IMG/VR virus record: IMGVR_UViG_3300034013_000764
Location: 1-41,663 of that record
Direction: 5' to 3' (one strand)
DNA: 41,663 bases
Origin: a virus
Shown here: piece by piece, positions 1-41,663 of the stretch
Position numbering within the stretch: position 1 is the stretch's first letter
Layout of the letters: each line of letters starts with the position of its first letter
Notes under the pieces: generated by a model
Seen by the model: the letters and a program-made list of their open reading frames with translations, nothing else
What the model was told of the DNA's origin: nothing
The model's database searches: none
Program-made: the position numbers and the translations under genes

Positions 1-127
1 TTCATTTGGTCGCCTGTTGCGATTGTGGGATTTGCTTTGTATGGCTTAAAATCGGTCATTTGTATGTGATTGTTACCCTTTCGGTCCCACTAATTGCAAT
101 ATTCATTTCTTGCGGCCCGTTGATTAG
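1..127. repeat. Left copy of 127-bp terminal overlap
   Basis: These bases are identical to 41537-41663. An exact overlap of 127 bases equals a k-mer size commonly used by assemblers, so this is best read as the closing overlap of a circular assembly rather than a biological terminal repeat. The overlap lies in the coupled end/start of two leftward genes, which read through the join without interruption. Confidence 0.95.
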
Positions 128-505
128 GCGGTATTGATCATCAACAAAAAAGCCATTTCTCTTGCAATAATCTATCAATTCTGTCACCTTGTCTGCGATT
201 GTGAGATTTGCATTGTCTGCGTCCTCAATAAACTTAGCTATGTGTAAACCTTTTTCTGTCATGTAATTGTCTAACGGTGCATAAAACTGGACGTCGCTTT
301 TAGAATACCCAGGAGACCAAAAGAAAGGCTTAGCAATATAACCTTCATTCGCACGATTTACTGCATCACTTAAGTTGCCAAATGTAGCTTTGGGCGAAGG
401 GTAAAAAGCCCCCATTGACCTTTCGCACAAATCAATCTGTCCTTTGTGCGTCCTGATTAAATACAGCTTAACGAGCTCTTCTGCTGGCTTTTTAAAAGAT
501 TCCAT
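56..505 (-). CDS. Hypothetical protein between terminase and portal
   Basis: A 149-residue protein I do not recognise. It starts at ATG 505, with AGGA about nine bases upstream, and overlaps the end of the large terminase gene by 14 bases. Its stop overlaps, as ATGA, the start of the next gene, which lies across the contig break at 41595. The C-terminus looks beta-rich (ending MNIAISGTERVTITYK). There is no signal peptide or membrane segment. Its position in the packaging/head operon suggests a virion or packaging accessory role, which is inference only. Confidence 0.8.
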   Translation of the reverse strand: MESFKKPAEELVKLYLIRTHKGQIDLCERSMGAFYPSPKATFGNLSDAVNRANEGYIAKPFFWSPGYSKSDVQFYAPLDNYMTEKGLHIAKFIEDADNANLTIADKVTELIDYCKRNGFFVDDQYRLINGPQEMNIAISGTERVTITYK

Positions 506-2168
506 GTTTTCCTGTTTGAGTGGTGGTTGTGATTTGTGAGAGTGGATATAACGATATTATTCCATAACTCACGCCGTCACACTCATCACAGATTGGATGA
601 TTTTGGAGTAAGTCGCTTGTTATTATTTTGTGCTTAACCTCGAATTGATAATCACCACCAATTAAACCTTTAATAATGTTCTTGCATTCGGGCAGGATGA
701 TAAGAGCTGGATGATTATCCGCTAACTTTAACTGCATATACCATCTAAGTCTAGCAAGCCGATGAGTTAAACGTCCTGAAGTTGCAAAGAGTGACTTGAA
801 GAATTGCTGAGTCTTTTCGGAGTAGTGTTTAGATGGATGCTGTAAATGCTCCATGCAGACTAGCCTTAGGCCGTATTTGGCTTGAAACTCTAAAGCCTCT
901 GAAGCCAAAACGGGATCGCAATGCACATCTTTGTGAACCTCATACTGAGAAAGATTATCTCTTACCCAGCTCAAAGCTCGTTCAGCAACTGGCATAAATT
1001 CCTCTCGTGGTGGTTGAGAGGCAAAACTGTTTACTAATATTAAGCGGTCATTTTCTTTCGGTTTGAGTGCAACTGTGAGTGTGTTGAAATTGGAGTTTCC
1101 ACCACCATCAGCGAAAAGATATACTTTTGCGTTAGTTAATTGCTTGCTAATAAAGCTGTCTGTTAGAGCCCACGGCTTGAGGGTTTTGACATTAGTGATT
1201 ATATTGTGATCAGGATTTTTGATAACAACATTGGACACACCAAACGGATTGCCCATAATTTCTCGCTCGAATGTTTCTTCGTCCGTTCTAAAGCTGTTAA
1301 CCCATGTATCCGTATTGTCAGGATTGATGGAATGAGGAAACCAGCGAATCCTAATAATATTTTTATCTGCAAAATAATCACTAGTCTCATCACTCATCCG
1401 CTCAAATGAGTGACTGGCACTTGTTGCAGCGGTGCTTAAAACTACTGTTAAATCTGTACTAGCACGACAAGCAGTGAGAGCTAAATCTAAGCTCAATGAA
1501 TCAAGTGCTGCTGCCTCATCAATTAAAGCAATCGAATAACGGCCCGATTTGAGGAATTCGTTGGCTGCGTTTGGATCATTAATTGGATGGCCTGATATTG
1601 CCGCACTAGTCGCACCGTCACCAATTCTTATCAACTTTTGAGGACAATCTCTGTCAGGATTAAAGCTCTCAGGCAGTAAATAGTAGGGAACAAACTTGAT
1701 AGCAGACCTTAAACGCTCCATAAGCGATGATGGATTTCCTATTTCGTCAACTTTGGTTAATGTCAAGCAAGACAGGCCTGATGAATCATTCCAAAAGATT
1801 AAGCGATGCAACATAAACCAAAGAATCGTATTTGTCATTCCCACACGTCTGGATTTTTTAATTACATAAATCAGCTTCTCATCAGGGTTTCGAGTGTTGA
1901 AGAATTCCTCAATTTCCCTGATCAATCGCTCTTGCTCGGGGTAAAGAATAAACCTTCTAAGCTTTTGACCTCGCTGAGACTCATCAACAGCTACTACACA
2001 ATGATTAATAAATGCAATTGCATTATGCTTGTAATAGGCTTTAATGTCGTTGCGAAAAGCTTTATCGCATTGAGCGACTAAATGGAGCGCATTAAACCCT
2101 TTACCTGTTTTAACAAGCTGATTAGCAGCGGCTAACAAATGAGCTGCATCCCTGATTCTAACTGGCAT
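492..2168 (-). CDS. terL: Terminase large subunit
   Basis: The 558-residue ATPase-nuclease motor that packages DNA through the portal. The Walker A region is the terminase variant KKSRRVGMT (about residues 104-112). Walker B is IALIDEAA (about 213-220; D217, E218). The C-terminal RNase H-like nuclease region shows VYLFADGGGNSN (D354), the segment around D418, and the late acidic pair in CDECDG (about 528-531). I chose ATG 2168 over a TTG ten codons upstream because it overlaps the end of TerS by only 11 bases, typical of coupled translation. Length and order (TerS-TerL-portal) fit the family. Confidence 0.95.
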   Translation of the reverse strand: MPVRIRDAAHLLAAANQLVKTGKGFNALHLVAQCDKAFRNDIKAYYKHNAIAFINHCVVAVDESQRGQKLRRFILYPEQERLIREIEEFFNTRNPDEKLIYVIKKSRRVGMTNTILWFMLHRLIFWNDSSGLSCLTLTKVDEIGNPSSLMERLRSAIKFVPYYLLPESFNPDRDCPQKLIRIGDGATSAAISGHPINDPNAANEFLKSGRYSIALIDEAAALDSLSLDLALTACRASTDLTVVLSTAATSASHSFERMSDETSDYFADKNIIRIRWFPHSINPDNTDTWVNSFRTDEETFEREIMGNPFGVSNVVIKNPDHNIITNVKTLKPWALTDSFISKQLTNAKVYLFADGGGNSNFNTLTVALKPKENDRLILVNSFASQPPREEFMPVAERALSWVRDNLSQYEVHKDVHCDPVLASEALEFQAKYGLRLVCMEHLQHPSKHYSEKTQQFFKSLFATSGRLTHRLARLRWYMQLKLADNHPALIILPECKNIIKGLIGGDYQFEVKHKIITSDLLQNHPICDECDGVSYGIISLYPLSQITTTTQTGKHGIF

Positions 2169-2670
2169 TATCTTCTTCCTGCGCCAACTCGTCAACAATG
2201 CTAATTGCTGTAGTTTGTGATTTAGTTAGTTGTCTGTGAGTTAATTCAATTTCTCCGTTTTTCCCTTGACCGCTTACTTCGAGTTTTTGCTTTGTTGCTG
2301 CTTCCCAGCCGAATAAATCGGTTATTTGCTTTACAGCTTTTAACGCTGCAGCTCTTTCTTTTTTTGTATAAAAACCGTTTTCGGTTGGTATATCGTCGCC
2401 TCTCATTGCATCTTCCAAGATTTCTTTATTCATCTTGACAGCCCATTCAAAGCTCACGCCAAACGACTTTTCAAGTTCCGCACATTTATCAACAAAATAT
2501 GGATGTTTTTCCACTTTTTGCAACAATCTTGAACCCAAATTACCCGATGAAGTGCCACTCTTTTTTCCGTAAACCTCTTCATAAGCCTTAGTTGCATTAC
2601 GTCCATTTTGTAGATAAAAGTTCACAAAGGCTTGATGCTTGTCTGCAAGCGGTTTGTTTAAGTCACACAT
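2158..2670 (-). CDS. terS: Terminase small subunit
   Basis: A 170-residue protein directly upstream of TerL. The N-terminus LADKHQAFVNFYLQNGRNAT followed by KAYEEVYG matches the helix-turn-helix opening of small terminases (Terminase_2-type: a xxQxxFVxxYLxxxNATKAYxxxYG pattern). It would recognise the packaging site and hand DNA to TerL. ATG 2670 is preferred; an in-frame GTG at 2685 is possible. It is the first gene of the leftward packaging/head operon and diverges from the operon starting at 2838. Confidence 0.9.
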   Translation of the reverse strand: MCDLNKPLADKHQAFVNFYLQNGRNATKAYEEVYGKKSGTSSGNLGSRLLQKVEKHPYFVDKCAELEKSFGVSFEWAVKMNKEILEDAMRGDDIPTENGFYTKKERAAALKAVKQITDLFGWEAATKQKLEVSGQGKNGEIELTHRQLTKSQTTAISIVDELAQEEDNAS

Positions 2671-2704
2671 GCTCAATCTACTCACTCAATCAGTAATTAT
2701 TTTT

Positions 2705-2710
2705 ACTATA
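2705..2710 (-). promoter_or_regulatory. Possible -10 box upstream of terS
   Basis: On the minus strand TATAGT lies about 35 bases before the TerS start. A hexamer 17 bases further upstream (TTCTAA) is a poor -35, so this is a weak call. Some promoter is expected here because the flanking genes diverge. Confidence 0.35.
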
Positions 2711-2774
2711 CAACATAAACTCAATTATTAGAATTAATTAATGATATCTATTTGCGAAAAAGGGAATTAATAAC

Positions 2775-2803
2775 TTGCAAGATATTCAAGAACTTGATAT
2801 ATT
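2775..2803 (+). promoter_or_regulatory. Promoter of the 2838-4182 operon (TTGCAA / 17 bp / TATATT)
   Basis: TTGCAA at 2775-2780 and TATATT at 2798-2803 are separated by 17 bases, ideal sigma-70 spacing, with transcription expected near 2810. The same unusual TTGCAA -35 recurs with 17-base spacing before the leftward replication operon (6682-6710). This is inferred from sequence only. Confidence 0.55.
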
Positions 2804-2837
2804 TATAAATGTAAATAAAACAAAAGAGGCAAATCAA

Positions 2838-3128
2838 ATGACAAACAACGCAACAAAAACAATAAAGATATATTTAAGCAAGGCAACACGAGGCTACTGG
2901 ATCGCCTCCAATCCAGGTCATACTTACATCGAAGAAGGAAAAATAATAGCCTCTTTCAGCCCGCATGGCGAAACAGAAAATTGGGAAAATTTACCTAGCG
3001 TGGAAGTTGAAGCCCCCGAAGGGTATGATCTCGCAGAGTCCGTATCGGGTAGGTATTTTTTATACAACGCAGCAAACAGTCGCTTAGATGTAGCTGCAAC
3101 TAAAAAGGGAGAAATATATTTTCTGTGA
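2838..3128 (+). CDS. Hypothetical protein, first gene of rightward accessory operon
   Basis: A 96-residue protein of unknown function. ATG 2838 is preferred because AGAGG sits about nine bases upstream and the in-frame upstream codons overlap the predicted promoter. The leader and first codons (AAATCAAATGACAAAC) are nearly the same as those of the gene at 3375. The body is acidic and rich in Gly, Glu and Tyr with no recognisable domain. The stop overlaps the GTG start of the next gene. Confidence 0.75.
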   Translation: MTNNATKTIKIYLSKATRGYWIASNPGHTYIEEGKIIASFSPHGETENWENLPSVEVEAPEGYDLAESVSGRYFLYNAANSRLDVAATKKGEIYFL

Positions 3129-3292
3129 CTAGCAACAAACAACCTGCCTACAGACGAGGCAAATACAAACCTTCTGAAAAGCCCAGAGCCGACAAAGGAA
3201 CTCTCAGGGAAGGCTCTGAGAGATGGCTAGCTCAAAAACTAGGAATTTCGCTTCATAGAGCGAGAAAACTTAAAAAAAGTTTAGAAAAATAA
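3125..3292 (+). CDS. Small basic helix-turn-helix-like protein
   Basis: A 55-residue, strongly basic protein starting at GTG 3125, overlapping the previous stop as GTGA. The C-terminal half SERWLAQKLGISLHRARKLK has the spacing of a helix-turn-helix (LAQKLGIS is the turn), so DNA binding is likely. The N-terminal half is a Lys/Arg/Pro-rich arm. It could regulate its own operon or the adjacent TerS promoter, which is inference. Confidence 0.65.
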   Translation: MTSNKQPAYRRGKYKPSEKPRADKGTLREGSERWLAQKLGISLHRARKLKKSLEK

Positions 3293-3323
3293 TATTGCAA
3301 TTTATTAAAGATATTGCAATAAT
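3293..3323 (+). promoter_or_regulatory. Tandem ATATTGCAA repeat, possible promoter/operator
   Basis: ATATTGCAA occurs at about 3292-3300 and again at 3311-3319, 19 bases apart, and the core TTGCAA is itself palindromic. TTGCAA (3295-3300), 17 bases, then AATAAT (3318-3323) resembles the other TTGCAA promoters, although AATAAT is a weak -10. It lies just upstream of the gene at 3375 and may give that gene its own start or bind a regulator. Confidence 0.4.
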
Positions 3324-3374
3324 AATAGTAGAGATAAATCAAATCTAATCAAAACAAAGAGGAAAACAAATCAA

Positions 3375-3680
3375 ATGACAAACGCAACATCAATTATCGC
3401 AGAAATAACAAACAGTTCCAATTTCGACAAATTTTTTACATACACAACAGGCGAGCTTTGCGAACTGTCATCAGTCGTAAGGAGCGCAGAAGAATTTGCT
3501 GAAAGAAAGCTCGAATCAGCCGAATTGGAAGAGTTGAAAGACTATTTTATTGAACACATAAAAGGTAATGCTCAAGCAAGGATAGAAGAGTTAATTGAAA
3601 GAGGAGAAGTAGATCCTGATGAATTCAACTTTACTGAATTCGTGCGCTTGTGGTGGCTTGATAAATACGTAGATGCATAA
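3375..3680 (+). CDS. Hypothetical acidic helical protein
   Basis: A 101-residue protein rich in Glu and predicted mostly helical (SAEEFAERKLESAELEELKD). It has no known motif. A clear AGAGGA ribosome-binding site precedes ATG 3375. Its leader and first codons share about 19 bases with a stretch inside the gene at 3997, so start cassettes have been copied in this operon. Confidence 0.75.
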   Translation: MTNATSIIAEITNSSNFDKFFTYTTGELCELSSVVRSAEEFAERKLESAELEELKDYFIEHIKGNAQARIEELIERGEVDPDEFNFTEFVRLWWLDKYVDA

Positions 3681-3712
3681 ACTAAAAAGGCAAATCAAGG
3701 GAATTAAATATT

Positions 3713-3997
3713 ATGACAAAGTTAAAAACGAAAAAAATCATTATTCTCAAAATCACGTCAAGATATGGCGAAAAATATCAAATAGAACTAGAAACAGATG
3801 ATTGTTCTGACTGCTTTACGATAGGCAGGCAAGATTCATACGGAGGTTTTGACGTGTCGTATTGGGGCATCCCCGATTTTAAGATGTATAGCAAATCTCG
3901 CTGTAGATCTTTAATTGCAAAAATCAAGAAAATCAAAGCAACTGATTTTCAAGATCTTGAAAACAAAATTAGGCTAACAATCAAGGAGATCGTATAA
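3713..3997 (+). CDS. Hypothetical protein
   Basis: A 94-residue protein with a Lys-rich N-terminus followed by a probable beta sheet (KKIIILKITSRYGEKYQIEL), one CSDC pair, and a basic helical C-terminus. I do not recognise a family. The start is ATG 3713, and its stop shares one base with the next ATG (TAATG), indicating coupled translation. Confidence 0.7.
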   Translation: MTKLKTKKIIILKITSRYGEKYQIELETDDCSDCFTIGRQDSYGGFDVSYWGIPDFKMYSKSRCRSLIAKIKKIKATDFQDLENKIRLTIKEIV

Positions 3998-4182
3998 TGA
4001 CAAACAATCAAATCGAACTCATCAGCGCAATCGAAGAAACATTAAAAGAATTCAAACTTAATCCAACAGTAGACTTAATCGAAGAATTAGAAGCTTGGGT
4101 TGCAGTGTTAAAAAGCACTAAACAAAATCAAATGACAAACGCACAAAGCGCACTCAATCAATTCTTTTCTGCAAAGTATTAA
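3997..4182 (+). CDS. Small hypothetical protein with fused tail
   Basis: A 61-residue protein ending the short rightward operon. The first 45 residues form an acidic amphipathic helix region. The last 16 residues begin at an internal ATG (4132) whose surroundings repeat 19 bases of the leader and start of the gene at 3375. The gene therefore looks like a fusion between an older gene and the start of a lost paralog. Its end overlaps the convergent gene 4154-4393 by 29 bases. Confidence 0.65.
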   Translation: MTNNQIELISAIEETLKEFKLNPTVDLIEELEAWVAVLKSTKQNQMTNAQSALNQFFSAKY

Positions 4183-4393
4183 GTTCATCGACTGAAAAGA
4201 AACTGCCATATTTAGTTTCTTTTTGATTAATAAAATAAATCTTTCCATTCCTTTCGCCAATTGAGGAAGAGCTGTAAGTATCTTCCTCAATTGTTTCGAG
4301 CAGTTCAAACTCGCCCAAGAATTCATTTTCTTTTTCCGTTCCGTCTTCTTTCAGCGGATTATCATAAGCTTTTCTGTATATCTGTATTTTCAA
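4154..4393 (-). CDS. Hypothetical protein, last gene of replication operon
   Basis: A 79-residue protein starting at TTG 4393, which overlaps the preceding stop as TTGA, so the TTG start is supported by coupling. It is acidic, with a Ser run (YSSSSIGE) and a probable beta-rich core. No family is recognised. It is the last gene of the leftward operon that begins at 7174/6614. Confidence 0.65.
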   Translation of the reverse strand: MKIQIYRKAYDNPLKEDGTEKENEFLGEFELLETIEEDTYSSSSIGERNGKIYFINQKETKYGSFFSVDELNTLQKRID

Positions 4394-4539
4394 AACAACC
4401 CCTCACAAACTGACCAGCTGGCATCTAATTTAGCCAAAAAATTCAATTTATCCTTAAGCCAGTTAGCTTTCTTGGCTATGTAAATGTTTGCCGAGGGTAA
4501 AGTGTAGTCTTTGCGATTTAAGAGGCCTTCTTGGGTCAT
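4390..4539 (-). CDS. Small hypothetical protein
   Basis: A 49-residue gene fitting exactly between its neighbours. ATG 4539 overlaps the upstream stop as ATGA, and its own TGA overlaps the TTG of the next gene. The sequence is Lys/Leu/Ala-rich (IYIAKKANWLKDKLNFLAKL), consistent with an amphipathic helix. Coupling on both sides is the main evidence that it is real. Function unknown. Confidence 0.6.
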   Translation of the reverse strand: MTQEGLLNRKDYTLPSANIYIAKKANWLKDKLNFLAKLDASWSVCEGLF

Positions 4540-4778
4540 GCTGCTAACTTCTTCTTTTTTTCTAGCCGTTGAAAGATTTCAAGAATTGCGGGGTTTGTAA
4601 TTGCTACTTTTGGCTCTTCCCCTTTGGGCTGTTTTAAAAATTCAGGATTTTGCTCATAAATCTTTTTTATGCGTGCGTTACATTTTTCATTAGCTAAAGC
4701 TGCATCTATCCCTGTACACACATCAAACATCGCATCTTGATAACATTCTACGATTTGGTTAACTACTGTGTTCTTCAT
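4536..4778 (-). CDS. Hypothetical protein
   Basis: An 80-residue protein coupled to both neighbours by four-base ATGA overlaps. It is predicted helical with two Cys residues near the N-terminus and a Lys-rich C-terminus (QRLEKKKKL). No domain recognised. Its place behind the initiator gene suggests a replication accessory role, which is inference. Confidence 0.7.
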   Translation of the reverse strand: MKNTVVNQIVECYQDAMFDVCTGIDAALANEKCNARIKKIYEQNPEFLKQPKGEEPKVAITNPAILEIFQRLEKKKKLAA

Positions 4779-5440
4779 GCGCTCAATGCCTCCAATTCAA
4801 TTAATGAATCCGTGTATGCCTTTGTTAGTTGGTTTATTCGTTCCTTGTGTTGCTCCTGTTGCTCTTTCGGGTAGGCCGAAGCTTTGTCTAGTGTTGCTTC
4901 TAAAATGTCAATCTTCTTCTTTAGTTCAGCGATTCGTTCATCTTTTGCAATTTGGATGCTTGCAAACTGGCTTGAATTGCCTTTGATTACCCTTTCCTGA
5001 AGCTCATAATCTGCTTGCGAGAATCTGGCAATTTCTCTATTCATCACACGCCTAACCCATTCAGAAGGCTTAATTGACTCGCTTTCTACTGACTTGTTGT
5101 ATTGCTTATGGGTCTCAATGGTTCTTCCATTAATTCTGACATCTGGTTGCTCTTTGCAATATTTCAAGCGCTCCCTTCTAGCCTCGTATTTGTCGTTTAC
5201 AAACATCTTGCTATAATCGTCAAGAATGCCTAAGGCGGTCATTGCTTGCACTCTTAGCTGAGGAACTCGATTGTATTTCCATTCGTGCCATGCGTCAAAT
5301 AGCTGTTCATCAGCGTTTATCCGCTCATAGGTTGAATCAAAAGTTTCTCCTGCATATCCAAATATTTCGAGTGTTTCCCGTCTAATTGCAACGTTCACCC
5401 ATTGTTGCACTTCTTCTTTTTTGTCGATTGTTGGTTTCAT
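4775..5440 (-). CDS. Coiled-coil protein downstream of replication initiator
   Basis: A 221-residue protein starting at ATG 5440, which overlaps the initiator stop as ATGA; an in-frame TTG at 5455 is less likely. The N-terminal 100 residues are helical with many Trp and Tyr. Residues from about 150 onward form a long charged coiled coil (AKDERIAELKKKIDILEATL and following). In lambda this position holds helicase loader P, but I see no loader motif or ATP-binding loop, so that role is only a contextual possibility. Confidence 0.75.
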   Translation of the reverse strand: MKPTIDKKEEVQQWVNVAIRRETLEIFGYAGETFDSTYERINADEQLFDAWHEWKYNRVPQLRVQAMTALGILDDYSKMFVNDKYEARRERLKYCKEQPDVRINGRTIETHKQYNKSVESESIKPSEWVRRVMNREIARFSQADYELQERVIKGNSSQFASIQIAKDERIAELKKKIDILEATLDKASAYPKEQQEQHKERINQLTKAYTDSLIELEALSA

Positions 5441-6273
5441 GCTGCGTGGCTCCAAGACATATGGTTAGAATGCCATTTTTCGGGATCGGCAAAATATTCC
5501 GCTCGCTCCCTCTCAAACTTCTCTTGGATTTGCCTTCGAACGTCATCTAGACTGGTTACATCTTCAACGTCTAGCCACGATCTAGCATTTAAAAACACTT
5601 GGAAGCCTTGTCGAAATTGCGCATCAGGGTTGGCTTCTCTGTAAACCTTTATTGCTTTTAGCATGGTCTCTCGGTCTGGAAGAGCTTTTTCTCGCTTGAG
5701 TGATTGCCATTTCTTCCAGCTAAGCGCCTTGCTGCTTCTCCCTGTGTGCTCTCCCTGCCGATGTGCTTGGTATGCTTCTTCAAATATCACATCGTCTTTA
5801 CTAGATAACGTCGACACAGTCGACACAGCCGATTTTGGTTCAACAAAAATTTCTTTTTTTGTATTTTTTTCTTGATCTTGATCTTGACTCTTAAGATTAA
5901 GATTAATACTTAAGAGGAGGTCTTCTAGGCCTTGTGGCTCTAAGGCTTCCTGTCTCGGTTCTAGTGTCTGACTGGTTACAGTATAGTGTCTGACTAGTTG
6001 CTGCCTAGTGTCTGACTGGTTACAGCCTAGTGTCTGACTGGTTACTATTTTGGACAAAATATAGCGTCTTGACCCGCTTGATTGAAATGTAAATTCGTGT
6101 TTTGTTTGACTGATTAGTAGTGCAATATTTTGGTGTGAATATTTCCTATCTTGAAATTCAAATCTTTCTGCAATCTGTTTATTCGTCAAATTGATATATC
6201 CATATTTCTTGTTTTTGACTATGCAAGCTTTAAGAAATTTGATAAATGCAAGCTGAGTTGGGCTGTATATCAT
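5437..6273 (-). CDS. Lambda O-like replication initiator with internal origin
   Basis: A 278-residue protein. The first 75 residues look like a winged helix (SPTQLAFIKFLKACIVKNKK, then LTNKQIAERFEF). Residues of about 76-105 are encoded by four 22-bp iterons. A low-complexity Gln/Asp/Lys linker follows, and a C-terminal region (MLKAIKVYREANPDAQFRQG, then FLNARSW) resembles the tail of phage replisome-organiser proteins. As in lambda O, the protein would bind repeats inside its own gene and recruit replication proteins. It overlaps both neighbours as ATGA. Confidence 0.75.
   Translation of the reverse strand: MIYSPTQLAFIKFLKACIVKNKKYGYINLTNKQIAERFEFQDRKYSHQNIALLISQTKHEFTFQSSGSRRYILSKIVTSQTLGCNQSDTRQQLVRHYTVTSQTLEPRQEALEPQGLEDLLLSINLNLKSQDQDQEKNTKKEIFVEPKSAVSTVSTLSSKDDVIFEEAYQAHRQGEHTGRSSKALSWKKWQSLKREKALPDRETMLKAIKVYREANPDAQFRQGFQVFLNARSWLDVEDVTSLDDVRRQIQEKFERERAEYFADPEKWHSNHMSWSHAA
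5834..5915. other. AT-rich tract, candidate DNA unwinding element
   Basis: A run of T and A stretches with short direct repeats (TTGATC repeated, then TTAAGATTAAGATTAATA) lies about 45 bases from the iterons, inside the initiator gene. In lambda the iterons are likewise followed by an AT-rich unwinding region within gene O. The role is inferred from composition and position. Confidence 0.55.
5961..6047. repeat. Four 22-bp iterons, candidate replication origin
   Basis: The 21-base unit CTAGTGTCTGACTGGTTACAG starts at 5961, 5983, 6005 and 6027, exactly 22 bases apart. Copies 1 and 3 are identical, copy 4 differs only at the end, and copy 2 has a few changes. Because 22 is not a multiple of three, the copies encode different residues in the host gene, so selection acts on the DNA. 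Periodic repeats of about two helical turns inside an initiator gene are the hallmark of a lambda-type origin. Confidence 0.8.
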
Positions 6274-6614
6274 TCGTCTTCGCCTCCGTAGGCTATAGCC
6301 AGCATCACGGTTATATCTCTCAAAGCTTTAGACTCTGTACATTTAGCCGCATCTCGCATTATCCCGATCCCTGCACCAAAACAGGAATACGCAACCGACT
6401 CAGGATCTACCCCTTTGTGAAGTTTATTCATTACCCATTCATGCAACTCTGCTTTTATCTGATCTATCTCAGAAACATTTTCTGTTGAACCTTCCAAGGC
6501 TTCTAAAATAATGTTTTTTACTGAAGTCTTTCTTCTCTTTGCTTGCGACTCAATTGATTGATAGAGTGCTTTCTCTTCTTTCGTAGCAAACTTAATTTGA
6601 TAGTTAACTGTCAT
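6270..6614 (-). CDS. Ribbon-helix-helix-like protein
   Basis: A 114-residue protein overlapping the initiator start as ATGA. The first 45 residues (VNYQIKFATKEEKALYQSIE then AKRRKTSVKNIILEAL) fit a ribbon-helix-helix: a short beta strand followed by two helices. The C-terminal half is a separate helical domain with GAGIGIMRDAA. As the first gene after the promoter/operator at 6650-6710 it may regulate the replication operon, which is inference. Confidence 0.65.
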   Translation of the reverse strand: MTVNYQIKFATKEEKALYQSIESQAKRRKTSVKNIILEALEGSTENVSEIDQIKAELHEWVMNKLHKGVDPESVAYSCFGAGIGIMRDAAKCTESKALRDITVMLAIAYGGEDE

Positions 6615-6649
6615 TCATCTTCTCCCGTGCTAGAAGGAGTTACAACTAA

Positions 6650-6678
6650 AGCTGTAGCTAGCACACTACAGCTAGCTA
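6650..6678. promoter_or_regulatory. Nested inverted repeat, candidate operator
   Basis: AGCTGTAG (6650-6657) and CTACAGCT (6666-6673) form a perfect inverted repeat with an 8-base spacer. A second one, TAGCTAGC (6655-6662) and GCTAGCTA (6671-6678), overlaps it. It sits just downstream of the -10 box of the leftward promoter, at the expected transcription start, where a repressor would block initiation. The ribbon-helix-helix-like product of the next gene is a natural candidate ligand. Confidence 0.55.
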
Positions 6679-6681
6679 TTA

Positions 6682-6710
6682 TTTATAAACTGTTAACAAT
6701 TTAATTGCAA
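6682..6710 (-). promoter_or_regulatory. Leftward replication promoter (TTGCAA / 17 bp / TATAAA)
   Basis: On the minus strand TTGCAA (6710-6705), 17 bases, then TATAAA (6687-6682) gives near-consensus spacing ahead of the gene at 6614 and the replication operon. The -35 hexamer TTGCAA matches that at 2775-2780. Confidence 0.6.
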
Positions 6711-6725
6711 TATGTATAAAGATAT

Positions 6726-7022
6726 TTAAGAGTCAGTAACCATTTCTCTCACCTTTTGATGCCCTTTTAAAGCTTCATCGAATGTTTGATATCTCCACTG
6801 ATCGCCATCCAATTTGTCTCCAAAACACATTGTTTCAAACAAAATTGGTGCCCCACTGTCATTCCCAATGTCTTGACCTAAAAAAACAGTGCTTATCTTT
6901 GTATTGCCAATTGTTTCTTGCTTGACTATTTTGTTTTCTAGAATGTCCAAAAATTCACAATACTCCTCCCAGTCGGCCTCTATTGGCTCTTTATTGTCAT
7001 TTAAAATATAGTATTTTCTCAT
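6726..7022 (-). CDS. Conserved phage protein of unknown function
   Basis: A 98-residue protein. The pattern YYILNDNKEPIEAD, then ISTVFLGQDIGN, then PILFETMCFG, then DQWRYQTFDEALKGHQ is familiar from many phage genomes as a small conserved protein with no assigned function (recognised from memory, not searched). It overlaps the stop of the upstream membrane-protein gene as ATGA. Confidence 0.8.
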   Translation of the reverse strand: MRKYYILNDNKEPIEADWEEYCEFLDILENKIVKQETIGNTKISTVFLGQDIGNDSGAPILFETMCFGDKLDGDQWRYQTFDEALKGHQKVREMVTDS

Positions 7023-7174
7023 TTGTTAACGTAAATCAACGACAGCATCGCCAAACCTAGCAAAACAAAAGCGGCTAAAACGGCTTGAAAACATGAACCC
7101 CAATTTATTCTCTTTTTCTTTGCAGGGATCAAGCGAATTGTTTGCGGATCTCTGAGTTTTCCTAATTCATACAT
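7019..7174 (-). CDS. Small single-span membrane protein
   Basis: A 51-residue protein starting at ATG 7174 with a strong AGGAG site six bases upstream. A GTG at 7207 would lie inside the predicted -10 box and is rejected. Residues of about 26-48 (CFQAVLAAFVLLGLAMLSLI) form one transmembrane helix after a basic segment (AKKKR), suggesting an N-in orientation. It is the first gene read from the leftward promoter in the control region. Function unknown. Confidence 0.7.
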   Translation of the reverse strand: MYELGKLRDPQTIRLIPAKKKRINWGSCFQAVLAAFVLLGLAMLSLIYVNK

Positions 7175-7198
7175 TTGCTTCTCCTGATCTCTATTACT

Positions 7199-7226
7199 AT
7201 TGTACACAATTAGGGTATTATGTCAA
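7199..7226 (-). promoter_or_regulatory. Leftward promoter overlapping operator 1
   Basis: On the minus strand TTGACA (7226-7221), 16 bases, then TACAAT (7204-7199) is close to the sigma-70 consensus. It would drive the genes at 7174 and 7022. Its -35 box is the left half of the palindrome at 7221-7236, so operator binding should block it. Confidence 0.6.
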
Positions 7227-7236
7227 TTGAGTGACA
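7221..7236. promoter_or_regulatory. Operator 1 (TGTCAATTGAGTGACA)
   Basis: A 16-base imperfect palindrome (TGTCAA, four bases, GTGACA) ten bases before the start of the DNA-binding protein gene at 7246. It matches the perfect palindrome after that gene at 7453-7468, so the two look like sites for one regulator. Confidence 0.65.
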
Positions 7237-7245
7237 TAAACAATA

Positions 7246-7437
7246 ATGGATAGAACTACATACAAAGGCAAAGATTATCTAACTACGGCGCAAGTGGACG
7301 AATACTACAAGGTCAATGAGCGTCAGCTAAGATATTGGCAGCAAAAGGGTTTGATTAAATCGATTGCTATACCTGGATTTGCTAACACTAAGTTTTATGA
7401 GATCGAAGAACTTCTCAAAGTAATTAAACGAAAATAA
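7246..7437 (+). CDS. MerR/excisionase-like DNA-binding protein, likely switch regulator
   Basis: A 63-residue protein of about the size of a lone winged helix-turn-helix. LTTAQVDEYYKVNERQLRYW followed by QQKGLIKSI is the classic MerR-type pattern (recognition helix, RxLRYWxxxGLI), ending with a Tyr-containing wing and a helix EELLKVIKRK. The gene lies between two copies of the same palindrome, each overlapping a promoter -35 box, so it probably represses both directions and itself. ATG 7246 has no clear ribosome-binding site, so the operator at 7221 may also limit its expression. Confidence 0.75.
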   Translation: MDRTTYKGKDYLTTAQVDEYYKVNERQLRYWQQKGLIKSIAIPGFANTKFYEIEELLKVIKRK

Positions 7438-7452
7438 AAAGAAATTAATTAT

Positions 7453-7468
7453 TGTCAATCGGTTGACA
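7453..7468. promoter_or_regulatory. Operator 2 (TGTCAATCGGTTGACA)
   Basis: A perfect palindrome with six-base arms and a four-base centre, immediately after the MerR-like gene. It shares TGTCAA-N4-(T/G)TGACA with operator 1. Its right arm TTGACA is the -35 of the rightward promoter. Confidence 0.7.
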
Positions 7469-7492
7469 AAAAATGATTTAGATGGGAATATT
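7463..7492 (+). promoter_or_regulatory. Rightward promoter of the 7567-15118 operon
   Basis: TTGACA (7463-7468), 18 bases, then AATATT (7487-7492). The -35 is a perfect consensus and is embedded in operator 2. About 70 bases of leader (7500-7566) precede the first gene. I see no terminator or riboswitch-like structure there. Confidence 0.6.
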
Positions 7493-7566
7493 AAAACTGT
7501 GAAAAGGGAGCCCGTCAAAGCAATCCCTAATCATAGTCCCTAACAGACGAAAGGTAAATTAGGATC

Positions 7567-7872
7567 ATGAATAGTACACTAACTAAAAAGATAGAGTTCC
7601 TAAACAGCCGTTTTAGCTGCTTGGATAATCAGTTGAAAGACAGATTCCTCTCTGATTTCGAACGCCAAGAAATCATTAGCAATCGCAATCAGGTCGAGAA
7701 AGATATTGACTCGCTAGAGCGAGCCGAAAAAGAATCTATTTGCGAGCTTTATTATGATCAACGTTATCAATTTGCCCTCAAGCACGATCACGAAAAAGAA
7801 GCAGAAGCAATTTTGCAAGAACGCATAGACCTTAATTATGAGCTGATCAAGAACAGGAGTATGTCTAAATGA
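7567..7872 (+). CDS. Hypothetical coiled-coil protein, first gene of rightward operon
   Basis: A 101-residue, highly charged, predicted all-helical protein (FERQEIISNRNQVEKDIDSL and similar). No domain recognised. As the first gene after the controlled rightward promoter it is likely expressed early. Its stop overlaps the next start as ATGA. Confidence 0.75.
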   Translation: MNSTLTKKIEFLNSRFSCLDNQLKDRFLSDFERQEIISNRNQVEKDIDSLERAEKESICELYYDQRYQFALKHDHEKEAEAILQERIDLNYELIKNRSMSK

Positions 7873-8033
7873 CACCAGAAGAAGAATTTTTAGCGATTGA
7901 AGAAACGATTAAATGGCTCGAAGCAAACGCTGCTAAATTTAAGATTCCAGAGCATTACGCTAAATACCTAGCAAGTAATTTAGCGAGACAAAAAGACGTA
8001 TTAAACACGCTTACAATTAAAAAAAGTATTTAA
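7869..8033 (+). CDS. Small hypothetical protein
   Basis: A 54-residue protein whose ATG overlaps the previous stop (ATGA). It is predicted helical (EEFLAIEETIKWLEANAAKF) with a basic C-terminus. It fills the gap between 7872 and 8047 in the operon, and coupling is the main support. Function unknown. Confidence 0.65.
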   Translation: MTPEEEFLAIEETIKWLEANAAKFKIPEHYAKYLASNLARQKDVLNTLTIKKSI

Positions 8034-8046
8034 CGAAAGGAACAAA

Positions 8047-8367
8047 ATGAACGAATCAATAACAATAAATGGCGAAGTGTATTACAAAAATCCACCAACA
8101 GAAGCCACTGGAGATATTAAAATTTGCGTTTTGCAAAGAGGGCACGTTCTGATTGGGCGATTTGAAAGAGATGGCTCTGAGTGCAAATTGCACAATGCCT
8201 CGGTTATTAGATCTTGGGGCACTTCAAGGGGGCTTGGAGAGCTTGCACAAAATGGCCCTTTAACAAATACAAAATTGGATAAATGTAACGGACTCGTTGA
8301 ATTTGATTACTTAACAGTTGTTTTCACCTTATCAGCCGAGGAATCAAAATGGCTAAACGTACTATAA
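8047..8367 (+). CDS. Conserved phage protein paired with glycine-rich genes
   Basis: A 106-residue protein with GAAAGGAAC as ribosome-binding site. The core KICVLQRGHVLIGRFERDG, then RSWGTSRGLGELAQNGP, resembles small phage proteins of the DUF6948 type. From memory, genes of this type are often found just upstream of (Gly-X)n glycine-rich genes, as here; this is unverified. Its last 19 bases overlap the first glycine-rich gene, implying coupled translation and perhaps a shared function. Confidence 0.7.
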   Translation: MNESITINGEVYYKNPPTEATGDIKICVLQRGHVLIGRFERDGSECKLHNASVIRSWGTSRGLGELAQNGPLTNTKLDKCNGLVEFDYLTVVFTLSAEESKWLNVL

Positions 8368-8591
8368 ATTTTGAGGTGAATCAAAATTCCTATAACTACG
8401 GCTTTGGCTCAGGCGATGGCTCAGGCAATGGCTTTGGTGATGGCTTAGGCTCAGGCGATGGCTTTGGTTCAGGCGATGGCTTTGGCTATGGCAACGGTTA
8501 CGGCTCAGGCTCAGGCGATGGCTTAGACTATGGCTTTGGTGATGGCTCAGGCTATGGCTCAGGCTATGGCTACGTCAACGGCGATGGCTAA
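8349..8591 (+). CDS. Glycine-rich (Gly-X)n protein, copy 1 of 7
   Basis: An 80-residue protein. It has the constant head MAKRTINFEVNQNSY and then a tail of alternating glycine with S, D, N, Y, F or L. The tail is encoded by GGC-NNN hexamers, mostly GGC TCA, GGC GAT, GGC TTT and GGC TAT. It starts inside the preceding gene (19-base overlap), unlike the other copies, which follow a 22-23-base spacer. There is no signal peptide, membrane span or catalytic motif. Alternating Gly-X favours flexible or silk-like beta structure; function unknown. Confidence 0.8.
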   Translation: MAKRTINFEVNQNSYNYGFGSGDGSGNGFGDGLGSGDGFGSGDGFGYGNGYGSGSGDGLDYGFGDGSGYGSGYGYVNGDG

Positions 8592-8614
8592 AACCCTAAA
8601 CTCATTAAACAAAA

Positions 8615-8884
8615 ATGGCTAAACGTACTATAAATTTTGAGTTAAATCAAAATTCCTATGACAAGGGCTTTGGCGATGGCTTTGGCTCAGGCTATGGCTC
8701 AGGCTTTGGCAATGGTTCAGGTTACGGCGATGGCTCAGGCTATGGCAATGGTTCAGGTTACGGCTCAGGCTTTGGCTATGATGGCGATGGTTATGGCGAT
8801 GGCTATGGTGATGGCTCAGACTATGGCTGTGGTGATGGCTCAGGCTATGGCTCAGGCTATGGCTACGTCAATGGTAACGGCTAG
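8615..8884 (+). CDS. Glycine-rich (Gly-X)n protein, copy 2 of 7
   Basis: An 89-residue paralog. The head is MAKRTINFELNQNSY and the tail is built from GYGSGFGNGSGYGDG-type units with S, Y, D, N, F. The ending YGSGYGYVNGNG matches copy 1 (YGSGYGYVNGDG), so copies 1 and 2 are the closest pair at the 3' end. It is preceded by the conserved A-rich spacer without a Shine-Dalgarno sequence. Confidence 0.8.
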   Translation: MAKRTINFELNQNSYDKGFGDGFGSGYGSGFGNGSGYGDGSGYGNGSGYGSGFGYDGDGYGDGYGDGSDYGCGDGSGYGSGYGYVNGNG

Positions 8885-8906
8885 TACCTTAAACAAATTA
8901 AACAAA

Positions 8907-9167
8907 ATGACTAAACGTACTATAAATTTTGACGATAATCAAAATTCCTACGGTTCAGGCGATGACTATGGCGATGGCTTTGGCTCAGGCTATGGCTTAG
9001 GCTATGGCAATGGTGACGGCGATGGCTCAGGCTATGGCAATGGTCGTGGCGATGGCTTTGGCTCAGGCTTTGGCTCAGGCTATGGCAATGGTGACGGCTC
9101 AGGCTATGGCAATGGTCGTGGCGATGGTGACGGTTGGGGCGATGGCTGGAACAACGACAACGGCTAA
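8907..9167 (+). CDS. Glycine-rich (Gly-X)n protein, copy 3 of 7
   Basis: An 86-residue paralog with head MTKRTINFDDNQNSY. I placed the start at ATG 8907 from the head shared by all copies; the same frame is open much further upstream, but only as an out-of-frame reading of copy 2. The tail includes the internal repeat SGYGNGRGDG twice, introducing Arg, and ends in WGDGWNNDNG. Confidence 0.8.
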   Translation: MTKRTINFDDNQNSYGSGDDYGDGFGSGYGLGYGNGDGDGSGYGNGRGDGFGSGFGSGYGNGDGSGYGNGRGDGDGWGDGWNNDNG

Positions 9168-9189
9168 TACCCTTAACTCATTAAACAAA

Positions 9190-9438
9190 ATGGCTAAACG
9201 TACTATAAATTTTGAGTTAAATCAAAGTTCTTACGGCAACGATGGCAACGGCAACGGCAACGGCTGCGGCTGCGGCTGCGGTTATGGTGACGATGGTGAC
9301 GGTTATGGTGACGGTTATGGCTTTGGCGATGGTGACGGCTATGGCAATGGTTATGGTGACGATGGTAACGGTAATGGCGATGGCTATGGTTATGATGGTA
9401 ATGGCTTTGGCTATGGCGACAATTACGGCAACGACTAA
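9190..9438 (+). CDS. Glycine-rich (Gly-X)n protein, copy 4 of 7
   Basis: An 82-residue paralog with head MAKRTINFELNQSSY, starting at ATG 9190 by alignment with the other copies. The tail is poorer in Ser and richer in Asp and Asn, with a GCGCGCGYG run carrying three Cys residues. It ends GYGDNYGND. An antisense open frame across it is an artefact of the repeat. Confidence 0.8.
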   Translation: MAKRTINFELNQSSYGNDGNGNGNGCGCGCGYGDDGDGYGDGYGFGDGDGYGNGYGDDGNGNGDGYGYDGNGFGYGDNYGND

Positions 9439-9461
9439 AACCCTAAACAAATCAAACAAAA

Positions 9462-9731
9462 ATGGCTAAACGTACTATAAATTTTGATGAAAATCAAAAT
9501 TCCTACGGCGATGGCTCAGGTTGTGGTGACGGTTATGGTTTAGGCTACGGCTCAGGCGATGGCTTTGGTGACGGCTATGGCAATGGTTGCGGTAATGGCT
9601 ATGGTGATGGTCATGGCGATAACTTTGGTGACGGTGACGGTTGTGGCGATGGCTTTGGTGATGGCGATGGTATAGACGGTGACGGTTATGGCTCAGGCTA
9701 TGGCTACGGTTGGGGTGACGGCGATGGCTAA
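9462..9731 (+). CDS. Glycine-rich (Gly-X)n protein, copy 5 of 7
   Basis: An 89-residue paralog with head MAKRTINFDENQNSY. The tail contains Cys and His in addition to D, Y, F, N, S (GDGHGDNFGDGDGCGDG) and ends YGYGWGDGDG. The spacer before it is 23 bases and Shine-Dalgarno-free. Confidence 0.8.
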   Translation: MAKRTINFDENQNSYGDGSGCGDGYGLGYGSGDGFGDGYGNGCGNGYGDGHGDNFGDGDGCGDGFGDGDGIDGDGYGSGYGYGWGDGDG

Positions 9732-9753
9732 TACCCTAAACAAATTAAACAAA

Positions 9754-10026
9754 ATGACTAAACGTACTATAAATTTTGAGGTGAATCAAAATTCCCACGG
9801 CTACGGCAACAGCAACAGCTGGGGCGATGGTTATGGTGATGGTTGTGGTGATGGCAACGGTTGCGGTGGTGGTGGCTGGGGTGATGGTTATGGTGATAGT
9901 CATGGCGATGGTTGTGGCTTAGGCTACGGCTCAGGCGATGGCTTTGGTGACGGCTATGGCTATGGCAATGGTGACGGCGATGGTTATGGCTGGGGCGGCG
10001 GTTATGGTGATAATGGTTATGGCTAA
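9754..10026 (+). CDS. Glycine-rich (Gly-X)n protein, copy 6 of 7
   Basis: A 90-residue paralog with head MTKRTINFEVNQNSH, starting at ATG 9754 by alignment. The tail opens with an unusual GNSNSWGDG segment, has Trp, Cys and His, and includes a GGGG run (CGGGGWGDG). It ends YGDNGYG. Confidence 0.8.
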   Translation: MTKRTINFEVNQNSHGYGNSNSWGDGYGDGCGDGNGCGGGGWGDGYGDSHGDGCGLGYGSGDGFGDGYGYGNGDGDGYGWGGGYGDNGYG

Positions 10027-10048
10027 AACTCTAAACAAATTAAACAAA

Positions 10049-10315
10049 ATGGCTAAACGTACTATAAATTTTGAGGTGAATCAAAATTCCCACGGCTTAG
10101 GCTCAGGTTGTGGCTATGGCGATGGTTGTGGTTATGGTCATGGCGATGGTTGTGGCGATGGCTTAGGCTATGGCAATGGTGACGGCTCAGGCTATGGCAA
10201 TGGTCGTGGCGATGGCGATGGCGATGGTTATGGCTGGTGCGGCGGTTATGGTTACGGCGATGGCTGGGGCGATGGCTATGGTTATGGCGATGGTGACGGG
10301 GGATATTGCAACTAG
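10049..10315 (+). CDS. Glycine-rich (Gly-X)n protein, copy 7 of 7
   Basis: An 88-residue paralog with head MAKRTINFEVNQNSH, starting at ATG 10049. The tail carries several Cys residues spaced among Gly (GSGCGYGDGCGYGHGDGCGDG) and the SGYGNGRGDGDG unit shared with copy 3. It ends GDGGYCN, departing from the repeat. A short terminator-like hairpin follows at 10329. Confidence 0.8.
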   Translation: MAKRTINFEVNQNSHGLGSGCGYGDGCGYGHGDGCGDGLGYGNGDGSGYGNGRGDGDGDGYGWCGGYGYGDGWGDGYGYGDGDGGYCN

Positions 10316-10328
10316 TGATGTTGCAGTA

Positions 10329-10350
10329 GCTCTTCAAGAGCCTTGTTTTT
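10329..10350 (+). terminator. Weak intrinsic terminator after the glycine-rich array
   Basis: GCTCT (10329-10333), a three-base loop, AGAGC (10337-10341), then C and TTGTTTTT (10343-10350). The stem has only five pairs, so it probably attenuates rather than stops transcription into the downstream genes. Confidence 0.45.
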
Positions 10351-10378
10351 GAATAATACCCTAAACAAATTAAACAAA

Positions 10379-10609
10379 ATGACACAAAACCCACTATACG
10401 TAGATCATAAAATCAATCAGCTCGAAAAAGAGCGTATGCAATGGAAACCAGAAAACTCTAGACCAATTCCTGTTATTGAAGCAGAGCTCAGAAGCTACAG
10501 AGCCATTCAGTCTGGCAATCACAACAATGCAGAATTTACACATACATTTATAAACGGAGGACAACATGGACAAAGAAACACTACAAACAAGCTATATGAC
10601 AGTAATTAA
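10379..10609 (+). CDS. Hypothetical protein using the array leader
   Basis: A 76-residue protein starting at ATG 10379, directly after the same spacer that precedes the glycine-rich genes, but with an unrelated sequence (MTQNPLYVDHKINQLEKERM). It is helical and charged. Its final part overlaps the next gene by 44 bases, and the ribosome-binding site of that gene (GGAGG) lies inside it. Function unknown. Confidence 0.7.
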   Translation: MTQNPLYVDHKINQLEKERMQWKPENSRPIPVIEAELRSYRAIQSGNHNNAEFTHTFINGGQHGQRNTTNKLYDSN

Positions 10610-10832
10610 GGAGCTTGAAAGGCTTGAGAATGAGCTAGAGGCTGCACAAGAAGAAGAAAATGACTTTGTCTCTCTAACCGACCATAAAACCTACGGCTCC
10701 ATTGAATCTCAAAGAGAGGCTTATTTAGCTATTAAATTTCCAAATATAGGCTCAAAGAAAAAGCTAATCAAACAAGCTCAACGCCGCCGTGAGTACTACA
10801 GAGACATGATAACGCTCTACGCAAGCAAATAA
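10566..10832 (+). CDS. Hypothetical coiled-coil protein
   Basis: An 88-residue, highly charged helical protein (MTVIKELERLENELEAAQEE) with a strong GGAGG site before ATG 10566. No domain recognised. The 130 bases between it and the ssDNA-binding gene hold no gene, only a leader with a small CGTC/GACG inverted repeat near 10872-10887. Confidence 0.75.
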   Translation: MDKETLQTSYMTVIKELERLENELEAAQEEENDFVSLTDHKTYGSIESQREAYLAIKFPNIGSKKKLIKQAQRRREYYRDMITLYASK

Positions 10833-10961
10833 ATTTAGGCGGGTTGGTAAACCCTAAACCAAAGCTTCCACGTCGGACATTAGACGTTTATAAACTAGAA
10901 TGTCAGCGAGAAGGGGAACTTGCGCCAAATCCCCATTAATTACACGCAAAGGGAAAATACA

Positions 10962-11528
10962 ATGAACTTTTTTGATCCAAATTACCAATTACCAAACCAA
11001 AAAGACCAATTTCTAAAATTTACAGCAGGAACAAACAAATTTCGCTTTATTGGCTTGCCTGTCACTGGTTATGAATACTTCGTGAAACTAGAAGACAAAA
11101 CGATGAAGCTAACCAGACTCGAAAAGAATCCATTTACATTTGAAGAGTTGGCAATGTTGCCACCTTCCAAACCTGGACAAAAGCCCCAATATTTTATGGC
11201 TTGCTGTGTCTATGACTACAACTCAGACAGCTTCAAAATACTGTCCTTAACTCAAATCGGCTTACTTAAGAGCATCAGAGAATATATCAATAATCCTGAC
11301 TACGGCGTTCAAATCGAAGGCTACGACTTCACCGTTACGAAGAAAGGGGAAGGGATAAAAACCGAATATTCTATTATTCCTAGTCCTCCAAAGCCACTAG
11401 CCAAGGCTATTGCTGAAAGAGCAAAAACTTTACAATACGATTTAAATAAATTGTTTGATGATGAATACCCAGCTGATTCTTTTCCGTTTGAAGGCAAAGT
11501 CAGAGAGGAGCTGTTGAAAAATGGATAG
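10962..11528 (+). CDS. gp32-like single-stranded DNA-binding protein
   Basis: A 188-residue protein that would coat ssDNA during replication and recombination. The opening QFLKFTAGTNKFRFIGLPVT followed by GYEYF, the middle YFMACCVYDYNSDSFKILSL, and YDFTVTKKGEGIKTEYSIIP then PPKPL follow the layout of phage gp32-like ssDNA-binding proteins (OB-fold core with basic patches). The C-terminus is acidic (FDDEYPADSFPFEG), as expected for a partner-binding tail. ATG 10962 has AAAGGG upstream; in-frame codons from 10920 lack a site. Confidence 0.75.
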   Translation: MNFFDPNYQLPNQKDQFLKFTAGTNKFRFIGLPVTGYEYFVKLEDKTMKLTRLEKNPFTFEELAMLPPSKPGQKPQYFMACCVYDYNSDSFKILSLTQIGLLKSIREYINNPDYGVQIEGYDFTVTKKGEGIKTEYSIIPSPPKPLAKAIAERAKTLQYDLNKLFDDEYPADSFPFEGKVREELLKNG

Positions 11529-11910
11529 AGAAATAATATTTAGAGGGAAAACCAACTCTGGAAATTGGGCTTATGGCTCATTGTTAACTGATATTGATGA
11601 TGCTTTAAACTATGCACGGAAACAGAAAGACTATTTCAACACACTATTGATTGCTGCCAGCAAGGCGACCAGAGAAGAACATTTTGAAGAAGAAAACAAA
11701 TCTCTTAAAAGAAAGCTTGAACTTGCAGAGCGGGAATTGAAGCAATGTAAGGGTTTGAATGTTCGCTTAACTGGTGTTTTGGCCAGCGTTAACAATATTG
11801 AAATTTGTAAACATTGTGGCGGCGATGGCGGTTTTGATGCGGGCGAAGATTCTTGTGAATGCCCTGTTTGTGGCGGTTCTGGATACGTAAAAATAGAGGT
11901 GAAAAATTGA
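11521..11910 (+). CDS. YopX-like N-terminus fused to coiled coil and zinc finger
   Basis: A 129-residue protein. Residues 1-22 (MDREIIFRGKTNSGNWAYGS and following) match the start of YopX-family phage proteins, which normally continue for over 100 residues. Here they lead into a coiled coil (about 55-80) and then a Cys-rich knuckle, CKHCGGDGGF...CECPVCGGSG (about 97-122), of the DnaJ CxxCxGxG type, likely binding one zinc. This looks like a module swap. It overlaps the ssDNA-binding gene by eight bases. Confidence 0.7.
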   Translation: MDREIIFRGKTNSGNWAYGSLLTDIDDALNYARKQKDYFNTLLIAASKATREEHFEEENKSLKRKLELAERELKQCKGLNVRLTGVLASVNNIEICKHCGGDGGFDAGEDSCECPVCGGSGYVKIEVKN

Positions 11911-12071
11911 CCAATCAAGAAAAACAGAAATTGCTTGAGCGAATGAGGCGCAATTTGCTCGAACTTACTCACGGCGAAAGCAATCCACATGTCAACGATT
12001 TAGCTCTTTTGGCATTAGAAGCGTTGTCAAAATTACTATTCCTGATTGGGAGACAAGAAGCAAATGAATGA
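11907..12071 (+). CDS. Small hypothetical protein
   Basis: A 54-residue protein starting at TTG 11907, which overlaps the preceding stop (TTGA) and has GAGGTG about eight bases upstream. An in-frame ATG at 11859 would run far into the previous gene and is unlikely. It is helical and Leu-rich (LALLALEALSKLLFL near the end, amphipathic rather than clearly membrane-spanning). It overlaps the lysozyme start by eight bases. Confidence 0.6.
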   Translation: MTNQEKQKLLERMRRNLLELTHGESNPHVNDLALLALEALSKLLFLIGRQEANE

Positions 12072-12762
12072 ATACTATTACGCTGACTTACTCAAAAGTC
12101 GAATGCTTAATGAAAAAGTACAATTGCGCTTGATTGAAAGATGGATTCAATACAAACAAAATCGTCTGTTCGGTAAAAGGTTGATTTGTGCCACTACTGT
12201 AATTGGATTGTTAGCAATATTTGCTTTTGTGGGTTGCAGTAAGATTCCACCAGCAGAAGCTAATAAGGTACTAAAACAAGAAAGAGCCGAAAGGGTTAAG
12301 TCTCACGGCTCAATCAAGGTAAAAGAGATTAGCTCTCCATTTATACCATATCTTCAGCCACTAGCCAAAAAATATCACAAATCATTCAACCTCTCAGAGC
12401 GTGAAATGGCTAAATATTTAGCGGCTTTGTTGAAAAATGAAACTGGCAATTCTAAGCGGTTTGTTCCAAAGTCAAAGAACCATAAATATTTGCAATTGGG
12501 AGATGGTGGGAATGGTTGCCATGCATGGCAGATAGATAAACGCTGGCATAAAGGTTGGTTTAAATTAACAACGTTTGAAGAGTCTGGAGATTATGCCATT
12601 AGCAAAGTGCTTTTAGTAGGGTATCAAAGAGCTAAGGCTAAAGGGATAGCAGACCCTCATAGAGCCGCTTTAACATACTACAACTCTGGACAATTCAAAG
12701 ACAAATATTCAACACATTATTACGGACAAAGGGCTCTTAGAGCATGGAAAGGAATAGCATGA
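12064..12762 (+). CDS. Membrane-anchored lysozyme-like endolysin
   Basis: A 232-residue protein. A basic N-terminus precedes one hydrophobic segment (about 40-58, ICATTVIGLLAIFAFVGCS), which could be a signal-anchor-release segment or a weak lipobox. The catalytic domain (about 95-230) has KNETGN with the probable catalytic Glu126, then GDGGNGCHAWQID and LTYYNSG, the order seen in lysozyme/transglycosylase-fold enzymes that cut peptidoglycan glycan strands. ATG 12064 is chosen over TTG 12046. It lies among early-type small genes, away from the leftward lysis candidates. Confidence 0.75.
   Translation: MNEYYYADLLKSRMLNEKVQLRLIERWIQYKQNRLFGKRLICATTVIGLLAIFAFVGCSKIPPAEANKVLKQERAERVKSHGSIKVKEISSPFIPYLQPLAKKYHKSFNLSEREMAKYLAALLKNETGNSKRFVPKSKNHKYLQLGDGGNGCHAWQIDKRWHKGWFKLTTFEESGDYAISKVLLVGYQRAKAKGIADPHRAALTYYNSGQFKDKYSTHYYGQRALRAWKGIA
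12691..12762 (+). repeat. Direct repeat A, end of lysozyme gene
   Basis: These 72 bases match 13111-13182 at 64 positions, exactly 420 bases apart. The repeat covers the last 23 codons and stop of the lysozyme gene and the coupled start of the next gene. Confidence 0.9.
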
Positions 12763-12980
12763 AATTAGTAATAACTATAGAATCTAAACAAAGTAGTGTT
12801 TCCATGGCAGAGTTACAAGAAGCCTTAAAGGATTTAGGGCTCGAATTAGGTTTAGTTGCTTTCCCCGCTGTAGCACAATACTTAGTATCTGAAGTTGACT
12901 TGCGGGAGATCAAAGAAAACTGTACAAGCGTTGAAGAGTGTATTAAGTATATTGAAAAAGAAGGAGCGAGAAACAGATGA
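12759..12980 (+). CDS. Small hypothetical protein
   Basis: A 73-residue protein starting at ATG 12759 and overlapping the lysozyme stop as ATGA. The ribosome-binding region (GGAAAGGA) is inside the lysozyme gene. The sequence KLVITIESKQSSVSMAELQE suggests a beta strand followed by helices. Function unknown. Confidence 0.7.
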   Translation: MKLVITIESKQSSVSMAELQEALKDLGLELGLVAFPAVAQYLVSEVDLREIKENCTSVEECIKYIEKEGARNR

Positions 12981-13159
12981 AAACACTCACCCGAGAAGAC
13001 ATACAAATACTTGAGGACATTTACGAAGAAATGCTTAAGCAAGAGGATAAAGAATTTGCGGATGATAGAAATTACAAAGCAATACGCAAAAAGTTGAAAG
13101 ATTTTATTGACAGTTCAAAGACAAATACTCAACACATTATTACGGACAAAGGGCTTTAA
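12977..13159 (+). CDS. Small hypothetical protein with tail from repeated lysozyme DNA
   Basis: A 60-residue helical, charged protein coupled as ATGA to the previous gene. Its last 14 or so residues (SSKTNTQHIITDKGL) are encoded by the second copy of the lysozyme-end repeat read in a different frame. The original C-terminus was therefore probably replaced when the repeat arrived. Confidence 0.65.
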   Translation: MKTLTREDIQILEDIYEEMLKQEDKEFADDRNYKAIRKKLKDFIDSSKTNTQHIITDKGL

Positions 13160-13182
13160 AAGCTTGGAAAGGGTTAGCATGA
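13111..13182 (+). repeat. Direct repeat B, orphan lysozyme 3' end
   Basis: In the lysozyme frame this copy encodes QFKDKYSTHYYGQRALKAWK then GLA and a stop, differing from the real lysozyme end only by R-to-K and I-to-L. Most of the eight base differences are silent or conservative, so it diverged while still coding. It now supplies the ribosome-binding site and ATG of the gene at 13179. Confidence 0.85.
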
Positions 13183-13367
13183 GCGATTTAAACATAGAGC
13201 ATCTAGCTTTTATAGCTACTCTAGAAACTGGCAAAACTTATCAAGTACTCGTCAATGAAGAACACAGCGAAATAATTCTTAAATTAATTTGCCAGCTGGA
13301 AAATGGAATCAAGTTACTAGATCCCCCACTAGAGGGCATCCAAGTAACCAAAGGGGAGGCCAAATGA
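13179..13367 (+). CDS. Small hypothetical protein
   Basis: A 62-residue protein starting at ATG 13179, whose upstream region (GGAAAGGG) comes from the duplicated lysozyme end. In-frame codons from 13107 are a readthrough of that repeat and are rejected. The sequence (FIATLETGKTYQVLVNEEHS) appears beta-rich. The stop overlaps the next start. Confidence 0.65.
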   Translation: MSDLNIEHLAFIATLETGKTYQVLVNEEHSEIILKLICQLENGIKLLDPPLEGIQVTKGEAK

Positions 13368-13666
13368 GCGAAGAAATTATTCACAACTGGGTGATGGACA
13401 AGAAAGCCAAAAATCTTGACTGCATAGAAGAGATTGAGTATATCGAGAAACTATTAAAGGAGCTTAAAGAAGCTGGCTGTACTCACGTTTGCCATGATGA
13501 TGATTATTTAAGAGGCTATACAATACGCCCAAAAACCAAAGAAGAAATATTAGAAGAGTTAAAAAAAGACGTTCCATTTTATGAAGAACAAATAATTGGA
13601 ACAACAAAAGCGCTAGAAATTACAAAAAACAGAATACAAGAATTGGAGAAAAAAACAAATGAGTAA
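13364..13666 (+). CDS. Hypothetical coiled-coil protein
   Basis: A 100-residue protein starting at ATG 13364 with a strong AAGGGGAGG site. It has long charged helices (IEEIEYIEKLLKELKEAG; EILEELKKDV; ITKNRIQELEKK) with CTHVCHDDD between them, which might bind a metal. It shares the start MSEE and its leader style with the gene at 13871. Function unknown. Confidence 0.7.
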   Translation: MSEEIIHNWVMDKKAKNLDCIEEIEYIEKLLKELKEAGCTHVCHDDDYLRGYTIRPKTKEEILEELKKDVPFYEEQIIGTTKALEITKNRIQELEKKTNE

Positions 13667-13871
13667 AAAATTAGAAACAGAAATACAAGAAGCGCAAACC
13701 CGCATCAAAAAGCTTGAAGAGGCGCTTAGGTTTTATACGGATGCAGATAATTTTGACAACGTGCAGGAAGATCCAACTGATGAGCCATTGTGCCTAGTGG
13801 AAGATATTCATGGGAATTTAGAAGATTTTGGCACAACCGCCCGCAACGCACTAGCAAAGGAGGTGGATTGA
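13659..13871 (+). CDS. Small protein with RIKKLEEAL module, paralog A
   Basis: A 70-residue protein. It contains ARGs-like helix text TRIKKLEEAL and ends ARNALAKE, both also present in the next gene in the same order. A shared 27-base stretch (near 13701 and 14075) and a shared 3' end carrying the next gene's ribosome-binding site show that the two genes are related by module duplication. The middle is acidic. Function unknown. Confidence 0.7.
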   Translation: MSKKLETEIQEAQTRIKKLEEALRFYTDADNFDNVQEDPTDEPLCLVEDIHGNLEDFGTTARNALAKEVD

Positions 13872-14170
13872 TGAGCGAAGAAGCACCAAAAACAATATTT
13901 TTATCAGATGATATACCTAGACAACTTTTTTTTGAGGAGGATAAAGAATTTGGGGAAGCTGGCTTTGTTGAATACATCCGCAAAGATGAGTATGATGAGT
14001 TGCAAACCAAATACGATAATTTAGACGTTGATTGTCACCGTTTTCATGTTGCTAATTTCGATCTGCAAGCCCGCATCAAAAAGCTTGAAGAGGCGCTTCT
14101 TGCCCGATCATATTCGGTTTTATCTGCTTTTGAGATTGCCCGCAACGCACCAGCAAAGGAGAGTACATGA
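13871..14170 (+). CDS. Small protein with RIKKLEEAL module, paralog B
   Basis: A 99-residue protein starting at ATG 13871 with AGGAGGTG upstream. The first 70 residues (MSEEAPKTIFLSDDIPRQLF...YIRKDEYDELQ) are distinct from paralog A. The end ARIKKLEEALLARS...IARNAPAKE matches it. A helical, perhaps DNA- or protein-binding tail module appears to be reused across this cluster. Confidence 0.7.
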   Translation: MSEEAPKTIFLSDDIPRQLFFEEDKEFGEAGFVEYIRKDEYDELQTKYDNLDVDCHRFHVANFDLQARIKKLEEALLARSYSVLSAFEIARNAPAKEST

Positions 14171-14325
14171 AACAATACAATATTGAAGATTTAAGAGAAA
14201 TAGATCCGCTTCTTCAAGGGGAAGACGGACGGATTGCGGTTCCCGAACAACTGACTAGTAGTATAACTGGCAAAACTGAAAGTGTAAGGATGAGATATTT
14301 TGTAGAAAAGGAGGCCGAGGGATGA
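14167..14325 (+). CDS. Small hypothetical protein
   Basis: A 52-residue protein coupled at both ends by ATGA overlaps. It is acidic with a short basic patch (VRMRYFVEKEAEG). The last codons also hold the AAGGAGG ribosome-binding site of the next gene. Function unknown. Confidence 0.6.
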   Translation: MKQYNIEDLREIDPLLQGEDGRIAVPEQLTSSITGKTESVRMRYFVEKEAEG

Positions 14326-14789
14326 ACTTAGAACAAATGGCAAAACAAGTAAGCTTGGTTAACAGGCTGATTGAGCTGTTGAGGATGCAGGAGGAGCCTA
14401 GCCCAAGACATTTAGGGAATTTTGGGTGGAGCGACACTGACCTAGATGCAGGCACTTATTACAGACATATTGTTATCACAAAAAGCTGTATTTCATTTGA
14501 AAGCTTTGATCCAAGCAGTCATCAAGAATACACTTTTCAAGAAGCATGGAACCACCAGCTCACCCAAAAAGCATGGTCAGATGAGCTTGTGAGGGTTGCG
14601 AGGGAGTACCTTAAAACTTTTACTAATTCTGAAAACTATCGCATTGAAGAGCATTTTGTCGTTAATGTTTACGGCTCAAAAACAATTCCAGATTTAGTTT
14701 ATGAAATATGCAAAGGCGTTAGCATGGACACACTGTCGTCAAAACTAGAAGCCATCCTGAATAAATACGGAAGGAGTTTGATTGAATGA
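14322..14789 (+). CDS. Hypothetical protein
   Basis: A 155-residue protein with a strong AGGAGG site. A helical N-terminus (QVSLVNRLIELLRMQEEPSP) is followed by a beta/helix body and a helical C-terminus (SMDTLSSKLEAILNKYG). No family recognised. It overlaps both neighbours as coupled genes. Confidence 0.75.
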   Translation: MNLEQMAKQVSLVNRLIELLRMQEEPSPRHLGNFGWSDTDLDAGTYYRHIVITKSCISFESFDPSSHQEYTFQEAWNHQLTQKAWSDELVRVAREYLKTFTNSENYRIEEHFVVNVYGSKTIPDLVYEICKGVSMDTLSSKLEAILNKYGRSLIE

Positions 14790-15118
14790 AAACAGGCGAT
14801 CAAATTTGGATTTTAGGTAGAAACAATAAAATCACCACTTCAACCATTAGCAACTATATAAACTCCAGGCGGCAAGAAAAGTTTTGCCTTGAGGCTATGC
14901 AAGTGATAGGAAGTTATGGGCAAGACGGAACCGTATTTCTTTCAGAAGAGACTCTCAATGAACACATACAAAAAGAAAAGCTTGAAAGAGAAATTAGAGA
15001 ATATTTCTATAATTCTTATAAATTTAGAGCTGAAGACTACTCACTAGAAGCGCTTGTGCAAATAAAAACACTTTTAGAATTAAAGGAATCCCCTTTTCGA
15101 AATAAAAACCCCCTCTAG
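14786..15118 (+). CDS. Hypothetical protein, last gene of rightward operon
   Basis: A 110-residue protein with a predicted beta N-terminus (GDQIWILGRNNKITTSTISN) and helical, Glu/Lys-rich C-terminus. Its stop codon lies in the left arm of the leftward terminator hairpin. No family recognised. Confidence 0.7.
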   Translation: MKTGDQIWILGRNNKITTSTISNYINSRRQEKFCLEAMQVIGSYGQDGTVFLSEETLNEHIQKEKLEREIREYFYNSYKFRAEDYSLEALVQIKTLLELKESPFRNKNPL

Positions 15119-15139
15119 AAATACAAAAAACTAGAGGGG
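15104..15139 (-). terminator. Intrinsic terminator of the leftward late block
   Basis: CCCCTCTAG (15110-15118) and CTAGAGGGG (15131-15139) form a perfect nine-base-pair stem with a 12-base loop. On the minus strand the stem is followed by G and TTTTT (15108-15104), the signature of a rho-independent terminator for transcripts ending after the gene at 15236. On the plus strand no T-run follows, so rightward termination would be less efficient. Confidence 0.8.
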
Positions 15140-15151
15140 AAAGTCATGTCA

Positions 15152-15212
15152 AAGGGCAGGAGTTGAACCTAAGGTCTAGCTCATCTCTTAAATGAATTAG
15201 ACCTAGTTGAAC
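15152..15212 (-). other. tRNA 3'-half-like fragment / hairpin
   Basis: On the minus strand an arm TTCAT-TTAAGAG-ATGAG (seven-base loop with U33 and an AAG anticodon position) is followed by TTAGG-TTCAACT-CCTGC, which looks like a T-arm with the invariant TTCAA. The D-arm and a pairing acceptor 5' strand are missing, so it is not a working tRNA. On either strand the region also forms the hairpin AGGTCTA (15172-15178)/TAGACCT (15198-15204). It could be a remnant of an attachment site in a host tRNA gene. Confidence 0.3.
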
Positions 15213-15235
15213 AAAAGTAAAAAACTATATTTATA

Positions 15236-15646
15236 TTACCCCATACTCAGCCATTCTTTAGCTTTTTCGAGAGTATTAAAAGCACAAATCAGCGCTTCTT
15301 TTTTATCTTTAAACCCAGCGTTGGAATAGGTAATATAAAAATCAAGAGCATCATTCATTTGTTTGAATTCAGGCTGCGGCTTAACAAATGCAATTCGCAT
15401 TAGCCCTTTAGTTGGATTAATTTTTTTATTCACATTTTCATAAAGCCAGATCACATTATTACAATCAGTACCCCAGCAACCACTCAAATCATTTAGCCAG
15501 TGTAATAATTCAGGCGTACCGTCATAGTATGCTAGCCCCGCCTTGAATCCGCCTTTCCAGTTCTCTTCGCTGGGCAATTGAAAATACTGATGATAAATGT
15601 AATTATCGATGCGGCTTAGCTTAATTGTTTCGCTATCGTAAATCAT
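15236..15646 (-). CDS. Hypothetical protein, last gene of leftward late block
   Basis: A 136-residue protein rich in Trp, Tyr and Asn (ENWKGGFKAGLAYYDGTPEL; CWGTDCNNVIWLYENV). No domain recognised. ATG 15646 overlaps the previous stop as ATGA. The intrinsic terminator lies about 100 bases after its end. It is next to lysis-type genes, but nothing in the sequence shows a lysis role. Confidence 0.75.
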   Translation of the reverse strand: MIYDSETIKLSRIDNYIYHQYFQLPSEENWKGGFKAGLAYYDGTPELLHWLNDLSGCWGTDCNNVIWLYENVNKKINPTKGLMRIAFVKPQPEFKQMNDALDFYITYSNAGFKDKKEALICAFNTLEKAKEWLSMG

Positions 15647-16050
15647 TGTTTTTGTACATGCCCAGACGCAATAAGTGCTGCATCGATCCTGCCGTCAATA
15701 TTTCGCAAACTCGCTTCTATTTGTGAGACTACTTTGAAAGTTTCATCGATACGGCCATTTCTTTCTAGCATTTGCTCTAGTAAGTCCGTTCTGTGATTGT
15801 CTTTCTCGATTTGCCTATTGATGCAATCCCTCAAATTATCCAAGCAATCAGGAATTCTTTTAACTGCATCAATCAAAATACTTTGAAGCACTTCCTGATC
15901 GCTTTTGCGTATGCTTAATTCACTATCTAACTGTTTTTTATTCTTTTCAATAAAACTATCTAATAACGGCTTCAATGCCTCTTTGCCGACTAGCCAAGCA
16001 ACTAAGCCAAGCACTCCATAACTTTCAATATTTGGAGGTAATGCTTCCAT
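15643..16050 (-). CDS. Probable membrane-associated lysis-module protein
   Basis: A 135-residue protein. One N-terminal hydrophobic stretch (about 11-22, YGVLGLVAWLVG) is followed by a long charged helical body with possible coiled coil (DNLRDCINRQIEKDNHRTDL). Similar small phage proteins with one weak N-terminal span sit next to spanins and holins, but the hydrophobic stretch is short, so holin is only a possibility. Confidence 0.5.
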   Translation of the reverse strand: MEALPPNIESYGVLGLVAWLVGKEALKPLLDSFIEKNKKQLDSELSIRKSDQEVLQSILIDAVKRIPDCLDNLRDCINRQIEKDNHRTDLLEQMLERNGRIDETFKVVSQIEASLRNIDGRIDAALIASGHVQKQ

Positions 16051-16053
16051 TAC

Positions 16054-16347
16054 TTATTTCTTCTTGCACTCCTTCAATTGGCGACCTAGCTCCTTGTTTT
16101 CATCAAGTAATATAAACAGTTGCTTGTTTAGACTGGTAGTTTGCAAGCTCATTGAATCAACAACATGCTTACACAATTCGTTGTTTGACAAAATCAAATT
16201 GTTTCTGATTAGGTCTTTGCGGCCTAATAGGACGGGCTTAAAGTCTTCAGGCTTCAATTCTTCAGATAATGCGCATACAAAACACCCCAAAACAAACAAA
16301 AAGAAAGTTATGGCAAGGCCTAGCGTTAGCTTGAGTGAGTCTTTCAT
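16054..16347 (-). CDS. Spanin-like protein with N-terminal anchor
   Basis: A 97-residue protein. Residues of about 6-27 (KLTLGLAITFFLFVLGCFVC) form a signal anchor with a weak lipobox-like VLGC. The rest is periplasmic-type and helical, ending in a coiled coil (LLDENKELGRQLKECKKK). This is the layout of an Rz-like inner-membrane spanin, which would link to the outer membrane at lysis. Sequence identity to known spanins cannot be judged here. Confidence 0.5.
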   Translation of the reverse strand: MKDSLKLTLGLAITFFLFVLGCFVCALSEELKPEDFKPVLLGRKDLIRNNLILSNNELCKHVVDSMSLQTTSLNKQLFILLDENKELGRQLKECKKK

Positions 16348-16358
16348 TTAATCTCCTT

Positions 16359-16643
16359 TTAAACTACTTGCCAATCATCAGCAAGTACATCTGTTTGAGA
16401 TGCAAGCCATGGAACAACATTACCTTGAGCTGTTTTCATTGCAATGTATGCACCATAAGGAACAGTTTCACCAAAATGCTCTTTTGCTATTTCGGTTTGT
16501 GCTGGGTATGATGCAGCGGGAACGTAATATATAAACATTCCTTTGCCATTCCAGCCAGAGCGGGCAACTTTTGAGCCTGCTTTTAATTCTTCTAAAGCAG
16601 TTCCAAAGCCAAATTCTACAATGTTGATTTCATCTGGATTCAT
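16359..16643 (-). CDS. tad2: Tad2-like anti-Thoeris protein (DUF2829 family)
   Basis: A 94-residue protein. FGTALEELKAGSKVARSGWN followed by GKGMFIYYVP (about 13-42), and YIAMKTAQGNVVPWLASQTD followed by VLADDW (about 66-91), are the two signature blocks of the DUF2829/Tad2 family. Characterised Tad2 proteins form tetramers that sequester the cyclic ADP-ribose-type signal made by Thoeris ThsB, keeping ThsA from killing the cell. Only residues 1-12 are an unusual extension. Family is confident; defence activity is inferred. Confidence 0.85.
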   Translation of the reverse strand: MNPDEINIVEFGFGTALEELKAGSKVARSGWNGKGMFIYYVPAASYPAQTEIAKEHFGETVPYGAYIAMKTAQGNVVPWLASQTDVLADDWQVV

Positions 16644-16675
16644 TTAATTAGCCTCAATTCTTCTGTATTTAATTA

Positions 16676-16993
16676 CTATACGCCATCAACTGGCTTTTTT
16701 TTAATCTCATAATTGTCTAGTATGTATGCGGCTATTTCGCGAGAGCACATATTGTCTATGTCTAATTCGTTAAGCTCCTTAGCCAATTCCTCCACTGGGT
16801 CAGGCGCTAAGAACTTTTGTTTTAGCCTTTCTAACACGCCTCTTTGACTTACCATGACACTCATTTCACCAATATAGCTAATCACTTCGTCAAGCGTCTT
16901 TTCCCGCTCGTCTTTGCGTATGTCTATTAGTCCGTTGCCCCCTGCTTCCTTGAACCAAGCCGCTCTTGGTGTTTCTGGTATCGCTATATTCAT
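16676..16993 (-). CDS. Hypothetical protein
   Basis: A 105-residue, acidic, mostly helical protein (EKTLDEVISYIGEMSVMVSQ; EELAKELNELDIDNMCSREI). No family recognised. It overlaps the previous gene as ATGA and is separated from the Tad2-like gene by 32 bases that contain no clear terminator. Confidence 0.7.
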   Translation of the reverse strand: MNIAIPETPRAAWFKEAGGNGLIDIRKDEREKTLDEVISYIGEMSVMVSQRGVLERLKQKFLAPDPVEELAKELNELDIDNMCSREIAAYILDNYEIKKKPVDGV

Positions 16994-17232
16994 ATTATTT
17001 TTGCCCTTCTTGGATCTAGTCCGAGCTCTTCAGTAGTTAGCATAATTCCTGAATCGTAATCAGTAGTATAACCACCATTGTCATATCTTACAAAAGCGGT
17101 ATCAGGATAATTCTTCGCAATGTAAAACAAAAGTTCTAAATCAGACACTTCAACATCTTTAGTTTCTAATTCTTTTATTACTGCCTCTGCCCTCTCTTTG
17201 AGGTTTGGCGCTGTCATTATTATTTTGTTCAT
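16990..17232 (-). CDS. Small hypothetical protein
   Basis: An 80-residue protein with helix-rich N-terminus (LKERAEAVIKELETKDVEVS) and a Tyr/Gly/Asp-rich segment (FVRYDNGGYTTDYDSGI). ATG 17232 overlaps the nuclease stop as ATGA. Function unknown. Confidence 0.7.
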   Translation of the reverse strand: MNKIIMTAPNLKERAEAVIKELETKDVEVSDLELLFYIAKNYPDTAFVRYDNGGYTTDYDSGIMLTTEELGLDPRRAKII

Positions 17233-17522
17233 TTAATCAGCTCCTTAATTTGTTCGAAATATAGTTTTCCTGTGGCAAAACAAAACACCTTCCAACCAAG
17301 CATCTGGGCATGATTCCATTTTTCATAATCGTTATGGATATTTGTGTAGCTGCGAAAATGATCACTGCCATTTATTTCAATTAGTATCTTTTGGTCAACA
17401 AATGCAAAGTCAGCTCTCCACTTTCTAGATGGTTCGTATCTATATTGTATTTCATAACCTGTTATATTTTCCAGTTTGCACCAGTCAACAAACTTTTGCT
17501 CAGGTGGGGTTAATTTGCTCAT
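17229..17522 (-). CDS. PD-(D/E)XK-like nuclease (DUF559/VSR-like)
   Basis: A 97-residue single-domain protein. WRADFAFVDQKILIEING places Asp38 and Glu49-Ile-Asn51 at the expected acid positions of a PD-(D/E)XK fold, with the usual Lys replaced by Asn. DYEKWNHAQMLGWKVFCF matches the conserved later helix-strand (EKxNxAxxLGWxVxxF) of small phage nucleases. It could trim or nick DNA during replication or packaging. It overlaps the upstream gene by 23 bases. Confidence 0.75.
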   Translation of the reverse strand: MSKLTPPEQKFVDWCKLENITGYEIQYRYEPSRKWRADFAFVDQKILIEINGSDHFRSYTNIHNDYEKWNHAQMLGWKVFCFATGKLYFEQIKELIK

Positions 17523-17817
17523 ACCTAGCCCCCTCTATATATGATTTGTAATTGATTGTTTTCCAGTCCTTGTATTCCTTACCTTCATTGTGTTCACAAG
17601 CGGCTTCAACCCATTTTTTAATTAACCCTTTTGGAGCCTTTAATTCAAGGTCAGTGACAATATCATGACAATGAAAAACCCAGTAAGATTCAAAGCTTGC
17701 ATGTTCTCCGACTTCATTCGCTATCCAGCCATCAAAAGTAAAGTCTTGTTTTTCGCAGAATGCTTTCACTAGCTCGTTACAAGCCCCGTAATAATTACCT
17801 AATGCTTTTTTGCTCAT
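17500..17817 (-). CDS. Hypothetical protein
   Basis: A 105-residue protein (ACNELVKAFCEKQDFTFDGW; FESYWVFHCHDIVTDLEL) with a mixed alpha/beta look. Its Trp- and Asp-rich core is typical of small phage accessory proteins, but I recognise no family. ATG 17817 overlaps the upstream stop as ATGA. Confidence 0.7.
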   Translation of the reverse strand: MSKKALGNYYGACNELVKAFCEKQDFTFDGWIANEVGEHASFESYWVFHCHDIVTDLELKAPKGLIKKWVEAACEHNEGKEYKDWKTINYKSYIEGARYEQINPT

Positions 17818-18167
17818 ACTCCAAACACCCTTTTAAACTCTTCTCTGGTCACTGTGTAGGTCTTTCTTCCCACTTGTATTATTTGGGGAATTACACCCGC
17901 TTGTTTCATCCTGAGCTGAATTGTTTTAGCTGTTCTTTTTACAATCGTTAGCATTTCGTTCATGGATATGCGATCTGGGTATTTGTTCGCTAGCTCTGTC
18001 ATGTTGCAATGTTTTGCTGAAGAATACATTCTCCCTTTCTGAACGGTTGTTGAATACTTCCTCTCTCGTATCTTTCTGGCTAATATCTTTCTGTCTTTTT
18101 CTAGTATCTCCTCTTCGCTTAGGTGAGGACAAGCCGCTTTAACAACTTCTAGTAAAATCGCTGTCAT
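17814..18167 (-). CDS. Helix-turn-helix-like DNA-binding protein
   Basis: A 117-residue basic protein. The C-terminal half SMNEMLTIVKRTAKTIQLRM followed by KQAGVIPQIIQVGRKTYTVT looks like an excisionase/MerR-style helix-turn-helix with a wing (xxAGxIPxIxxGRKTYxVxxEEF). The N-terminal half is helical and Lys/Arg-rich. It may control late genes or support packaging, which is inference. It overlaps the upstream gene by 29 bases. Confidence 0.6.
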   Translation of the reverse strand: MTAILLEVVKAACPHLSEEEILEKDRKILARKIRERKYSTTVQKGRMYSSAKHCNMTELANKYPDRISMNEMLTIVKRTAKTIQLRMKQAGVIPQIIQVGRKTYTVTREEFKRVFGV

Positions 18168-18351
18168 TTCTAGTATTTATTCCTGTTTGCTTGGTTATCC
18201 AACTAGTATACTTGCCTACTTGTTCACCTTGTGGTTTTTGCTTTTTTAATTCTTTTTTTTCTTGGATTTTCAGGAATGCGTCAACGGCTTTCTTGATCCC
18301 GTGATCAGGTCTAGCGGCTGATAATAAGTTGAGTGTTTCCCAGTTAATCAC
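18139..18351 (-). CDS. Small hypothetical protein
   Basis: A 70-residue basic protein starting at GTG 18351, which overlaps the preceding stop as GTGA, supporting the rare start. The middle is Lys-rich (KIQEKKELKKQKPQGEQ). Function unknown. Confidence 0.6.
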   Translation of the reverse strand: MINWETLNLLSAARPDHGIKKAVDAFLKIQEKKELKKQKPQGEQVGKYTSWITKQTGINTRNDSDFTRSC

Positions 18352-18575
18352 TTTTTTTGCTTCCCTTTCAAAAAGAATAACTTGCTAACTTCAGATTCTG
18401 GTATATGGTAGGTATGCAAAGACCGTCCACCATGCGGAATCCTTACTATTCCGTCTAAATAATTTGGATGGTTGACCAACAGTTTCCTTATTCTGATTGC
18501 TGATACGCCATACTGAGCTTCAACCTGACGGGGGGTTAAGCAGCCTGGTATATGTCTAGTTCTTAAGGCTTTCAT
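18348..18575 (-). CDS. Small helix-turn-helix-like protein
   Basis: A 75-residue protein. LTPRQVEAQYGVSAIRIRKL is a good helix-turn-helix match, and the region ending TYHIPESEVSKLF resembles the wing and last helix of excisionase-like proteins. ATG 18575 is chosen: GGTGGAG lies just upstream and the ATG overlaps the previous stop; GTG 18584 is the alternative. Confidence 0.65.
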   Translation of the reverse strand: MKALRTRHIPGCLTPRQVEAQYGVSAIRIRKLLVNHPNYLDGIVRIPHGGRSLHTYHIPESEVSKLFFLKGKQKK

Positions 18576-19033
18576 TGTCTCCACCTAGTCCTAAACGTAA
18601 TAAGCCCTTCTGGTGTATCGTCTAGGTGCTTACACAATACCCGCCAAAGAGCATTATCTATCACCACTACACAACCAGCAGATCCCTTAATTCCGTTTTC
18701 GTCATGCAGCCCTATTTCTTCACGCTTTTTAGACTTGTCTTGATTCCAGATAGTTCTATGGTCATGGGCGTAGGTACTAAGCGGGTAAAAGCGGCCTATT
18801 TCTTTTTCGGTAGCGTCTAAGTCGTTTGGCTGCTGTATATATCCTTTTTTGTTCCAAAGCCAAAAATCACCAATTGGAATCCCTGATATTCCTCTAAGCC
18901 ATTCACTGTTTTCTAGCTGATTAGCTGCACCAGTACGGATTTTAATATCCCCAATGTTTATCCCATTATGGGTATAAGAAAGCGTACCAGTGCCGCCCTT
19001 TCTGTCTCGAATTACTCTTATTTCTGAAACCAT
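18572..19033 (-). CDS. L,D-transpeptidase/DUF5675-like peptidoglycan enzyme
   Basis: A 153-residue protein. IGLHDENGIKGSAGCVVVID places His110, Ser118 and Cys121 in the HxxxxxxxSxGC arrangement of YkuD L,D-transpeptidase-like enzymes, where the Cys is the nucleophile. The preceding GIPIGDFWLWNKKG and the overall size resemble phage DUF5675-type proteins. It may cut or modify peptide cross-links during entry or lysis. It directly follows the tail/receptor genes, so a virion-associated role is possible. Confidence 0.6.
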   Translation of the reverse strand: MVSEIRVIRDRKGGTGTLSYTHNGINIGDIKIRTGAANQLENSEWLRGISGIPIGDFWLWNKKGYIQQPNDLDATEKEIGRFYPLSTYAHDHRTIWNQDKSKKREEIGLHDENGIKGSAGCVVVIDNALWRVLCKHLDDTPEGLITFRTRWRQ

Positions 19034-19389
19034 CCCCCCGCCTCCATTTCTGCTTCTGTTTTTATATTACTCGCTAAGCTTGCAGGTATATGTTCAATCG
19101 GCTTAATGCTCTGACTATTTGCGATCAAGTTTTCTAACTCAGTTGCTTCACTGGCTGTAATTGTAGCTTTAATTGTGTCTACCAATAAAATAGGATTTGC
19201 TTCTGGTGAGATTGGCAGTAAATCGTTTTCTGGGAATACTAATGCCACTTCGTTATTTTCGGGATGTTCAATCCAACCGCAATAATATTGAGTTGTTTCA
19301 TTAAAAGCGGGAACGCTCATCCCATAGATAAAACGGCTAATTGCTTGAGCGTATGCGGTTGATGGTGTTTTTAAAATTAAATATTTCAT
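19018..19389 (-). CDS. Hypothetical protein following the tail spike genes
   Basis: A 123-residue protein (MKYLILKTPSTAYAQAISRF; WIEHPENNEVALVFPENDLL). Placed straight after the receptor-binding genes, it may be a tail-associated or fibre-assembly protein, but no diagnostic motif is seen. It overlaps the transpeptidase-like gene by 16 bases. Confidence 0.65.
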   Translation of the reverse strand: MKYLILKTPSTAYAQAISRFIYGMSVPAFNETTQYYCGWIEHPENNEVALVFPENDLLPISPEANPILLVDTIKATITASEATELENLIANSQSIKPIEHIPASLASNIKTEAEMEAGGWFQK

Positions 19390-19397
19390 GATTTTCC

Positions 19398-20270
19398 TTA
19401 TGCAACGGTGATGCCGTAATAATCACCCATGTTACGCTCAAGGGTTTGGCGGTCGGCGGTGGATAGGACGGAGGGGAACGAAATCAATTCTTGCACGATA
19501 CCCGCTCTCATTGCATCAGGTATGATATAACGTCCAATCGTAAATTCGCTTGCACCTGTCCACGTCCCGCCTCTTGATGCCGAAAGAGCCTCGCTGCCAT
19601 TGACCCGAACGGTATTGGTAGTTACCCCCCCAGAAGCTGCAAAAGAGACATTAAAAACACTGCGGTTTTGAAAATTCACAGCAGGATTGTCTGTGGTCGC
19701 ATAATGCACATTCCAATAGGCTCTGTAAGTAGTCGTGCTTCCACCCGTGCCAACTCCAAGTCTTATCTCGGGATTATAGGTTCCATTCGATATATTTATA
19801 AAGCCAGCGGCCCCGAACACCGAATTAGTCGTTTGAAAAACTCCGATTAAAGAAGAATTTTGAGTCGGCGCACCAGAAGTGGGTAAGTTGAGGAACTGGG
19901 TCAGACCATCAAAACTGATTGCAGGCTTTCCATTAACAGCCTCCAACACGCCACTATTTACAATGCGCGGCTGATTAGCTGCCGTCGTCTGCGTGGCGTT
20001 GCGATTATTGCCGCTTTGATCATACCAAGTGGTAACAAAGCCGCTGCCAGAACCGACAAAAGTAAGAAGGGCGGCGGTGTCCAGATCACCAATGGTGGTA
20101 AAACCAATATCAGCCTCAGCATTATCACTCGAACGTCTAACCCTGATAGCATTGCCAGTGTATGCATTTCTTGGTTTCCGCAATGAGTAAGCAGCTAAGC
20201 GGTCTAGAATGGAGCTGCTAGCAGCTGACCCAAAACTTGGTGATAATGCTAAACCCGAAGCAGTTCCCAC
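19398..20270 (-). CDS. Tail spike/fibre protein with ArabFuran-type lectin fold
   Basis: A 290-residue protein starting at GTG 20270, right after the previous gene. LAAYSLRKPRNAYTGNAIRV, then DIGFTTIGDLDTAALLTFVG, then TTWYDQSGNNRNATQT is the well-known phage domain related to the alpha-L-arabinofuranosidase B catalytic (jelly-roll) domain, often found in tail proteins. NGKPAISFDG continues the concanavalin-like fold. It probably binds or degrades surface polysaccharide. Confidence 0.8.
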   Translation of the reverse strand: MGTASGLALSPSFGSAASSSILDRLAAYSLRKPRNAYTGNAIRVRRSSDNAEADIGFTTIGDLDTAALLTFVGSGSGFVTTWYDQSGNNRNATQTTAANQPRIVNSGVLEAVNGKPAISFDGLTQFLNLPTSGAPTQNSSLIGVFQTTNSVFGAAGFINISNGTYNPEIRLGVGTGGSTTTYRAYWNVHYATTDNPAVNFQNRSVFNVSFAASGGVTTNTVRVNGSEALSASRGGTWTGASEFTIGRYIIPDAMRAGIVQELISFPSVLSTADRQTLERNMGDYYGITVA

Positions 20271-20272
20271 TA

Positions 20273-20518
20273 TTAATACCCCGCAAGTATGTTTGTTGCT
20301 GTTGTACCCGTTGCATTTACTCTAGTGAAAGCTATTGGATGCCAAATTCCTGCTGCTAAATTGGTGTAAGTATCAATATTACCTAGCAAGTTTATTACAA
20401 CAACATTTCCAGTCACTCCAACATATAGCCCCCTTGCTGGTCTGGTTAAATCAACTGTATTTGATGGTGTTACATCTACTGCGTTCTTGATTGGTTGTAT
20501 CGATAAATCAAAGCCCAT
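20273..20518 (-). CDS. Small virion protein of the spike-base type
   Basis: An 81-residue, beta-rich protein. TVDLTRPARGLYVGVTGNVV, then AAGIWHPIAFTRVNATGTTA and ending AGY follow a signature familiar from small phage and gene-transfer-agent spike-base proteins (RCAP_rcc01079-like, from memory). It lies between tail-fibre genes, fitting a base for the spike. Confidence 0.7.
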   Translation of the reverse strand: MGFDLSIQPIKNAVDVTPSNTVDLTRPARGLYVGVTGNVVVINLLGNIDTYTNLAAGIWHPIAFTRVNATGTTATNILAGY

Positions 20519-20554
20519 TTATTTTTTTTCTCCTATTTAAATTAATATACAGCC

Positions 20555-21103
20555 TTAAACGAATCTGACTGTACTCGACCATTGCTGAATTAATCCAATT
20601 ACTGCATCCACAATATTTTTCTTTCCGTTCTGGTTATTGAGAGCCTGTGAATCAATCAAACTTTTTACAAAATCATCAAATTCAACTTGTGTAAAATCAC
20701 CTTCTTCTACTTCCAGGTAACCCCAAATGTTGCCCGTGAGAGTATCTGAAAATTTCCACTTCGTGAATATGTTTTCAAATCTATTTAGCTTGATACATTT
20801 ACCGCTTGGTTTAAGCCCTTCTTGATTGCTTTGTGCTCTTACTGATTTTATCAAGTAATTGAGTAGGTCTTTCCCTTTTGCAATTGGCTTTTTAAATGCT
20901 TCGCTTTCAGCTTTTTTCTCAATACTAAAAAGTAGTTTTCCGTTTTTCTTAACAATCCCACCGATCTTATCTTGTGAAAGCCCTGTTTCTTCCTTGAATT
21001 GTTCCCAGTTTTCACCTACCCAAAGAATGTCTTCAGAGATTTCACTTTGATAAAAATCTGCTGATTGAGAGCCGTCTTGTCTGTTAAATATATATAGTTT
21101 CAT
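20555..21103 (-). CDS. Hypothetical protein in tail-fibre cluster
   Basis: A 182-residue protein with mixed alpha/beta content (EISEDILWVGENWEQFKEET; GKLLFSIEKKAESEAFKKPI). No recognisable domain. The position between two fibre-type genes suggests tail or fibre assembly. The 36-base gap after it holds no terminator that I can see. Confidence 0.7.
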   Translation of the reverse strand: MKLYIFNRQDGSQSADFYQSEISEDILWVGENWEQFKEETGLSQDKIGGIVKKNGKLLFSIEKKAESEAFKKPIAKGKDLLNYLIKSVRAQSNQEGLKPSGKCIKLNRFENIFTKWKFSDTLTGNIWGYLEVEEGDFTQVEFDDFVKSLIDSQALNNQNGKKNIVDAVIGLIQQWSSTVRFV

Positions 21104-21109
21104 TTTTGT

Positions 21110-22663
21110 TTACCTTATTAGTGCAAAATTGACATATGAAGAATCAGCTAGTCCGCCTGTACCGTTTGCGGTAGGGTTGCCATTAATACGAGTGTAATTT
21201 GCGTTAAGGGTTGTGCCCGAGATACAAAGAACGGTAATTAAACTCCCGTTTGTGCCTACCGACCCTGATACTATTGGCAAACCGTTAACATCGGGCATAG
21301 CATAAGTATAATTAACGGCATAATCACCATTTGCGACAAAAGTTACATTCCTCACGCCTCCACTAGCCCGAATAGCCCGCCTGTTAAGAGTTATACTGCC
21401 GCTTGTAGTTAATGATGTACCGGCTGTATAAGTAAAACTATCTACTCCAGTTACACTTGCAACAGTATAAGTTCCTGAAACGGCTGTTCCCGAGCCGATA
21501 GTAGTTTGTATTAAATCTCCAAACTTGTGATTGTGAGCGGTTGCATTGACTGTTACCGTAAATGCGGATTGCGAATAAGTTCCAAACAAATTAGCGGCTG
21601 TAGTGCCGTCAAAATTAGCCCAGGTTCGAGTATTAAAAGCCTGCAAACTAGAACCTGATCTCTCATCATTAATTGCTTCAAACTGAGTGCAAGTTTTAAC
21701 ATTTGTTGGAGCGGTTGCCCAGATACCGGGGGATGATTGAGGCGCTACTAATTTACCTACATAAGTTACAGCAACGCTAGCTCTTGCAGTTGTTGAATAC
21801 AGTAATTCTCTATTAGTTCCTCCGCTAATTGCGGTAGTTGATTGTGCAATGGTTGTATCAATAAAGCCATTTAGACTTAAAGCTAATTCAATCGTGCCAG
21901 CGTTGTTTAAAGCGTAAAGGTGGATAGGTGAAGTATCGCTGAAACTACTTCCAATCGTTATTCCTGAGGGGATGGTGATCGAAGCGGAGCTATTATATAA
22001 AGTTGTTATTGCTCCATTTGTTAAAGTTGCATTTCTAAATTCAAGGCTTCCACGTGCAGCGGTAACAGTTAAAGCATTAGCAGCAACTGAAGCAGTAAGT
22101 ACAGGCGGTTGTCTATCAAATCCACCTAAAAAAGTTTGAGGCTGTCTCCAATAGTTAGGAGTACTTTCAAAGAATCTTTCAAGGGCATAAGTAATTGATA
22201 CAACACCAGAACCATTAATTGAATACAAGCCTAGCAAAGAGTAGTTTACAGCTGGAGCTATTAAGCGGCTTGTAATTGCATAATCTTTGACGCTTGCACC
22301 GTCCCAAATAATCCACAAATAACCCACAAAATTGTTAGCCATTTCAACTGGGCTGCTTGTGGTGTTAAATGTCTTTGCTGGCCATCCTGTCACTTCTAGT
22401 TCAGTTGTATTATTCCAGGCAATAACAGCATTAGACAATATTGCAATTGTGTTTGCACCTACGCTTAATTGAGCTACATCAAAGCTTCTAATGTAATTTG
22501 TTCTTTGGATTGCGTCAATTACAAGCGAATTCCCATTAACTACCGTATTTGAGGCATTAATGGCATTTGCAACTGCTAACCTAAAAGCTAATTCATTTGC
22601 TGATTGAACAGGATTTGCAGGGGCGATCCCTGTATTGTCTGGCGATACACTCGATAAAGTCAT
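21110..22663 (-). CDS. Tail fibre / receptor-binding protein with inserted domain
   Basis: A 517-residue, Ser/Thr/Asn-rich, beta-rich protein. Residues of about 345-353 (RTWANFDGT) and 430-457 (AIRASGGVRNVTFVANGDYA then VNYTYAMPD) are the two halves of the common phage tail C-terminal module (NFNGT...IRASxNVxxxxxxGxYxVNFxTAMPD). A separate beta domain of about 75 residues (354-429; FTVTVNATAHNHKFGDLIQT) splits them. It overlaps the tail-hub gene as ATGA. Confidence 0.75.
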   Translation of the reverse strand: MTLSSVSPDNTGIAPANPVQSANELAFRLAVANAINASNTVVNGNSLVIDAIQRTNYIRSFDVAQLSVGANTIAILSNAVIAWNNTTELEVTGWPAKTFNTTSSPVEMANNFVGYLWIIWDGASVKDYAITSRLIAPAVNYSLLGLYSINGSGVVSITYALERFFESTPNYWRQPQTFLGGFDRQPPVLTASVAANALTVTAARGSLEFRNATLTNGAITTLYNSSASITIPSGITIGSSFSDTSPIHLYALNNAGTIELALSLNGFIDTTIAQSTTAISGGTNRELLYSTTARASVAVTYVGKLVAPQSSPGIWATAPTNVKTCTQFEAINDERSGSSLQAFNTRTWANFDGTTAANLFGTYSQSAFTVTVNATAHNHKFGDLIQTTIGSGTAVSGTYTVASVTGVDSFTYTAGTSLTTSGSITLNRRAIRASGGVRNVTFVANGDYAVNYTYAMPDVNGLPIVSGSVGTNGSLITVLCISGTTLNANYTRINGNPTANGTGGLADSSYVNFALIR

Positions 22664-24435
22664 CGGATATTCCTCGTATTAGTTCCTAGCGTTAAATAAC
22701 CTGCCATGCCAGAAAGTAACGCGGTATTTGGCAATTCACCAACCAGTGAATTCCATTCCAGACTTAACCTAACATATTTACCTTCATTAGAAGGAGTTAG
22801 ATTTAAGTTTACCTTACTAACTCCAGCCCAGCCCCCTAATGTATCCCATAATAATGAACTTGAATCATCCCATCGTCCGACTATTGCATTAGTGCCTATG
22901 TTGGTATAAACATCTTGAACATTTGCGATTTCGCTTTGATTGAAGAAAACAGACAAATCAGCAATAATGCCGCCTACCCCTTGCCATTGAAAATACAGCT
23001 CATTAAATGATTTGAGAATGTCTAAGCCTCCAAAATACATATCACCAGTTTCAACCTTTGACCGAATTGGAACGGCTGTACTTGAAGCCGCAGGATTTCT
23101 TTCATATTCATTGCTTCCAAACAGTTCAAATACTTTCCCAAAATAAGAGCCTAGGATGATTCTTTTCCCACATACTACCCCACAAGAGAATCCCCATCCT
23201 TTGCCATATCTTGTTGACCAAAAGTTTCTAATTTGTTCATCTTTTGTTGTAAGGTCATATTGCATTTGAATTGAATAATTCATTGGGGTTTCACCATAGG
23301 AGTATCCCTGATAGGTTCCATTTGCATTCAGTTCAGGCATAAACGTCATTATTATGTTTCTGTCTTGGCAATGCAAGATAAATGACTTACTAAAAGCTGC
23401 GTTTTGCGAGGATTTTCTAATTAATGGATTCACTCTCTGAGAAAATTGAGTTGCAAATGCTTCTGAGTTACCGCTAGAGGTAGCAGTGGTGAAAGAGCCA
23501 ACTCCATACTCATTTAGAGCATAGATTTCATTATTAAAAGCGAATGTTCCAAACATTGAAGAACATCCAATATTATTAGCGGACAAACTGAAATCAGCCA
23601 CTACCACACCGCCCACTAGTTGAGGGGTGCTGCTTGTGTATGACTTGTTATTGTTCTTGAAAACATACCAAGTTTCAGAGGTGCTATTGCTTTGTTTAAG
23701 CACTCCAAATGCTGTGATATATCCACCATCTGAAGGGAATATATTTTGAAAGAAAGCATCAATATTGCTTGGAATCCCTGGAACCGTAAAATCGCTTCCA
23801 TCTCCTTCTTTTGAGGCTAAAACAAAATTTCTGAATTCGCTTGTTTCAGGGAATCCATAAAGGACCCTTCCTCTAACCCCTTCATTCTCGCTGGGCATGA
23901 TTGAAGGCTTAGGAAAACCTAAACCTAGGATTGGACTATTAAACTGGGTTTCTTCGACCAAGCTTGTACCGTTGTAGTATCTAGGATTGTTCACCCCGTC
24001 ACAGATATAAACTCTGCGCTCTTGACTCACTCCCCCTAGATTATATTGAAAGCCGATTTGAGCTGTTGCACTAAATACACCACTTGCAAGAAGAGTTTCA
24101 TTTCCTCCGCCTGAGCCCATTTTGTAAACATTGCCGCCCTTAATAATTAAAAATTCGGTGGGTTCTGTTTTGGTGGGGAATGGAATGACCGCTCTGGTGA
24201 TACCTGTGCTTAATAGCGTTCCTGTTAATTCTCTAACACCAATCCCTTCTAAGTCCTCAGTTAGATTGCCGATTCCATCAACTGTGGCAATTACATTATT
24301 AGCAGTGTTTAATTGGCTTGTGGTTTCAGTGTTTAAAGATTTTCTGCTTACCGCTGCATTAATGCCTTCACCAGTCACTAAAGAGGTTAGCGACATTGGC
24401 AAGGGTTGGACATTGAAAGATAATCGTGTTCTCAT
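22660..24435 (-). CDS. P22 gp10-like tail hub protein
   Basis: A 591-residue, beta-rich protein. The opening (CDS residues about 8-40), the repeated WxVFKNNNKSY, VVCGKRIILGSYFGKVFELF and SRVNPLIR-type strands, and the length fit the beta-propeller tail accessory proteins of P22 type (gp10 is a packaged-DNA stabilisation protein that plugs the portal). The assignment rests on layout and position after the ejection proteins, so it is probable rather than certain. Confidence 0.6.
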   Translation of the reverse strand: MRTRLSFNVQPLPMSLTSLVTGEGINAAVSRKSLNTETTSQLNTANNVIATVDGIGNLTEDLEGIGVRELTGTLLSTGITRAVIPFPTKTEPTEFLIIKGGNVYKMGSGGGNETLLASGVFSATAQIGFQYNLGGVSQERRVYICDGVNNPRYYNGTSLVEETQFNSPILGLGFPKPSIMPSENEGVRGRVLYGFPETSEFRNFVLASKEGDGSDFTVPGIPSNIDAFFQNIFPSDGGYITAFGVLKQSNSTSETWYVFKNNNKSYTSSTPQLVGGVVVADFSLSANNIGCSSMFGTFAFNNEIYALNEYGVGSFTTATSSGNSEAFATQFSQRVNPLIRKSSQNAAFSKSFILHCQDRNIIMTFMPELNANGTYQGYSYGETPMNYSIQMQYDLTTKDEQIRNFWSTRYGKGWGFSCGVVCGKRIILGSYFGKVFELFGSNEYERNPAASSTAVPIRSKVETGDMYFGGLDILKSFNELYFQWQGVGGIIADLSVFFNQSEIANVQDVYTNIGTNAIVGRWDDSSSLLWDTLGGWAGVSKVNLNLTPSNEGKYVRLSLEWNSLVGELPNTALLSGMAGYLTLGTNTRNIR

Positions 24436-24439
24436 GTTT

Positions 24440-27400
24440 TTAGTTTACTGTCAACCTTGCTAGTACTTCTCTATATTTCGTGCGATCCTTCGATTTGCTG
24501 CTTGCTGATTGTATTAGTTTTTTTGCTTTCAACCTGTCTTCAGGCTTCATAAGTGAATACACTCTAATCAACTCTTTGGCGGTTCTTGCTTGTACATATT
24601 CTTCTGTTAAAGGGTTTGAATATTCTCCCTTTTGCTTCTCTTGTCTTGCTTTCTTTTTATAGGCCGATTCAAGCACATCATCCATGATTTCGTTTCTGGA
24701 ATAATGCACATTTGGTATTTGATAGCGATCTTCTTCTAAAACATTTAATAGCCCTTCGATTCTTGTTTTGGCTTTTGGGTTTGGCTCCTTGAGTTTGTAT
24801 TTTTTTCCTACCTTAATAATTTCCTGTCCGCTTACTGACTCTGCCAATTCATCTTTGAGTTTGCTAGCTCTTTTAATATTCTTGGCTCCTAGGGTTGTTC
24901 CTAGTGCGTCTTGCCACTCAGGGGACTTAAAGTATTCTTCAAGCTTGTCGTTTTCCCTTGTCCAAACCTTAAGCGGCTCCCCTGTTTTCACCTTGCTCAA
25001 TACATCGGCTAATGTTCCTAGCCCTGAAATATACGGTGTAGCCTTTGCAATTGTTACAGCTCCATCAAGAGTATTACCGTTTGATATTTGCTTTAAGCCC
25101 TTCTCCAAGCTTCTTGGAAACCTTTTAGCAACTTCAACTAAAAACAATTTGCCCTCATCGTCTTGTTTGAAAGCGGTTTCAATTGTTTTAACTAAGCTTT
25201 CTTCATCTCTGAAATTAAGCGTTCCCAGTCTCAATTTGTCCCCAATTTGGAGTTTTAGCAGCTTGTTTGCAAAGTTTAATTGATCGATAGTGTCTATAAT
25301 TTTCTCTCTTTGTTCTGGCTCAAATTGATTTAAGGCAGTTTTCAGCAAAAAGCCAATCGGGCCAGTACCTGTCAAGAATCCAGTTCCCCCGATTAAAGTT
25401 CCGTAACCCAGATAACCAATAATAGAGCTGTAATCTTTGTTTCTAATTGCTCTATTAAGCATTCCTTGGAATCTCATGTTTTCGCTTTGTAGAGAAAGAA
25501 ACCCCTTTAAGGCAGTTGATGATTGAATATTCATTTTGTCTAAATATCCTTCTCCAACTCCAAAAGCCATTTGAGAAATCTTGTTCCACCTCATGGCAAA
25601 TTCAGCTCCTTCAGGAGTCATTACATCAAAGTTTTTAACAATATCTATTTTCTCTTTGGTCTGTTTAAACCAATCAGCCTCAAACTTTTTAGCCTGAGCA
25701 AATAGTGTTACATCCTGAGCATATTCAGTACCAAATTTGAAAAAGTCCACATTGCCAATTTTGAAACCGCTTGTGTCATCTAAATAAGTTCCAGTTTTAC
25801 CAGCTTCAAAAGCTTTAAACAATTTAGAGTTTCTATCAGTGACTGCCCTTAAATAACCCTCAACAATCCTTGCGGGATTCCCATTTTGCAGCAAGCTGTT
25901 TTTTAGAATTGGATCGGTGAGAGTGAGCAAAGTGCTCGATACTCTATTAAATAATGCAACTTTCAGAGCAAGCTTGTTTGCACCATCAATAAAAGGATTA
26001 TTGGCAATTTCTGGAGATTCCATCGCAAGCAAAGCTTTTAGATTATTAAAGTCTCTGCCAGTAAACTCTTTTTGATAATTTTTGATTAAGTCTTGTTTTT
26101 GTTTTTTTACCTTATTTAAACTTCTGATTATTTCCAGCAAGTCAACATCTGCTACCCCTTCAATATCTCCATCTTTTAGCATTCTGGTTATTTCGCTAGT
26201 GGAGAACTCATTGAATATTTCCCTGATTTTACTTACATCTTCTTTGGTAAACAAAGTGTTTATAGCAGTTCTAGCTAATGCCAGCTTGCCGTTTAGAGCT
26301 TCATACTGTCCGATAAATTCTTTGACTCTTGGATTCTTACTAAGCTGGAATTGTTCTCTAATAAATCTTTGAGTGCCAATCATGGAATCTGCTAAATCCC
26401 CAGCCTGTTGAGTAAATGCACTTAGCTTTTTATTATTACCTGCAAATTTGGGCAGTATTTCAGACCATCCACGCTTTAAGCCAATTGAACCAATCACCCC
26501 ATCCACAAAGAAGCTAGGATTATTCATGAAGCTAACTAGTTCACCTATTCCCTTCGCTCCTAAAATGCCAGCAAATGGATTGAAACCAAAAGTTAATTCT
26601 CTTTTCCTAAAGTTCTCTTTTATTAACTCTTGACCCGCTTCAGTGCCTTCTGGTAACTTGTTTTTACTTTTCCCTTTGGCAACGTCTAATATTTGGCTTA
26701 ACAACTTGTCGGAATTAAAAATTCCTTCGTTTAATTTACTGCGCAATTCTTTGTTCCTCTCCTCTAATAGGCTTGCAGGATTATCTTCCACCTCTTTGAT
26801 TTTCTTTTGAATGCCTTCAAATTTCTCGGCTCTTGCCTGTTCTTCTGGTGTTAATTCTTCTTTTAGCTGTCTAGTCTCACCACCTTTTTTACGTTGGAAA
26901 ATAGCAGTTCTATCAGTGTCAGAAACTAAGTCTCTTAATCTATCAGCCGTCAAAATATCATTGCTTATTTTGTTTCTTAGCACCTTACTTTCAGCAAGCG
27001 AAATCTTGTATTGCAAATCATTCCTTAAGAATTCAAGCCCTAATTTCTGCTTGTCTTTGGTTGTGTAATCAAAATCAATTCTTGTGTCAAGATTCTCAGT
27101 TTGAATGCTGAGTACGTCTTCAGATTCACTTGTTCCTTTGCTTGTAAATAAATCTGGATTCTTTTCTTTAAATTCAGCCTGTTTTTTTTGTAATTTATCT
27201 AATAATTCTTTTTCTTCTTCGGAATATACTTTTAGATTCTTTCCGTATATCGTAATGGTTACTTCTTTTCCTGCTAGTGGAGAAAGCACCCCTTCTTCAC
27301 CTTTAGGGACTTGAACTTCAAGGGTTTCACCCTCGGCCATTACTTTTTTAAGCCGATCCTTGACTTTTTCAGCTCTTGTTTCAGATATTTTTAAGGTTGC

Positions 27401-30304
27401 TTCTACTCTTGCCGCTTCGTCAATAATCTTTGAGTCTTCCTCTTTTAGCTTGAGGGATTCTTTAGCTCTTGGAATGTACCCGCTCTCTTCTGGTCTTATA
27501 GATAGATTCCTTCTAACATCTTGGAATTCTTGACCTGTTAAACCCTCTTTTGTTTGAGCGAATGAACGTGGATCAGCGGCGATCATGTCGTCTTCGGCTT
27601 GATTGCGTGGTGTTTGAACTGGGGAGGGTTGTTTACTGGTTAGATTATATTTTGCTTCTAGTTCTTGAAGGTCTGCACTGTGCTTTGCTATTTGTGCAGT
27701 GTAATCATCAACTGTTCTCTGATACCCTTTTTTTAATTTGCCACTATTTAGGCGTGACATTTTCCCCAAATTTTCAATAAAGTCTATTCCGCTCTTTGCG
27801 TTTTTGATTTTTGACTCTAAATTTTTCTTGTCGAATTCATAGTCTCTTTTTAGTATTCCTTCTCTTGTTAGTTTTTTGTCAGGGTCAATTATTTTGCCGT
27901 CAAGAATCGCCTGTTCATACTGTTTGTGAGCTTCTTTGTTTTGCGATTGCATTTTAGAAAAAGCATCGTTTTGTTCCTTTATAGACCGATTTGATTGTCT
28001 TTTGCCTTCAAGTCCTCTCCCCCCTAGTAATTGAGCCTGAAAAGCTGTGTCGTAATCGCTAGGAAATCCATTTTCTGTAGCAAATTGCGTAAAGTTTTTC
28101 TCTTTAATTTGACTTGTCTCAGTCGCTTTGCCTGTTTCCGTTTCAACTGGTGAGGGTTGTTTACCAGTCGGCTGACCCCCCGCTTTACCTGTTTGCGCAT
28201 CGGGAATTATGGGATTCTGTGTTTTTGGAGCATCGGGAATTATTGGCTTTTTAGGTATAGTCTCCTTTAGCTTAATATTACTTGTCTTTGTCTTTTCATC
28301 TTCAACTTGTTGGGCAACGGAATTACGTGTTTGTTCTATTAAGTTTCTCAATTCAGCATCGTCAACACCTAAGCGATTTTTCAGAGCCTCTCTAATTCGA
28401 GCTCTTTCTTCCAGCTGGCTTTTTGTTTTTTCTCCTTGCCCGCCTAACGCCCTACTTGAGAATTTTGGTTTACGTCCTAATTCATATAAAGCTCTCTGCT
28501 CTTTGCTCGCAAAAGTCAAAGTAACAGAATCACCATTTCCAATGGTTCTGTTTTGCGTGAGCGATTTGTAGCGCAGCAATTCATCCAACACGTCCGCTTT
28601 ACCTGTGCTATCTTGCTTTAATGGAATTTGGTTATCGAACAATGAGCCTGTGGGGGTACTGGGAGGCTGCTGAGGCGTGTTTGAAGAATTCACAAACTCC
28701 GAATCGGCCGACTTATTGGGTTGAAAAGGAGCCGATCTTTGAGAATTAAGAATTTCATCTAATTGTTTTCTAGCTTCAGCCGTGTTTGATGTTTGATCTA
28801 TCTTTAATTTCTCAGCTAGTAAAATCCTTTTTTGTTCGTTTGCATCGTAAATCTGCTTTTGCAGTACCTGAATTTGTGCTTCCTTGTCTGGTAAATCTGA
28901 CTTTTGAAGCTCTTGAATCTTTTGCTTACTTAAACTAATGAATTGATTGTATTGACTAATACCAGCTTTCTTTTCTGTTTTGGGTTTTTCTCCTAGCAGT
29001 TCCCTGATTGAACTTGTTCTGGTTGCAGCATTTGCCTCAGTCTTAGGCATTTCAGGGAGTTTGATTTGTCCTTTTAAGGCTTTACCAGCTAAATCACCCG
29101 CTCCACGTAATGCACCAGCACTTACAAAATCACCAGCTGCATTAATGGCTAATTGACTTGGCAACTGTGATAATGCTTGTTCTTTGGTCAATGCTCCTGA
29201 GTCAACTTGTGAAAGCAAATCGCTTCCAGTTTGTAATGCGCTTAATCCTGCGTCTTGGACTCCCTCTTTTATGGCTGCGCCTGCAATTTTTTTGACAACT
29301 GAAGGGGCTCCAGCTTTTGCAAGTGTTTTAATTGTTGAAGCAGCGGCGTTCCTTGCTAATGCACCCTCAGGGGCAATCATGAAGGGAATAGATTCACCTG
29401 TAAGTCCAGTGCCACCAGCAACAATAGGGTTTTGATTTTGCAACATTTGGACTTGAGGACTTTCTTGAACATCCTGATTTACCCCTTGAAGATAATCACC
29501 AGCATATTTTAATAGCCCTGGCTTTTCTGGTTGATAGCCTACTTGTTTCATTAAGTTTTCAGGAGCTGAAAGAATTTGCCCAGCGGTTCTAACCAATGGA
29601 GCTCCACCACCTTGATAAATTGCGGCTGCTTTGGCTGCTATTGGCAATGCTTGTGCTTGAATTGAAGGCTGTCCACCTATCGCCCTAGTGAGTTCATTCC
29701 CTTTAAATGATGCGCTCTCAATTGGATTCATCCCCCCTGTTTTGTCAAGGAATTGAGTAACTTTTTTTGCTTCTCCAAATACTAATTCTTTATTTTTTGA
29801 TTCAATTTGCTTTCTTGCAGAATTTAAAGCGTCTTGAATTTCATTGTCATCAAATGAATTGGAATCTCTTAATTGCTTCTCAAATTGAGTTAAAGCTTCT
29901 TTCCCTTGCCTGTCTAAATCTAATCTGGCTGAATCAATGCTTTTAGCTTCTTCGCTTGCAATTCTATTAACTATTTTGTTTTTATCTGAAAGCTTGCTTG
30001 CTAGTCCTTGAGAAGCTAATTGATTTTCTTTTTGGGCTAGACCTCTAGCTTGTTGTCCTGAAACTCTGCCTGAAACGCTTTGGAATAAATCATTTGCATC
30101 TAAAACATTATTTCTATTAGGAATTATTGATTGAGCGGCCTGAATTGACTTAAGCTGATTTACATCTGCACGGTTTGACAATCCACTAATAATGTCTTGA
30201 GCCCCTGAAAGGCCACGGCTGAACAATCCCCCCATTGCATCTTCTATTCTGGGAATTCCCGCTTTTTTTACAATTGCTTGATTTGGAATATAGCCTTGAG
30301 TCAT
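24440..30304 (-). CDS. Giant internal virion / DNA ejection protein
   Basis: A 1,954-residue protein, 14% of the genome. The N-terminus is Gly/Ala/Gln-rich. Residues of about 400-1,150 are charged coiled coil broken by Pro/Thr linkers (KQPSPVETETGKATE; KPIIPDAPKTQNPIIPDAQT). Hydrophobic stretches occur near 235, 1,248 (FNPFAGILGAKGIGELVSF) and 1,635 (IGYLGYGTLIGGTGFLTGTG). Such proteins in podoviruses are packed inside the head and form a trans-envelope channel for DNA entry. I see no clear lytic transglycosylase motif. Confidence 0.7.
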   Translation of the reverse strand: MTQGYIPNQAIVKKAGIPRIEDAMGGLFSRGLSGAQDIISGLSNRADVNQLKSIQAAQSIIPNRNNVLDANDLFQSVSGRVSGQQARGLAQKENQLASQGLASKLSDKNKIVNRIASEEAKSIDSARLDLDRQGKEALTQFEKQLRDSNSFDDNEIQDALNSARKQIESKNKELVFGEAKKVTQFLDKTGGMNPIESASFKGNELTRAIGGQPSIQAQALPIAAKAAAIYQGGGAPLVRTAGQILSAPENLMKQVGYQPEKPGLLKYAGDYLQGVNQDVQESPQVQMLQNQNPIVAGGTGLTGESIPFMIAPEGALARNAAASTIKTLAKAGAPSVVKKIAGAAIKEGVQDAGLSALQTGSDLLSQVDSGALTKEQALSQLPSQLAINAAGDFVSAGALRGAGDLAGKALKGQIKLPEMPKTEANAATRTSSIRELLGEKPKTEKKAGISQYNQFISLSKQKIQELQKSDLPDKEAQIQVLQKQIYDANEQKRILLAEKLKIDQTSNTAEARKQLDEILNSQRSAPFQPNKSADSEFVNSSNTPQQPPSTPTGSLFDNQIPLKQDSTGKADVLDELLRYKSLTQNRTIGNGDSVTLTFASKEQRALYELGRKPKFSSRALGGQGEKTKSQLEERARIREALKNRLGVDDAELRNLIEQTRNSVAQQVEDEKTKTSNIKLKETIPKKPIIPDAPKTQNPIIPDAQTGKAGGQPTGKQPSPVETETGKATETSQIKEKNFTQFATENGFPSDYDTAFQAQLLGGRGLEGKRQSNRSIKEQNDAFSKMQSQNKEAHKQYEQAILDGKIIDPDKKLTREGILKRDYEFDKKNLESKIKNAKSGIDFIENLGKMSRLNSGKLKKGYQRTVDDYTAQIAKHSADLQELEAKYNLTSKQPSPVQTPRNQAEDDMIAADPRSFAQTKEGLTGQEFQDVRRNLSIRPEESGYIPRAKESLKLKEEDSKIIDEAARVEATLKISETRAEKVKDRLKKVMAEGETLEVQVPKGEEGVLSPLAGKEVTITIYGKNLKVYSEEEKELLDKLQKKQAEFKEKNPDLFTSKGTSESEDVLSIQTENLDTRIDFDYTTKDKQKLGLEFLRNDLQYKISLAESKVLRNKISNDILTADRLRDLVSDTDRTAIFQRKKGGETRQLKEELTPEEQARAEKFEGIQKKIKEVEDNPASLLEERNKELRSKLNEGIFNSDKLLSQILDVAKGKSKNKLPEGTEAGQELIKENFRKRELTFGFNPFAGILGAKGIGELVSFMNNPSFFVDGVIGSIGLKRGWSEILPKFAGNNKKLSAFTQQAGDLADSMIGTQRFIREQFQLSKNPRVKEFIGQYEALNGKLALARTAINTLFTKEDVSKIREIFNEFSTSEITRMLKDGDIEGVADVDLLEIIRSLNKVKKQKQDLIKNYQKEFTGRDFNNLKALLAMESPEIANNPFIDGANKLALKVALFNRVSSTLLTLTDPILKNSLLQNGNPARIVEGYLRAVTDRNSKLFKAFEAGKTGTYLDDTSGFKIGNVDFFKFGTEYAQDVTLFAQAKKFEADWFKQTKEKIDIVKNFDVMTPEGAEFAMRWNKISQMAFGVGEGYLDKMNIQSSTALKGFLSLQSENMRFQGMLNRAIRNKDYSSIIGYLGYGTLIGGTGFLTGTGPIGFLLKTALNQFEPEQREKIIDTIDQLNFANKLLKLQIGDKLRLGTLNFRDEESLVKTIETAFKQDDEGKLFLVEVAKRFPRSLEKGLKQISNGNTLDGAVTIAKATPYISGLGTLADVLSKVKTGEPLKVWTRENDKLEEYFKSPEWQDALGTTLGAKNIKRASKLKDELAESVSGQEIIKVGKKYKLKEPNPKAKTRIEGLLNVLEEDRYQIPNVHYSRNEIMDDVLESAYKKKARQEKQKGEYSNPLTEEYVQARTAKELIRVYSLMKPEDRLKAKKLIQSASSKSKDRTKYREVLARLTVN

Positions 30305-30307
30305 GTC

Positions 30308-31426
30308 CTACCTCTTTAAAACTGGACTGTAATTAAAGATGATGGCTGGTTTTTGCTTGGGTTGAGAAGATGGTGCGTTCCCTTTTGTTCTGACTGTGTT
30401 TGTTACTGTCTCCCCTTTTTCGTTCACGCTTGAAACTGAATTGCTGAAAGTTGGAGCATTTACATTTTCTCTATATGCTCTTCCACTGTCTAACGTGTTC
30501 TGGAACATCAAAGGTTGATACTGGTTTCTAATGTCCAGATTCTTGATTTGTGATTCTATTTGTTTAATCTTTAGCGGATTGATTTCTGTTTCAAGCTCAG
30601 TTAGTAATTTGTCACGCTTAAGCGTGTATTCTCTGTGCTTCTTATTAAATTCAATATCATTTGTTAGTTTTTCAAGTTCAAGCGGTTGTTTCTTTTGGTT
30701 ATAGCTATTTGTTTGGTCTTTGTAATAGTCATCATTTGCGGCTTTTAATGCGGCTGCGACTCCTCCCCTTTGAGTGAGATAAACAGTTCCATTAGTCCTA
30801 AGCCAATCTTGTATATAAGCCTGTTTATCAGAACCTTCAGGCTGAGCTTGAGGATTATTCCCCATTACGTTTAACCCCTGAGCCAAAGAATTAGCCTGAA
30901 TTACTTTGTTTGTTTTATCAACACTATCAGGTGACATAGCACTTGAATAATTGACTCTTGCATCTTGAGCATTTCCCGCCCCTTCTGCTAGTTGTTGCTT
31001 TCCTGAAAGTCCAAGGCTTTGAGGTGCAATATAAGTGCTTCTATTGGCAGCGGGATTATTAAACTTTTCACCAGAAGGAGCAAAGCTGAATCCTCCGCCT
31101 TCTTTGGGTATTGGTGTTAAATATTCGCCTTGTGCTGCGGGTGCTCCCCTAACTCCTAAATCCATTAAAGCACTTTTAGCAAGCCCCTGTTTAGCTGGTT
31201 GCTGGGTACTATTGCCCATCATTTGCTCTAAGATTTTTGCGTTTCTGTCGTAAAGCCTGTTTTCTTTGTTTTCTGCTAAATCCGAATTGAATTGGGCTAA
31301 TTGTTTTTGTCTTTCAAATTCGGCCTCTTGTTGCAATTGAAGTAATTGTCTTCTTTGCCTTGGGCCAAACATATTCTCGCCAAGTTGAGAACCAATTTGA
31401 AGCCCTTGAAGAATTCCTTGTGACAT
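30308..31426 (-). CDS. Probable internal virion protein B
   Basis: A 372-residue protein starting at ATG 31426, which overlaps the previous stop as TAATG; an in-frame upstream extension is rejected. After a short Gly/Leu start (GILQGLQIGSQLGENMFG) comes a helical Gln/Asn-rich body with coiled coil (PLELEKLTNDIEFNKKHREY). Its place between a Gly-rich virion protein and the giant ejection protein matches the three-gene ejection sets of P22-like phages. Confidence 0.6.
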   Translation of the reverse strand: MSQGILQGLQIGSQLGENMFGPRQRRQLLQLQQEAEFERQKQLAQFNSDLAENKENRLYDRNAKILEQMMGNSTQQPAKQGLAKSALMDLGVRGAPAAQGEYLTPIPKEGGGFSFAPSGEKFNNPAANRSTYIAPQSLGLSGKQQLAEGAGNAQDARVNYSSAMSPDSVDKTNKVIQANSLAQGLNVMGNNPQAQPEGSDKQAYIQDWLRTNGTVYLTQRGGVAAALKAANDDYYKDQTNSYNQKKQPLELEKLTNDIEFNKKHREYTLKRDKLLTELETEINPLKIKQIESQIKNLDIRNQYQPLMFQNTLDSGRAYRENVNAPTFSNSVSSVNEKGETVTNTVRTKGNAPSSQPKQKPAIIFNYSPVLKR

Positions 31427-32142
31427 TATCTTCCACCCCCCGTATATGCTCCAATGGCGCTTGAACCAAGTCCACCAAGTACACCCACCGCTGTTTGCCA
31501 TGGTGCGGGCTGCATACGGGCTTGCATTCTCAATTGAGCATTTGTGTTAGCTGCATTGGAATATGTTTGCCCCATATTGTTATAAGTGCTAGCTCCACCA
31601 GCTCCGAGTCCAGCCACATTCTGATTAACCATTCCAGGATTTGCGCTACCTGCAAGTACTGCATAAGGCTGATAGAACATGTTGTATCTATCTTGATTTC
31701 TTTGAACCACTCTTTGACGAGCGGCTTCTCTCATGTTCTGAGCATCATAAGACAATGACTTACCGAATTGCCCAGCATAATAGCCACCTTTAGAACTAGC
31801 ACGCCCAGCGGGCCCTAAATCACCTTGTAGATTGTTTATTTGAGATTTTATAAAGTCATTTACTTGAACATCTGTATTTTGCTGTTCAGCATTTACATCA
31901 TTGTCAAAATTGTTTGCACTGTCAAGATAATCGCTTAATCCCTTTTGTATTCTAGGGTCAGCATTTACACTAGTCTTGATTTGCTTAGTAGTAGGATCAA
32001 AGCTGCTAAAGGTTGAACCAAAACCGCCTGAATCATAATTTTGACTAGTTGGTGTGTATTTCTCTTGATACGCTAAAGCCTCTCTCTGGGCGTTTATTGC
32101 TTGGCTTGGATCTACTTGTGGTGCTTTTTTCTTACTACCCAT
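31426..32142 (-). CDS. Probable internal virion protein A
   Basis: A 238-residue Gln/Asn/Ala-rich protein. GPAGRASSKGGYYAGQFGKS lies in the middle, and the C-terminus is Gly-rich and weakly hydrophobic (WQTAVGVLGGLGSSAIGAYT), consistent with a membrane-interacting ejection protein. It is the first of three consecutive ejection-type genes. Confidence 0.6.
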   Translation of the reverse strand: MGSKKKAPQVDPSQAINAQREALAYQEKYTPTSQNYDSGGFGSTFSSFDPTTKQIKTSVNADPRIQKGLSDYLDSANNFDNDVNAEQQNTDVQVNDFIKSQINNLQGDLGPAGRASSKGGYYAGQFGKSLSYDAQNMREAARQRVVQRNQDRYNMFYQPYAVLAGSANPGMVNQNVAGLGAGGASTYNNMGQTYSNAANTNAQLRMQARMQPAPWQTAVGVLGGLGSSAIGAYTGGGR

Positions 32143-32182
32143 TATCTCAATCCTCGTTGGAAAAAGCCTGTATTGTTAATGC

Positions 32183-32875
32183 TCATTTTAATTTGAATCT
32201 ATACTGGGAATATCTTGTTATCTTGCCGTTATAAACACTACTATCAAGCTGTTTAATCGAGCGAAAACCTTTGTTTGTGGAGCCTATAAGCTCAAGTAGC
32301 TTCTTGCTTTTCTCATCTGCTGCAATTGCAAATAGATATTTATAGCCTTCTGCGCCTAGGTCTGAAAATAATTGGTCTTTGACTTTAAGCCATTTACGGA
32401 CTTTAGCAACGCTATTTATTCCATTTTCAACAAAAGGGAAATCTGCGCTTAAACTAAATCCTTTTTCTCTTTCGGTTATTAATAAGGCTGAAACTATCTC
32501 ACTCCCATCTAGCATAAAGTGAATAGCTTTGTTGTATTCCCTGATCCATTCGTTCAAAATACTTCTTGGATGCCTAACCACAATCTCATATTGCTCTTCT
32601 ACTGGTAATTCCTCCCAGTTTTTCAAACACATATTTCGAATAACTTTAGCTTCGGTTGCGTTTTGTGGCTTAGGAACCTTCATTTTGATTGCGGCTTGTT
32701 CAAAAAATCTGCCATCATCAAGGGTCCTAAAATATAGCTTACCAATGTTTATCAGGTTTTGACGTGATAGCCTAGGTATATCTTTTTCAGGGACAAATAA
32801 ACCAACTGTTAAAACCTTTTTTGGCCTTAATTCAATTGGAATTACGTTACTTATTTCAAGTTCGCCTATCGCCAT
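32183..32875 (-). CDS. Structural-operon protein with GNAT-like layout
   Basis: A 230-residue alpha/beta protein. The C-terminal half (AIHFMLDGSEIVSALLITER through EGYKYLFAIAADEKSKKLLE) has the strand-helix order of an acetyltransferase-like fold, as in some podovirus internal or assembly proteins, but no acetyl-CoA loop (Q/RxxGxG/A) is visible. The N-terminus is basic. Role unclear; it overlaps the adaptor gene by 10 bases. Confidence 0.5.
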   Translation of the reverse strand: MAIGELEISNVIPIELRPKKVLTVGLFVPEKDIPRLSRQNLINIGKLYFRTLDDGRFFEQAAIKMKVPKPQNATEAKVIRNMCLKNWEELPVEEQYEIVVRHPRSILNEWIREYNKAIHFMLDGSEIVSALLITEREKGFSLSADFPFVENGINSVAKVRKWLKVKDQLFSDLGAEGYKYLFAIAADEKSKKLLELIGSTNKGFRSIKQLDSSVYNGKITRYSQYRFKLK

Positions 32876-33588
32876 ACTACAAAATCCCTCTGGTTTAATC
32901 CGTCTTGTGCTGGGAAATAAGCCTCCCCTTGCAATTCTTGTGAATTGCCTTGACCGATATACTTCATCTTGCTGTTATGGCTATATTGCTCTGTATATCC
33001 ATCAATCAAACCAAATGACATAAGCATCATTTCATACAGCTTATCTTCTAACCATAAATCGCCCTCTTGAACACATTTAGTGGCTAAATTTGCAGTTAAA
33101 GTTTCAGCTCTAACATTTTGGAAACCTTCAATTGTGTATACAGCATCAGGAATTCCAACAAATGCCAGCTTCTTGATTTGTTGATTAGTTGTTGACTTAA
33201 TCCACCATTGATAAGGCCTGCCAGATGGAATCAAATCAGCATCAGGATAACGATTAAGCACATCAGCTTCAGAAACATAATTGACTATCCAAGGTGCGCT
33301 ATTAGCTATGTTAATAACCCTTAAGTCCATTTCAACAATTTGATTAGGATCAAAAGTCAAAGAATATTCATTTACTCCGATTGCAGTAGTTACAGTAAAT
33401 AACTGTCTGAAATCTTCCTTTTTCATCAAAGCTAGTTCTTTGTACAGCCTTGCGAATTCTGTTTTTAGAGTGGTGATATCTTTGTCAACATTTCCAATTG
33501 CATCAAATTGAGAAGCAGTAAGAGGGCTTTTGCCTAGCCCCCCTCTACCTCTTGCACTATTAATAATTGATAGTACGGTTGAAACCAT
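32866..33588 (-). CDS. Probable head-to-tail adaptor / connector
   Basis: A 240-residue protein. The N-terminal helical part (SARGRGGLGKSPLTASQFDA; KEDFRQLFTV) is followed by beta strands and a helical pair ending in VVWR. Length and position after the coat and decoration genes fit a portal-tail adaptor ring like P22 gp4 or T7 gp11. No catalytic motif. Confidence 0.55.
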   Translation of the reverse strand: MVSTVLSIINSARGRGGLGKSPLTASQFDAIGNVDKDITTLKTEFARLYKELALMKKEDFRQLFTVTTAIGVNEYSLTFDPNQIVEMDLRVINIANSAPWIVNYVSEADVLNRYPDADLIPSGRPYQWWIKSTTNQQIKKLAFVGIPDAVYTIEGFQNVRAETLTANLATKCVQEGDLWLEDKLYEMMLMSFGLIDGYTEQYSHNSKMKYIGQGNSQELQGEAYFPAQDGLNQRDFVVWR

Positions 33589-33590
33589 GA

Positions 33591-34349
33591 TTAGTTAGGA
33601 TCTAAAGCTAAAGATGCAAGTAAACGAAGAGAACCAGCTACAGTACCACCGACACCAGCTTGAACCACTGTGGCAACAATCACATCATTTTTAATGACAC
33701 GAATCTTGCCTGATCCAACTGCACCAATACCAGCATCATTAAGCTTGTCACCTGGTGCTGAAGCTTGACCATTACGGTAAGAAACCGCAGTGTTAACAAC
33801 ACCCCAATTGGAGTCTGTAACAATGGCAGTATCGGAAGTGATTGTAATTACAACCCTTTGAACTCCATTAATTAGGATGATGTCTCCTACGATGAAATCT
33901 CTCGTAAAGGAAGTTCCAACGCCTGTAACGTTAGGAGAGGCAGAAGCCGTGGTTACAGTACCTGGATACTTAATCAAACCTCCAAATGCTGGGCGGAATT
34001 GGAACGAAACACCAATTCCGGAAGATGCTTGAATCCCTTCAGCGGGCAAAACACCAGCCAAATTAGCGTAGTTATTGGTATTACTTCCGGGGGTAACCGT
34101 AATTCCCACACCTGGATTAATTGTTCCTACTGTTCTAGTTGTAGGAGCTGCCCAAGTAGTACGGGTAATACCAAGGGTTATTAATGGAGATGCGGTTAAA
34201 CCTGCGTTAATTGCTGCGCCTGATACCTGAGCGAAAGTATTAAGAACGTCTAAAGTTCCACTTCTACGAACAGTAATACTGGCAGTTGATGCAGCTGTAG
34301 CATTTAGCAAGGTTGCATCAGTTGGAAACCATCCTTGTTCAGTTGACAT
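33591..34349 (-). CDS. Beta-rich virion protein (decoration or tail)
   Basis: A 252-residue, Thr/Ala/Val/Gly-rich protein with little Lys. GTVTTASASPNVTGVGTSFT, then DFIVGDIILINGVQRVVI and ITSDTAIVTD are the repeating elements of a small beta domain common in phage tail and capsid proteins. Either head decoration or tail structure is possible. ATG 34349 overlaps the previous stop (TAATG). Confidence 0.6.
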   Translation of the reverse strand: MSTEQGWFPTDATLLNATAASTASITVRRSGTLDVLNTFAQVSGAAINAGLTASPLITLGITRTTWAAPTTRTVGTINPGVGITVTPGSNTNNYANLAGVLPAEGIQASSGIGVSFQFRPAFGGLIKYPGTVTTASASPNVTGVGTSFTRDFIVGDIILINGVQRVVITITSDTAIVTDSNWGVVNTAVSYRNGQASAPGDKLNDAGIGAVGSGKIRVIKNDVIVATVVQAGVGGTVAGSLRLLASLALDPN

Positions 34350-35050
34350 TATTTATTTTCCTTTAATTTTGCGGGGGTGAATTCTTTTTTGAGTTCATCG
34401 TATTCAGCCTTGCTAAGTGAATCTTCAGGAATTTCAGGATAAGCACCTTCTCCTGCTAATGCCTTTATAAGAGCAAGTTTATAAGTTGAATATTCAAGTC
34501 CAACTCCATTAAAATTACTCACAAAAGCTTCACGAAAATTGACATCATCCTTGGGAATTTGCTTGCCTGTAATTTTGTCTCTGTAAAAGTTACAAACCAT
34601 TGCTTTTTCTTTATAAAGCCCGATTTGTTTTTTGATTGAATCAATCAACCTTTTAGAAATAAATTCATCTATTTCAATTTGGGTGCGGGCTCCTTCTTTT
34701 TTAAAATCAAGACGATTCCCGCATAAACCGAACCAAAAAGGACGAATCACTTTTACATATTCACGGACTTCAGGAGCTAAACAATTCCAATAAGATTCAA
34801 AACCTGCATGGCTGTATACGATATATAGATTGTCTGGAGTCCTTATTAAACACTCATCAGCCCATAAACGCTTCGCCTGAGCGTCTGCTAAGCGGTATTT
34901 CTCACTATTCGGCTTATCAGAATGCTTTACTCTCTGAATTACAGCATGTGTATAATGCTCAATATCAGTAGGTTTAAGGCGAACTGTGGCAGTTGAATCG
35001 AGTGAGATCGCTTTGAGTTCTTCAGGTTGAAAGGGCTTAATGTCTAACAT
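34349..35050 (-). CDS. Hypothetical structural-operon protein
   Basis: A 233-residue alpha/beta protein directly downstream of the coat gene (VYSHAGFESYWNCLAPEVRE; YVKVIRPFWFGLCGNRLDFK). No family recognised. The C-terminus is a charged helix (SKAEYDELKKEFTPAKLKEN). Possibly assembly-related, by position only. Confidence 0.65.
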   Translation of the reverse strand: MLDIKPFQPEELKAISLDSTATVRLKPTDIEHYTHAVIQRVKHSDKPNSEKYRLADAQAKRLWADECLIRTPDNLYIVYSHAGFESYWNCLAPEVREYVKVIRPFWFGLCGNRLDFKKEGARTQIEIDEFISKRLIDSIKKQIGLYKEKAMVCNFYRDKITGKQIPKDDVNFREAFVSNFNGVGLEYSTYKLALIKALAGEGAYPEIPEDSLSKAEYDELKKEFTPAKLKENK

Positions 35051-35068
35051 GTGTTTTATTTGTAAGGG

Positions 35069-36046
35069 TTAATTCAGCACGGATGCTGGCCTGCCGTTGA
35101 GATTTAGGTAGTTCATGTATACACCAGCTTCATCACGGCCTCTAGTGACACCGTAAAGAATGGTTGCGTAATCGGCTTCAGCACCGTCCATTAATGGGAT
35201 GGTTTCGTTAGTGGCTTTGTATTGGAGGCCCATTCCTAAGAAGATTGGATCAGCTCCATTGCCTACCATTACAGCCTGATAAGGTGCTGAACCAGCTCTA
35301 TTAATTGGCAAACCATCAGGACTACCACCGTAAGAAGTAGGAATTGGCTTAGCGCCGTTTACTGTTTCTTGGATATAGCCTTTAATGAAGTTATTTGCGC
35401 CTGTTTGTCCAATATGATCCCATCTTCTGATTTGGTCTTCTAGTTTGTAAGATGAGTAAACTTCAGGCGTGCACAAGTCATAGATTTGATAATTTCTGAC
35501 ATCCATTCCGTTATTTTGAAAAACGTTTAAGGCGTTGACAATATCGGCACTAGTTCTTGAAGTGGTTCCATCACCTAAAGAACGGCTAAAGGTGGGGAAT
35601 ATTGCATAAATATCTTGTTCCATTGCACGAGCCAAAGCGTTAGCATTTGCAGCTGCATTGGATTGAGCATCATAGGTAGATGTTTGAGCTTTTGCTCTTC
35701 TAGTAGTACCAACACCGACTTCTTTGAATCTGTTTACAAATAAGTCGATAAGTTCATAGGTACGAGTTTGAAGATTAACAGGGCTGTTTTCTGATCTATC
35801 TGTTGCAGTTACTGGGCGTTCTTTACGTATTGTGTAACGTTGACCTTTCATAATTGATCCTGCGCTTGCTTCAATCTTGCGGAGGACAATAGGCCTATCA
35901 GGATTTGATTTTGTGCTTGAACCTGGTGCGGTGAATTCTTTACCGAACAGGAGAGTCTCATCACCAAGAAAACTTAAAGTAGTTCCGCTCAAAAGCTGGA
36001 AAGCTACGTTAGCTTGATTTGTTGTGTTATTAAGGGGGTATGACAT
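35069..36046 (-). CDS. Major capsid protein
   Basis: A 325-residue protein downstream of the scaffold, forming the capsid shell. The composition (Ala/Asn/Gly-rich, few Cys) and segments such as ANALARAMEQDIYAIFPTFS, DLCTPEVYSSYKLEDQIRRW and the C-terminal ATILYGVTRGRDEAGVYMNY fit an HK97-fold coat protein of podoviruses. The start ATG 36046 lies 27 bases after the scaffold stop. Confidence 0.75.
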   Translation of the reverse strand: MSYPLNNTTNQANVAFQLLSGTTLSFLGDETLLFGKEFTAPGSSTKSNPDRPIVLRKIEASAGSIMKGQRYTIRKERPVTATDRSENSPVNLQTRTYELIDLFVNRFKEVGVGTTRRAKAQTSTYDAQSNAAANANALARAMEQDIYAIFPTFSRSLGDGTTSRTSADIVNALNVFQNNGMDVRNYQIYDLCTPEVYSSYKLEDQIRRWDHIGQTGANNFIKGYIQETVNGAKPIPTSYGGSPDGLPINRAGSAPYQAVMVGNGADPIFLGMGLQYKATNETIPLMDGAEADYATILYGVTRGRDEAGVYMNYLNLNGRPASVLN

Positions 36047-36073
36047 TTTTTGATTAAAAAGTAGTAAGGATGT

Positions 36074-36724
36074 TTAGAAACTACTCATCAAATCCCTTAT
36101 GTGTTGCGGGTCTTTCTGGCTCCAATAGTTCACATAATTGTTTAAATAATTTTTGTGCTCTGGATTGGTACTCATTTGATAACCAGTGATTTGCGAGCCG
36201 TCCATTTTAGGAAATGATTGAGTTTGACCTGAATTTGCCCCTGGTGAATATCCCTGACTTAAATTGGCTCCAAGTGGTGGAGCATCTGCCTGCTTACTCC
36301 CGAAATGAGAACTGATTATTTTTGCTGCTTCTTCAATGTTTCCATTTCTCCAAGCTGCATCAGCTGCTTCGGCCTTATTTCTAACATTTGGATCTCTGTC
36401 AACACTCATCGCTTCATAGAGTGAAATGGCTTGTGCATAGTTTGAAAAACCATGCTGGGCGGCTTCTTTATCCATCAATTGAGTACGCAAATCTTTCACT
36501 TGTTGACTCAGTTGTTGAACTGGATCAAGCTGATTTTCCTGACTGGGTTGAAATCCTTGTTGAATCTTTTGGTAAAAATCAACGGCTGGAGCTGTTTTTT
36601 GCTCATAAGCGCTAATTTTTTCTTCAAAAGTTTTATTAAGGCGGGCTTCTATATCGGCGACTGTTTCTTGAGGAGCTTGAGTCTCTTCATTTAAGTCAAG
36701 GGGGGCGTAGTATTCACTGTCCAT
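36074..36724 (-). CDS. Scaffolding protein
   Basis: A 216-residue acidic protein rich in Gln and Glu. It has a predicted coiled coil (about 20-95; VADIEARLNKTFEEKISAYE, VQQLSQQVKDLRTQLMDKEA), a Pro/Gly/Gln linker and a helical C-terminus that would contact the coat protein. Gene order portal-scaffold-coat is canonical. No protease motif is seen, so it is probably removed or recycled intact. Confidence 0.75.
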   Translation of the reverse strand: MDSEYYAPLDLNEETQAPQETVADIEARLNKTFEEKISAYEQKTAPAVDFYQKIQQGFQPSQENQLDPVQQLSQQVKDLRTQLMDKEAAQHGFSNYAQAISLYEAMSVDRDPNVRNKAEAADAAWRNGNIEEAAKIISSHFGSKQADAPPLGANLSQGYSPGANSGQTQSFPKMDGSQITGYQMSTNPEHKNYLNNYVNYWSQKDPQHIRDLMSSF

Positions 36725-36954
36725 TCGGCTACTAAATTTTTCCTTTGTTCGACAATGTGTTTTTCAGCATTTTTTCTAAGCTGATATTCTTCAGTGAGCA
36801 CAAGTTCTTCAAGTATTGTCATTCTCAAGTCAAACAGTTGTGTCATTGCAAAAAGGGATTCAGAGCGGGTAAGCTCGTTTATTGTTCCAGCTTTGCAAAG
36901 GCTGATTCTGCTATCTATGAGTCCTAATACTGTTTTTATGTGTTCGCTGCTCAT
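36691..36954 (-). CDS. Hypothetical protein, first gene of the scaffold-coat block
   Basis: An 87-residue helical protein (RISLCKAGTINELTRSESLF; ILEELVLTEEYQLRKNAEKH). It overlaps the scaffold start by 34 bases. It is the first leftward gene after the divergent promoter region at 36955-37035. Function unknown. Confidence 0.7.
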   Translation of the reverse strand: MSSEHIKTVLGLIDSRISLCKAGTINELTRSESLFAMTQLFDLRMTILEELVLTEEYQLRKNAEKHIVEQRKNLVAEWTVNTTPPLT

Positions 36955-36977
36955 GTAATCACTGTAAAGGATAATGA

Positions 36978-37006
36978 TTGATAGAATCGAATTAATCGGC
37001 TATAGT
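36978..37006 (+). promoter_or_regulatory. Promoter of inserted rightward cassette (TTGATA / 17 bp / TATAGT)
   Basis: TTGATA (36978-36983), 17 bases, then TATAGT (37001-37006) is a good sigma-70 promoter; transcription should start near 37013, inside the palindrome at 37011-37024. Confidence 0.65.
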
Positions 37007-37010
37007 GTAA

Positions 37011-37024
37011 TTAAGTGCACTTAA
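37011..37024. promoter_or_regulatory. Palindromic operator TTAAGTGCACTTAA
   Basis: A perfect 14-base palindrome centred on the predicted transcription start, 12 bases before the ribbon-helix-helix gene. A palindrome of this size placed at +1 is typical of a repressor site, and the product of the next gene is the obvious candidate. Confidence 0.65.
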
Positions 37025-37035
37025 GCGAGACAATA

Positions 37036-37266
37036 ATGGATAAACAATTAGCTACTTTTGAAGGTACTCCTGACGAATTTAAAGAAGCCTTGGATAAGAC
37101 TTCACTAAAAAAAACTGTGCCTTTTAGGAAGTATCAACAAACAATAAGCATTGATAAAGATTTAATGTCTTTTGTTAGAGAACAAGTAAGAAAAACCAAA
37201 GCACCTAGTATTAACCGCTGGGTAAATGATGTTTTAAGACGTTTATGGGCAGGAAGTGAAAGATGA
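37036..37266 (+). CDS. Ribbon-helix-helix regulator of the inserted cassette
   Basis: A 76-residue protein starting at ATG 37036; the in-frame GTG at 37015 falls in the operator. The second half, YQQTISIDKDLMSFVREQVR followed by PSINRWVNDVLRRL, is a clear Arc/CopG-type ribbon-helix-helix (strand, helix, SINRWVN turn, helix). The first 25 residues are an acidic arm. It probably binds the palindrome at 37011 and represses its own cassette. The stop overlaps the next ATG. Confidence 0.7.
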   Translation: MDKQLATFEGTPDEFKEALDKTSLKKTVPFRKYQQTISIDKDLMSFVREQVRKTKAPSINRWVNDVLRRLWAGSER

Positions 37267-37421
37267 TAGACGCTAGAGCCGCAATTCAAGAAGAATATGA
37301 CTTCATAAAAGCAGATAATGAAAAAAACGGCGTTGAAATGACTTATGAAGAAATGTCTTATATGGCTTTTTGTGTTGCGTTTATGAGAGCCGCTATTAAG
37401 GGTGATAAGGAGAAGAGATGA
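37263..37421 (+). CDS. Small hypothetical protein
   Basis: A 52-residue protein coupled at both ends (ATGA). It is helical with a hydrophobic centre (EEMSYMAFCVAFMRAAIKG) that is short for a membrane span. AAGGAG near its end serves the next gene. Function unknown. Confidence 0.6.
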   Translation: MIDARAAIQEEYDFIKADNEKNGVEMTYEEMSYMAFCVAFMRAAIKGDKEKR

Positions 37422-37708
37422 AATCAATATTTGTAGTTGTAAAAGCAGTACACCAACACAGCGGTTCTAGTACATGGTTAGAACAAAGAGAATTAGATGA
37501 GTTTGACACTTACGAAGAAGCGGAAGACTACATTGATTCCTTGACGGATGAGGGTGACTACCAAATCGCTAAAGTGTTTAGACAAAGCTTAGAAGATGCA
37601 ATCAAAAGACAAAAAGAAAAGATTGATAGAAAAATGGAACACGCTGACAAAGTAGCAGAAAGATATGCTGCTTTACGTCAAGCCGCAATTGAAAAGGAGC
37701 CAGAATGA
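37418..37708 (+). CDS. Hypothetical coiled-coil protein
   Basis: A 96-residue protein. The N-terminal half has a beta hairpin look (MKSIFVVVKAVHQHSGSSTW). The C-terminal half is a basic/acidic coiled coil (LEDAIKRQKEKIDRKMEHAD). No family recognised. Confidence 0.7.
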   Translation: MKSIFVVVKAVHQHSGSSTWLEQRELDEFDTYEEAEDYIDSLTDEGDYQIAKVFRQSLEDAIKRQKEKIDRKMEHADKVAERYAALRQAAIEKEPE

Positions 37709-37815
37709 AACGCTTACTTATTAAGCTAAGGTTATGGGCTTGTTTGATAAGCCTAGATTTACTAATTTGTTACTTGAGTATTATGAAAAGGAGAAAAAAT
37801 GAACGCTTGGATTGA
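37705..37815 (+). CDS. 36-residue single-span membrane mini-protein
   Basis: ATG 37705 overlaps the previous stop (ATGA). The product is a basic N-terminus (MKRLLIKLR), one hydrophobic helix (LWACLISLDLLICYLSIM) and a basic tail (KRRKNERLD). It overlaps the next gene by 17 bases and carries that gene's AAGGAG site. It may act on the membrane as a small toxin, holin-like or exclusion protein; which of these cannot be told. Confidence 0.6.
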   Translation: MKRLLIKLRLWACLISLDLLICYLSIMKRRKNERLD

Positions 37816-38098
37816 ACTAGCAGAAAAGGCCGAGGCCGCTAAATGTTTTTTGGCTGCCAATATTTCTGCCAATGGGGAGAATTACGAGATAGTTTCCGCA
37901 CCCAGCAAAATAAGGAAAATGCATTTATGGCCTACTTGTTCGGTTAGACTTCCGCACCCATCACGCTGGGAATTAAAAACCTTAGAGCAAGTAATTGAAG
38001 TTGAAAAGCTTCACGTAGCAAAAAAAATGAACGAGATTGAGAAATTAAACAGAAAAATAGAGAGATACAAAGAGATATATCAAATGGAGTTTGAATGA
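37799..38098 (+). CDS. Hypothetical protein
   Basis: A 99-residue protein with a helical start (ELAEKAEAAKCFLAANISAN), a middle with Trp and Pro (MHLWPTCSVRLPHPSRWELK) and a basic coiled-coil end (KKMNEIEKLNRKIERYKEIY). No family recognised. Coupled to the next gene. Confidence 0.7.
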   Translation: MNAWIELAEKAEAAKCFLAANISANGENYEIVSAPSKIRKMHLWPTCSVRLPHPSRWELKTLEQVIEVEKLHVAKKMNEIEKLNRKIERYKEIYQMEFE

Positions 38099-38283
38099 TG
38101 GATAGACAAGCAGTAATTGACTTACTAACAGAGAGTGTTTTAGTAGGGGAAGAATCAATAAGGCTAGCCGAATCAAGCCCTCAACCCTTGTCAGAAGAAT
38201 CCACCCGCAATCTTGAGATATTAAAAGCGCATGTAATGGGAGCAAAAGCCCGCCTGCGTTTGTATGAATTAGGAGAGCTTTAG
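38095..38283 (+). CDS. Small hypothetical protein
   Basis: A 62-residue acidic helical protein beginning with two Met codons (ATGATG), the first overlapping the previous stop. Function unknown. Confidence 0.65.
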   Translation: MMDRQAVIDLLTESVLVGEESIRLAESSPQPLSEESTRNLEILKAHVMGAKARLRLYELGEL

Positions 38284-38286
38284 TTA

Positions 38287-38703
38287 ATGAAATATCAAGA
38301 CGCTTCAACAGCTCTAGACACTCACATCAAATCAAAAAAAAACCTTTCAGTTCTAGAAGCTAGGCAATTAATTCTTACTGAAATGAAAAAAGCTGAAGAA
38401 GAAAGAAGATATTTGAGCTACAAAGAATATGACTTTACAAAAACAACAATGAATAAAATAATCTATGTAGAAATTGGCACTAAGGGCATGGGTTACGCTC
38501 TAACTGAATCAATCCGTGCATTTGAAGCATCTCCAAGTATGCAAACACTGGAAGAAGCGGTTACTCAAACTGCAAAGAAAGCTTTTGAAGACTTCCAGAA
38601 CCCAAGAGCATACAGCAATGGAACAGAATTACTTGATTGTGAATCCTTACTCAAACAAAAAGAGATTGTTGTCAAAATTATTGTAAGAGAAGGCGAACTG
38701 TAA
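38287..38703 (+). CDS. Hypothetical protein
   Basis: A 138-residue helical and charged protein (LEARQLILTEMKKAEEERRY; FEASPSMQTLEEAVTQTAKK). It shares the start MKYQ and a similar leader with the following gene. No domain recognised. Confidence 0.7.
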   Translation: MKYQDASTALDTHIKSKKNLSVLEARQLILTEMKKAEEERRYLSYKEYDFTKTTMNKIIYVEIGTKGMGYALTESIRAFEASPSMQTLEEAVTQTAKKAFEDFQNPRAYSNGTELLDCESLLKQKEIVVKIIVREGEL

Positions 38704-38706
38704 TTT

Positions 38707-39027
38707 ATGAAATACCAAGAATTTAAAGAATATGATGAGGCTTGGAAAAAAACATTAACAGCAGCTCAAGAAAGCAACGGCTGGATTTACCTTAAAAGAC
38801 CATTGTCAAAACCGACGATTTACATTGTAGACCCAAATGAAGTAGTAAAAACTGGTTTTAATGGTGCTCGAATTATTGCGGCTCATTCAGGCTGCAAAAT
38901 CAAAAAGCTTGAAGAAATCAAAAATGAGTTTTCTTTAGATGTAGATGTTTGGCTAATTACTCAATCAGACTGTTTACTGATTAAACACCCCGACCAACTA
39001 ACTGATCAATCATTTCATCCTGTTTAA
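38707..39027 (+). CDS. Hypothetical protein, last gene of inserted cassette
   Basis: A 106-residue protein with MKYQ start and an alpha/beta body (WIYLKRPLSKPTIYIVDPNE; KIKKLEEIKNEFSLDVDVWL). Its 3' end overlaps the convergent portal gene by 47 bases, so the cassette was inserted tightly against it, or the ends have eroded. Function unknown. Confidence 0.7.
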   Translation: MKYQEFKEYDEAWKKTLTAAQESNGWIYLKRPLSKPTIYIVDPNEVVKTGFNGARIIAAHSGCKIKKLEEIKNEFSLDVDVWLITQSDCLLIKHPDQLTDQSFHPV

Positions 39028-41170
39028 TCTTGTCTTCATTTGCCATCCCTTGCGCTTGTGCTCTGGTTGCTTCTTCCTTAGCCTCTGCGCTGTATTTCTC
39101 GGCTTGTGCTTGAGTTTTAACCGCTTCAGCTTGAGTTAATTGAGTTTGAGCCTGTTGCTGTGCTTGTTGCTCTGGATTAATAATTCCCATTTGCAGTTTT
39201 TGGATTAATTCTTTGCGTTTAGGGAATTTGTATAGTTCAAGCGTTTGCTCAGTAAGTGCCGCTAGCATCATTGTTTTAAACTCTTGCGCTTCTGCTGGTA
39301 GTGAAGCCGTTAAATTCGTTAAATCAGTGATAGCAGCCCTTATTTGTTGCTTGTCATAATCATTGTTTTCAATCTGAATCTCAATATCAGCATCAATTGA
39401 TTCAATAAACTCTCTGGTTATTTCCAGACTTACTTTATTGGTTAGGTTGTTGTATTGAATTGGTACCGATTGACCATTTGGGAGCGTGATTATATTGTTT
39501 AACTGAAATACTCTTTCATATTCATTAGCCAAGTTTTGATACTCTGGGCTTTGTTCCATTCTTGCCTTTACTTCATCAGGCAGTTCTAAGCCGAATTGTT
39601 CAGGGAAAAGCTTTGTACTCATATCATGCAAGCACATCTCAAGGAATGGCTTAAGAATGCACTCTGAGAGTATATCTAAGCTGGATCTAAGTGCATCCCC
39701 TTGTTGAGCTGTAATAAATTCAACTCCCTTAGCAGTTGAAGCATTAACATCAACTGATCTCAAGTCAACCTGCGTATTTTGCATTTCGCCTGTGGTCATT
39801 GCTAGGCCTTGCTGAATCAATTGAAGGTTGTAATTAGACTTGCCTTGATTAACTCCACCGATTAAGCCACGATAATCAATATTTGCTCCAATTCCATCAC
39901 CTGCATATTGGTAAGGAATCATTTTGTTAAGGGCTTTTGGATCTCTTCTAAAAGCCGCTTGCAGAATGTTTTTGTCACCACCAGCTTTGATTACAGCGTC
40001 AATAAACTCAGAGGGAATTAAGACAGGGTCAAATATGCTTGAAACTACTTCATAAGCTAAAGCTGAAAGTAAAAACCCCCGCGTTGAATGCTGATTGTAG
40101 GTTAATTGAGCCTGTGATTTGCCGTATAAATCCCACGGATTCGCCCAATTAGTGGCTGTAAGAATAGCTTTGTAAGGAAGTTGATTGAATTCAACTAATA
40201 ATGGATAGCAATTTCCCCCATTTTTTGCCCAGAATACATTTACGTCTTCATAAACTTGGTCTTTTATCTTAAATTCATTCAGATAAGCGCTCCTAATGGC
40301 TATTTGTCCAACAGTTGGCCTAGTATTTGCTTTGTATTCTAATTCTTTTTCGGCTGAACTCTTTTCGTAGCTAACGCTTCTAGCTTCTAACTCACTAAGT
40401 GATTCAATCCCCCTGTAAATCACGCAATCTTCGTAAACATACTCTTTAGACGCATCAAATAAGGGATTATTTATCACTGCGTCAAACATTGCAGCTTCTT
40501 TGTAATAAACATCTCGCTCAAATGGGTTTTGTGTTGCGCAATTGATAACGTCTGGATAGCAGTTAAACATATTCACAAAGGTTGCAACCCCGCCCTGATG
40601 AACTAATTTGCTTTCCCCCTGCTCAAATGTCATCTTGGTGCGGCCGTTTTCTGTGACTCTTCTGGTTTTTCTGGCAGGCTTAACATCGCAAGCATAGCGA
40701 TAATGCATTGCTGTACTGTTTAATAGACCAAACTGAGCATCTACATTTTGCCAAGTCATTTTGAAATAAGATTTAGGTTTCTTAAGATTGGCTGCTAAGT
40801 AAGAGGCTTTGATATTGCACAGAAAAGGATCAGCATTGAAAGTATCATTTGGAATCAATCTAAACCAGTCATCATCCATAAACTTGACTCGTCTTTGATT
40901 CCCTTGTCTCCAATTAGTGGCAAATGTATTATCCCCAATATGCAAATATCTTTGAGCCAGCGAAGTGATTTCTGATTCATTTTCTCCATCAATTGCCGCT
41001 TTTACATGTTTTGCCCAATCGCTATTCAGGTTTGCTCTCGCTGTAATATTTTTTTCGAATACTTGATCGGCTCTTTCTACTGCCCTCATAACATCATCTA
41101 AAGAGGGTTTGCTATCAGCCTCCATCATTTGGGGCATTCCAGAGAGTCCAAGTTGTTGTAAATTGCTCAT
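38981..41170 (-). CDS. Portal protein
   Basis: A 729-residue protein, close to the length of the P22 portal (725). It forms the ring through which DNA is packaged and released. The N-terminal part is helical and carries the stem/wing regions. The C-terminus (about 660-715) is an Ala/Gln/Lys coiled coil (QQAQQQAQTQLTQAEAVKTQ), matching the long C-terminal barrel of P22-type portals. It follows the terminase genes in the leftward operon and starts as TAATG, overlapping the previous stop. Confidence 0.8.
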   Translation of the reverse strand: MSNLQQLGLSGMPQMMEADSKPSLDDVMRAVERADQVFEKNITARANLNSDWAKHVKAAIDGENESEITSLAQRYLHIGDNTFATNWRQGNQRRVKFMDDDWFRLIPNDTFNADPFLCNIKASYLAANLKKPKSYFKMTWQNVDAQFGLLNSTAMHYRYACDVKPARKTRRVTENGRTKMTFEQGESKLVHQGGVATFVNMFNCYPDVINCATQNPFERDVYYKEAAMFDAVINNPLFDASKEYVYEDCVIYRGIESLSELEARSVSYEKSSAEKELEYKANTRPTVGQIAIRSAYLNEFKIKDQVYEDVNVFWAKNGGNCYPLLVEFNQLPYKAILTATNWANPWDLYGKSQAQLTYNQHSTRGFLLSALAYEVVSSIFDPVLIPSEFIDAVIKAGGDKNILQAAFRRDPKALNKMIPYQYAGDGIGANIDYRGLIGGVNQGKSNYNLQLIQQGLAMTTGEMQNTQVDLRSVDVNASTAKGVEFITAQQGDALRSSLDILSECILKPFLEMCLHDMSTKLFPEQFGLELPDEVKARMEQSPEYQNLANEYERVFQLNNIITLPNGQSVPIQYNNLTNKVSLEITREFIESIDADIEIQIENNDYDKQQIRAAITDLTNLTASLPAEAQEFKTMMLAALTEQTLELYKFPKRKELIQKLQMGIINPEQQAQQQAQTQLTQAEAVKTQAQAEKYSAEAKEEATRAQAQGMANEDKIKQDEMIDQLVGRGV

Positions 41171-41595
41171 TATTCTAATAGCTGCATTACGTCATCAATT
41201 ACTTTGTCGTTGCGTTGCTGTAAAGTGCATATCTCTTGACTCCATTCGTCGAAAGTAAGCGCCTCAAAAGGGACTACCATAAAGTTGTCAATCATGTCAT
41301 CGCCTGTATAACGACACAGGAATTTGCCTTTATCTACTTCGTCGATTACTCGCACTGAGCAAGCCGCATCAAGCGTAATATGTTCTTCTATTTGCCTGTA
41401 TGGCATCGAAATTCCGAGCGCATTTGTGCTCCAACCGCTTTCTCTAACTATAACCGTAATATCAGTATTAGGCTTTATATAGGCCAGATTGTTTACGGGC
41501 TTCCAACTGGTAGGCAGGTCTAAATCTTCCACCTTCTTCATTTGGTCGCCTGTTGCGATTGTGGGATTTGCTTTGTATGGCTTAAAATCGGTCAT
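41170..41595 (-). CDS. Hypothetical protein upstream of portal
   Basis: A 141-residue protein that continues directly from the gene at 56-505 across the contig join (its ATG corresponds to position 59 and overlaps that gene's TGA). It is beta-rich in the middle (NTDITVIVRESGWSTNALGI) with a helical, Asp/Gln-rich C-terminus. Its role, perhaps an assembly factor between packaging and portal genes, is unknown. Confidence 0.75.
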   Translation of the reverse strand: MTDFKPYKANPTIATGDQMKKVEDLDLPTSWKPVNNLAYIKPNTDITVIVRESGWSTNALGISMPYRQIEEHITLDAACSVRVIDEVDKGKFLCRYTGDDMIDNFMVVPFEALTFDEWSQEICTLQQRNDKVIDDVMQLLE

Positions 41596-41663
41596 TTGTA
41601 TGTGATTGTTACCCTTTCGGTCCCACTAATTGCAATATTCATTTCTTGCGGCCCGTTGATTAG
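41537..41663. repeat. Right copy of 127-bp terminal overlap
   Basis: Identical to positions 1-127; the genome closes here into a 41,536-bp circle. The start of the 141-residue gene lies inside this copy. Confidence 0.95.

Follow-up and report, generated by a model that had tools for sequence, protein, structure and literature searches.

A putative iteron-type replication origin inside a phage initiator gene, and its divergence together with the predicted recognition helix in a sister phage

A phage gene for a DNA-binding protein that carries a regular array of direct repeats within its own coding sequence raises two questions: whether the repeats are the origin at which the gene's product starts replication, and how such an arrangement changes among related phages. 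We examined such a gene in the window, that is, the whole 41,663-bp stretch of DNA that was analysed (IMG/VR record IMGVR_UViG_3300034013_000764). An exact 127-bp direct repeat occupies both ends of the record (1–127 and 41537–41663) and the sequence of a sister phage, L003, is continuous across the joint of those ends, so that the record appears to be complete, as a circularised genome of 41,536 bp. Along the gene, a winged-helix domain is followed by four 22-bp units, a short conserved stretch, an AT- and purine-rich tract, and a C-terminal domain (Table 1).

Table 1. Coordinates in the window of the initiator gene, its predicted parts and the adjoining downstream gene.
Feature	Position	Strand	Basis
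Replication initiator gene, with the putative origin inside it	5437..6273	-	ORF, 278 aa; sister initiator matches phrog_270
Winged-helix DNA-binding domain (predicted), residues 1-76	6046..6273	-	AlphaFold model and fold search
Predicted recognition helix, codons 47-57	6103..6135	-	Most divergent stretch between sister phages
22-bp iteron, copy 1 in gene direction	6027..6048	.	Repeat analysis, pattern count
22-bp iteron, copy 2 in gene direction	6005..6026	.	Repeat analysis, pattern count
22-bp iteron, copy 3 in gene direction, most divergent	5983..6004	.	Repeat analysis, pattern count
22-bp iteron, copy 4 in gene direction	5961..5982	.	Repeat analysis, pattern count
Predicted DNA unwinding element: AT-rich, coding strand rich in purines, short direct repeats	5854..5913	.	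Stability scan
C-terminal domain, residues 158-278	5437..5802	-	Weak phrog_26426 (replication protein) match; exchanged in L003
Downstream gene, candidate partner protein	4775..5440	-	Overlaps initiator stop by ATGA

The four copies at exact 22-base spacing that an earlier note on this DNA had described were recovered by TRF as a single array (5961–6045; period 22, 3.9 copies, score 135), whose units share 17–21 of their 22 bases. Allowing up to three mismatches, the pattern TAGTGTCTGACTRGTTRC matched the window four times, every time within the array and nowhere else in the genome, while dinucleotide shuffles yielded a mean of 0.10 matches and none of 100 reached four. Searched as a DNA pattern in the viral contigs, the iteron gave no match. 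Within the gene, 55 of 66 bases matched at a lag of 22, a count that did not exceed 37 in any of 300 codon shuffles. Successive units begin in codon phases 0, 1, 2 and 0, the frame shifting at each copy, and since units in different phases encode different peptides, the repeat appears to be kept as DNA rather than as protein, as the earlier note had argued.

Beside the array, the AT-rich tract reported earlier is also present, with its short direct repeats: TCTTGA recurs 3.7 times at 5870–5892, and TTAAGA four times at 5891–5915. The gene's least stable 60-mer, at 5854–5913, ranks at the 99.7th percentile when the 60-mers of the genome are ordered by duplex instability. Since about eight other, separate sites match or exceed it, several of them between genes, a high AT content is no proof by itself. 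In L003 the corresponding tract (7152–7211) is less stable than any other 60-mer in its 21.7-kb locus. Lambda O served as a positive control in the same stability scan, and there the least stable 60-mer (L017:924–983) falls directly after iteron 4 (902–919). A further repeat, GTCGACACA, is present in 2.6 copies at 5810–5832, inside the gene and immediately beyond the predicted unwinding tract, and is absent from L003. GC skew, proposed earlier as a check on the origin, proved unusable: its cumulative minimum (34,934) and maximum (15,035) follow gene orientation, and we therefore rejected it as origin evidence. Consensus searches, which are informative only for a known host, found no DnaA box near the putative origin and placed the nearest IHF-like match at 6551, outside the gene.

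Similar arrangements are found in well-studied phages. Lambda O has four iterons of about 20 bp in the middle of the gene, at spacings of 20, 24 and 23, followed by the gene's least stable 60-mer, and the same layout of in-gene repeats with an adjacent unstable tract is seen here. The likeness to lambda drawn in the earlier note thus holds for the layout, but not for the type of iteron: each lambda iteron is an inverted repeat of 19 bp to which O binds as a dimer (PMC5043065), whereas those of the window look mainly like direct repeats at exact 22-bp spacing, any palindrome being confined to a short core (GTC-A-GAC, 7 bp, kept in both phages, its arms without clear extension). In this respect the repeats look closer to those of SPP1 oriL, which lies in gene 38 and combines direct repeats with an AT-rich unwinding element bound by the gene's product (PMC6316719), and to plasmid iterons, which are direct repeats phased with the DNA helix (PMC5043065). 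Direct-repeat iterons inside an initiator gene are therefore already known from SPP1 oriL. The SPP1 system, likened here by layout, comprises the origin-binding protein gp38, the loader gp39 and the helicase gp40; it differs in having a second origin, oriR, also with direct repeats, and its own helicase, whereas in the window the repeat occurs at one place and no helicase family was found.

The protein itself is not a member of the lambda O family (Phage_rep_O, PF04492), which was unmatched in the window phage (G000) and in both sisters (G001 and G002) in the same search that returned lambda with E 2.5e-38; the earlier impression that the proteins are unrelated was thus correct. A full-length model of the initiator was unusably poor (pLDDT 41). 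The AlphaFold model of residues 1–76, made from an input of two sequences, is of moderate confidence (pLDDT 70.6) and has the element order H-E-H-H-E-E. Among the nearest folds to this domain was the winged helix of RepE of the F plasmid (several entries, probability 0.97–0.98, TM-score 0.61–0.64), a weak match, as none was significant by E-value (0.07–0.1 for the RepE entries) and winged helices are common. The plasmid record search gave no sequence similarity to iteron plasmid initiators, whose iterons usually lie outside the initiator gene.

Profile searches with the window initiator (P0001) returned no Pfam match, PF09681 included, and no strong match to an initiator family. Its counterpart in L003 matches phrog_270 (replication initiation proteins; E 3e-11), which also matches the rep gene of TP901-1 and so links the two. 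The window initiator is without a phrog_270 match in the profile search, perhaps because its C-terminal half differs; that half, the C-terminal domain, is probably the part that recruits a helicase or partner protein. Beyond L003, no relative of P0001 was found among viral contigs, genome contigs, phage records or plasmid records, suggesting an initiator without close relatives in the public phage and plasmid records searched, which would add to the in-gene origins of the lambda/SPP1 type.

The 48 phage proteins scanned include no polymerase, helicase or loader family, in agreement with the earlier note, although this absence rests on family searches and an unrecognised one could exist; a possible gp32-like SSB is encoded. 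Elsewhere in the window, a small gene directly upstream of the initiator gene (6270–6614, minus strand), absent from L003 at that place, encodes a product whose N-terminal part is ribbon-helix-helix-like by eye and gives a weak Arc-like profile match (E 0.094). Adjacent small glycine-rich ORFs with short tandem repeats, some sharing a start like KRTINF, occupy 8349–10315 on the plus strand, and the same kind of region is found, rearranged, in L003. Two further genes, both on the minus strand, encode a Tad2-like protein (16359–16643; PF11195, E 6.1e-28), the name coming from the Thoeris anti-defence domain, and a protein with a DUF559 domain (17229–17522; E 9.6e-5), possibly the same as a homing-endonuclease PHROG match.

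We consider it very probable that the array and its adjoining tract form an iteron-type theta origin of the lambda/SPP1 kind, located inside the gene of its own initiator and recruiting host replication proteins. The winged-helix domain would bind the four 22-bp repeats, whose spacing of about two helical turns would place all copies on one face of the DNA; the assembled complex would then strain the adjoining AT-rich tract (about 5854–5913) until it melts. Recruitment of the host's replicative helicase would fall to the C-terminal domain, probably aided by the product of the translationally coupled downstream gene, and replication would be completed by the polymerase and replisome of the host. 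Initiator binding, melting and helicase recruitment have been established experimentally in lambda and SPP1 (PMC5043065, PMC7466680, PMC6316719); for the window phage we infer these steps, and dependence on the host, from the layout.

The same repeats might instead be operator or copy-control sites, acting in self-repression or handcuffing, with the true origin elsewhere. Plasmid iteron arrays often have control roles, and it is a plasmid protein, RepE, that stands among the nearest folds; however, the array is some 230 bp into the gene, between the winged-helix and C-terminal domains and away from the promoter, an origin is favoured by the adjoining unstable tract and by the like layout of L003 and of lambda, and the pattern count gave no further copies in the genome. 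We regard control sites as improbable, and retain an origin within the gene as the preferred reading.

If the repeats are the target of the protein, related phages might be expected to preserve their arrangement. Two sister phages were reached via the terminase, G001 (L002, 98% identical) and G002 (L003, 97% identical), and searches with the capsid and portal genes returned the same two and no others. The initiator locus is variable among them, while the flanking DNA is approximately 91–96% identical in both comparisons. The same gene is present in one relative, L003, and the comparison that follows is with that phage. The N-termini of the two initiators are 77% identical over 76 columns. The repeats and their spacing, the loss of which from relatives with the same gene the earlier note had taken as grounds for abandoning its reading, are both retained: four 22-bp units, in register and without gaps, are present in L003, although the third is degenerate and has lost the GTCAGACA core, and the L003 array is followed by the same kind of tract.

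What has changed is the repeat sequence, from TAACCAGTCAGACACTAG in the window to CAATGTGTCAGACAGTAC in L003 or, in register, from AA-CCA-GTCAGACA-C-TA-G to AA-TGT-GTCAGACA-G-TA-C, with columns altered in several units at once. Corresponding units are identical across the two phages at only 12, 12, 13 and 16 of 22 positions, hardly more than non-corresponding units (mean 12.8), and are thus less alike than the units within the window phage, indicating that the units changed in concert. Concerted change of this kind would follow if a single protein has to recognise every copy.

The protein differences are likewise unevenly distributed. The sisters differ at 3 of 44 positions in residues 3–46, at 9 of 11 in residues 47–57, and at 4 of 18 in residues 58–75, the cluster at 47–57 having a permutation p of 0.0002. 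DNA identity follows the same course, falling from 92% over codons 3–46 to 39% across the helix; the wing stands at 74% and the array at 61%, before identity returns to 88% over the next 60 bp. Residues 47–55 form the third helix of the modelled domain, which in winged-helix proteins is usually the recognition helix; as this is the expected reader of DNA, the DNA-reading part appears to have changed together with the DNA. With two sequences to compare, a single exchanged segment and rapid co-adaptation would both give this divergence of helix and repeats.

These comparisons also bear on whether the repeats are a tandem duplication in a flexible linker, either neutral or selected at the protein level, that plays no part as a DNA site. 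Linkers do tolerate repeats, and one L003 unit has degenerated, as such a duplication would allow; yet 22 is not a multiple of three, the peptide differs at each copy, and L003 has kept the spacing free of gaps through a change of sequence that affected the units jointly and the recognition helix as well; this account is therefore very improbable.

At the same locus, G001 carries an unrelated initiator, a Phage_rep_org_N protein (PF09681, E 2.8e-23) of the streptococcal/lactococcal type, with repeats of its own within the gene: five TGTAAC sites lie 10–11 bp apart (six matches in the locus versus 0.3 expected), followed by a purine-rich AGAGAAG tract. This organizer cassette occupies L011:1802–3455, and its type is common in streptococcal and lactococcal phages, with 328 matching phage records. 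Tandem repeats are also found in packaging, partition and recombination sites, but the array of the window lies inside an initiator-type gene rather than at the terminase small subunit, the families found in the window include neither a partition protein nor a recombinase, and in G001 the array has been replaced along with the initiator, leaving a site of this kind the least probable of the explanations considered.

Returning to the origin within the gene, a second border is evident in the comparison with L003. Homology ends at window position 5850, immediately past the unstable tract, and is regained at 4902 inside the downstream gene, so that the C-terminal part of the initiator and most of the downstream gene (its N-terminal part) seem to have been exchanged together. 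The downstream gene overlaps the initiator stop much as lambda P overlaps the stop of O, by four bases, and this overlap, with the joint exchange, fits a partnership of the O–P type; because the downstream protein had no family match in profile searches, its role as partner is one that we infer. In the sister phages, then, the DNA-reading part with its target and the C-terminal part with its partner appear, as far as sequence comparison can tell, to behave as two exchangeable cassettes. It is conceivable, though we would not put it at even odds, that recognition helix, wing and iterons were exchanged as one segment of about 180 bp (residues 47 to about 105), amounting to a switch of specificity by a single recombination, with the border after the tract letting the C-terminal domain and partner be exchanged separately.

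The window phage and L003 thus form a natural pair with jointly divergent repeats and predicted recognition helices in nearly identical surroundings, and one that is suited to testing a one-step exchange of origin specificity. Such a pair could reveal which residues set that specificity, and why origins of this kind sit in initiator genes. If the single-segment exchange did take place, an origin placed right behind the recognition helix would permit origin specificity to be switched in one step, which would help to explain why phages keep origins inside their initiator genes.

Follow-up and report, generated by a model that had tools for sequence, protein, structure and literature searches.

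Seven tandem Gly-X genes next to a DUF6948-like gene: possible amplification of one member of a conserved phage gene pair

The window, i.e., the whole 41,663-nt stretch of viral DNA analysed here (IMG/VR record IMGVR_UViG_3300034013_000764), carries on its plus strand seven intact, consecutive open reading frames (ORFs) spanning 8349–10315, each with an ATG start, a single terminal stop and 0 internal stops (Table 1). All seven encode a common head of 15 residues, M[A/T]KRTINF[E/D]xNQ[N/S]S[Y/H], followed by a tail in which glycine alternates with other residues (Gly-X). The 45-nt heads are almost identical at the DNA level, and the six spacers between the copies, 22–23 nt each, are variants of a single sequence. 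The preliminary description of seven tandem genes with a constant head and a variable tail is thus confirmed, and the array end given there, 10378, takes in the spacer that precedes the next gene (10379).

Table 1. Features of the Gly-X locus in the window; L003 and L004 are two related IMG/VR records.
Feature	Position	Strand	Description
DUF6948-like gene	8047..8367	+	106 aa; barrel of Sm/LSm type predicted; 19-nt overlap with copy 1
Gly-X copy 1	8349..8591	+	80 aa; start codon within DUF6948-like gene, 19-nt overlap
Gly-X copy 2	8615..8884	+	89 aa; tail 99% identical to L004 copy 1
Gly-X copy 3	8907..9167	+	86 aa; tail 85% identical to L004 copy 2
Gly-X copy 4	9190..9438	+	82 aa; tail 89% identical to L003 copy 2, 87% to L004 copy 3
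Gly-X copy 5	9462..9731	+	89 aa; tail 89% identical to L004 copy 4
Gly-X copy 6	9754..10026	+	90 aa; tail 94% identical to L003 copy 3
Gly-X copy 7	10049..10315	+	88 aa; tail 99% identical to both L003 copy 4 and L004 copy 5
Terminal spacer	10316..10378	+	ends with a 'CCCTAAACAAATTAAACAAA'-type leader, as before copies 2–7
ssDNA-binding-protein-like gene	10962..11528	+	PHROG 1192, E 9.3e-9 (scanned in frame from 10959); PHROG 1607, E 5e-5

The close relatives L003 and L004 carry related arrays of 4 and 5 copies, respectively, all of them intact and non-identical. As these related arrays occur in two IMG/VR records with mutually different sample numbers, the seven-copy array is unlikely to be an assembly artefact. 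The last codons of copy 7 together with the following spacer (50 nt, 10299–10348) match L003:3344–3393, which belongs to a different gene of this related phage, with 96% identity, and a megablast search of window positions 1–25000 against phages gave no match. Tandem Gly-X arrays resembling that of the window, but with 3–5 copies, are also found in L062, L064, L087, L116, L153, and L157 (five copies in L062 and L087, four in L064, L153, and L157). A constant head and a variable tail recur in L062, L064, and L087 with heads unrelated to that of the window, and in L087 the C-terminal end is constant as well. The variable copy number of 4, 5, and 7 bears out the earlier idea of a diversified family; the accompanying remark that no seven-copy expansion was known holds insofar as this is the largest array found here, although arrays of tandem Gly-X genes are seen repeatedly. 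Eight Barba phages that infect one host have Gly-X genes whose lengths differ in hexamer steps, being 210 or 216 nt in one species and 240 or 252 nt in another.

Only copy 1 of the seven has a Shine-Dalgarno-like site; such pairing is absent from copies 2–7 and present for copy 1 and 12 other genes scored, including the DUF6948-like gene. Copies 2–7 therefore probably need coupled translation, through which one ribosome-entry site would serve all seven copies. From some copies a long alternative-frame (Met-Ala)n reading extends into the next head. A frameshift fusion through this frame was rejected because there are stops in frame and the spacing is variable, and the reading is probably incidental.

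The tails in the window are 65–75 aa long, contain 45–49% Gly and have a net negative charge. Gly alternation stays in phase throughout copies 1 and 3 and almost throughout copy 7, while copies 2, 4, 5, and 6 show slips. From copy 1 to copy 7 the Ser counts are 8, 9, 6, 0, 3, 4, and 2 and the combined Cys, Trp, and His counts 0, 1, 2, 3, 5, 7, and 8, in agreement with the proposed drift from Ser-rich to Cys/Trp/His-rich tails along the array. Composition is similar between phages with very different hosts and near uniform over 40 other loci: Tyr, Asp, Asn, and Ser make up 1397 of the 1494 non-Gly tail residues, 387 of them Asp. Cys, Trp, and Phe together account for 41/263 non-Gly residues in the window versus 35/1494 in the other loci. 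Metal binding by Cys had been suggested, and it is not a trait of the family: in the 40 other loci Cys (10/1494) and His (5/1494) are rare. Asp, for which ion binding had likewise been raised, is common there. Matches of Gly-X proteins to TrAA12, keratin, and PHROG 10432 in Pfam and PHROG were discarded as weak low-complexity matches (best E 5.4e-4, below cut-off); a tblastn search of one Gly-X protein against phages gave no match, presumably due to low-complexity filtering.

The gene that overlaps the start of the array on the same strand is the constant feature of Gly-X loci. Among 48 IMG/VR loci selected by DUF6948, two were excluded since the contig ended within 43 nt, and a Gly-X gene was adjacent or fused in 46 of the remaining 46, a set that includes known relatives (L011, L012, and L020 are contigs of L003, L004, and L002) and seemingly near-duplicate pairs (L032/L033, L038/L039, two Barba records, and L056/L057). 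In the reverse direction, a scan for Gly-X gave at least 120 stretches, of which 4 were non-Gly-X genes and 26 had the array less than 450 nt from the start of the stretch, leaving 90 testable loci. Among the matches listed, a same-strand DUF6948 gene lay within 1.2 kb in 81/90 and an opposite-strand one in 0, with one match in the remaining 644 kb as background; these refined profiles contain sequences from the Gly-X loci tested. A first-round profile, built without the Gly-X-selected loci, found DUF6948 in 75/97 loci against 3 background matches in 850 kb, again among the matches listed. Nine of the 90 loci had no DUF6948 in range. Two of the nine (L061 and L128) resemble acidic (GD)n runs more than Gly-X genes but were retained in the count, and in L171 a DUF6948 gene, probably the single 'far' match, lies slightly past the 1.2-kb limit. 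The spacing is narrow, the Gly-X start lying −25 to +4 nt from the DUF6948 stop in 100/101 pairs (among 109 DUF6948 genes).

At two loci the two genes are fused in frame: L040, with a short tail, and L076, whose product matches Pfam DUF6948 with E 3e-23. For one of these fusions the model predicts a disordered Gly-X tail (pLDDT about 40–55). Gly-X tails also occur fused to DUF7666 and further small domains, and so are not confined to DUF6948. In two gut records, L185 and L187, the ORF after DUF6948 has a short Gly-X stretch followed by another domain, and in the spring-water phage L184 the stretch is irregular. Heads and DUF6948 proteins covary weakly (r 0.28, 0/2000 shuffles; 80/84 heads of 4–25 residues), the similarity of heads being flat below 40% DUF6948 identity and the test being confounded by gene overlap and common descent. 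Judged from the sequences, the pairing is strong. The link to DUF6948-type genes noticed in the preliminary description is consequently near-obligate, and DUF6948 is a constant partner rather than mere context.

The DUF6948-like protein of the window matches Pfam PF22253 with E 3.2e-4 and 21.2 bits, under the 27-bit cut-off. Intermediate sequences connect it with Pfam DUF6948 members above the cut-off: L076 and L057 (E 3e-31) exceed it, and L057, of which L007 carries an identical copy, aligns to the window gene. The Pfam model matched 0/14 control genomes; it finds the copy in a Chlorobiaceae metagenome-assembled genome (MAG), the one genome returned by a genome-collection scan with query A1, and misses the window-type copies of L003 and L004 (three records). 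An AF2 model of the window protein (pLDDT 91.5, pTM 0.77) has as its best 50 Foldseek and best 50 VIA rows Sm/LSm-type chains or the engineered TIP60, and for a model of a second DUF6948 subfamily the best 50 rows of each structure search are all Sm/LSm-type, without TIP60. These rows are Sm, LSm, or archaeal Sm proteins, or Sm-sized chains of snRNP, spliceosome, and pre-mRNA-processing entries, with VIA Z scores of 6.8–9.2 over both models, where the tool's own note rates 7–9 as middling. The best VIA row for the window model, and Foldseek rank 1, is the Sm-like structure 3by7 (Z 9.2, rmsd 2.0 over 68 residues), which is of putative cyanophage origin and is absent from the DUF6948 sequence-profile matches at E<=1. 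No Sm chain was matched by that profile at E<=1, Pfam searches with the window protein and six relatives gave no Sm, LSm, or Hfq family match, and the Sm-like Rho inhibitor Rof is not among the best structural rows listed. The uridine-pocket residues usual for Sm proteins are not evident in DUF6948. The models nevertheless give good support for a five-stranded beta-barrel of Sm/LSm type as the fold of this small protein.

The ssDNA-binding gene reported near the array is supported by both PHROG matches in Table 1; its match to Pfam gp32 is below cut-off (E 0.0072). Neighbours in related loci include Erf, RecE/YqaJ, Sak4, helicases, and one SSB (107 ORFs out of 150 listed, each on the DUF6948 strand; first 25 of 141 PHROG and first 25 of 40 Pfam families inspected). 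This replication and recombination neighbourhood favours an intracellular role over one in the capsid, as had been proposed.

The Gly-X/DUF6948 association suggests an unrecognised two-part phage machine. We put at roughly 0.5 the probability that the seven genes amplify one member of a conserved pair of phage genes, a module that makes an Sm-like particle with Gly-rich tails supplied in trans. One half would be DUF6948, the predicted small Sm/LSm-like beta-barrel protein. The other would be the short head with its disordered Gly-[Tyr/Asp/Asn/Ser] tail, normally encoded as a single copy whose start overlaps the DUF6948 stop. Probably the head docks on its Sm-like partner, which may form a ring, and the resulting particle would display Gly/Tyr-rich tails. 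Such a particle would work beside the recombination and replication genes, probably early, and would probably bind phage or host RNA or ssDNA, which the sticky tails may cluster or chaperone. In the window the array would raise the dose of tails and broaden their chemistry with Cys, Trp, and Phe.

Gly-rich tails are known from the eukaryotic Sm/LSm proteins SmD1, SmD3, and LSm4, and Sm/LSm-type chains fill the best structural rows for the DUF6948 models; the phage pair differs in having no sequence match to them, no RG-rich tail, and a separately encoded tail. Hfq is not matched by DUF6948 in Pfam. Hfq of Acinetobacter baumannii is reported to have an Sm core and a Gly-rich disordered tail with 'GGFGGQ' repeats, the number of which matters (PMC11617691). 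That tail is fused in cis, whereas the phage tail is encoded by a separate gene and would act in trans; it is rich in Tyr, Asp, and Asn, with a net negative charge in the window copies. It is tempting to speculate, at clearly longer odds than for the module itself, that tailed phages of very different hosts share a two-component RNP or condensate system, an analogue of Hfq and LSm4, in which an Sm-like ring is served by a separate, translation-coupled, Gly/Tyr-rich disordered tail, copy number and hexamer slippage set the valency, and the window holds seven variants.

In the open-licence literature searched, no paper was found that names DUF6948 or contains the Gly-X repeat strings looked for, or that joins phage with phase separation, disorder, Gly-rich, and Sm-like; the repeat-related words looked for in PMC6715854 do not occur there. 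Unexplained Gly-X ORFs are frequent in phages, where their products are labelled hypothetical, 'lamprin', or 'adsorption protein'. Tying them to one predicted Sm-like partner gives two orphan families a testable function together. A trans-tailed Sm-like particle, if real, would be a simple natural system for the control of RNA or ssDNA assemblies by a disordered Gly/Tyr-rich tail, its length, and its copy number, for which the 4-, 5-, and 7-copy relatives and the Barba isolates with their hexamer steps form a ready allelic series.

The fast turnover of copy number and tails among close relatives, the length differences among Barba phages of one host and the broader X alphabet of the window could also point to a host-directed effector pair, in which Gly-X is a decoy or inhibitor of a defence protein, a protease, or a host Sm-like protein, DUF6948 delivers or stabilises it, and diversity reflects an arms race. 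We consider this unlikely, as a composition that is near uniform over 40 loci and alike in phages whose hosts differ widely is odd for an arms race, and no defence family is prominent among the first 25 PHROG and first 25 Pfam neighbour families. No direct evidence was found for the decoy or host-interaction surface envisaged in the preliminary description.

Still less probable is a virion or adhesion protein, in which case Gly-X would be a structural element, flexible or silk-like, chaperoned by DUF6948. The label 'adsorption protein' for the Gly-X protein of Eggerthella phage PMBT5 in GenBank and the Gly-rich stretches of a filamentous-phage minor coat protein agree with it; the placement among replication and recombination genes does not. 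The six proteins reported from mass spectrometry of PMBT5 virions (ORF4, 16, 21, 25, 26, and 28) do not include the Gly-X protein, although a low titre is noted by the authors (PMC9394477). As the tail is almost without Lys and Arg, trypsin-based mass spectrometry would miss it.

Codon usage bears on two further explanations. Most tails have one dominant Gly codon that varies by phage (GGC, GGG, GGA, or GGT; 40/49 DUF6948 loci, 9 being omitted as redundant or tail-less). Window tails use GGC/GGT for 234/236 Gly and TCA for 29/32 Ser, compared with 319/627 and 175/671 in 32 other genes. Such one-codon tails are consistent with hexamer slippage, and with the hexamer-step lengths and the tandem-repeat structure they would fit a neutral, tolerated, and functionless product of repeat expansion. 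This too is improbable, as the same residue set arises from different codons, His is nearly excluded among NAY codons, frames are intact, one specific partner is overlapped, and natural fusions occur. Since the Gly codons vary across phages and the peptide remains G-[Y/D/N/S], it is the peptide rather than the DNA that is conserved. The codon bias of the window could otherwise have indicated a function of the repeated DNA or mRNA, which is disfavoured and very improbable: elsewhere the same peptide is made from GGG, GGA, or GGT at nearly every Gly, every copy in the window, L003, and L004 is an intact ORF, and window positions 7000–11600 have no Rfam match at gathering score. Finally, RiPP-like precursors with a constant leader and a variable core, as the heads and tails of the window array, L087, L064, and L062 might imply, are scarcely credible, as the 107 neighbour proteins of related loci contain no recurrent modifying-enzyme family and one Radical SAM match (among the first 25 families each), and the leaders diverge widely between phages.

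DUF6948 (Pfam PF22253) and the Gly-X genes, which encode short proteins with a head followed by a tail in which Gly alternates with another residue, form a pair. In the window a DUF6948-like gene (Pfam 21.2 bits, below the cut-off of 27) lies directly upstream of Gly-X copy 1 and overlaps it by 19 nt. A search with a five-member alignment of this gene gave 48 viral loci, two of which were excluded because the sequence ends 43 nt or less past the gene, and a Gly-X ORF is adjacent, overlapping or fused in all 46 with downstream sequence (some near-duplicates included). For the reverse test the pattern (GGYNAY)7GGY, chosen independently of DUF6948, gave at least 120 stretches; with a profile from the first set only, DUF6948 is found beside Gly-X in 75 of the 97 listed stretches that have 450 nt or more of upstream sequence, against a background of three matches in 850 kb. 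Refined profiles, which include sequences from the tested loci themselves, place DUF6948 within 1.2 kb on the same strand at 81 of 90 testable Gly-X loci among the matches listed (74 upstream) and on the opposite strand at 0 of the 90, with one match in the remaining 644 kb. A Gly-X ORF follows 101 of 109 DUF6948 genes, and its start codon lies -25 to +4 nt from the DUF6948 stop in 100 of the 101 pairs (88 overlapping), a count that took the nearest start codon and thus favours short distances. The ORF after DUF6948 is less clean at L184 (an irregular repeat) and at L185 and L187 (a short Gly-X stretch, then another domain). The two genes are fused in frame at L040 (short tail) and L076. The pair is present in the eight Rheinheimera Barba phage records examined, DUF6948 matches occur in 115 Rheinheimera records, and the pair is also found in Iodobacter phiPLPE, Pectobacterium Sabo, Dickeya Setonix, Vibrio IKEMa6-1 and Eggerthella PMBT5. 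The preliminary description had centred its interpretation on the seven-copy family; this is corrected here, with the DUF6948/Gly-X pair as the unit that matters and the window as an extreme case of it with seven tails.

The DUF6948 protein of the window is predicted to share the Sm/LSm fold (AlphaFold2, 38 sequences; pLDDT 91.5, pTM 0.77). The best 50 Foldseek and best 50 VIA rows from comparison with solved structures are Sm, LSm or archaeal Sm proteins, Sm-sized snRNP, spliceosome or pre-mRNA-processing chains, or TIP60, the chains being identified by interpretation of the entry titles. TIP60 is an engineered particle with an Sm-like component. VIA places 3by7 at the top (Z 9.2, rmsd 2.0, 68 residues), with LSm1-7 next (Z 8.1, rmsd 1.9, 61 residues); the note supplied with the tool rates such Z values as middling. 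For a second, divergent subfamily, modelled from the natural fusion L076, all best rows listed are Sm-type (top Z 7.7, rmsd 2.2, 65 residues), and it is this uniformity over two subfamilies that makes the assignment convincing. The first rows of a further set, BFVD, include DUF6948-annotated proteins. A sequence-level match of DUF6948 to Sm, LSm or Hfq was not found, which explains why it is not filed under these sequence families; it may work like their members.

The tails are conserved at the peptide level. In 40 DUF6948-linked loci Y, D, N and S account for 1397 of 1494 non-Gly tail residues. His contributes just 5, even though a single base change separates its codons from those for Y, D and N. 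In most tails nearly every Gly has the same codon, mostly GGC, with GGG dominant at four loci, GGA at three and GGT at two, and mixed usage at L032 and L034. The same residues with differing Gly codons, together with the rarity of His, show that it is the peptide that is under selection, whereas slippage makes the DNA uniform. Among Barba phages that share a host, the length of the gene varies in multiples of six bases (210/216 nt in one species, 240/252 in another). The tail of the L076 fusion is predicted to be disordered (pLDDT about 40-55).

As previously observed, the window carries seven consecutive ORFs that share the head M[A/T]KRTINF[E/D]xNQ[N/S]S[Y/H]. Each has one stop and a tail of 65-75 residues with 45-49% Gly. 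The reported drift in tail chemistry is borne out by the residue counts, Ser going from copy 1 to 7 as 8, 9, 6, 0, 3, 4, 2 and Cys+Trp+His as 0, 1, 2, 3, 5, 7, 8. Cys+Trp+Phe take an unusually large share of the window tails (41/263 vs 35/1494 elsewhere). The spacers of 22-23 nt and the head DNA are almost identical from copy to copy, and the copies are therefore duplicates of one gene-plus-spacer unit; the gene at 10379 is preceded by the same leader. Annotated ORFs in MW202478 and MW202566 resemble the wrong-frame (Met-Ala)n readings of the array (see table). Among ten window proteins, a PHROG scan (E<=1e-3) gave matches only for the terminase and a homing-endonuclease-like gene. At the edge of the array, the match to a different gene of the related phage L003 marks an internal translocation, and the partial match of a further ORF suggests gene rearrangement.

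Coordinates of the array, its partner gene and associated features
Feature	Position	Strand	Remark
DUF6948-like gene	8047-8367	+	
Gly-X copies 1-7	8349-10315	+	
Long ORF	8658-9167		(Met-Ala)n-type reading of one copy in frame into next head
Long ORF	9004-9438		as preceding
Long ORF	9679-10026		as preceding
Long ORF	9938-10315		as preceding
Copy 7 end and following spacer	10299-10348		50 nt, 96% identical to L003:3344-3393, within L003 ORF 3211-3600
ORF	11521-11910		first 21 residues common to L003 ORF 3211-3600, then different sequence with Cys-rich CxxC-type end
ORF, 1954 aa	24440-30304		no PHROG match at E<=1e-3
Annotated ORF, MW202478	L008:1505-2077		
Annotated ORF, MW202566	L009:3111-3401		
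Five tandem Gly-X genes	L087:1681-2971		
PMBT5 Gly-X gene	NC_048022.1 27730-28056 (L180:2420-2746)		GenBank label 'adsorption protein'

Three loci in IMG/VR match a degenerate DNA pattern based on the head. Two are close relatives of the window, with four (L003) and five (L004) copies. Comparison of tail DNA pairs window copies 2, 3, 4, 5 and 7 with copies 1-5 of L004 (85-99% identity) and copy 6 with copy 3 of L003 (94%); nothing in either closely matches copy 1 (best 76%). As these differing sets stand beside DUF6948 proteins 98-99% identical to that of the window, whole units are gained and lost fast. The third locus, L002, belongs to a different phage. Its one Gly-X gene has the KRTINFE head and overlaps the upstream gene by 19 nt as in the window. 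A single Gly-X gene is found in 41 of 49 loci of the DUF6948-selected set, and in 97 of 121 when the stretches listed (at least 120, many incomplete) are taken with the window, whose seven copies are the largest array among the matches listed. Tandem arrays with unrelated heads were read at L062 (five copies), L087 (five) and L064 (four), and further sets were counted only (L153 and L157, four each; L116, L174 and L179, three each). The tail gene has therefore been amplified repeatedly in evolution, suggesting that tail dose or tail diversity is important. The L087 array is of another design, its five genes having in common both the head RSSMGLKAFLKFG and the C-terminal end EPNLTSAGATVVEE.

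Shine-Dalgarno-like sites precede DUF6948 (-5.6 kcal/mol) and copy 1 (-5.9) and are absent from copies 2-7 and the gene at 10379 (+1.7 or +1.8 kcal/mol); twelve comparison genes, DUF6948 included, score -2.2 to -11.6, the ssDNA-binding gene being scored from 10959, 3 nt ahead of its ATG. Because copies 2-7 begin 22-23 nt past the previous stop, they are likely translated by termination-reinitiation from one entry site.

In the mechanism proposed here, DUF6948 would build an Sm-like particle carrying Gly/Tyr-rich disordered tails from a second, translation-coupled gene; early in infection this particle would bind RNA or ssDNA, which it would cluster or chaperone. The pairing and the conservation of the tail at the peptide level are shown, fold and tail disorder are model-based predictions, and we infer a ring, head docking, nucleic-acid binding and condensation. 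Head similarity correlates with DUF6948 identity (r 0.28, reached by 0 of 2000 shuffles), which does not demonstrate docking since head similarity is flat below 40% DUF6948 identity and the first head residues share DNA with the DUF6948 C-terminus. Acinetobacter Hfq offers a precedent, as both fitness and function depend on how many Gly-rich repeats it carries (PMC11617691).

The pair is probably expressed early. In a scan of 107 proteins encoded next to the pair at related loci, the recurrent families among the matches listed are Erf, RecE/YqaJ exonuclease, Sak4, DnaB and other helicases, and HNH nucleases, with one occurrence each of Pfam SSB and RecT. The early cluster of Barba18A is described, in the available text, as chiefly genome replication and nucleotide metabolism genes (PMC9305737). 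The 'adsorption protein' label in PMBT5 is probably wrong, since this Gly-X protein adjoins a DUF6948-like gene. It is not among the six virion proteins given in the available text on PMBT5, where trypsin was probably blind to it and the titre was low (PMC9394477).

Small domains other than DUF6948 also occur in fusion with Gly-X stretches (L096, L121, L072, L103, L130, L094, L105, L143, L147, L149, L172, L177), which hints at a broader system of phage proteins that combine a domain with a repeat. The domain is DUF7666 at L096 (Pfam E 4.7e-30); others, grouped by eye, are an 'ACxDGV' N-terminal, a 'TGSCxxGR' C-terminal and an 'LHAT..W' domain.
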